Assembly: GCA_017429945.1 (NCBI GenBank)
Contig: JAFRNY010000072.1
Location: 1 to 33,309 of the forward strand
Source: Bacteroidaceae bacterium
GTDB lineage: Bacteria > Bacteroidota > Bacteroidia > Bacteroidales > Bacteroidaceae
DNA length: 33,309 bases
Direction of reading: 5' to 3'
Below, piece by piece: positions 1 to 33,309 of this stretch. The translations under genes and the position numbers were made by a program. The notes beneath the pieces are model-generated. The model ran no database searches, was not told the DNA's origin, and was given only the letters and a program-made list of their open reading frames with translations. Positions within the stretch are counted from its first letter, which is position 1. The number at the start of each line of letters is the position of its first letter.

Positions 1-174
1 AGTGCAATATCTGTAGAATAAATACAATTTTATGTGTTTTTAACATTATTCTTGATGTTTGCATGGCTAATTGGCATTAAAAAGGCTTTATCTTGTCACT
101 GAAACTCCATGACTATCCATGATGCAAAATAGCCGACTCAACTTGTTTGTTTACGCATTGTTTACGCAGACATG
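1..174. other. AT-rich left edge, no gene seen
   Basis: I find no convincing open frame here on either strand. The segment lies just beyond the terminator of the tRNA-Met gene. It holds a tandem direct repeat of a 10-base unit, TGTTTACGCA, at 148-157 and 159-168 (11-base step). Sequence flanking the 3' end of a tRNA is a common integration site for tyrosine-recombinase elements, so the repeats could be recombinase-binding or attachment sequence, but no integrase or second attachment site is visible. Confidence 0.35.
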
Positions 175-207
175 AAAAAAGCACTTGCGAAGAACTCGTA
201 AGTGCTT
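175..207 (-). terminator. Rho-independent terminator of tRNA-Met
   Basis: On the minus strand a 12-bp stem (one G-T wobble) starting AAGCACTT and closing AAGTGCTT, with a 5-base loop, is followed directly by six T residues. It begins about 12 bases past the tRNA 3' end, as expected for a terminator of a single tRNA transcript. Confidence 0.8.
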
Positions 208-218
208 GATTTTCAATG

Positions 219-292
219 TGGACCAGCCAGGGCTTGAACCTGGGACCTCCAGATTATGAGTCTGTTGCTCTAACCAACTGAGCTACAAGTCC
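219..292 (-). tRNA. tRNA-Met (anticodon CAT), elongator type
   Basis: The minus strand folds as a 74-nt cloverleaf: acceptor GGACTTG pairing with CTGGTCC (one T-T mismatch), a D arm containing AGCTCAGTTGG, an anticodon loop CTCATAA giving CAT, and a T arm CCAGG-TTCAAGC-CCTGG. The 3' CCA is not encoded. It has its own -7 promoter box upstream and a hairpin terminator downstream. Elongator rather than initiator identity, or a lysidine-modified Ile tRNA, cannot be settled by eye; the D-arm and acceptor look like elongator Met. Confidence 0.92.
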
Positions 293-331
293 AGCGTGAT
301 TGTGTGCAGGGCTTTTGTCGCTTTGCGGCTG

Positions 332-339
332 CAAAGGTA
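332..339 (-). promoter_or_regulatory. -7 promoter box for tRNA-Met
   Basis: The minus strand reads TACCTTTG, a perfect match to the Bacteroidetes -7 consensus TAnnTTTG, about 40 bases upstream of the tRNA 5' end. A clear -33 TTTG is not present. Confidence 0.6.
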
Positions 340-475
340 GGAATAATAATTAAAAGGGAAAAGGGAAAATGGAAAAAATTGTTGTTGAGATGTCTTTTTT
401 TGGTTTTTGCCAGCCGGCGTTGGGCGTTTTTGGGGGTGTGATGGTTGGTTTGGCTGTTGGGCGGTCGTGGCGTGG

Positions 476-1597
476 CTACAGGTTGTCGATGTGGGTGAGC
501 GTCTGCAGTCGACGCATGGCGGCGACGTCGTCCTTGGGGCATATCATGAGTACTCCGTCTGATTCGACGATGACGAATCCTGTGAGGCCGCTGATTGCAG
601 CTATGTGCCCTGCGGGTAGGCGCACGAGGTTGTCGGATGCGTCGTCGAAGAGTGCCTCGGAGTGTACGGTGATATTGTTGCGGCCGTCGATGTGTATGTC
701 GGTCGGTGGCTGAGGTGTGTTGTCGGAAGGCGCATGCATAGCGTCGGCTGCTATGCCTTGCCAAGTGCCCAGGTCGGCCCACCCGAAGTGGCAGCGCTGT
801 ACGTAGTTGTGGCCGGTGTGCTCGAGCACGGCGAATTCCATGGAGAGGTTGGGCAGTGCGGCGTAGAGCTGTGGCGGTGTGAGTGTGGTGAGGTGGTTCT
901 CGTTCTTGGTGAGCTCGGGGAACATGTCGGCATACTCTGGCACGTGCTTGATGATATTGTGTAGCATGTAGTGTGCTCCGAATACGAAGAGTCCTGTGTT
1001 CCAGAGAAATTCGCCGCTGTCCATGAACATGCGTGCGAATTCGTGGTCGGGCTTCTCGGTGAAGGTCTTGACGTGGTAGATCTGGCGCTCGGCGTCCTTG
1101 ACGTCGCCCATCTGAACGTAGCCGTAGCCTACTTCGGGGCGTGTGGGCTGCACTCCGAGGGTGACTACTCCCTGATGGGAGCTGACGTGTTCGAGGGCCT
1201 GGAGGAGGTTTTCCATGAAGATCTCATCGGAATAGATGACTTGGTCTGACGGTGTTACGGCTATGCAAGCGTTGGGGTTGATGTGGCTTATGGCGCTTGT
1301 GGCCCATGTGACGGGGGCGAGTGTGCCTCGGCGTACGGGCTCGGTGAGGATTTGCTGTCGTGAGAGTTGTGGCAGCTGCTCCTGCACGAGTTGCAGATAG
1401 CTCTCTTGTGTGCTTACGAAGATGTTCTCGGGCGCTATGAATTGTGCGAATCGGTTGTAGGTTTGCTGGATGAGCGTGAGCCCTGAGCCTTCGAAGTCGA
1501 GGAATTGTTTTGGTTTGTGTTCGCGGCTTGCAGGCCACAGTCTGCTTCCTAAGCCTCCGGCGAGGATCAGGCAATAGTAGTTGGGGTATTGATTCAT
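476..1597 (-). CDS. manC: Mannose-1-phosphate guanylyltransferase
   Basis: Makes GDP-mannose from mannose 1-phosphate and GTP for polysaccharide and glycoprotein sugars; cytoplasmic. The 373-residue protein opens with the nucleotidyltransferase signature GGLGSRLWPASR (about residues 14-25) followed by KPKQF, which bind the nucleotide phosphates, and carries the conserved sugar-site segments FTEKP and GEFLWNTG (about 180-205). The length fits the short Bacteroidetes enzymes that have only the transferase domain and lack the fused phosphomannose isomerase domain of long ManC/AlgA. The start ATG lies 52 bases downstream of a good promoter. It stands alone on the minus strand, divergent from ung. 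Family assignment is firm; the exact sugar (mannose) is inferred from the family. Confidence 0.93.
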   Translation of the reverse strand: MNQYPNYYCLILAGGLGSRLWPASREHKPKQFLDFEGSGLTLIQQTYNRFAQFIAPENIFVSTQESYLQLVQEQLPQLSRQQILTEPVRRGTLAPVTWATSAISHINPNACIAVTPSDQVIYSDEIFMENLLQALEHVSSHQGVVTLGVQPTRPEVGYGYVQMGDVKDAERQIYHVKTFTEKPDHEFARMFMDSGEFLWNTGLFVFGAHYMLHNIIKHVPEYADMFPELTKNENHLTTLTPPQLYAALPNLSMEFAVLEHTGHNYVQRCHFGWADLGTWQGIAADAMHAPSDNTPQPPTDIHIDGRNNITVHSEALFDDASDNLVRLPAGHIAAISGLTGFVIVESDGVLMICPKDDVAAMRRLQTLTHIDNL

Positions 1598-1648
1598 GAA
1601 GGGTTAGTTTTCTTTCGTTTTTATGGTCTGATTAATGATTTTGCTGTG

Positions 1649-1680
1649 CTAAGGTAGATATTTTTTTGTTTTCGGCAAAA
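1649..1680 (-). promoter_or_regulatory. Promoter of the mannose-1-P guanylyltransferase gene
   Basis: On the minus strand TTTTG (1680-1676) is followed by exactly 19 bases and then TACCTTAG (1656-1649), one mismatch from the Bacteroidetes primary-sigma consensus TTTG-N19-21-TAnnTTTG. The start codon is about 50 bases downstream. Confidence 0.65.
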
Positions 1681-1730
1681 CTTATTTTGGATTATTTTTG
1701 CAAAAGCGTAGGATTTTCAGAAATTATAAC

Positions 1731-1738
1731 TACTTTTG
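1731..1738 (+). promoter_or_regulatory. -7 promoter box for ung
   Basis: TACTTTTG matches TAnnTTTG perfectly, 32 bases before the ung ATG. No TTTG lies at the right distance upstream, so only the -7 element is supported. Confidence 0.5.
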
Positions 1739-1770
1739 TAAGGAAAATGTAACAAAAAGTTCATAAGATT

Positions 1771-2433
1771 ATGGAAGTCCGCATGGAAGAGAGTTGGCGC
1801 ACACGCCTGGAGGGCGAGTTCGTGCAGCCGTATTTTGCCGAGCTAGTCTCGTTTGTTCGTTCGGAGTATGCGAGCGGCCCTTGCTACCCCCCTGGCGGCA
1901 AGATTTTCAATGCGTTCGACACGACGCCTTTTGACGACGTGAAAGTGGTGATTCTGGGGCAGGACCCGTACCACGAGCCGGGTCAGGCGATGGGCCTGTC
2001 GTTCTCGGTGCCCGAAGGTGTGGCGCTGCCGCCGTCGCTGCGGAATATCTATGAGGAGATCCGTGCGGAGTTCGGCGGGCCTGTGCCGTCGTCGGGCGAC
2101 CTCACGCGGTGGGCCCGCCAGGGCGTGCTGCTGCTGAATGCTACGCTGACTGTGCGCCAGGGCCAGGCGGGTTCTCACCAGCGCCGTGGCTGGGAGCGTT
2201 TCACTGACGCTGCCATAAGCGCTCTCGCGCGCGAGCGCGAACATTTAGTATTTTTGCTTTGGGGGTCTTATGCGGGTCAGAAGGCTCAGCTGATTGATTC
2301 TCAGCGTCACTTGGTGCTGCGCTCGGCCCATCCGTCGCCGCTGTCGGCCTATCGTGGATTCTTCGGCAACCACCATTTTCAGCTGTGCAACGATTATCTG
2401 TCGGGGCACGGCCAGAGTCCGATTGCGTGGTGA
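1771..2433 (+). CDS. ung: Uracil-DNA glycosylase (family 1)
   Basis: Removes uracil from DNA to start base-excision repair. The 220-residue protein has the water-activating motif GQDPYH with Asp65, and the HPSPLS motif with His187, close to the numbering of E. coli Ung (Asp64/His187). LLLNATLTV and the LLWGSYAQ-type region are also in the expected places, so the enzyme looks complete and active. A second in-frame ATG five codons in (MEES...) is an alternative start. It is monocistronic: the next gene has its own promoter after a gap of about 200 bases. Confidence 0.97.
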   Translation: MEVRMEESWRTRLEGEFVQPYFAELVSFVRSEYASGPCYPPGGKIFNAFDTTPFDDVKVVILGQDPYHEPGQAMGLSFSVPEGVALPPSLRNIYEEIRAEFGGPVPSSGDLTRWARQGVLLLNATLTVRQGQAGSHQRRGWERFTDAAISALAREREHLVFLLWGSYAGQKAQLIDSQRHLVLRSAHPSPLSAYRGFFGNHHFQLCNDYLSGHGQSPIAW

Positions 2434-2651
2434 TGCGCCAGATCCGGTTCCCGTGGCTTTTCGGGGGCGTTTTTTCGTGAGTTTTAGTTGCTTTTTTTCT
2501 AAATATTATTGTGTGGTTTGTTAAATTATCAGGCGTTGCAGATAAAAAAATGCTCAAAACTACGCGTATTTGAGCAAAAGGTTGTACTTTTGAGCCAAAT
2601 GTAGGTAAACATTAGAGATAACGCTGACAGCGCTTGAATAGCAAAGAAGAA
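2434..2651 (+). promoter_or_regulatory. Promoter with nested inverted repeat before the partner-switch operon
   Basis: The -7 box TACTTTTG is at 2585-2592. An inverted repeat TGCTCAAA (2551-2558) / TTTGAGCA (2569-2576) sits over the expected -33 position, and a third half-site TTTGAGCC (2589-2596) overlaps the -7 box, 20 bases from the second (two helical turns). The spacer holds an 8-base palindrome TACGCGTA (2561-2568). The placement suggests an operator. The hairpin is followed by T7 only on the minus strand, where no gene needs a terminator. The rest of the gap holds nothing recognisable. Confidence 0.5.
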
Positions 2652-4946
2652 ATGTTTGCACTTCGGAATCCTTTCAACCGCTCTTCGGCTAAGCCCGAGG
2701 GACTGCCCTCGGCGAAGGGTAAATCGGGGTTGGGCATAATCCTGACCGCCGCCCTGCTTATTGTGCTGATTTCCGGTGTTCAGTACTACTATTCCCACAA
2801 GATGCTTGAGAGCCAGCTGGAGCAATATGCCGAGCGCGAACTGATGATGAAGGCTATTCTCACCAAGGGCACGCTCAATGCCATGGAGTATGTGCTTCGC
2901 GACCACAGCAAGGATATTCAGCGTGGGAGCACCGAGCCCGACTCGATGTTCAAGGTCGTGGAGCGGCTGCTTGTGGCCAATCCTCATGTCGTAGGCGCAG
3001 GCGTGGCTTTCGCTCCGGGCTATTATCCTGAGCGCGACAGCCTGTTTGAGCCGTGGGCCTACTATGCCGATTCCGCAGTGGCGTCGAAGCAGCTGGCCGG
3101 AGCGCAGCACGACTACACGAAGATGGACTTCTACACGGGCGCTATCGCCAACGGCAATGTGTACTGGAGCGAGCCTTACACCGACGAGAATGGGCTGGGC
3201 GTGATCACCACGGCCTCGATACCCGTGTACGACGGCGCCGGCGATTTCATAGCCGTGCTGGGCATTGACGTCAGCCTGAATTGGCTCGGCGACACAATCA
3301 ACTCCCGCCATCTCTACGACTCGTCGTTCGACATGCTGATTACTCAAGGGGGCTCGCTGATAGCAGGGCCGGCATCGGAGGTCGTGGAGAAGGAGACGGT
3401 AGAATCTGTCGTGGCCATGATCAATGACAGCGCCGTGGGGCGAAGGCTCAGCGAGACGGGAGTCAGCACCATCATCCGCTATGAATCTCCCGAGCGGGGC
3501 GATGCACGCGTGTTCTTCGCCTTCATGCGCGGCAAGCCCCATTGGCAGATTGCCGTGGTGTGCTATGACGATGAGGTGTTCGACAAGCTCACCTCGATGC
3601 GCGACAATATCTTGCTGCTGGCGCTGCTGGGTATGCTGTTGCTGGGCTATATCATCTATCGTTCTATCCGCGACCAGAACAGCTTGCAGCGGGTCTCGGT
3701 GGAAACGGCGCGCTACACCAGCGAGCTCCAGGTGGCGCAGAACATACAGAAAGAGATGCTGCCCAAGCATTATCCGCCTTTCGCTGACCGCCACGACGTT
3801 GACATATATGGCGTCCTCGAGCCGGCCCGCGAAGTCGGCGGCGATCTCTTTGATTTCTTCATGCGCGACGAGAAACTGTTCTTCTGTATCGGCGACGTCT
3901 CGGGCAAAGGCGTGCCTTCGGCATTGCTGATGGCGGTGACGCACGCCCTGTTCCGCTCGGCCGCGGTGCACGAATCCAATCCGGCGCGCATAATGAAGTC
4001 GCTCAACGAGCTGTCGTGCGAGAACAATGAGTCGTGCATGTTCGTCACTTTCTTCGTAGGCGTGCTCGACCTGCCTACAGGGCGCCTTCGCTATTGCAAC
4101 GGCGGCCACGACCTTCCCTTCGTCATCGACAGCACCGGCATCCGTTATCTGCCGGCTGCGGCTAATATGCCTATCGGCCTGTTCGCCGATTTCGTCTATG
4201 AGGCGCAGGAGGCACTGCTGGCGCCCGGCGCCATGCTTTTCCTCTACACCGACGGCCTCACCGAGGCTCGCAATCCTCAGCGCGAACTCTTCGGCGACGC
4301 CCGCGTGAGCGAGGCGCTGGAGCGCCTGTACGCGCCCGGGATGACGTCGCGGCAGTTGCTCGAGGGTATGAACGGCGAAGTGGCCTCGTTCATCGCCGAT
4401 GCCGAGCCGAGCGACGACCTCACGATGCTTGCCATACGCTATACGCCGCAGGCCGAGCGCTCGCTGCTGCACGAGTCTGTCACGTTGACCAACGATGTCA
4501 GCGATGTAGAGCGGCTGGGGGCTTTCATGAAGGCGCTGACGCTGCGCCTGGGCATGGAGCGCTCCACGGCGTCCAACCTGCGGCTGGCCATCGAGGAGGC
4601 TGTAGTGAATGTGATGAGCTATGCCTACCCCAAGGAGACGACCGGCACCGTGAGCGTGGCCGCTGACGTCTTTGCGCCCAACGAAGCCTCGGGCTGCGAA
4701 TGCCAGCAGCTCTGCATTAAGATCACCGACCGCGGCGTGGCTTTCGACCCAACCGACGTGGCTGAGGCCGACACTACCCTGGCGGCTGAGGACCGCCCCA
4801 TCGGCGGACTGGGCATACTGCTCATGCGCGAGCTCATGGACAGCATAAACTATGAGCGCAATGCCGGGCAGAACGTGCTCACCCTGAAAAAGAAACTCAA
4901 TAATAACCCTATAAAAAACAAGCACAATGAAGACAACAATCCTTGA
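2652..4946 (+). CDS. Membrane sensor / SpoIIE-type PP2C phosphatase / RsbW-like kinase fusion
   Basis: A 764-residue inner-membrane signalling protein. In order: TM helix (about 27-47), a periplasmic Cache-like sensor (about 48-315), a second TM helix (about 318-336), a SpoIIE/RsbU PP2C phosphatase (about 370-595) with metal-binding motifs EVGGDLFD, GDVSGKG (about 414) and DGLTEA (Asp534), and a C-terminal GHKL ATPase of the RsbW/SpoIIAB type (about 605-755) with N-box EEAVVNVMSYAYP, G1 DRGVAFDP and G2 GGLGILLM. In partner switching the kinase phosphorylates a STAS protein and the phosphatase reverses this; here both are on one chain, and the STAS partner overlaps its 3' end. I chose the ATG at 2652 over an upstream TTG (2634). 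The target, possibly an anti-sigma-controlled factor, is not in the window. Domain calls are firm; physiological output is unknown. Confidence 0.88.
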   Translation: MFALRNPFNRSSAKPEGLPSAKGKSGLGIILTAALLIVLISGVQYYYSHKMLESQLEQYAERELMMKAILTKGTLNAMEYVLRDHSKDIQRGSTEPDSMFKVVERLLVANPHVVGAGVAFAPGYYPERDSLFEPWAYYADSAVASKQLAGAQHDYTKMDFYTGAIANGNVYWSEPYTDENGLGVITTASIPVYDGAGDFIAVLGIDVSLNWLGDTINSRHLYDSSFDMLITQGGSLIAGPASEVVEKETVESVVAMINDSAVGRRLSETGVSTIIRYESPERGDARVFFAFMRGKPHWQIAVVCYDDEVFDKLTSMRDNILLLALLGMLLLGYIIYRSIRDQNSLQRVSVETARYTSELQVAQNIQKEMLPKHYPPFADRHDVDIYGVLEPAREVGGDLFDFFMRDEKLFFCIGDVSGKGVPSALLMAVTHALFRSAAVHESNPARIMKSLNELSCENNESCMFVTFFVGVLDLPTGRLRYCNGGHDLPFVIDSTGIRYLPAAANMPIGLFADFVYEAQEALLAPGAMLFLYTDGLTEARNPQRELFGDARVSEALERLYAPGMTSRQLLEGMNGEVASFIADAEPSDDLTMLAIRYTPQAERSLLHESVTLTNDVSDVERLGAFMKALTLRLGMERSTASNLRLAIEEAVVNVMSYAYPKETTGTVSVAADVFAPNEASGCECQQLCIKITDRGVAFDPTDVAEADTTLAAEDRPIGGLGILLMRELMDSINYERNAGQNVLTLKKKLNNNPIKNKHNEDNNP

Positions 4947-5229
4947 ACAAGACGAGCGGATCGTGGCCGTGCTCGAAGGCGAACTCGATACCGCAGCAGC
5001 GCAAGAGGTGGAGACGGCGCTGCAGCCCCTGTTTTCCAACAGCAGTCGCGATGTCATCTTCGACTGCGCTAACCTCGACTATATCGCTTCCAGCGGACTG
5101 CGCATCATGCTTAGCATACTCAAGAGCGCCAAGGCCAACGGGCATAAGGTCGTCCTCAAAGACGTCAACGACGAGATAAAGAACGTGTTCAAGCTCACGG
5201 GATTCATCAGCCTCTTCGATTTCGAATAA
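4927..5229 (+). CDS. STAS-domain anti-sigma factor antagonist (RsbV/SpoIIAA-like)
   Basis: A 100-residue single STAS domain. The segment LDYIASSGLRIML (residues 50-62) is the phospho-acceptor loop; Ser55 or Ser56 corresponds to the serine phosphorylated by RsbW/SpoIIAB kinases. The ATG lies 20 bases inside the end of the phosphatase/kinase gene, implying translational coupling and near-equal synthesis. In known partner switches the unphosphorylated form binds an anti-sigma kinase and frees a sigma factor, but some bacteria use such modules to control enzymes or secretion instead. It sits 22 bases before the porin gene and so is in the same operon as the NRPS. Confidence 0.92.
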   Translation: MKTTILEQDERIVAVLEGELDTAAAQEVETALQPLFSNSSRDVIFDCANLDYIASSGLRIMLSILKSAKANGHKVVLKDVNDEIKNVFKLTGFISLFDFE

Positions 5230-5251
5230 TCCTTAACCCTCCTGCTCTTGT

Positions 5252-6577
5252 ATGAAGACCCACCGACCTTACGTTACTATCGCCGTAGCTGTGTCGCTCG
5301 TGTTTGCGCCCATAGGCTCACGCGCCGAGGAGGTCCACGAAGCAGCCGACACCGCTGCCGCCAAGAATGTGTTTTCGGCCGATGCCCAGTTCCTCTCGCG
5401 CGGTGAGATTCGCGCCGGCGGTCTGCCCGAGAAAGAGGGCGAAGACGATTTCGCCGCTTTCATCATGGAGCGCACGCGCCTTATCGTCGACTATTCGCGG
5501 CCTTACATCTCCGCGCGCATCTCGGCCCAGCACTCCGGCGTATGGGGGCAGGCTGGCAAGGGCACGCTCAACCTCTATGAGACGTGGGTTCAGCTGAACG
5601 CCCGCAACGGTATGTTTGCCAAGATAGGCCGTCAGGTGCTGGCCTACGACAATGAGCGCATCATCGGTAGCGACGATTGGGCTATGGCCTCAGCCTCGCA
5701 CGATGTGGGCAAGTTCGGCTACGAAGGCCATGGGCATAAGGTGCATCTCCTCCTCGGCTTTAATCAGAACGCCGAGAACACCGACGGCGGCACCTATTAT
5801 GCCGGTGGCGCACAACCCTATAAGTCGATGCAGACACTGTGGTACCACTACGATGTGCCCCGCATCAACCTCGGAGCCTCGCTGCTCTTCATGAACCTCG
5901 GGACTCAGGACATAAACAGTCGCGTCACCCACTTTCAGCAGTTCTCGGGAATCTATCTCCTGTGGAAGAATCAGTCGTGGCTGGCCGAAGGCAGCTACTA
6001 CCGACAGTTCGGACGCAGCGAGGTCAACCTGCCCATCGAGGCCTGGATGGCGAGCGCCAAGCTGCAGTACAAGCTCAACACTCAGCTGAGCTTCAACACT
6101 GGCTACGACTACCTCAGCGGCGACGAGTTCTACTATGTCCGCGGCGAAGGCCAGGCAGGACTGATACGCCATAAGCGCATGCAGGGCTTCAGCACCCTCT
6201 ACGGTTCCCACCACCAGTTCTATGGCGCTATGGACTTCTTCTATCTCAGCGCCTATGCCGACGGTTTCTCTCCCGGCCTTCAGAATCTCTTTGCGGGCGT
6301 GGACTACTCGCCCGTCAAGAAGGTGAATCTGAGCGCCACGTACCATTATCTGGCCACAACTATAAAGCTGGACGACTTCAACCGCACGCTGGGTAATGAG
6401 GTCGAGATCGAGGCTTCGTATAAATTCCTGCCATTTGCCACACTCTCTGCCGGCTACACCTTTATGGCCGGGTCTGCCACGATGAAAGAGCTGAAGCGCT
6501 CGTCGGACAAAGGCCGCCTGCAGTGGGCCTGGCTGACGCTCAGCGTGAATCCGCGCATCTTCACTACTAAATGGTAG
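5252..6577 (+). CDS. Outer-membrane beta-barrel, alginate-export-like
   Basis: A 441-residue protein with an N-terminal signal peptide (about 1-25, ending SRAEE) followed by alternating aromatic/polar strands typical of an outer-membrane barrel and a C-terminal aromatic end (TTKW). The region RTRLIVDYSRPYISARISAQHS through KIGRQVLAYDNERIIG resembles the alginate_exp porin family (AlgE-like). In Bacteroidales such porins occur without alginate synthesis, so the substrate is unknown. It lies 22 bases after the STAS gene and 76 bases before the NRPS gene on the same strand, which suggests outer-membrane passage for the operon's substrate or product; that is inference. Confidence 0.72.
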   Translation: MKTHRPYVTIAVAVSLVFAPIGSRAEEVHEAADTAAAKNVFSADAQFLSRGEIRAGGLPEKEGEDDFAAFIMERTRLIVDYSRPYISARISAQHSGVWGQAGKGTLNLYETWVQLNARNGMFAKIGRQVLAYDNERIIGSDDWAMASASHDVGKFGYEGHGHKVHLLLGFNQNAENTDGGTYYAGGAQPYKSMQTLWYHYDVPRINLGASLLFMNLGTQDINSRVTHFQQFSGIYLLWKNQSWLAEGSYYRQFGRSEVNLPIEAWMASAKLQYKLNTQLSFNTGYDYLSGDEFYYVRGEGQAGLIRHKRMQGFSTLYGSHHQFYGAMDFFYLSAYADGFSPGLQNLFAGVDYSPVKKVNLSATYHYLATTIKLDDFNRTLGNEVEIEASYKFLPFATLSAGYTFMAGSATMKELKRSSDKGRLQWAWLTLSVNPRIFTTKW

Positions 6578-6653
6578 TTACTTGCTATGCGCCCTTCGGC
6601 GTGAACAGTGAACAATGAATAATTCCTAAGTGCGGGTGCATCCCGTGAACATT

Positions 6654-9600
6654 ATGACAATTCTATCACAATCCCAATACGGCCTCTACGTAGAGTGCGC
6701 CAGCCACGCCGGTGAGGCTTGCTACAACTTACCTTACGTTTATGTCGTTGACCACAGCCTCGATGCCGGGCGTCTTTGCCGCGCAATAGAAACGGCCGTG
6801 AGCTTTCACCCGACCCTGTTCACTCGCATCAGTCTCAACGACGACGGCGAGCCCGTTCAGGAGGTCGATGCTTCTGAGGCTTTCACCATCGAGGTAGAGC
6901 GCATCGACGATTTCGAGCAGGTGAAGCCTCAGCTCGTGAAGCCTTTCGACCTCATGAGCGACCGCCTCTTCCGCATACGCCTCTTCGACGATGGCGCTAA
7001 GTACTATCTCTTTATCGACTACCACCACATCATCGTCGACGGCTCTTCGATGCATCTGATGCTCGACGATATAGACCGTGCCTATCGCGGCGAGGCGATC
7101 GAGCCCGAAGTGCGCTCGCTCGCCGAGCAGGTGCTGGTAGAGCAACAAGCCCGTTCGGGCGAGGCCTTCGACGAGGGCAAGCGCTGGTATGCACAGCACT
7201 TCGACTGCGCCGACACGTTCACCCAGCTGCTGCCCGACCTCGAGGAGCCCGAACGGCGCGAGGACAACCTCGTGCGGGTGCTCAGCGTGCGCCCGGCTGC
7301 CGTCGATGATTTCTGCCATCGCACAGGCATCTTCCGCAGCACTCTCTTCACAGCAGCCTACTCGTTCCTCTTGGCTAAGTTCAACAACGAACAGGAGTCG
7401 CTCTTCACCACCGTCTTCAACGGCCGCAAGGACAAAGCCCTCAGCCGCACCGTGGGAATGTTCGTGAAGACGCTCCCCGTCTATTCCAAGTTTGACGGCG
7501 AGACATCCGTGCTCTCTTTCCTGCAGGCCGCGCAGGAGCAGATGAGCGGCTGCCGCGACCACGACGCCTATTCATATTCCGACATAGTTCATGACCTGGG
7601 CCTGCAGAGCAATTCGATGTTCGCATGGCACGGCACGCTCTTCTCCAATGAGCAGATGGGCGGGCGCCCTATGCAGACCGTGCGACTGGGCAACAGCACC
7701 CTCGATGCTTCGCTCTACCTCAAGGCCTTCATCTACGATGGCGCTTACCACGTCAAGGCGGAATACAACGCCAACGAATACTCCGCCGCGCTCATATCAC
7801 AGCTGCTCGAGAGCTACGAGGCTGTCGTCGAAGGATTCCTCTGTCATGATCTCTTGAGCGATGTTGACATCACCACGGTAGCACAGATCGACTCTCTCGA
7901 TGCCTTCAACCAGACCGACGTGGACTACGACGACAGCCAGACAATAGTCTCACTCTTCCGCCGGCAGGCCGCCGCAACGCCCTCTGCCATGGCTTTGGTC
8001 TATGAGGACCGCCGCTTCACTTACGCCGAAGTTGACGAGCTCAGCGACCGCATCGCAGCGGCCATTGCAGAGCGCGGTCTCGCGGCCGAGGACGTCGTGT
8101 CGGTGCTCATTCCTCGTTGCGAATGGATGGCTATAGCCTCGCTCGGCGTGCTTAAAGCCGGATGTGCCTATCAGCCCCTCGACCCGTCGTACCCCACAGA
8201 ACGCCTCAACTTCATGATGAACGATGCCGGGGTCAAGTTGCTTATTGCCGATGCCGACCTTCGCCATCTTGTTGATGAGTATGAGGGCGAAGTGCTGCTG
8301 ACCAGCGACCTCGCGTCGCTGCCGCCGGCTGGCGATTTGTCGGCCATAGAGCCGCCCACGCCGGCGTCGCTCTTCATTCTCCTCTATACGTCCGGCTCTA
8401 CGGGCGTGCCCAAGGGCTGTCAGCTCACGCACGCCAACCTCGTGGCTTTCTGCCACTGGTACCAACGCTTTTATCAGCTGAAGCCGGAGCACCGTGTCAC
8501 TGCTTATGCCAGCTATGGCTTCGATGCCAACATGATGGATATGTATCCCGCCCTCACTTGCGGCGCTTGTGTCTACATCATCCCCGAAGAGCTGCGCCTG
8601 GACCTCATCGCACTCAACGACTATTTCGAGCGCGAACACATCACACATGCGTTCATGACCACTCAGGTGGGCTATCAGTTTGCCACCAGCATCGAGAACC
8701 ACTCCCTGCTCCATCTCTCTACGGGCGGCGAGAAGCTGGCATCGCTCACCCCGCCTGAGAGCTACCATTTCAACAATCTTTATGGCCCTACGGAATCTAC
8801 TGTCTGCGTGACCGCCTATTTCGTTGACAGGAAGTTGAAAGAGATTCCCATCGGTCGACAGCTCGACAACCTGCGCCTCTACATCGTAGATCCGCAAGGC
8901 CACCGTCTGCCCATTGGCGCTGCCGGCGAGCTATGGGTAAGCGGGCCTCAAGTCAGTCGCGGCTATCTCAACCGCCCCGAGAAGACGGCCGAAGTGTATA
9001 TCCCCAACCCCTTCGTGAGCGAAGAACCGGAATCCCTGCGCCTGAAATACGCACGCGTATATCGCACAGGTGACATTGTTCGTTTCCTGCCCTCGGGCGA
9101 CGTGCAGTTCGTAGGCCGTCGCGACGGGCAGGTGAAGATTCGCGGCTTCCGCATCGAGCTGAAAGAGGTGGAGGCCATCATTCGCGAGTTCCCCGGAATC
9201 AAGGACGCCACGGTGCAGGCCTTCGAAGAGGATGGCGGCGGCAAGTTCATTGCGGCTTACGTCGTCAGCGACAGCACCGTTGACATCGAGGCCCTCAACC
9301 AATTCATCCTCGACGAGAAGCCCCCGTATATGGTACCGGCCGTGACTATGCAGATTGATTCAATACCTCTGAATCAGAACCAGAAAGTCAATAAGCGGGC
9401 CCTGCCCAAGCCTGAGAAGAAGGCCGCAGCGGTCGAGGAGAGCAATGTCCCGATGAACGTCCTCGAGCAGGAACTGCATTCGCTCATTGCCGGCATTGTC
9501 AACACCAAGGATTTCGGTGTCACCACCATCCTCGGTTATGCCGGTCTGACGTCGATCTCGTCGATCAAGCTGGCCGTTCAGATCAACAAGCGCTATGGCG

Positions 9601-12600
9601 TGGCGCTCGACTCGAAGTCGCTCGTAAAGACGGGCACGCTCCAGTCCATCGAGAATGCCATACTCGCCAATCTGCTCGCCTACAAGGACGATGCCCCTGG
9701 CGCGCCCGACAGCAGCGGCGGCGCTGAGCCCGTGGCAACCACTACGGCTCCGCTCTCCTATGCCCAGACGGGCGTCTATTTCGAATGCCTGAAAGACCCG
9801 GCTTCGACTATTTACAACATCCCTTATCTCCTCACCTTCCCCGAAGGAGTGGAGGCACAGCAGCTGGCCGACGTCGTAAGGCACGCCATAGAGGCTCATC
9901 CTGAGCTCAGCGTGCATTTCACCACACAGGGTGATGCCATTGTTCAGACCACCGACGACGCAGTGCCCGTCGGCGTGTCGGTGGCTCAGATGACCGACGA
10001 ACAACTCCAGCACTATAAGAATGAGTTCGTGCGCCCGTTCAACCTTCAGAAGGCGCCTCTCTACCGCGCCGAGGTAGTGCAGACAGAGAGTGCCGTGCAC
10101 CTGTTGCTCGACGTACACCATCTCGTCTTCGACGGCGGCTCGGCCGACCTCTTCATACGTGAGATATGCTCCGCTCTCGAAGGCGCAGCCATCGAGCGTG
10201 AGGGCTACACCTATTTCAATTTCGTGGCCGATCAGCAGGCCGCCGAGCAGAGCGACGATTTCAGCGCTGCACAGCGGTTCTTTGCCGAACGGCTGGCCAC
10301 CTGCGAAGGCGCCAGCGAGATCCCGACCGACCTGCCGAAGACCGACCAACAAGGCTTCATCGGCGAGGCCGTCTGCCTGCCCGACTTCGAGCGCGCCGCA
10401 GCCTTCTGCCGTCAGCAGGAGATCACGCCCGCGCATCTCTTCCTTGCTGCCACGGCCTACGTCGTCGCACGCTACACCAACAACCGCGAGGTCTATCTCT
10501 GCACCGTCAGCAGCGGCCGTTCCAACCTCCGCATTGCCGACACGGTAGGTATGTTTGTCAATACGCTTGCCCTCGGACTATCAATCGACGACGTGAGCGT
10601 AGGGCAGTTCCTAAAGCAGGTCAGTCAGACCTTCGACACTACATTGCGCCATGAGGACTATCCCTTCGCACGCATCGCCAGCGACTACGGCTTCCGTCCG
10701 GCCATCGCTTATGCCTATCAGGTGGGCGTCCTCTCGGAATATAAAGTTGGAGGCAAGCCCCTTGCTCACGAACTCCTGGAACTGAACGTTCCCAAGTTTA
10801 AGATCAACATTAAGATAGAGTCGCGCGGTGTTGTCGTGCAGTACGACGATTCGCTCTACAGCGCCCGTCTGGCCGAAGCGCTGGCCGAGAGCATCGTGGC
10901 TGTGGCCGACCGCATGACGGCCCAGGCCGACACTCGCGTGCGCCAGCTTTCGATCGTCAGCCCGCGTCAGGAGGAGGAGCTCAGCCACCTGCGCCAGACG
11001 GCCACTGGCGAGGCGCCTTTCCGCTTCTTCCACGAATGTATTCATCATTTCGCTGTAAAGCAGCCCGATCGCGATGCTCTCGTCGCTGTTGATGCCACCT
11101 ACTCATATCTCGAGATGGATGTCATCACCGACCGCATCGCAGCAGCCCTGCGCCAGCGCGGAGTCGGCGACGGCGATCGTGTCGCCCTCTTGCTGCCGCG
11201 CACCAGCCGCCTCATCCTCGCGCTCTTCGGTGTGCTCAAGGCCGGAGCCGCCTACATCCCGTGCGACCCCGAATACCCCGCCGACCGTGTCCGGCTGATC
11301 CTCGACGACAGCGAAGCCCGATATGTTATCACCACGGCCGATCGTCTCGACGCCGTCTCGCCCGAGAAAGCTATCGACGTGGAAGAGCTCATAAACTCTC
11401 CGCTCGGCTTTGCCGCTTCGCCCAGCGAAGAACCCTCAACCCTCCGCTCTCAACCCTCAATCACCCCCGACGACCTCGCCTACCTCATCTACACTTCAGG
11501 TTCCACAGGTCGGCCCAAGGGCGTGATGCTGCACCACCGCGGCATCTGCAACTATCTCTATGGTCATCCGGCCAACGTCTTCGCCAACGCCGTGCTTACC
11601 GATGCCGACCGCGTCCTCAGCGTCACGACCATCTCTTTCGATGCAGCCCTGCAGGATATTGGTATGGCCTACTTCAACGGCAAGACGCTCGTAGTGGCCA
11701 CCGAGGAGCAGGCAAATAACCCGCTCGACCTGGCACGCCTCATCCAGGAGCAGCACATCACGATGGTCTCCGGGACGCCGTCGCGCTGGCAGACGTGGCT
11801 GACGAGCGACGACTTCTGCCACGCCATAGCCGGCGTGCGCATCTGCCGTGCCGGCGGCGAGAAGTTCTCCGACCAGCTGCTGCAGCAGTTGCGCAGCGTC
11901 ACGCGCGCGCGAATATTTAATTGTTACGGCCCCACAGAGATTACCGTGGCCTCGAACAATGCGGAACTGACGCATGCCGAAATCGTCACCGTAGGTCGCC
12001 CGCAGCTCAACGTCCGCGAGTTCATCGTCGACAGCGATGGCAACGAGTTGCCTGTAGGCGTTGTCGGTGAGCTCTACATAGGCGGTCGCGGTGTGGCTCA
12101 TGGCTACAACAACCTCGACGAGATGACCCGCGAGCGCTTCATCGACTACCACGGCACACGCATCTATCGCTCAGGCGACTACGCCCGATGGCTGCCCGAT
12201 GGCAATGTAGTCATCCTCGGCCGCACCGACCACCAGATCAAGCTCCGCGGCCTCCGCATCGAGCTTGGCGAGATAGAGAACGTGATGCTCAAGGTTGATG
12301 GCATCGACAAGGTCGTCATTCTCATCCGCAAGCTCGGCGGCAAGGAGCACCTCTGCGCCTACTACACTGCTGACCGCGATATAGCCCCCGACGCCCTCAA
12401 AGCCGAAATCTCAAAGAGCCTCACGCAATATATGGTGCCGACGGCCTACCTCCAGCTCCCGGCCATGCCAATGACGCCCAACGGCAAGACCGACGTCAAG
12501 GCGCTGCCCGAGCCTCAGCTGGCCGTCACCTCAGCCTATGAGGCTCCGCAGAACGCCACCGAGCAGACCTTCTGCGACATCTTCGCCTCCATCCTCCAGA

Positions 12601-13958
12601 TGGACAAGTGCGGCGCCACCGACAACTTCTTCGAGCTGGGCGGCACATCGCTCGTCGTCACCCGCGTCATCATCGAGGCCGACAAGGCCGGGCTCCATGT
12701 GGCCTACGGCGACGTCTTCGCCAACCCGACGCCGCGTGCCTTGGCGCGCCTCATCACGGGCGAGAGCGCTACCGATGTTCCTGACGAGGTGAGCGGCTTC
12801 GACTACACGGCCATCAACAACGCCCTGGCCGCCAACACTCTCACCGCCTTCCGCAGCGGCGAGCGTCAGCAGTTGGGCAACGTCCTGCTCACCGGTGCCA
12901 CCGGCTACTTAGGCATTCACATCCTGCGCGAGCTCATCGACTCCGACGCCCCCAATATCTACTGTCTCGTGCGTGGCAAGAGCGAGGACGCTGCCGAGCG
13001 ACGCCTGCGGACGCTGCTCTACTACTACTTCGCCGAGGCCTTCAAGCCTCTCTTCGGCACGCGCCTCCACGTTGTCCTTGGTGATGTCACCAGCGACTTC
13101 GGCGAGGGTCTCAACGTGGACACTGTCATCAACTGCGCTGCCATCGTCAAGCACTTCAGCGAGGGCACCGAGATTGAAGACGTCAACATAGGCGGTGCAC
13201 GCCGTTGTGTAGACTTCTGCCTCCGCACCGGCGCTCGCCTGATCCACATCTCTACGGCCAGCACACGCGGCCTCTGGGTCGGCGAACCGAAGGACGAGAC
13301 CTTCACCGAGCAGCGCCTCTACATGGGTCAGTACCTTGGCAATAAGTATATCTATTCGAAGTTCATGGCCGAGCGCCTCATCCTCGATGCCGTGGCCCTG
13401 CACGGCCTCCATGCCAAGATTATGCGTGTAGGTAACCTCGCTGCCCGCAGTACCGATGGCGAGTTCCAGGCCAACTTCTCCACCAACTCGTTCATGGGCC
13501 GCATCAAGGTCTACAATATGTTGGGCTGCTGCCCCTACGCCATGCGCAACAAGCGCGTGGAGTTCTCGCCTATCAACGAGGTGGCGCGCGCCATACTCCT
13601 GCTGGCCACGACGCCTGCGGCCTGCTGCGTCTTCCATCCTTATAATATCCACACGCAGTTCCTCGGCGACGTCCTCGAAGGTCTCACCTCAGTGGGCGAT
13701 GGCGTCCGCTTCGTAGAGCAAGAGGAGTTCGCTGCCGCCATGGAGGCTGCAAAGGACGACCCGCAGAAGGCTCGCCAGATGTCCGCGCTCTTGGCGTATC
13801 AGGATATGGCCCATGGGCAGAAGACTACCGACGTCAACCGCGACAACGACTACACGACTCAGGTGCTCTACCGCCTCGGTTTCGCTTGGTCGCCCACGTC
13901 GTGGGACTACGTCGAGCGTATGCTTACCGCCATCGGCGGCTTCGGCTTCTTCGAATAA
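6654..13958 (+). CDS. Two-module NRPS with terminal reductase (C-A-T-C-A-T-R)
   Basis: A 2434-residue nonribosomal peptide synthetase. Domains by motif: C1 (1-430, HHIIVDG about 123-129); A1 (440-930, LYTSGSTGVPKG near 576, YGPTE, GxxxELKEVE-type core); T1 (about 940-1010, GLTSISS with Ser967 as phosphopantetheine site); C2 (about 1030-1450, HHLVFDG near 1155); A2 (about 1460-1940, IYTSGSTGRPKG near 1612, NCYGPTE); T2 (about 1960-2030, GGTSL, Ser1999); R (about 2065-2434, GATGYLG near 2081 and Y-x3-K in YIYSK near 2232). The reductase implies NAD(P)H release as aldehyde. By-eye ten-residue A-domain codes are DAMFSGLVCK (A1) and DAQSCACVAK (A2); I do not assign amino acids. An N-terminal C domain implies an acylated first residue. 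I chose ATG 6654 over GTG 6630. An in-frame repeat-like insertion lies near residue 1592. Confidence 0.93.
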   Translation: MTILSQSQYGLYVECASHAGEACYNLPYVYVVDHSLDAGRLCRAIETAVSFHPTLFTRISLNDDGEPVQEVDASEAFTIEVERIDDFEQVKPQLVKPFDLMSDRLFRIRLFDDGAKYYLFIDYHHIIVDGSSMHLMLDDIDRAYRGEAIEPEVRSLAEQVLVEQQARSGEAFDEGKRWYAQHFDCADTFTQLLPDLEEPERREDNLVRVLSVRPAAVDDFCHRTGIFRSTLFTAAYSFLLAKFNNEQESLFTTVFNGRKDKALSRTVGMFVKTLPVYSKFDGETSVLSFLQAAQEQMSGCRDHDAYSYSDIVHDLGLQSNSMFAWHGTLFSNEQMGGRPMQTVRLGNSTLDASLYLKAFIYDGAYHVKAEYNANEYSAALISQLLESYEAVVEGFLCHDLLSDVDITTVAQIDSLDAFNQTDVDYDDSQTIVSLFRRQAAATPSAMALVYEDRRFTYAEVDELSDRIAAAIAERGLAAEDVVSVLIPRCEWMAIASLGVLKAGCAYQPLDPSYPTERLNFMMNDAGVKLLIADADLRHLVDEYEGEVLLTSDLASLPPAGDLSAIEPPTPASLFILLYTSGSTGVPKGCQLTHANLVAFCHWYQRFYQLKPEHRVTAYASYGFDANMMDMYPALTCGACVYIIPEELRLDLIALNDYFEREHITHAFMTTQVGYQFATSIENHSLLHLSTGGEKLASLTPPESYHFNNLYGPTESTVCVTAYFVDRKLKEIPIGRQLDNLRLYIVDPQGHRLPIGAAGELWVSGPQVSRGYLNRPEKTAEVYIPNPFVSEEPESLRLKYARVYRTGDIVRFLPSGDVQFVGRRDGQVKIRGFRIELKEVEAIIREFPGIKDATVQAFEEDGGGKFIAAYVVSDSTVDIEALNQFILDEKPPYMVPAVTMQIDSIPLNQNQKVNKRALPKPEKKAAAVEESNVPMNVLEQELHSLIAGIVNTKDFGVTTILGYAGLTSISSIKLAVQINKRYGVALDSKSLVKTGTLQSIENAILANLLAYKDDAPGAPDSSGGAEPVATTTAPLSYAQTGVYFECLKDPASTIYNIPYLLTFPEGVEAQQLADVVRHAIEAHPELSVHFTTQGDAIVQTTDDAVPVGVSVAQMTDEQLQHYKNEFVRPFNLQKAPLYRAEVVQTESAVHLLLDVHHLVFDGGSADLFIREICSALEGAAIEREGYTYFNFVADQQAAEQSDDFSAAQRFFAERLATCEGASEIPTDLPKTDQQGFIGEAVCLPDFERAAAFCRQQEITPAHLFLAATAYVVARYTNNREVYLCTVSSGRSNLRIADTVGMFVNTLALGLSIDDVSVGQFLKQVSQTFDTTLRHEDYPFARIASDYGFRPAIAYAYQVGVLSEYKVGGKPLAHELLELNVPKFKINIKIESRGVVVQYDDSLYSARLAEALAESIVAVADRMTAQADTRVRQLSIVSPRQEEELSHLRQTATGEAPFRFFHECIHHFAVKQPDRDALVAVDATYSYLEMDVITDRIAAALRQRGVGDGDRVALLLPRTSRLILALFGVLKAGAAYIPCDPEYPADRVRLILDDSEARYVITTADRLDAVSPEKAIDVEELINSPLGFAASPSEEPSTLRSQPSITPDDLAYLIYTSGSTGRPKGVMLHHRGICNYLYGHPANVFANAVLTDADRVLSVTTISFDAALQDIGMAYFNGKTLVVATEEQANNPLDLARLIQEQHITMVSGTPSRWQTWLTSDDFCHAIAGVRICRAGGEKFSDQLLQQLRSVTRARIFNCYGPTEITVASNNAELTHAEIVTVGRPQLNVREFIVDSDGNELPVGVVGELYIGGRGVAHGYNNLDEMTRERFIDYHGTRIYRSGDYARWLPDGNVVILGRTDHQIKLRGLRIELGEIENVMLKVDGIDKVVILIRKLGGKEHLCAYYTADRDIAPDALKAEISKSLTQYMVPTAYLQLPAMPMTPNGKTDVKALPEPQLAVTSAYEAPQNATEQTFCDIFASILQMDKCGATDNFFELGGTSLVVTRVIIEADKAGLHVAYGDVFANPTPRALARLITGESATDVPDEVSGFDYTAINNALAANTLTAFRSGERQQLGNVLLTGATGYLGIHILRELIDSDAPNIYCLVRGKSEDAAERRLRTLLYYYFAEAFKPLFGTRLHVVLGDVTSDFGEGLNVDTVINCAAIVKHFSEGTEIEDVNIGGARRCVDFCLRTGARLIHISTASTRGLWVGEPKDETFTEQRLYMGQYLGNKYIYSKFMAERLILDAVALHGLHAKIMRVGNLAARSTDGEFQANFSTNSFMGRIKVYNMLGCCPYAMRNKRVEFSPINEVARAILLLATTPAACCVFHPYNIHTQFLGDVLEGLTSVGDGVRFVEQEEFAAAMEAAKDDPQKARQMSALLAYQDMAHGQKTTDVNRDNDYTTQVLYRLGFAWSPTSWDYVERMLTAIGGFGFFE

Positions 13959-13998
13959 AGCAGCATAATTAGCAACACTATCACAACCCATACAGACA

Positions 13999-15342
13999 AT
14001 GAAAACCATAGAACTTGCTGAGGCCAAACGCCTCGTCGCCGAGGGCGGGCGCCTTCCCGACGCCGAACGCCGGCAGCTGCAGCAGCAGCGCCTGCGCGAG
14101 CTGGTGGCCTATGTCCGCGAGCACTCTCCATATTTCGCACGCCATTACGCCGACGTGCCTGCCGACTTCCGCCTCTCCGACCTGCCGCCGACGGAGAAAC
14201 CTACGCTCCTGGCCAACTACGACGACTGGGTGACCGACCGCTGCATTCACCTGGCCGACGTGCTCGAGTATGTCAACCGCGATGCCTCAAAGGACCAGAG
14301 CCGTTTTCTGGGCGACTACACGGCCCTGCGCACCTCGGGCTCTACGGGCAATCCGCTGCCCATGGTGCGCGACGACTATCACAATAAGATTCACGGGCAG
14401 CTCATCGGGCAGCGCCTGCTCGAAGGTGCCAATGCCGACGCCATGGACATCTCAAAGCACAGGCGCGCCTCTGTCATACACCTTTCCAACGGTGCATCGA
14501 GCTATGGCGCCTTCCTGCGCATGAAAGCCGCCCACCCCGAGTGTGCCGACAACCTGCTCGGCATCTCGGTCCTCGAGTCGGTAGATTCCATCGTCGAGAA
14601 GCTCAATGCCTTCCAGCCCGAGACCATGGCCGGCTATCCGTCGATGATGGTGCGGCTGGCCGTGGAGCAGCTGCAGGGGCGCCTGCATCTCTCGCTCAAG
14701 CATCTGGCCACTTCTGCCGAGATGCTCAGCGAAGAAAACTTCCACCTGCTGCGCGAGGCCTTCCAATGCCCCGTCGCCAACAACTACTGCATGACCGAGG
14801 GCGGCGAGATCGCCATGACCCACAATTGCCCGCATCTCCATATCAACGACGACTGGGTGATCGTGGAGCCTATCGACAAGGACGGCAACCTCATCACCGA
14901 CCCCGACCAATGGTCAGATGCCATCCTCGTCACCGACCTGAGCAACTTCGTGCAGCCCATCATCCGCTACCGCGTCGGCGATGTCGTACGCGTGCGCCCC
15001 TCGACTTACGACTGCAGCCCGCTGCCCATCCTGCAGATCCAGGGTCGCAGCTTCGACAACTACACCATCTGCGGCCAGACGTTCAACGTCGTAGGTATTT
15101 TTGCCAAGGCAGAGGTGTGGCCCGGCCTGCAGCGCGTACAGTTTGTGCAGACCGACGACTCCACCATCCAGGTGCGTGGCATCTGTAAGACATCGCCCGC
15201 CGAGGTGCTGCCGTCGCTCTGCGAACGCCTCAAGGCGTTCCTTGCCGAGGAGGGCTGTCCCGATGCCCGCTTCACGTGGTCGGCCGAGCCGCTCATCCAC
15301 AATGAGCGTGGAGGCAAGATACCTCTCTACGTCAAACTTTAA
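13999..15342 (+). CDS. PaaK/CapK-like adenylate-forming enzyme (acyl- or aryl-CoA ligase)
   Basis: A 447-residue member of the phenylacetate-CoA ligase superfamily. The P-loop LRTSGSTGNPLPMVR (about residues 110-124), the YCMTEGGEIA motif (about 263) in place of YGPTE, and the IRYRVGDVVRV hinge region (about 322) support ATP-dependent activation of a carboxylic acid. It starts 40 bases after the NRPS stop codon. Because the NRPS begins with a condensation domain but has no loading module, the most economical role is to supply the acyl or aryl starter, as CoA ester or adenylate, to C1; this is inference. An alternative is activation of an unrelated acid. No carrier protein is fused to it. Confidence 0.85.
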   Translation: MKTIELAEAKRLVAEGGRLPDAERRQLQQQRLRELVAYVREHSPYFARHYADVPADFRLSDLPPTEKPTLLANYDDWVTDRCIHLADVLEYVNRDASKDQSRFLGDYTALRTSGSTGNPLPMVRDDYHNKIHGQLIGQRLLEGANADAMDISKHRRASVIHLSNGASSYGAFLRMKAAHPECADNLLGISVLESVDSIVEKLNAFQPETMAGYPSMMVRLAVEQLQGRLHLSLKHLATSAEMLSEENFHLLREAFQCPVANNYCMTEGGEIAMTHNCPHLHINDDWVIVEPIDKDGNLITDPDQWSDAILVTDLSNFVQPIIRYRVGDVVRVRPSTYDCSPLPILQIQGRSFDNYTICGQTFNVVGIFAKAEVWPGLQRVQFVQTDDSTIQVRGICKTSPAEVLPSLCERLKAFLAEEGCPDARFTWSAEPLIHNERGGKIPLYVKL

Positions 15343-15360
15343 CCTTTACCCCTCTCTGCA

Positions 15361-16686
15361 ATGAACAACGAGGAACGGCAGAAACTGACGACCCTCTTTT
15401 GGCGATATCTGTGGTCGAGCATTCTCATCACACTCTCGGGATGCCTCGGTAACGTCGTCGATGGTATAATCGTAGGTAAGCTGATAGGAGCAGATGGCGT
15501 CAGCGCCATTAACCTGTCGAAACCCGTAGTGCAGCTGATGATGACGCTGAGTCTGCTTTTGGCAGCCGGTGGCAGTATGCTCGTAGGGTTTGCCATTGGC
15601 AAGAAAGACTTAGCAAGAGCACGCTACGTCTACACTCACTCCGTCATTAGCAATCTCGTCATCAGTTTCATCTTCACGGTCGTAGGGCTCGTGGCGCCCA
15701 TGGCCGTCGCTGCGCTGCTCTGCGACAACCCCCACCTGCTGCAGCCTACGCTCGAGTACCTGCGCCCGATGCTCTATGGTGCTCCAGCCTACATGATGAT
15801 GTGGACCATCAGCGTCATGATCAGCACCGATGGCAGTCCGCGCCTGGCATCGCTGGCCATCGTCGTCGACAATGCCGTAAACCTCGGGCTCGACCTCGTC
15901 TTCATTCAAGTGTGCGGATGGGGTATCGCTGGCTCCTCGGCAGCGACCGTCGTAGGTCATCTGGTGGGCATAGCTATTATGCTATACCACTATCGTGGCG
16001 CCGACTGCAACTTGCGCTTCTCGCTTCGCCACGATGCGCCCGAGGGACTCAACATCATCTCGCAGGGAGCGCCGCTGGCACTGGCATCCGTGTGCCTCAC
16101 CGTGCTTCTCTTCACCTCCAACAGCATCGTGCTCAGCACCCTCGGGCGCAACGGCATCTTCGTCTTCGCCGTCTGTATGAACCTGCTGCAGGTCTACAAC
16201 CTTTTCGTGGCAGGCACCTGCCGCACGCTGCAGTCGCTCGGCGCCATACAGGCCGGCACGGGCGATGGCGAGGCGTTCGGCCTCGTGTTGCGTAAGTCGT
16301 TCGGTTTCATCACCGTGGCCATGGCCGCCATCTGCCTGTTCACGTTCGTATTTCCTTCGACCATAGAACACCTCTTCGGAGCCACTGACGAGGCCGTCGT
16401 AGCTGAGTGCTGCCGCGCCCTGCGCATCTTCGCCCTGAGCTTCATTCCTTTCAGCTATATCTATGTGCTGATGATCGTCTACAAGCTCTACGGCCAGCAC
16501 CGCATGGCGCTCTTCATCTCCGTGGCACTCTCGCTCACGGTCATCCCCGTGTTGTGGGTCATGGCCCGCACGGCCCCCGGCGCACTCTGGTATAGCTATC
16601 TCATCGCCTATGCCATCGAGGCCGCTGCCATAGTTCTGCTCCACTGGGGCTGCCACTTAAAATTTGAATTAAAAGCAAAAAAATAA
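15361..16686 (+). CDS. MATE-family multidrug/natural-product exporter
   Basis: A 441-residue polytopic inner-membrane protein with about 12 hydrophobic segments. The N-terminal half has the family pattern GNVVDGIIVGKLIGADGVSAINLSKPV and later AAGGSMLVGFAIGKKD, and the second half repeats it, as in the two-bundle MATE fold driven by H+ or Na+. It starts 18 bases after the PaaK-like gene. Its place behind an NRPS and a starter-activating enzyme makes self-protection or product export the likely job. The substrate cannot be read from sequence. Confidence 0.92.
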   Translation: MNNEERQKLTTLFWRYLWSSILITLSGCLGNVVDGIIVGKLIGADGVSAINLSKPVVQLMMTLSLLLAAGGSMLVGFAIGKKDLARARYVYTHSVISNLVISFIFTVVGLVAPMAVAALLCDNPHLLQPTLEYLRPMLYGAPAYMMMWTISVMISTDGSPRLASLAIVVDNAVNLGLDLVFIQVCGWGIAGSSAATVVGHLVGIAIMLYHYRGADCNLRFSLRHDAPEGLNIISQGAPLALASVCLTVLLFTSNSIVLSTLGRNGIFVFAVCMNLLQVYNLFVAGTCRTLQSLGAIQAGTGDGEAFGLVLRKSFGFITVAMAAICLFTFVFPSTIEHLFGATDEAVVAECCRALRIFALSFIPFSYIYVLMIVYKLYGQHRMALFISVALSLTVIPVLWVMARTAPGALWYSYLIAYAIEAAAIVLLHWGCHLKFELKAKK

Positions 16687-16702
16687 AAACTAAAAACATC
16701 AA

Positions 16703-18718
16703 ATGACAATGCACCGACTCTCTGCGTTACTCACTTTCTTCATGGCTGCGGCCATAGGCCTCAATGCCCAGCGCCCGATGTCCGCCCCCAAGGGCGGCAA
16801 GGCCATCAGTGACCAACTCATAGGAATCTTCTTCGAAGACATCAGCTCGGCTGCCGACGGCGGCCTTTATGCCGAGCTCGTGCAGAACGGTTCGTTTGAG
16901 TACAGTCCCGCCGAGCGCGACGGTTGGGGCCCCGGCACCGCATGGCGCTTCCTGCGCCCCGGTCACTCGCTCGGCTATCTCCAGCCCCGTATGGACAACG
17001 CCCTGCACGCCAACAACCCCACCTATATGCGCGTCAACATTGAACGTGTAGGCCACTACTACGACTTCGACGGCTGGACGGGCGTAGGCCTGCAGAACGA
17101 CGGCTTCGACGGCATCTCAATCAAAGAAGGCGCCCGCTACCACTTCTCGGCCTTCATGCGCAATGCCGAGGGCGGTGCCAAAGCTGTCCGTGTGGCGCTC
17201 GTAGTGCCCGGCGGCCGAGGCCGTAAGACGCAGTTGCTGGCTGAGGCTACGCTCTCTGTAGAGTCCGGCAACTGGACGAAGTATGAGGCCACGCTCACCC
17301 CGACTGCCACAGCACCTAACGCCGTGCTCCAAGTGCTCGCCCTCGAGACGGGAGCCCTCGACGTTGACGACCTCTCGCTCATGCCCGAGGATACCTACAA
17401 GGGCCACGGCTTGCGCAAGGACCTCGCCCAGGCGCTTGCCGACCTGAAGCCTCGTTTTATGCGCTTCCCCGGCGGATGCGTCGTGCATGGCGGCGGTGAT
17501 GGTTTCTGGAACACTTATCGCTGGAAGACGACCATCGGTCCGCGCCACCAGCGTCGCGGCCTCAAGAACACGTGGGGCTATCATCAGTCAATGGGCCTCG
17601 GCTATTATGAGTATTTCCAGTTCTGCGAGGACCTCGGCATGGAACCCCTGCCTATTCTGCCTTGCGGAGTCTCGTGTCAAGGCACAAACGGAGGCTGGGG
17701 CATGCGCGGGCAGGCCCAGGATGTTGTGCCGATGGCAGAGATGGACGAGTGGGTCAGCGAAGCCCTCGACCTCATCGAATGGGCCAACGGCGACCCCGCC
17801 ACATCCAAGTGGGCCAAGATGCGCGCTGAGGCTGGCCACCCGAAGCCTTTCAACCTCAAATACCTGGGACTGGGCAACGAAGAGAAGATCACGCCCGAGT
17901 TCGAGGAGCGTTTCAAGTACATCTATGATAAGGTTCGCGCGAAGCACCCCGAAATCGTCATCGTAGGCACTGCAGGCCCCGGCTCTCACAAGGGCAACCC
18001 CGACTTCGACAACGGTTGGCGCATAGCCGAAGCCACCGGCGTCCCCATCCTCGATGAGCACTACTACGAGCCCCGCGACTACTTCCTCAACAGCCGACAG
18101 TACGACAGCTACCCGCGCGACCGCAAGACGAAGGTTTACTTAGGCGAATACGCAGCCAAGGACAAGAAGCTGATTGATGCCTTGGCCGAAGGTCTCTACC
18201 TGCTCCACGTAGAGCGCAACGGCGACGTCGTCAGCATGACCAGCTACGCTCCGCTCTTCGCTCGTAAGAACGCCACCAATTGGAACCCCGACCTCATCTA
18301 TTTCGACAACGAGCGCCCTATACTCACCTGCAGCTACTTCATCCAGCAGATGTTCGGACAGTCGGCAGGACAGTACTACTACGGCGACTGCGTGCGCTTC
18401 CGGGGGGATGCCGCAGGCGTAGAGCAGCCGCAGGAGGGCGTCCACTACGGACAGTCCGTGGTCCTCAACACCAAGACGCGGCGCCTCTACGTCAAGCTCT
18501 GTAACGCCTCGGCCGAAGCCAAGACGGCCGATGTCGACCTGCGCCGCTTCAGCCTGAAGAAGCAGGCCACGAAGACCGTTCTCACCGGCGACCCCGAGGC
18601 CGAGAACAATTTCGACGCTCAGCCCATTGCGCCTGCGAAGGAGACCTTCAAGGCACAGAAACGCTTTAGCATCGAGCTGGCGCCCTACAGCTTCGTGATG
18701 CTCGAATACTCCTTGTAA
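16703..18718 (+). CDS. GH51 alpha-L-arabinofuranosidase
   Basis: A 671-residue secreted enzyme that removes terminal alpha-L-arabinofuranose from arabinans or arabinoxylans. It has a signal peptide (about 1-22, ending LNAQ), an N-terminal strand with GIFFEDISSAADGGLYAELVQNGSFE, a carbohydrate-binding beta-sandwich of CBM4/9 type (about 90-235), then the catalytic (beta/alpha)8 barrel opening with RFMRFPGGCVVHG. The acid/base is Glu393 (GLGNEE) and the nucleophile Glu482 (LGEYAA), and a C-terminal beta domain follows. It starts 16 bases after the MATE gene. No SusC/SusD pair is near, so it is not part of a usual polysaccharide utilisation locus; its link to the NRPS operon may be positional only. 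Confidence 0.93.
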   Translation: MTMHRLSALLTFFMAAAIGLNAQRPMSAPKGGKAISDQLIGIFFEDISSAADGGLYAELVQNGSFEYSPAERDGWGPGTAWRFLRPGHSLGYLQPRMDNALHANNPTYMRVNIERVGHYYDFDGWTGVGLQNDGFDGISIKEGARYHFSAFMRNAEGGAKAVRVALVVPGGRGRKTQLLAEATLSVESGNWTKYEATLTPTATAPNAVLQVLALETGALDVDDLSLMPEDTYKGHGLRKDLAQALADLKPRFMRFPGGCVVHGGGDGFWNTYRWKTTIGPRHQRRGLKNTWGYHQSMGLGYYEYFQFCEDLGMEPLPILPCGVSCQGTNGGWGMRGQAQDVVPMAEMDEWVSEALDLIEWANGDPATSKWAKMRAEAGHPKPFNLKYLGLGNEEKITPEFEERFKYIYDKVRAKHPEIVIVGTAGPGSHKGNPDFDNGWRIAEATGVPILDEHYYEPRDYFLNSRQYDSYPRDRKTKVYLGEYAAKDKKLIDALAEGLYLLHVERNGDVVSMTSYAPLFARKNATNWNPDLIYFDNERPILTCSYFIQQMFGQSAGQYYYGDCVRFRGDAAGVEQPQEGVHYGQSVVLNTKTRRLYVKLCNASAEAKTADVDLRRFSLKKQATKTVLTGDPEAENNFDAQPIAPAKETFKAQKRFSIELAPYSFVMLEYSL

Positions 18719-18733
18719 GCTCAGACCTCTGCG

Positions 18734-19363
18734 ATGAAACAGATACCTATCCTCGAAGTCGGCGGTGTGCTCATCTCCACGGCCATCCTCACCGAGTATT
18801 TCTGCTGCGACCTTGACCAGTGTCGCGGAGCATGCTGTATAGAGGGCGATGCCGGAGCACCCGTCACGCTCGATGAAGTAGGCGAGATAGAAGCCTCCCT
18901 CGATGCAGCATGGCCGTATATGTCGGCCACGGCACAGAGCATCGTCGACCGGCAGGGTGTGGCCTACACCGACCCCGAGGGCGAGCTCGTCACGAGCATC
19001 GTGGGCGGCAAGGACTGCGTCTTCACCTGCTACAACTATCCCCCCGATGCCATCCCCGCTTTGCCCGAAGGCTGTTGCCTCTGTGCCCTCGAGAAAGCCT
19101 GTCGCGAAGGGCGCTCGCGCTTCATGAAGCCCATCTCCTGTGCGCTCTACCCCATACGCGAGAAGCACTTCGGTGGCGGACTCATAGGTCTCAACCTCCA
19201 CCACTGGGACGTCTGCGAGCCTGCCTACCGTCGGGGGCGCGAACAGAAGATGCTCGTGTATCAGTATCTCCGCGAACCTCTCATCCGCCGCTTCGGGGCC
19301 GACTGGTATGCCGAACTCGAAGAGACGGCAGAGGCGCTGAGGCGAGAGGAGGGGGGACTATAG
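18734..19363 (+). CDS. DUF3109 family Cys-rich protein
   Basis: A 209-residue cytoplasmic protein of the DUF3109 family, related to the YkgJ zinc- or iron-chelating group. Cysteines are clustered as CCDLDQCRGACC (about residues 24-35), then DCVFTCYN, CCLCALEKAC, and ISCALYP, a pattern that suggests metal or Fe-S cluster binding. No signal peptide. The start is 15 bases after the GH51 stop codon, so it is probably the last gene of the operon. No function is established for the family, and nothing here ties it directly to peptide synthesis. Confidence 0.88.
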   Translation: MKQIPILEVGGVLISTAILTEYFCCDLDQCRGACCIEGDAGAPVTLDEVGEIEASLDAAWPYMSATAQSIVDRQGVAYTDPEGELVTSIVGGKDCVFTCYNYPPDAIPALPEGCCLCALEKACREGRSRFMKPISCALYPIREKHFGGGLIGLNLHHWDVCEPAYRRGREQKMLVYQYLREPLIRRFGADWYAELEETAEALRREEGGL

Positions 19364-19626
19364 GAAGTTCTTCGCAAGCGAAGCGAGCAGAGCTCGAGCG
19401 AAAGGGAAGTTATGTGGCCTGCGGCCACGGAAGATAAAGGGAAGTTAAAGGGACGATAGTCCCAAGAACTGCTTTCCATTACTGAGCCACAAATTTGTAG
19501 TATCGTCCCTTTAACTTCCCTTTAACTTCCCTTTAACTTCCCTTTAACTTCCCTTTAACTCCCCTTTAACTCCCATTTAACTTCCCTTCAGCTCCCCTTT
19601 AACTTCAACATTTACCTTAACTAACA
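19364..19626. repeat. 11-bp tandem array plus 23-bp hairpin
   Basis: Nine tandem copies of an 11-base unit, consensus CCCTTTAACTT, run from 19507 to 19605; the first four are identical and later ones drift. The array's start is also the right arm of a perfect 23-bp inverted repeat (19436-19458 with 19501-19523, loop 42 nt). A small hairpin GTGGCC-TGC-GGCCAC lies at 19414-19428. No gene is seen. The array ends 21 bases before the DUF1080 start codon. Confidence 0.9.
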
Positions 19627-20610
19627 ATGAAACAAATCGTTGCAACACTCAGTACAATTTTACTGCTCTGCACCAGCCTGAGAGCCCAGACCACAACACC
19701 CGAGAACCGTCTTATCGCCCTGCGCCACCAGATGGAGCAGGCCACCGACGTAAAGCAGCAGCGGCAAATAATCAATGAGATAGGTCAGACCGGCACCTTC
19801 GTAGCTATGACGACCCTTGCCCAAAGCCTCGACGACGTAGCCCTGCAGCGCCAGGCCGCTCGTGCCATTGCCGACATTGCCCTCGCCCATCCCGACTACG
19901 ACGGCTACCTCACCCGCCACCTGCTCGGTCGTGCCCTGCCCTTCGTCGGCGGCAAGCAGCGCAAGGCCATCTACGCATATCTCGCCAAAGAGCCGGTCGA
20001 AGGCTTCGTAAGCCATTTCAACGGTCGCGACCTTACAGGCTGGAAAGGTCTTGTGGAGGATCCTATCGCGCGTGAGAAGATGACACCCTTGCAGCTCGCG
20101 GCGAAGCAGGTGGCTGCCGACGCCCGCATGCGCGACGACTGGCGCGTCGAGGACGGCCTGCTCTGCTATGTAGGCACGGGCTACGATAATATCTGCACTG
20201 TGGAACAGTTCGCCGACTTCGAGATGCTCGTGGACTGGCGCCTCGACCCCACAGGCAAGGAACCCGATGCAGGCATCTACCTCCGCGGCACACCACAAGT
20301 GCAGATATGGGACATAGCACGCACCAACGTGGGAGCCCAAGTGGGCTCCGGCGGACTCTACAACAACCAGAAGAACCGCAGCACGCCACTCGTCGTGGCC
20401 GACAATAAGCTTGGAGAGTGGAACTCGTTCTACATCCGCATGCAGGGCGAACGTGTCACGGTGCGCCTCAACGGCATCCTCGTAGTGGACAATGTGCCGC
20501 TCGAGAACTACTGGGACCGCTCACGCCCCATCTTCCCCACAGAGCAGATCGAGCTCCAGGCTCACGGCAGCAAAGTCTATTACCGCGATATCTACATCCG
20601 CCGCCTCTGA
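19627..20610 (+). CDS. Secreted DUF1080 (3-keto-disaccharide hydrolase-like) protein
   Basis: A 327-residue protein with a signal peptide (about 1-20, ending LRAQ). Residues 25-125 are alpha-helical and HEAT-like, including QRQIINEIGQ and ALQRQAARAIADIAL. The C-terminal beta-sandwich (about 135-327) is DUF1080/PF06439: FNGRDLTGWKG, DFEMLVDWRLDPTGKEPDAGIYLRG, VGSGGLYNNQ and NSFYIRMQGERVTVRLNG are the family's landmarks. Some members hydrolyse 3-keto-glycosides; others are lectin-like. It is preceded by the tandem array and ends convergent to the fimbrillin-like gene. Domain call firm, substrate unknown. Confidence 0.87.
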   Translation: MKQIVATLSTILLLCTSLRAQTTTPENRLIALRHQMEQATDVKQQRQIINEIGQTGTFVAMTTLAQSLDDVALQRQAARAIADIALAHPDYDGYLTRHLLGRALPFVGGKQRKAIYAYLAKEPVEGFVSHFNGRDLTGWKGLVEDPIAREKMTPLQLAAKQVAADARMRDDWRVEDGLLCYVGTGYDNICTVEQFADFEMLVDWRLDPTGKEPDAGIYLRGTPQVQIWDIARTNVGAQVGSGGLYNNQKNRSTPLVVADNKLGEWNSFYIRMQGERVTVRLNGILVVDNVPLENYWDRSRPIFPTEQIELQAHGSKVYYRDIYIRRL

Positions 20611-20637
20611 ACTCTTAAGGTGAGCTCTTTAAATTAT

Positions 20638-20910
20638 TAACTTTCGGGAGCTCTTTTTTAAAAACTACGAATTACACGAATTATACGAATTTTTTAGCTG
20701 CGCAGAGTCAACAATTATATACGAATTTCACAAATTGCCGTGCGAAACCGCTGGGCGATGTTTCGAATGTTAGCCAACGTATAGGACGACACTCGCCACC
20801 TGCGTAGCCTGTCTCGAATTAGTGCAATTCGATAAAAATAAGAGTTGTCAGGATGAAAGAAATTCGTCTAATTAGTGTAATTCGTAGTTTTAAAAAACAC
20901 CCGAAAATTA
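20638..20910. repeat. Long imperfect inverted repeat between convergent genes
   Basis: The left arm (about 20638-20694) and right arm (about 20858-20910) are reverse complements over roughly 50 bases with few differences. Each arm, read from its own gene, starts with a TTTTCGGG-like block, then a T-rich run, then an AATTCGT/ACGAATT array with a step of 9-10 bases. The roughly 163-nt loop holds weaker copies of the same unit (20720-20738, 20815-20832). It occupies nearly all of the gap between the DUF1080 gene and the fimbrillin-like gene, so it may act as a two-way terminator. No gene is seen in it. Confidence 0.8.
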
Positions 20911-20929
20911 GAATCCTTCACCGCCGGCG

Positions 20930-21802
20930 CTATCGCGTGTACTCTTGTTCGCCGTCCCAGTCGCTCTCGGCTCTCATACGATAGCTGGAGGCGCTAGTCT
21001 CTGTTGGCGGTTCGCTGAAGAGGTCGCCGTTGAATACAGTAATTTTGTTGCGTGTCACAGGCACATCCTCGAGAACACACTCGGCAAGAGGCGTCTCTGC
21101 GGCATCGAGGGCGGTGACGGTGACTTTCAGCACATCGGTCTCCTCATGCGGGAAGGTATATACCTCAAAAGTCTTCTGTCCTTGGCCGACGTCGAGCACT
21201 ACGGTCTGTTTGCTGTTCACGCTGCCATAGCCCGTGATGGCGCTGAGAGTGCTGGAGCCTCCGGTATAGTAGAACTTCAGCTGTGCCACGCTCCCCGGCA
21301 GCGCCTCCGTAAGGTTCACGCGGAACATAGCTGCCACGCGCCGCATCTGCACGTCGTGGTTCTGCGCCTCGCTGCCTACCGTCAGCTGTTCGGTGAAGAG
21401 GAACGTGTCGGAGATGACGTTGTGGTCGAAGGAAATCTTGTCGAGCGACGTCACTGTGGCCGAGGCGCCTGTGGAGTGGGCTATGATGGCTACGGTGTAG
21501 GTGCCCTCGGGCAACGTCAGGGCTAAAGTGCCAAAGTCCTTGTCGGCAGCCTTTTGGGCTATTGACTTCACCTTCGTCTCGCCGTCATAGACGACGAGGT
21601 TGATGCGCGAACAAAGTTGAGTGATGTCTGTCATAGCTCGCGACTGAGGCACGTCGAAAGCCACTTGCTCGAACGACGTTATGCGATAGGTGACGTTGGG
21701 TGCCTCGGCGGGCTCGCTCTCCACGCCGACGTAAGGCTTCTCGCATGCTGCCAGGAGGAGTGCGGCCAATGCGGAACAAAGGGTAAGAAAGAGGTGTTTC
21801 AT
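20930..21802 (-). CDS. FimB/Mfa2-type fimbrillin-like lipoprotein
   Basis: A 290-residue lipoprotein: the signal sequence ends LLLAACEK, with Cys19 as the lipidated residue, so it is membrane-anchored and probably surface-exposed. The all-beta body, the MTDITQLCSRINLVVYDGETKV start of the first domain, and the AMFRVNLTEALP...LKFYYTGGSSTLSAITGYG second-domain start resemble FimB/Mfa2 fimbrial anchor subunits and related BF2992-like fimbrillins of Bacteroidales. No neighbouring fimbrial operon is present, so it may be an orphan adhesin component. It has its own -7 box. Family call is moderate, as these proteins diverge quickly. Confidence 0.7.
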   Translation of the reverse strand: MKHLFLTLCSALAALLLAACEKPYVGVESEPAEAPNVTYRITSFEQVAFDVPQSRAMTDITQLCSRINLVVYDGETKVKSIAQKAADKDFGTLALTLPEGTYTVAIIAHSTGASATVTSLDKISFDHNVISDTFLFTEQLTVGSEAQNHDVQMRRVAAMFRVNLTEALPGSVAQLKFYYTGGSSTLSAITGYGSVNSKQTVVLDVGQGQKTFEVYTFPHEETDVLKVTVTALDAAETPLAECVLEDVPVTRNKITVFNGDLFSEPPTETSASSYRMRAESDWDGEQEYTR

Positions 21803-21830
21803 AGTGTATGGTTTTGTTGATTTGTTCGCC

Positions 21831-21838
21831 CAAAGATA
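21831..21838 (-). promoter_or_regulatory. -7 promoter box of the fimbrillin-like gene
   Basis: The minus strand reads TATCTTTG, a perfect TAnnTTTG, about 29 bases before the start codon. No good -33 TTTG. Confidence 0.55.
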
Positions 21839-21911
21839 CTAAAACTTTAGATATAAGTCTTTTGTGAAACAACTTTTTTGCGTATGGCCGTAGATTTTTG
21901 TTTATTTTTTA

Positions 21912-21919
21912 TACTTTTG
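21912..21919 (+). promoter_or_regulatory. -7 promoter box of mnmA
   Basis: TACTTTTG, a perfect TAnnTTTG, 49 bases before the mnmA start codon; divergent from the fimbrillin-like promoter about 75 bases away. Confidence 0.5.
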
Positions 21920-21967
21920 CGGCTGAAATAGACAAATAATATACGATAAAGCCTACGATTTAAAGCG

Positions 21968-23137
21968 ATGACTGACCTTAAGAGATTGTGTGACAAGCGA
22001 GTGGCCATGCTCCTCTCCGGGGGCGTGGACAGTTCGGTTGCCGTGGCGCTGCTGGTGGAGGCTGGCGTACGTCCCGACCTCTGGTATATCCAGATTGGCC
22101 CCGAGCGCGACAGCACCGACTACACCTGCACGATTGAGGAGGACCTGGAGATGGCGCGCGCCGTGGCATATAAGTATAAGTTGCCGCTACAGGTCGTGGA
22201 CCTGCACAAGGACTACTGGGAGCGCGTCGTAGATTACACGATGAACCGCGTGCGCGAGGGCCTCACGCCTAACCCCGATGTTATGTGCAACCGCCTGATC
22301 AAGTTTGGGGTGTTCAACGAGCGCGTGGGCAAGGACTACGACGTGATAGCCACCGGGCACTATGCCACGACGGAAGTCGAGGAGGTGCAGGAAATAGTCG
22401 ATGGACAATCGTCAACTCGTAAATTAACATGGCTCTGCACCAGCCCCGACCCGGTTAAGGACCAGACCGACTTCCTTGCCCAGCTGGAGCCGTGGCAGCT
22501 GCAGAAGGCTTGCTTCCCCATCGGTCATCTGCCTAAGAGCGAGGTGCGCGCCATAGCCGAGCGCGAGCATCTGCTGGCGGCCCACCGCAAGGACAGTCAA
22601 GGCATCTGTTTTCTCGGTAAGATAGATTACAATGAATATATCCGCCGCTTCCTCGGCGAGAAGCCGGGGCAGGTCATCGACCGCACCACAGGGCGCGTGC
22701 TGGGTCTGCATCGCGGACTCTGGTTCCATACGATAGGGCAGCGCAAAGGCTTGGGCTTCAGCGGCGGGCCATGGTTCGTCGTGGAGAAGGATATGAAGAG
22801 AAACATCCTTTGGGTGGTTAATGGCTACGACCCCGAGGAGTCCTATTCCGACCACTTCCGAATCGTTGCGCCCCACTGGCTCACGGTCGATCCCTTTGCC
22901 GCCGGGCTGATGGAACTGAATGCCGAGGGTTGGAACGCAAGCATAAAGATTCGCCACACGCCCGACTTCAGCCAGGCACGCGTGGCCCTGCTCGACGACG
23001 GTATGCTCGACATCCTCACCGACCGGCCCCTGCAGGGCGTAGCTCCCGGCCAGTTCGGCGTGCTCTATGACGTTGCCCACCACCGCTGCTACGGCTCAGG
23101 GGAGCTGAGGCTGCTGAAGACTAAATATGAGATATAA
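21968..23137 (+). CDS. mnmA: tRNA-specific 2-thiouridylase MnmA
   Basis: Thiolates U34 of Lys, Glu and Gln tRNAs using ATP and a persulfide relay; cytoplasmic. The PP-loop SGGVDSSVAVAL is at about residues 17-28. Both catalytic cysteines are present: Cys107 (DVMCNRL) and Cys214 (GICFLGK). The ATGHYATTE and DPVKDQTDFLAQL blocks and the C-terminal beta domain are in place; 389 residues is slightly long. About 15 extra residues (roughly 139-153, QEIVDGQSSTRKL) lie between GHYATTE and TWLCTSPDPVKDQ; the DNA there resembles intergenic repeat sequence. The last codons form part of a long hairpin shared with the convergent protease gene. Bacteroidetes often carry two MnmA paralogues, so this may be one of two. 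Confidence 0.94.
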   Translation: MTDLKRLCDKRVAMLLSGGVDSSVAVALLVEAGVRPDLWYIQIGPERDSTDYTCTIEEDLEMARAVAYKYKLPLQVVDLHKDYWERVVDYTMNRVREGLTPNPDVMCNRLIKFGVFNERVGKDYDVIATGHYATTEVEEVQEIVDGQSSTRKLTWLCTSPDPVKDQTDFLAQLEPWQLQKACFPIGHLPKSEVRAIAEREHLLAAHRKDSQGICFLGKIDYNEYIRRFLGEKPGQVIDRTTGRVLGLHRGLWFHTIGQRKGLGFSGGPWFVVEKDMKRNILWVVNGYDPEESYSDHFRIVAPHWLTVDPFAAGLMELNAEGWNASIKIRHTPDFSQARVALLDDGMLDILTDRPLQGVAPGQFGVLYDVAHHRCYGSGELRLLKTKYEI

Positions 23138-23236
23138 AATATAAAATACAAAATATAAATTCGAAGACGTAAGGCGCATCCGGCCCTTACATGTCATATT
23201 TCATATTTTGTATTTTATATTTTATATTTCATATTT
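23123..23236. terminator. Long AT-rich hairpin, probable two-way terminator
   Basis: The left arm (23123-23158) and right arm (about 23199-23234) pair over about 36 bases with about two mismatches; each arm is an imperfect array of ATATAAA/ATATTTC units with a step near 10. The apex carries a second GC-richer hairpin, GTAAGG / CCTTAC (about 23169-23190). The left arm begins inside the last codons of mnmA and includes its stop codon. It lies between convergent mnmA and the S41 protease gene. Confidence 0.8.
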
Positions 23237-23251
23237 CATAATATCTAAAAG

Positions 23252-24832
23252 TTACGTTTCCTTTCGCAGTACGGCAAGAGCCTGTCGTACTACGGGGTCG
23301 TCTTCGTAGATAATCTGGAAATATTCGCTCATATCCCAGAGGTCGCGGGCCACGAGAGCTTTGAGAATGCGGCCGACGTCGGCGCGTGTCTTCTGCAGCT
23401 CGGCATCGTCCTTGGCCTTGAGGCTATCCTTCTTCTCGGCTTCGGCGAGCATCGAGTTGATGACATCGTCGGGCATCTGGAAACCGGCGCGGAAGCTGTC
23501 GAAGTCCTTGTAGCGCTTCATTAGCTGCTTGCGGTTCTCGTCCATGAAGTGGAGGTTGGTGTTGACGATGTAGGAGCGTGCGCTGAGCTCGCGGTAGAGC
23601 TTAGTATATCGCGTAGTGTCGAGCGGCACGAAGATGTCGGGCATGATGCCTCCTCCGCCATAGACTGTGCGGCCCTCCTTCAGCGTCTTGAAGCGCAGCG
23701 AGTCGGGGAAGTGAATGCTGTCGGCATTGGTGAGCTCGCCCCGGTTGTAGCGGTCGATGACGTCGTGGGCGTAGCTCTTGGCATCGCCTTTCTCGTAAGG
23801 CTTCTGTATGCAGCGGCCCGAGGGCGTGTAGTAGCGGGCGGTGGTCAGGCGAATCATGGAACCGTCGTCGAGCTCGATGGGGCGCTGCACCAGACCCTTG
23901 CCGAAGGTGCGGCGCCCTACGATGGTGCCGCGGTCGTGGTCCTGAATGGCTCCGGCGAGGATCTCTGATGCCGATGCAGAATATTCATCCACGAGCACTA
24001 CGATGCGCCCTTGGGTGAAGAGCCCTCCCCCGCGACTCCGGTATTCACCCATATTGATGCCTCCGCGACCGCGCGTATAGACGATCATGAGACCTTTGTC
24101 GAGGAACTCGCTGGCGAGCTCTGCGGCAGCGCCGAGGTAGCCGCCGCCGTTGCCCTGGAGGTCGATGATGAGGTCGCGCATGCCTTGCTGCTGCAGGCGT
24201 TTGATGGCAGTGACGACCTCTTCGTGGGTGGTGGCAGCGAAGTTGGAGAAGCGCACGAGGCCTATGCCAGGCTCCACGATATAGGCTGCGTCGAGCGACG
24301 TCACGGGAATCTTGTCGCGCTTGATGTTGAAGGTGAGCGTGCCGTTGATGCCGCGGCGGATCACGCCGAGCTTCACCTTCGAACCCTTGGGCCCGCGCAG
24401 TCGGCTCATGATGTCCTCGCGGCTCATCTTGACGCCGGCGATGGCCGTGTCGTTGACCAGCGTGATGCGGTCGCCGGCGATGATGCCGGCCTTCTCCGAC
24501 GGCCCTTTGGCCACGGTCTGGATGACTACGAGCGTGTCGTCGAGCATATTGAACTGCACGCCTATGCCGTCGAAGTTGCCCTTCAGCGGCTCGTTGAGCT
24601 TCTTCGTGTCCTTGGCGTTGGTATAGGCCGAGTGCGGGTCGAGTTTCGAGAGCATGCCCGTGATGGCGTCCTCCACCTGTCGCTCTATGTTGACGGTGTC
24701 GACATACATCTGGTTGATCATGATGGTCGACTGCAGCAGCTTACGCACGGCCAGCTCGCGCGGGTCCAGGTTTGTCTGTGCAGAGAGCGGAAGGGCAATG
24801 ATGAACAATATAAATGAAAGAAACTGTTTCAT
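23252..24832 (-). CDS. S41 C-terminal processing protease (CtpA/Prc-like)
   Basis: A 526-residue periplasmic serine protease that trims protein C-termini. The signal peptide (about 1-18, ending PLSAQ) is followed by a helical N-terminal region, a PDZ domain (about 75-170, with GIGVQFN and KAGIIAGDRITLVND), and the S41 catalytic core. Ser287 in YSASASEILAGA is the likely nucleophile and Lys312 in RRTFGKGLVQ the general base; the 25-residue spacing matches the Ser372/Lys397 pair of the plant D1 processing protease. A helical tail rich in Lys and Asp follows (about 435-526). It has its own promoter and diverges from the TPR-HTH regulator. It is a broad envelope-quality protease; no link to the clusters is implied. 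Confidence 0.94.
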   Translation of the reverse strand: MKQFLSFILFIIALPLSAQTNLDPRELAVRKLLQSTIMINQMYVDTVNIERQVEDAITGMLSKLDPHSAYTNAKDTKKLNEPLKGNFDGIGVQFNMLDDTLVVIQTVAKGPSEKAGIIAGDRITLVNDTAIAGVKMSREDIMSRLRGPKGSKVKLGVIRRGINGTLTFNIKRDKIPVTSLDAAYIVEPGIGLVRFSNFAATTHEEVVTAIKRLQQQGMRDLIIDLQGNGGGYLGAAAELASEFLDKGLMIVYTRGRGGINMGEYRSRGGGLFTQGRIVVLVDEYSASASEILAGAIQDHDRGTIVGRRTFGKGLVQRPIELDDGSMIRLTTARYYTPSGRCIQKPYEKGDAKSYAHDVIDRYNRGELTNADSIHFPDSLRFKTLKEGRTVYGGGGIMPDIFVPLDTTRYTKLYRELSARSYIVNTNLHFMDENRKQLMKRYKDFDSFRAGFQMPDDVINSMLAEAEKKDSLKAKDDAELQKTRADVGRILKALVARDLWDMSEYFQIIYEDDPVVRQALAVLRKET

Positions 24833-24855
24833 ACCATACTTACGTTAAACGAATG

Positions 24856-24863
24856 CAAAGATA
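24856..24863 (-). promoter_or_regulatory. -7 promoter box of the S41 protease gene
   Basis: The minus strand reads TATCTTTG, a perfect TAnnTTTG, 24 bases from the start codon. Confidence 0.55.
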
Positions 24864-24934
24864 GCGACTTTTCCTGAAGTGCGATGTTTTCCATTCCAAT
24901 TTTAAGCTTTATTTAGACATCATCGCCAAAGAAA

Positions 24935-24978
24935 TTCGTCATTTGTCACTCGTCATTAGTCATTTCTTCCTATCTTTG
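24935..24978 (+). promoter_or_regulatory. -7 promoter box and short-period repeat before the TPR-HTH gene
   Basis: TATCTTTG (24971-24978) is a perfect TAnnTTTG, 22 bases before the start codon. Just upstream, 24936-24966 is an imperfect tandem array of a CGTCATT/AGTCATT unit with a step of 7-10 bases, similar in style to the other short arrays in this genome. Confidence 0.55.
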
Positions 24979-25000
24979 CGGCAGAAAACAAACCGACCAC

Positions 25001-26851
25001 ATGAAGAAGGCCCTGCTTACACGTATCCTAACACCTGCCACCATCACAATTCTAATGCTGAGTTGTTCCGGCGGCAGCCGCTACCGTGCGCTGCTCGACC
25101 GTGCCGACTCCCTCATGGCCGAGCACCCCGACTCGGCCTACGCCCTGCTTGCATCTATAGATTCTGCCGACATGAGCCGGCAGCGTAAGGCCGTCCGCAT
25201 GCGCTATGAGCTGCAGCGTGCTGAAGCGCAGAACAAACTCTACACCCCCTTCACTACCGACTCCGTCCTGCGTGAAGTCGTCCGTTACTACGACTCACCA
25301 TGGCACAAGTACATTATTCATTTTTCATTTTTCACTTTTCATTCGGCCTCGAATGAGGCCCTTAAGTCCCGCTATCTCCTCGGCTGCGCCTACCGCGACC
25401 TCCACGAAGCCCCCATAGCCCTGCTCACATGGGAAGAGGCCATCGCCGCTGCCGACACCACCACCGCCGACTGCGACTACGCCACATTGTCCCGAGTCTA
25501 CGGGCAGATGGCAGAGATTTATAAATGGCAACACCTGCCTGAGATGCAATTAAAGGCTCAAAAGAATTTCAGCGTGTTTGCTTTATTGGCCGGGGACACT
25601 TTAAATCACTTACGCGGTCAACTACTCTGCAACTCTGCCTATTACGCCCTTGGTGATACTGCAGCCATCTTTGCGAACTCCGAAGCTGTACGGAAACAAT
25701 ATCTTGAACTCGGTTTGACGAGGGAGGCTGCCAGGGTCTATCCAACGCCCATTCACGTGGCTGTGGATAATGGTCAGTATGAGCGAGCCCTCAAGATGAT
25801 GGATGAGTATGAGCAACACTCAGGTTTTTTCGACAGTGATGGTTTCATCACAGATTCAACACGCGCGCAATATCATTCTTATAAAGGTCGGTACTTTCTG
25901 GGTGTTCACGAAATCGACTCTGCTGAAATGCAGTTTCGCAAAATCATGCATATACAGCGTGTTGCCATAGATGCGTACAGAGGTCTTATTGAAGTATACA
26001 GACAGAGGAAAGAAGTGGACTCTATTCAAAAGTATTCACGCTTATTTGAATGTCAGGCCATTCGAGCCTTGAACAATTCTAACAGTTATGGAATAATTCA
26101 GGCTCAAGGCATGTATGACTATAGCAGACAAGAGCGTATAGCTATGGAAAAAGAACGAAGTAACAGATGGTGGAAGTCTGTTTTTTATCTAATGTCGCTC
26201 GCAATGCTTATAGTGGCATTTATTGCGTTCTACCACATAAAAAGGGCGAGGTTATTAAAGATTTTACAAGAACAGGAATACGAGAATCTTGAAAGCAAGT
26301 ACACCGCTGCATTAGAACAATTGGGAGAAGCGCAAAGCGATGTGTCTTTCTTGCGGCAAGAACTTGAAGATAATGAGGCTGCCCGACAACTATTACGGCG
26401 AAAAGAGGTCCAGATTATTGAACTAAAGAACTTAGTCGGAGACCTGAGCAAGCGGCTGAAATACTCACCAAGACATGACATGCTCAGCAATATCAAGGAA
26501 TCAGATATAATAGAACGACTTCACACAATATGTAAACTTCACGTCGACGAGAGCAGTGATGGCATGAAGCAGATTCACCCACGTAAGGCATCAAACATTG
26601 AATGGGATAAACTAAACCAGCACACGCGCATTACCCACCCAGGATTCTTCCTTGCCATCACGGAGAGGAAGCTGTCAGAATTGGAATTCAAGGTTTGTCT
26701 GCTCGTTCGTTATGGCTTCAAGAATCCAGAGATATCAACCCTTACTGGGGCGAATAAACGCAGTATTAGTAACGTGCGAAAGAAGTTGGCAGTGCTTTTG
26801 TTCGGTTCTGATAGCGCTCGTGATCTTGATAGCCATCTACTTAGTTTATAG
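25001..26851 (+). CDS. Membrane-anchored TPR-HTH transcriptional regulator
   Basis: A 616-residue regulator of a Bacteroidetes-specific type. It has a lipoprotein-like signal (MLSCSGG, Cys near 22), helical TPR-type repeats (about 25-385), one TM helix (about 391-413, VFYLMSLAMLIVAFIAFYHI), a coiled coil (about 415-500), and a LuxR-like helix-turn-helix tail (about 555-600: LSELEFKVCLLVRYGFKNPEISTLTGANKRSISNVRKKL). It may bind DNA while held at the membrane. A 12-residue insertion near residues 104-116 (YIIHFSFFTFHS) is encoded by a tandem TCATTTTT-type repeat between the YYDS block and the SASNEALKSRYLLG block. Base composition changes from GC-rich to AT-rich near 25530, inside the gene. It precedes the DUF3244/RiPP genes and may control them, which is inference. 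Confidence 0.82.
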   Translation: MKKALLTRILTPATITILMLSCSGGSRYRALLDRADSLMAEHPDSAYALLASIDSADMSRQRKAVRMRYELQRAEAQNKLYTPFTTDSVLREVVRYYDSPWHKYIIHFSFFTFHSASNEALKSRYLLGCAYRDLHEAPIALLTWEEAIAAADTTTADCDYATLSRVYGQMAEIYKWQHLPEMQLKAQKNFSVFALLAGDTLNHLRGQLLCNSAYYALGDTAAIFANSEAVRKQYLELGLTREAARVYPTPIHVAVDNGQYERALKMMDEYEQHSGFFDSDGFITDSTRAQYHSYKGRYFLGVHEIDSAEMQFRKIMHIQRVAIDAYRGLIEVYRQRKEVDSIQKYSRLFECQAIRALNNSNSYGIIQAQGMYDYSRQERIAMEKERSNRWWKSVFYLMSLAMLIVAFIAFYHIKRARLLKILQEQEYENLESKYTAALEQLGEAQSDVSFLRQELEDNEAARQLLRRKEVQIIELKNLVGDLSKRLKYSPRHDMLSNIKESDIIERLHTICKLHVDESSDGMKQIHPRKASNIEWDKLNQHTRITHPGFFLAITERKLSELEFKVCLLVRYGFKNPEISTLTGANKRSISNVRKKLAVLLFGSDSARDLDSHLLSL

Positions 26852-27054
26852 TATTTTACCTCCTGATTAAGCCATTTTTGATGAATAATTGATGAATTAT
26901 TTTTTCATCATACACCAAATAATTGGTTGTCAGCCTATTATTGTCATTTCCGGGCTTTTTCGATGAACTTTTGATGAATTTTATTTTTCGGAGCCTCTTG
27001 CTTGTTATTGGGAAAGAGTATATCTTTGCGGCGAAAACCATAAGATTCAAAATT
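26852..27054 (+). promoter_or_regulatory. Promoter with paired GATGAA repeats before DUF3244/RiPP genes
   Basis: CTTG (26997-27000), a 20-base spacer and TATCTTTG (27021-27028) form a good Bacteroidetes promoter, 26 bases before the DUF3244 ATG. Upstream are two tandem pairs of GATGAA, at 26880/26891 and 26962/26973; each pair has an 11-base step and the pairs are 82 bases apart, each followed by an AATT...TTATTTTT-C tract. This layout, with the near pair about 20 bases upstream of the -33 box, fits an activator site. Confidence 0.6.
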
Positions 27055-27399
27055 ATGTATAAAAAGTTATCGATTTTCACTATGGCTTTATTCGCAGCCA
27101 TGTGCGTCTCTTCACAAGACATTATTGTTCAGCCAACTATCAATCCAGATGATGGCAATGGTGAAAACCCCCGCGCCCCCATCCCTATGCCCGTCCTCTA
27201 TCTCGATGGCCATACGCTGACGGCCGGCTCCTACACCCTCGGCTCCACCATCCAACTCTTGGACGAGGATGACAATGTAGTCTTCTCTACCTTTATATAT
27301 ATAGAAGGCGACATCGAGCTGCCCACGACCCTCTCCGGCACCTACACTATACGTGTCATCCGCGGCAGCCAGACTTTTGAGGGTACAATATGGCTATAA
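27055..27399 (+). CDS. Exported DUF3244-like small protein
   Basis: A 114-residue secreted protein: signal peptide about 1-20 (MYKKLSIFTMALFAAMCVSSQ), a short Pro/Asn-rich linker, then one small beta-sandwich (about 45-114) with YLDGHTLTAGSYTLGSTIQLLDE and LSGTYTIRVIRGSQTFEGTIWL, like the Bacteroidetes DUF3244 family. The start ATG follows a strong promoter by 26 bases. Composition is a mosaic: the signal peptide is AT-rich, about 27165-27375 is GC-rich, and the DNA turns AT-rich again after. It may be an independent secreted protein that shares the promoter of the downstream RiPP precursor. Function unknown. Confidence 0.7.
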   Translation: MYKKLSIFTMALFAAMCVSSQDIIVQPTINPDDGNGENPRAPIPMPVLYLDGHTLTAGSYTLGSTIQLLDEDDNVVFSTFIYIEGDIELPTTLSGTYTIRVIRGSQTFEGTIWL

Positions 27400-27445
27400 C
27401 AAACCTGCACTTTTTCCAATAACTATCAATATATCACAAACCCAA

Positions 27446-27766
27446 ATGTCCAATAAAATTATGAATCCTAAAGAGACTTTTGACTTCAATGAGTTATCAG
27501 ATTCAATTTGTAACTTTGAATCATGTTTTAACTATAAGGCTAACAACGATGACAAATATCCAATGAGATGCTGTGGCTGCGGTTGTTTAGGCACCTCTGA
27601 AACAGCAGACAATTCATCAGCAAATGTCGCAGAATTCAGGTCCACGCCCGGGAACTGGAAAGGTGACGTAACAAATGGCAATGGGATATGCATACTCATG
27701 ACATATAATGAGTCTATTGGCAAATATGAAGAGACAGATCATGGGTCTAACTGTGGGCCAGCGTAA
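27446..27766 (+). CDS. Candidate RiPP precursor peptide, Cys-rich
   Basis: A 106-residue peptide with eight Cys (22, 27, 42, 43, 45, 47, 82, 103). An acidic, aromatic leader-like N-terminus (ETFDFNELSDS, about 10-20) is followed by a core that starts MRCCGCGCLGTSETADNSSAN (about 40-60). The Cys-x-Cys block followed by a Ser/Thr/Asp-Asn-x-x-Ala-Asn stretch resembles, from memory, the core of GG-Bacteroidales natural-product precursors (TIGR04149-like). The usual Gly-Gly at the end of the leader is missing, and the tail (about 61-106) is longer than usual and ends HGSNCGPA. It lies 46 bases after DUF3244 and 253 before the radical-SAM maturase. The start could also be Met6 (27461). The precursor role is inferred from core pattern and neighbours. 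Confidence 0.62.
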   Translation: MSNKIMNPKETFDFNELSDSICNFESCFNYKANNDDKYPMRCCGCGCLGTSETADNSSANVAEFRSTPGNWKGDVTNGNGICILMTYNESIGKYEETDHGSNCGPA

Positions 27767-27832
27767 CGGCTCCAATAATTGATGTCTTACACAACGTCAT
27801 TGCCTTTGGATTACTTGAGCCAGTAGTTCTTA

Positions 27833-27955
27833 ATCCATATATATGGCCATGAGGTTGAATTTTAAAGCTGCATCACGCTGATAAGTGGCATACGAATGAT
27901 TAGCGGAATACAATAATGCTGGACCGAGACTTCCTCCTAATATTACCTCATCCGG
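27833..27955 (-). pseudogene. Possible gene remnant in the precursor-maturase gap
   Basis: Within the 253-base gap, the minus strand has a protein-like open stretch of 40 codons ending in TAA, preceded in frame by a stop. It reads PDEVILGGSLGPALL...YATYQRDAALKFNLMAIYMD. It lacks a plausible start codon and I do not recognise the family. It may be the tail of a gene erased when the AT-rich cluster arrived, or chance. Nothing else in 27767-28019 looks coding. Confidence 0.2.
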
Positions 27956-28019
27956 CTATATTTCAACTGTTAAGTGTACAATGGTGTTTATTCTGCGACC
28001 TGTGTATATTTGAATTATA

Positions 28020-29479
28020 ATGTCTATTCGCATAGTTACAAAGAACAATGTGTACCTGCTATCAAGAGATAGAGGCATACTAATATACATCCCTCCACTT
28101 ATGGATGAGATTATTCTTTTGCGTAACAAAGGAGTAGACATAAATAATGACAATGAGCTGTTAAAATACGCTAACAATCAGGACCTATATATATATTATC
28201 GTAACAAACTGAGATATTATGAAAAGATAGGTGTAAGTTATCCTGGAATTAGGGAAGAACAAGGAGTGTCTACATTAGAGGCAAGCCTTGTTGATTATCT
28301 TTTTTATCACAGTCCCAATATCGTATTTGAGGTCACGGAATCTTGTAATATGAGATGCAAGTATTGCGTTTATGGCGACCTTTATAAAAAAGAGGATAGG
28401 ACGAATCGACAACTCCGCTCTAGTCAAATGATAGCAGCAATCAAACAATTTATAAGGGGCAGGAGCGGACAGTTGTCTGTCGGATTTTATGGCGGTGAGC
28501 CTCTATTATCTTTTAATGCGATTAAAGAGGTCGTTAATCAATTTCAGCGAGAAGAGAGTTCCGGATTAATTAAATGGAGAATAACTACTAACGCGACCCT
28601 ACTTAATGACGAGGTAGCCAGATTCTTTATTCGCCATAACTTTTCTGTGTTGATTAGCCTTGACGGGGATGCGGAATGTAATGCTTATCGGGTCTACAAA
28701 GATGGCCGTCAGACATTTAATGATGTTATATACAACATCGGTAGGATGAGAACTTTAGATCCAGATTTTTTCCAGAATAATGTGAGGTTTAATTCCGTTT
28801 TACACAACAAGAATTCTGTAAAAAAATATATGACTTCTTCAGTAAGGAATTTGAAGTTATACCATCAATATCTGAATTAACTAAGATAAATAGAGAAGCA
28901 TCGAACAATGAATTTGCAGAAATCGCCATTTCTTCTGCAAGTAGTCATTCGACTGCTGGTGAGATTACCTTTGACACATCTCCCCAAAAACGTATGCTTT
29001 ACTCATTATTGCGTTTTTCTACGCCGAACTATTTTCGTTCATTATCCTATCTATTCAAAAACAATCCCGTGTTTCGCATGAATAGTGGGGATATAATTCC
29101 CTCTGGCACTTGCTTACCTTTTCAGAAGAAAATCTTCATCAGTTCACAGGGTGACATAAAACCATGCGAAAAAATTCCCATTAGGTTCTCTCTGGGGTTT
29201 GCAGATGATAATGGTATGCATATTGACTCAAATCACATTGCGGCATTTTATAATTCAATTTATAAGCGTATTTGGAATAATTGCCAGGATTGTAAAATGC
29301 GATCAAACTGCAACGTATGTACATTTTATCTTGATGGCGTTCTTGATGCAAACAAACGACTTAATTGCCAATACTACAAGGATGAATCGGACTATTCAAA
29401 AATCATATCACAATTGATTGAAATGATTGAAAAAAACTATAGCTTATATTTAAATTGTATCAATACAATTATAGAATGA
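28020..29479 (+). pseudogene. Radical-SAM/SPASM peptide maturase, frameshifted at an A7 tract
   Basis: The radical-SAM enzyme expected to modify the nearby Cys-rich peptide. The N-terminal part (28020-28880) has the [4Fe-4S] motif CNMRCKYC, then GFYGGEPLL, ITTNATLL and LISLDGD, all classic for radical-SAM maturases. The C-terminal part continues in another frame to 29479 with a SPASM-like Cys set: TCLPF, KPCEKIP, CQDCKMRSNCNVC, NCQYY. The frames meet at seven A residues (28820-28826). Eight would give the continuous SVKKIYDFFSKEFEVIPS and a 486-residue enzyme, the usual size; seven give a stop after 286 residues. The downstream frame has no stops from 28820 to 29477. This could be a real mutation, slipped-strand phase variation or a read error. 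The stop overlaps the next start as ATGA. By context it is of the GG-Bacteroidales maturase type (TIGR04148-like, from memory). Confidence 0.85.
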
Positions 29480-30630
29480 ATAAACATCATATTCTATACG
29501 TTGATGGACATGTGTACATATCGCATAAGCCTAATAATATCCTCCTATACAATTTCATAGAAAGTAGGGGGCAAACCTTTTACGTAAAAGATGATTTAAC
29601 CAATCAGATATTCTCTATTCTTTCAAGACCGGAGAACGCAAACCGAACGGTTCTCCCGGAAGACTATAAAAAATCAGAAGACTTATGTAATATTATCCAA
29701 TTTCTCCATAACAATTTCTGGGGGGATGTGATAATACTTCCAGAGAATCAAGAACCACCAGCTTGTTTTATGCCAATTTGCAATTTAGAGGGTGTCAAAT
29801 CTCACACTCTAAACGATTTGCAAAGTATAACAATTGCATTAAATGGCACTTCTTCTTTGTTCGAGATTCCAATTCAAAATCAATTACCATTAATGTATTG
29901 TTCTCCAAGAAATGATTTTATAAATTATGATACTTTAATTAGCTTCTTAGGTGACGTTCCAAATGATGTTGGTATAAGGATAATAGGTGGTGATTTAAGT
30001 TCCTACCCATTCTTAAAAGAAGTTTTGACCTATCTGCAATCAAGGTTTCAAAATATTGCCATTTTCTCGTATTTCAAATTCTATGACGAATATCTTTATA
30101 GTTTAAATGTAAATAAAAATATAATAATCAGAGGGGATGAGTTTTATAACACAGGCAAATATGTGAAGAGTGATAAAATAAATCTACATTTCATTGTTGA
30201 TAGTAGGGCTGCCTATCGTAACATACTGAATCATTTTCCAGAAGCGACCTTAGGATTAAATAAATACGTGTGGCCTATAAATCTAACAACTAATTCACAA
30301 AAAATCAGGCTGCTGATTTCATTTGATAAAAAGACTCTTACAAAATCAAGAATTCAACTTCATAATTATTTTTTAAACAAGATTTTGAACCGTCACTTTT
30401 ATGGTCAATTATACATCGCTTCCAGTGGGAATGTCCACACTAATTACAACTTTAAACCTATAGGTACAATTCATGACTCAATAATGGATTGTTTGAACAG
30501 AATCGACGAGAATGATTCCTGGTTCCATATCAGGAACTTCAAACCTTGTTCTGAATGTGTTTTTCAATGGTTGTGTCCCCCGCCTACTAATTATGAGATT
30601 TCAATGGGAATAAAATCTTTATGTCAATAA
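29476..30630 (+). CDS. Pseudo-radical-SAM partner protein (GG-Bacteroidales type)
   Basis: A 384-residue protein that aligns in plan with a radical-SAM/SPASM enzyme but lacks the N-terminal CxxxCxxC triad; the place where it should lie (about 118-150, SITIALNGTSSLF...) has no such cysteines. It keeps a C-terminal Cys cluster, FKPCSECVFQWLCPPPTNYE plus a near-terminal Cys. From memory, this CxxC-x5-C-P-x-P-x-N-Y-E ending is characteristic of the pseudo-rSAM family TIGR04150 that accompanies GG-Bacteroidales maturases. It may hold the precursor or act as scaffold for the true maturase; no reaction is known. I chose ATG 29476, which overlaps the maturase stop as ATGA, over an upstream TTG (29455). 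Confidence 0.8.
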   Translation: MNKHHILYVDGHVYISHKPNNILLYNFIESRGQTFYVKDDLTNQIFSILSRPENANRTVLPEDYKKSEDLCNIIQFLHNNFWGDVIILPENQEPPACFMPICNLEGVKSHTLNDLQSITIALNGTSSLFEIPIQNQLPLMYCSPRNDFINYDTLISFLGDVPNDVGIRIIGGDLSSYPFLKEVLTYLQSRFQNIAIFSYFKFYDEYLYSLNVNKNIIIRGDEFYNTGKYVKSDKINLHFIVDSRAAYRNILNHFPEATLGLNKYVWPINLTTNSQKIRLLISFDKKTLTKSRIQLHNYFLNKILNRHFYGQLYIASSGNVHTNYNFKPIGTIHDSIMDCLNRIDENDSWFHIRNFKPCSECVFQWLCPPPTNYEISMGIKSLCQ

Positions 30631-30648
30631 CTTAAAACAATTTGCATT

Positions 30649-31713
30649 ATGAAAACAAAATGTCTAATTTTATTAGTGATGCTCGTAAATATTACGAAAG
30701 CTCAAGATACTCTAAAGCTATCGCCAGCTTGGCTTGAGAGTGAGAAAATAAATGTATCTGAATATGTTAGTCGTATAGACTATATTCCAATTGAGTACAA
30801 TATGCCTCTAAGTCTTAATGATAGGCTGTACACAGGGAATGATTTTGTGATGTTTGGGAAGAATATTTATTGGGGTAATAATTATTCACAAAGCATCTCA
30901 TTCGCAGACATTAATGCTAAAGACAATTGTTCTTCAGTCATTAATGGTGAATTATACTATCTATCACTAAGAGACTCTATAGTATCAATATATAAAAATG
31001 GCCGGAATTTGGCAGGCAAAATAAACCTACCTCAAGGTATAGATAGGATTCATATTACTGATAGAGGATTATTAATAGGTTACAGATCCCGCAACATTGC
31101 AGTTGATGATAAAGGGTTAAGAGAGTTATATGTTTATGACATCTTCAATAAGGAGCTCCTATTAAGCCATCATTCACTATCCAAATCATCCTGCGAATTG
31201 AACAAACAATGGTTCCCCTTTTTGTATAATCTTATTTGGGATTATAAAGGACATATTTACTATTACGAAAATATAACCCAGAAGGTGTACGAGATAGTTC
31301 AGATAAAAGATAGTGGCGTGCGGTTAGTAGAGAGATTTATTATTGACATGTCACCTTATGCAATGTCTTTTGATGATGCTCTTGCGATGGGAGATAAAGA
31401 TTATACGTTCGGACGTTCTATGCATATAATGCGAGTGTTAGAGGTTGCAAATGGCATTATATTCACGATTAGTTACGACAAAAAGATAAAGACTATCGTT
31501 TTCAATAAATCGAATTTAAGTATTGCTGGAGTTTCTACTCTCACTGCTGATTTAGATGAGATAGCAAGTGGTGAATTGTATTTGCAATGGAATCGGCTGA
31601 GTCAAAGAGGGAAAATCGCAGCAAAGAAATACTTTAGATCACATAATATGTCTCCATCCTATAAACCTACGACATATATAATACCCGTGTATGATGGATT
31701 TGAAGAATATTGA
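30649..31713 (+). CDS. Secreted 6-bladed beta-propeller protein
   Basis: A 354-residue protein with a signal peptide (about 1-18, ending ITKAQ; no lipobox Cys, unlike most relatives). The body has repeated blade-like strands such as DRIHITDRGLLIGY, LRELYVYDIFNKELL and LIWDYKGHIYYYENITQKVYEI, similar to the Bacteroidetes 6-bladed beta-propeller family (formerly DUF5128, NHL-like). It starts 18 bases after the pseudo-rSAM gene and its end overlaps the LanC-like gene by 23 bases. Such propellers recur in GG-Bacteroidales peptide clusters and could bind the product outside the cell; that role is inferred. Confidence 0.72.
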   Translation: MKTKCLILLVMLVNITKAQDTLKLSPAWLESEKINVSEYVSRIDYIPIEYNMPLSLNDRLYTGNDFVMFGKNIYWGNNYSQSISFADINAKDNCSSVINGELYYLSLRDSIVSIYKNGRNLAGKINLPQGIDRIHITDRGLLIGYRSRNIAVDDKGLRELYVYDIFNKELLLSHHSLSKSSCELNKQWFPFLYNLIWDYKGHIYYYENITQKVYEIVQIKDSGVRLVERFIIDMSPYAMSFDDALAMGDKDYTFGRSMHIMRVLEVANGIIFTISYDKKIKTIVFNKSNLSIAGVSTLTADLDEIASGELYLQWNRLSQRGKIAAKKYFRSHNMSPSYKPTTYIIPVYDGFEEY

Positions 31714-32716
31714 ACAATCAATAATAGACAAAGAACTTCAAAAGATCTTTAAACGGAATGACCCATTTATATTGAATGGGCATATGGGTGCTGTTATTTA
31801 CCTTATGATGAAGCCTGACAAGAACTCATTAGTTAGGGCAAAAGCTTACTTAAATAAAATTACAAAAAACATCAACAATGATTCTCGATTGGAAATAGGG
31901 CATGGACTCTGTGGTATTTCACTTGGCTGTATGTTCATGATAAAAAATGGATTTGCGGCAAAAGAAGTTAGCCATTTGCCAATCTCTATAGAGAGTTATA
32001 TTTATAGGAGTGTCTGCTATAAGATGAGTATGGGGTATGATAACAATGTCGTTGATACGCTTCTTGATGTTGCTCTCTATACGGTTTACAGGATTAATAA
32101 ATCTGTGATGAGCACATATCAGAGGGGCATACAGATCCGTCTATTAATGGATATGATTGACTACATACATTTAGGGGAAGGCTTTGCGCACCGGTTGGAG
32201 CCCATGCCAGCCTCTTTAAACTTTTATCTTTTCAGGCTTCTGCTTGTTCTGTCTGGTGCAGTATCCTTGCCAGAATGTAAACCTCGCATAATTCACATCA
32301 TCCAAGAACTGGAATTGCCTATAGTTTCTTCTTTTCCATACAGTGAATATAATAGGCTTTTATTATTATGCGGTTTACGACAATTACATAAGGAAATAAG
32401 CTTAAGCTCCAGATACAACGAGCATATTACTCTATTAGAACAGAATACATCTATTAAACGTATCATTCAAGAAGAGTTTCTGAGCAATAATCTTTCCTTT
32501 GTTAACGGACTTGTTGGATTATATTTAATATGTTCATTATTTAATGATTTTACATCTTGTGATGAAAGCTTATTTTCGAAAAAGATACTATCTTCAGACA
32601 TATATAGTGAACAGAATTATTCTGTGATCTCGACAAAACAATTTGGTGGACTAAATGGTATTTTAGGGCTTGATTTAATGATTTCAACACTCATTCAACG
32701 CAATCAATATGCTTAA
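31691..32716 (+). CDS. LanC-like alpha/alpha-toroid protein without zinc ligands
   Basis: A 341-residue cytoplasmic protein with the repeated Gly-rich turns of the lanthionine cyclase toroid: EIGHGLCGISLGCMFM (about 69-84), FVNGLVGLYLICSLF (about 269-284) and FGGLNGILGLDLM (about 318-330). True LanC enzymes hold zinc through a Cys and an adjacent Cys-His pair; I see no CHG motif, so cyclase activity of the standard type is doubtful. It could bind the modified peptide, or use a different chemistry. Its start overlaps the propeller gene by 23 bases and its end overlaps the glycosyltransferase start by 8 bases, showing tight coupling. An alternative start is the next codon ATG 31694. Confidence 0.62.
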   Translation: MMDLKNIEQSIIDKELQKIFKRNDPFILNGHMGAVIYLMMKPDKNSLVRAKAYLNKITKNINNDSRLEIGHGLCGISLGCMFMIKNGFAAKEVSHLPISIESYIYRSVCYKMSMGYDNNVVDTLLDVALYTVYRINKSVMSTYQRGIQIRLLMDMIDYIHLGEGFAHRLEPMPASLNFYLFRLLLVLSGAVSLPECKPRIIHIIQELELPIVSSFPYSEYNRLLLLCGLRQLHKEISLSSRYNEHITLLEQNTSIKRIIQEEFLSNNLSFVNGLVGLYLICSLFNDFTSCDESLFSKKILSSDIYSEQNYSVISTKQFGGLNGILGLDLMISTLIQRNQYA

Positions 32717-33185
32717 TCTTTCCGATGTAACATTCATGATACCACTTCGCCTTGATTCAATTATTAGGGTTGAAAATGTTGTGGCCGGTATTCAAGTTCT
32801 TTTGAATCACTTTAAAACAAATATTATTGTTTTGGAGGCAGCCTCCCACTGCAATCATATTCTGGAAAAACTCCTTCCTGAAGAAGTCCAATATGAATTT
32901 TGTATAGATAATGATCCAATATTTCATCGGACTAAATACATAAACCAAATTGCGAAGTGTTGCCAAACACCAATCATAGCAATATGGGATGCAGATGTCA
33001 TTCTTCCGCCAAGACAAATTGCCAGTTCCATCAGAATGTTACGAAAGCAGAATGCAGATGTTGTTTTTCCTTACGATGGTCACTTTTATGATACGACCAA
33101 AATCATAAGAGAATTGTTTATTGAGAACAATTATAATATAGATTTTTTATTAATGAATATAGATAAAACACTACTGTCCCGTTAA
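32709..33185 (+). pseudogene. GT-A glycosyltransferase, truncated by an insertion sequence
   Basis: The 158 codons encode the N-terminal half of a GT-A (GT2/GT7-like) glycosyltransferase: an opening beta strand VTFMIPLRLDS, a helix, and a DxD-type metal/nucleotide motif WDADVILPP (about 93-101), then FPYDGHFYDT. Families of this kind usually run to 250-350 residues. The last codons (CTG TCC CGT TAA) fall in the terminal sequence of an insertion element, so the stop is borrowed. The start overlaps the LanC-like gene by 8 bases. In its intact form it may glycosylate the peptide product; that is inference. Confidence 0.78.
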
Positions 33186-33309
33186 AGTGGACTAATTGTT
33201 CTTTGAAATCGCTGAAATAAAGTCTTTTACGAGTAGTTTTAAGGGTGCACGGATTTGAATTTGTACTTTTGCAGTCAAATTGAAAGGCTGCAAGATGAAC
33301 AAAGACAAA
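33175..33309 (+). mobile_element. Left end of an insertion sequence, probably IS4-like
   Basis: From about 33175 the sequence TGTCCCGTTAAAGTGGAC interrupts the glycosyltransferase and resembles a terminal inverted repeat. A perfect -7 box TACTTTTG lies at 33264-33271, and a transposase-like start codon at 33295 begins MNKDK, the opening I associate from memory with IS4-group transposases of Bacteroides/Prevotella. The rest is outside the window, so the right end and target duplication cannot be seen; the left boundary is accurate only to a few bases. Confidence 0.65.

Follow-up and report, generated by a model that had tools for sequence, protein, structure and literature searches.

Does a 106-residue open reading frame that carries a cysteine-rich block and no double glycine encode the precursor of a GG-Bacteroidales RiPP cluster, and if so, what became of its leader? 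The question arises near the end of a 33,309-nucleotide stretch of DNA, here called the window, which is one entire contig (C66) of a genome of 92 contigs that is 82.4% complete. An initial annotation had proposed such a cluster with an atypical precursor. The observation is real and was largely well read; it is partly confirmed here, and its interpretation is partly supported. Our preferred reading, with a probability of about 0.55, is that the cluster is a laterally acquired, exporter-less variant whose peptide came to have a different leader but kept a conserved core, and which was then broken recently at two points. The features are collected in Table 1.

Table 1. Features of the cluster and its neighbour in the window
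Feature	Position	Strand	Basis and remarks
Regulator-like protein, neighbour	25001..26851	+	Homologous to regulators of relatives' clusters; GC 47.5%, host-like; cluster membership unsure
Predicted RiPP precursor, 106 aa	27446..27766	+	Core profile and shared core positions; alternative ATG at 27461
Precursor, leader part, no GG	27446..27568	+	Leader profile; GC 28.5%
Precursor, core (CCGCGC-L-G-TSETAD-N-SSA-N block)	27569..27679	+	Core profile, alignment with relatives
rSAM maturase, N-terminal frame, CNMRCKYC kept	28020..28880	+	TIGR04148, E=2.3e-51
rSAM maturase, C-terminal frame with SPASM ligands	28796..29479	+	TIGR04148 positions 191-410; first ATG 28994
A7 run, rSAM frame shifts by -1	28820..28826	+	Frame comparison
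TIGR04150-type pseudo-rSAM	29476..30630	+	TIGR04150, E=3.8e-53; CX3CX2C absent, C-terminal Cys set kept
Putative secreted protein at propeller position	30649..31713	+	Signal-peptide-like N-terminal stretch by eye; position as in L124
LanC-like protein without CH or C(H/Y)G motif	31691..32716	+	PF05147, E=3e-4, 19.9 bits against a 23.2-bit cut-off
Glycosyltransferase, N-terminal half only	32709..33168	+	PF00535 (GT2), E=6e-5
Target-site duplication, 9 bp, left copy	33160..33168		Second, identical copy immediately beyond the right element end on C62
Insertion element, left end, cut by contig end	33169..33309		140 bp identical to end of contig C61

Core and leader of the precursor

On its sequence, the 106-aa ORF is predicted, as had been proposed, to encode the precursor peptide of a radical-SAM RiPP cluster of the TIGR04148/TIGR04150 ("GG-Bacteroidales") type. 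Against a profile built from 29 cores of relatives, the window core scores 25.9 bits; none of 999 scored shuffles exceeded 12.0 bits, and shuffling everything except the Cys block 1000 times gave at most 18.7 bits. The alignment of the window core with 22 of these 29 cores (alignment A3; the seven omitted comprise two near-copies and short or divergent cores such as L093, L098 and L115:8260) has six invariant columns, C2, C4, C6, G8, N15 and N19, and a seventh, A18, that is almost invariant. The ORF thus has the Cys-block core that is typical of precursors at GG-Bacteroidales rSAM RiPP loci, and a core pattern common to 22 relatives is not the atypical trait that it had been taken for. As had been correctly noted, two further cysteines precede CCGCGC and another two lie in the tail; they occupy positions 22 and 27, and 82 and 103. 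They are not atypical either: among 43 relatives, 20 have Cys ahead of the C-x-C-x-C block, and tail Cys occur in 13. As judged from these comparisons, the core, the tail and the leader Cys are shared with relatives, and the leader alone is odd.

The 106-aa ORF had no match in NCBIfam, Pfam or PHROGs, so an unrelated secreted family, which had been named as a possible source of the peptide, did not emerge. The homologous loci, once gathered and with their precursors aligned, carry precursors with the same core; a consistently different small ORF, the other refuting result that had been named, did not emerge. Searches with the precursor against phages and against plasmids gave no match, and no close relative was found among 200 relatives and 393 order genomes. 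The 200 relatives yielded the genome itself and one match, regarded as fortuitous, that falls within a 1413-aa protein of G110; the order genomes yielded the genome itself and five weak matches (E 9e-4 to 5e-3), of which three lie within frames of 265-949 aa and two contain stops. Within the genus, the core was matched at E<0.001 in 4 of 139 genomes, the window's own included, and all eight core-bearing peptides of G113, G004 and G091 have a GG leader. Five more same-genus genomes gave weaker core matches (0.002 to 0.07), and inspection of three of these loci revealed no recognisable precursor.

It is very improbable that the true precursor lies elsewhere, on the far side of the insertion element or at another site, with the 106-aa ORF as a relic or accessory peptide. 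Some relatives do have more than one precursor (e.g., L131 and L106), but the core profile has a single significant match in the window (1.7e-6, the next 0.2) and one match in the whole genome. TIGR04149 finds no precursor in the genome, in a search that was also without a match in the controls.

The absence of a double glycine, as initially reported, extends to the whole ORF. Scored with a leader profile from 67 relatives, the window leader reaches -1.2 bits, a value that 312 of 1000 shuffles attain as well. For comparison, other core-bearing ORF segments were drawn from loci fetched by pseudo-rSAM, rSAM and core searches. These 43 segments are not independent: the profile was trained on 29 of the peptides, and near-copies as well as one gene represented twice (L183, L184) are among them. 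GG lies at most 25 residues from the core in 39 of the segments and further upstream in two (L135, L147), and the remaining two have GA or AG (L114, L141). The GG-leader profile TIGR04149 did not match the window precursor at E<=1; of the relatives, L121, L169, L106 and L045 scored above its cut-off, L141 and L100 below it, and L114 had no match. The profile search proposed in the initial annotation gave matches to TIGR04148 and TIGR04150 that stay below the cut-offs, and none to TIGR04149. By eye, FDFNEL had suggested a visible relic of LKLN...GG; this candidate was rejected on the leader-profile score and the equalling shuffles. A leader hidden in another frame was likewise dismissed, since none was found near the core. 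GC content is 28.5% in the leader and 47% in the core and tail.

The family models rest on the leader, with TIGR04149 spanning it and the first part of the core, and therefore miss members whose leader has changed. With the core profile, the window precursor was detected, and others of its kind could be.

Maturase, partner proteins and known systems

The radical-SAM/SPASM maturase, already recognised as broken, lies in two frames. TIGR04148 is the best family for both pieces, and together they span its profile gap-free (positions 13-198 and 191-410); the second piece from its first ATG (28994-29479) matches with E=3.2e-33. With the gene split, neither piece alone reaches the 300-bit cut-off. 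The SPASM ligand motifs CX12GX4C and CX2CX5CX2C stand in the C-terminal frame, and both halves keep their metal ligands. The next-best profiles are those of the CcpM, RumMC and PapB families. SPASM maturases of these neighbouring families make thioether or related cross-links. The clostridial CcpM/PapB rSAM-SPASM maturases (TIGR04068, NF047865) are second-tier matches only; the window maturase is far below their cut-offs, and the precursors differ.

The -1 frame change falls exactly at the A7 run, where the zero frame reads GTA AAA AAA, the pattern of a known slippery site. It is possible, though we rather doubt it, that the change is an assembly error or a programmed slippage at A AAA AAA, so that a full maturase could be made and only the glycosyltransferase would be truly broken. 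A one-base mutation in a run would look identical. Furthermore, maturases are also broken in the relatives L120, L154, L087 and L155, but the frame changes vary in place and direction, and at those of L120 and L154 a run of at least five is absent. Therefore, there is no conserved frameshift signal, and a conserved programmed frameshift was rejected.

The pseudo-rSAM was also correctly named: TIGR04150 is the sole family matched, over the full length, with 181 bits against a 250-bit cut-off. It keeps all 12 residues that are invariant in alignment A1 (17 relatives), and its metal ligands, too, are in place. Its branch in the tree is long (2.28; median 0.64), a length compatible with relaxed selection and with coevolution alike; its position was not used, since it was placed beside another long branch (L050). 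A single-sequence pseudo-rSAM scan of a database of genome contigs gave 36 pattern matches, none of them a relative, and against PDB profiles the best value was 0.02, to a target that is not an rSAM. The TIGR04150 cut-off was reached in 5 of 200 relatives, none of the same genus; weak matches occurred in five same-genus genomes besides the window's own.

Overlapping gene ends were rightly described, and three were seen: ATGA at 29476-29479 between rSAM and pseudo-rSAM, 30649-31713 with 31691-32716, and 31691-32716 with 32709-33185. The gene at 30649 had been called a beta-propeller. That assignment found no support, as the protein had no Pfam or NCBIfam match, 1.7 bits against a profile of 44 propellers and an hhalign probability of 2.8%; it only occupies the position that a propeller has in locus L124. 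It had no match among plasmids, nor did the LanC-like protein, whose assignment stands, below the PF05147 cut-off. Homologues of the latter occur in L121, L124, L126 and L042, and LanC-like proteins of at least 100 bits in 4 of 79 loci (L121, L124, L126 and L155); the best PDB profile match is LanKC (4.5e-4). A motif scan of the LanC-like protein found no C-gap-CH zinc motif, which agrees with what is published for the LanC proteins of BGC3-5 (PMC10352776), and alignment A4 has no invariant Cys or His.

The gene set is not new. Locus L124 of Parabacteroides distasonis An863 has, in order, a regulator, a GG precursor, rSAM, pseudo-rSAM, propeller, LanC-like protein, glycosyltransferase and C39 exporter, with two extra ORFs separating regulator and precursor. 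The window follows this order from the precursor through rSAM, pseudo-rSAM, the propeller position and the LanC-like protein to the glycosyltransferase, and shares the core motif and a regulator homologue. Unlike L124 and L088 (P. distasonis NZ_OY725758.1, annotated as a GG-Bacteroidales rSAM RiPP system, TIGR04148/TIGR04149/TIGR04150), the window combines a GG-less leader unmatched by TIGR04149 with a broken maturase and glycosyltransferase, and no C39 exporter could be found for it. In the parts of the source available to us, BGC3-5 of Fernandez-Cantos et al. (2023, PMC10352776) combine rSAM, pseudo-rSAM and a LanC-like protein without the C-gap-CH zinc motif; BGC3 includes a glycosyltransferase, and BGC3 and BGC5 are described without a C39 transporter. 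The same parts report 263 Bacteroidales areas with rSAM and LanC and 41 with rSAM, LanC and GlyS. In contrast to the window precursor, those of BGC3-5 are described there as keeping GG-motif residues even where the transporter is lacking. In Parabacteroides L090 (NZ_OY725766.1), as in the window, LanC-like and galactosyltransferase-related genes lie side by side. This pair adjoins a small-peptide gene and a C39 exporter, and the locus, unlike the window, lacks an rSAM and has in its place a gene of the vitamin K epoxide reductase family. The modification chemistry had been called poorly described, and a search of mainly open-access literature retrieved no product structure for GG-Bacteroidales rSAM RiPPs.

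Insertion element and exporter

The glycosyltransferase was correctly recognised but does not end at 33185, since an insertion element starts before that point and the other half lies on contig C62. Its homologues have 249-264 aa and continue to a GWG-x-(E/D)D motif, which was found on C62; a profile of the C-terminus detected this half with E=1.8e-22. There, the element's right end is followed by the 9-bp copy, the rest of the glycosyltransferase (PF02709, 1.2e-9) and a methyltransferase (PF08241, 9.7e-10), and host-like GC is reached within about 1.5 kb. The exact 9-bp duplication and the gap-free profile match of the maturase halves make the two breaks look recent. With the maturase frame split and the glycosyltransferase interrupted, the system is off in this assembly. 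The leader has no residual family similarity, in contrast to these recent-looking breaks.

In agreement with the initial annotation, tblastn found no C39 exporter in the window, nor in the adjoining 13.6 kb of C62 that were examined. A PF03412 search of the whole genome retrieved a single fragment, on C9, where a 62-aa frame matches 43 of 133 positions. Among relatives, a C39 peptidase/ABC exporter is present in 35 of 79 loci, and in 17 of the 27 loci with at least 8 kb on both sides. The exporter is thus not strictly defining for these loci. Each of the 10 well-covered loci without a nearby C39 gene has at least one GG precursor. Therefore, the exporter may be supplied in trans, and its loss is by itself not enough to remove GG.

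Origin and fate of the cluster

GC content is 33-37% in the cluster genes from 28020 onward against 53% in the whole window. The cluster is taken as laterally acquired, with this compositional difference counted in favour. The regulator-like neighbour matches the corresponding genes of L124 (E=4.6e-22) and L088 (8e-14); Pfam searches with it and with the protein at 27055-27399 gave no match.

In a working system of this kind, the maturase and its pseudo-rSAM partner would link the Cys block to the Ser/Thr/Asn/Ala-rich stretch, by analogy most likely through thioether bonds. The LanC-like protein could serve as a binding scaffold, and the galactosyltransferase-like glycosyltransferase and the methyltransferase would decorate the product. 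Under our preferred reading, the leader would have changed while the core was still selected, and the two breaks would have followed; the peptide must then have been recognised and trimmed without the C39 cut at GG. If the leader is functional, the Cys-block chemistry would be separable from leader recognition and C39 export, and the role of the pseudo-rSAM and LanC-like partners would become approachable without export. Against this reading, a swap or loss of the leader may have come shortly ahead of the breaks, the genome is incomplete, the C39-less relative loci keep GG precursors, and the long pseudo-rSAM branch agrees equally with relaxed selection.

The main rival, and a serious one, is plain decay, which we consider rather unlikely. 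A normal GG-leader cluster would have landed and lost its exporter, the leader, maturase and glycosyltransferase would all be degenerating, and the core would resemble its relatives because too little time has elapsed. The maturase frame change, the element in the glycosyltransferase and the 43-residue piece as the sole C39 remnant in the genome agree with this, as do the pseudo-rSAM and maturase scores below the family cut-offs, the long pseudo-rSAM branch and the four relatives with broken maturases. However, the leader is an open frame without a detectable residue of LKLN...GG while the core holds its six positions, no frame of the window has a trace of a GG leader, and the reading frames of the pseudo-rSAM, of the LanC-like protein and at 30649 are open and unbroken.

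A GG-independent member, with a maturase adapted to the new acidic leader, a host protease that removes this leader and a product that acts in the cell or exits otherwise, appears unlikely.

R41 stands directly ahead of the Cys block, a placement that would suit a trypsin-like cut.

Maturase architecture and cysteine motifs in relatives

Frame changes also split the same-family maturase genes of four compared loci (L120, L154, L087, and L155), and these frame changes vary in both position and direction. At locus L052, a TIGR04148 maturase shares the single open frame (see table) with a CarboxypepD_reg-like domain as well as with prolyl oligopeptidase (Peptidase_S9), and this frame is adjoined by a GG (double-glycine) precursor. 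It thus represents the fusion of a maturase with a putative leader protease.

The CX3CX2C motif within residues 91-230 is kept in 40 of the 88 pseudo-rSAM rows used for the tree, unlike in the window protein, which is without it. The C-terminal CX2C...CP is present in every row (88/88). Alignment of the window protein with its relatives, along with these 88 rows, shows that the label 'pseudo-rSAM' is often not so apt for TIGR04150 proteins.

Features located at compared loci
Locus	Genome	Contig	Coordinates	Feature
L170	own genome	C9	1489-1638	C39 peptidase remnant, 43 residues
L052	G181	C18	1068-6062	single open frame, 1664 aa

Exporter remnant and GG precursor array

The C39 remnant, immediately preceded by a large outer-membrane-like protein, is what is left of another GG-peptide exporter, the second, which has been lost. 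In the same-genus genome G113, contig C34 (L188/L189; also L190 and L191) carries an array of six TIGR04149-type GG precursors in alternation with GLPGLI-family proteins (TIGR01200), after which comes a large outer-membrane-like protein. No rSAM resembling that of the window cluster was seen across this 32-kb contig.

LanC-like and galactosyltransferase pair

At L090 (NZ_OY725766.1), the LanC-like and galactosyltransferase pair has a VKOR-family gene for a neighbour, together with a small peptide; at L042, its neighbours are another LanC-like gene and a GG peptide rich in Cys. Therefore, the pair is mobile among peptide systems.
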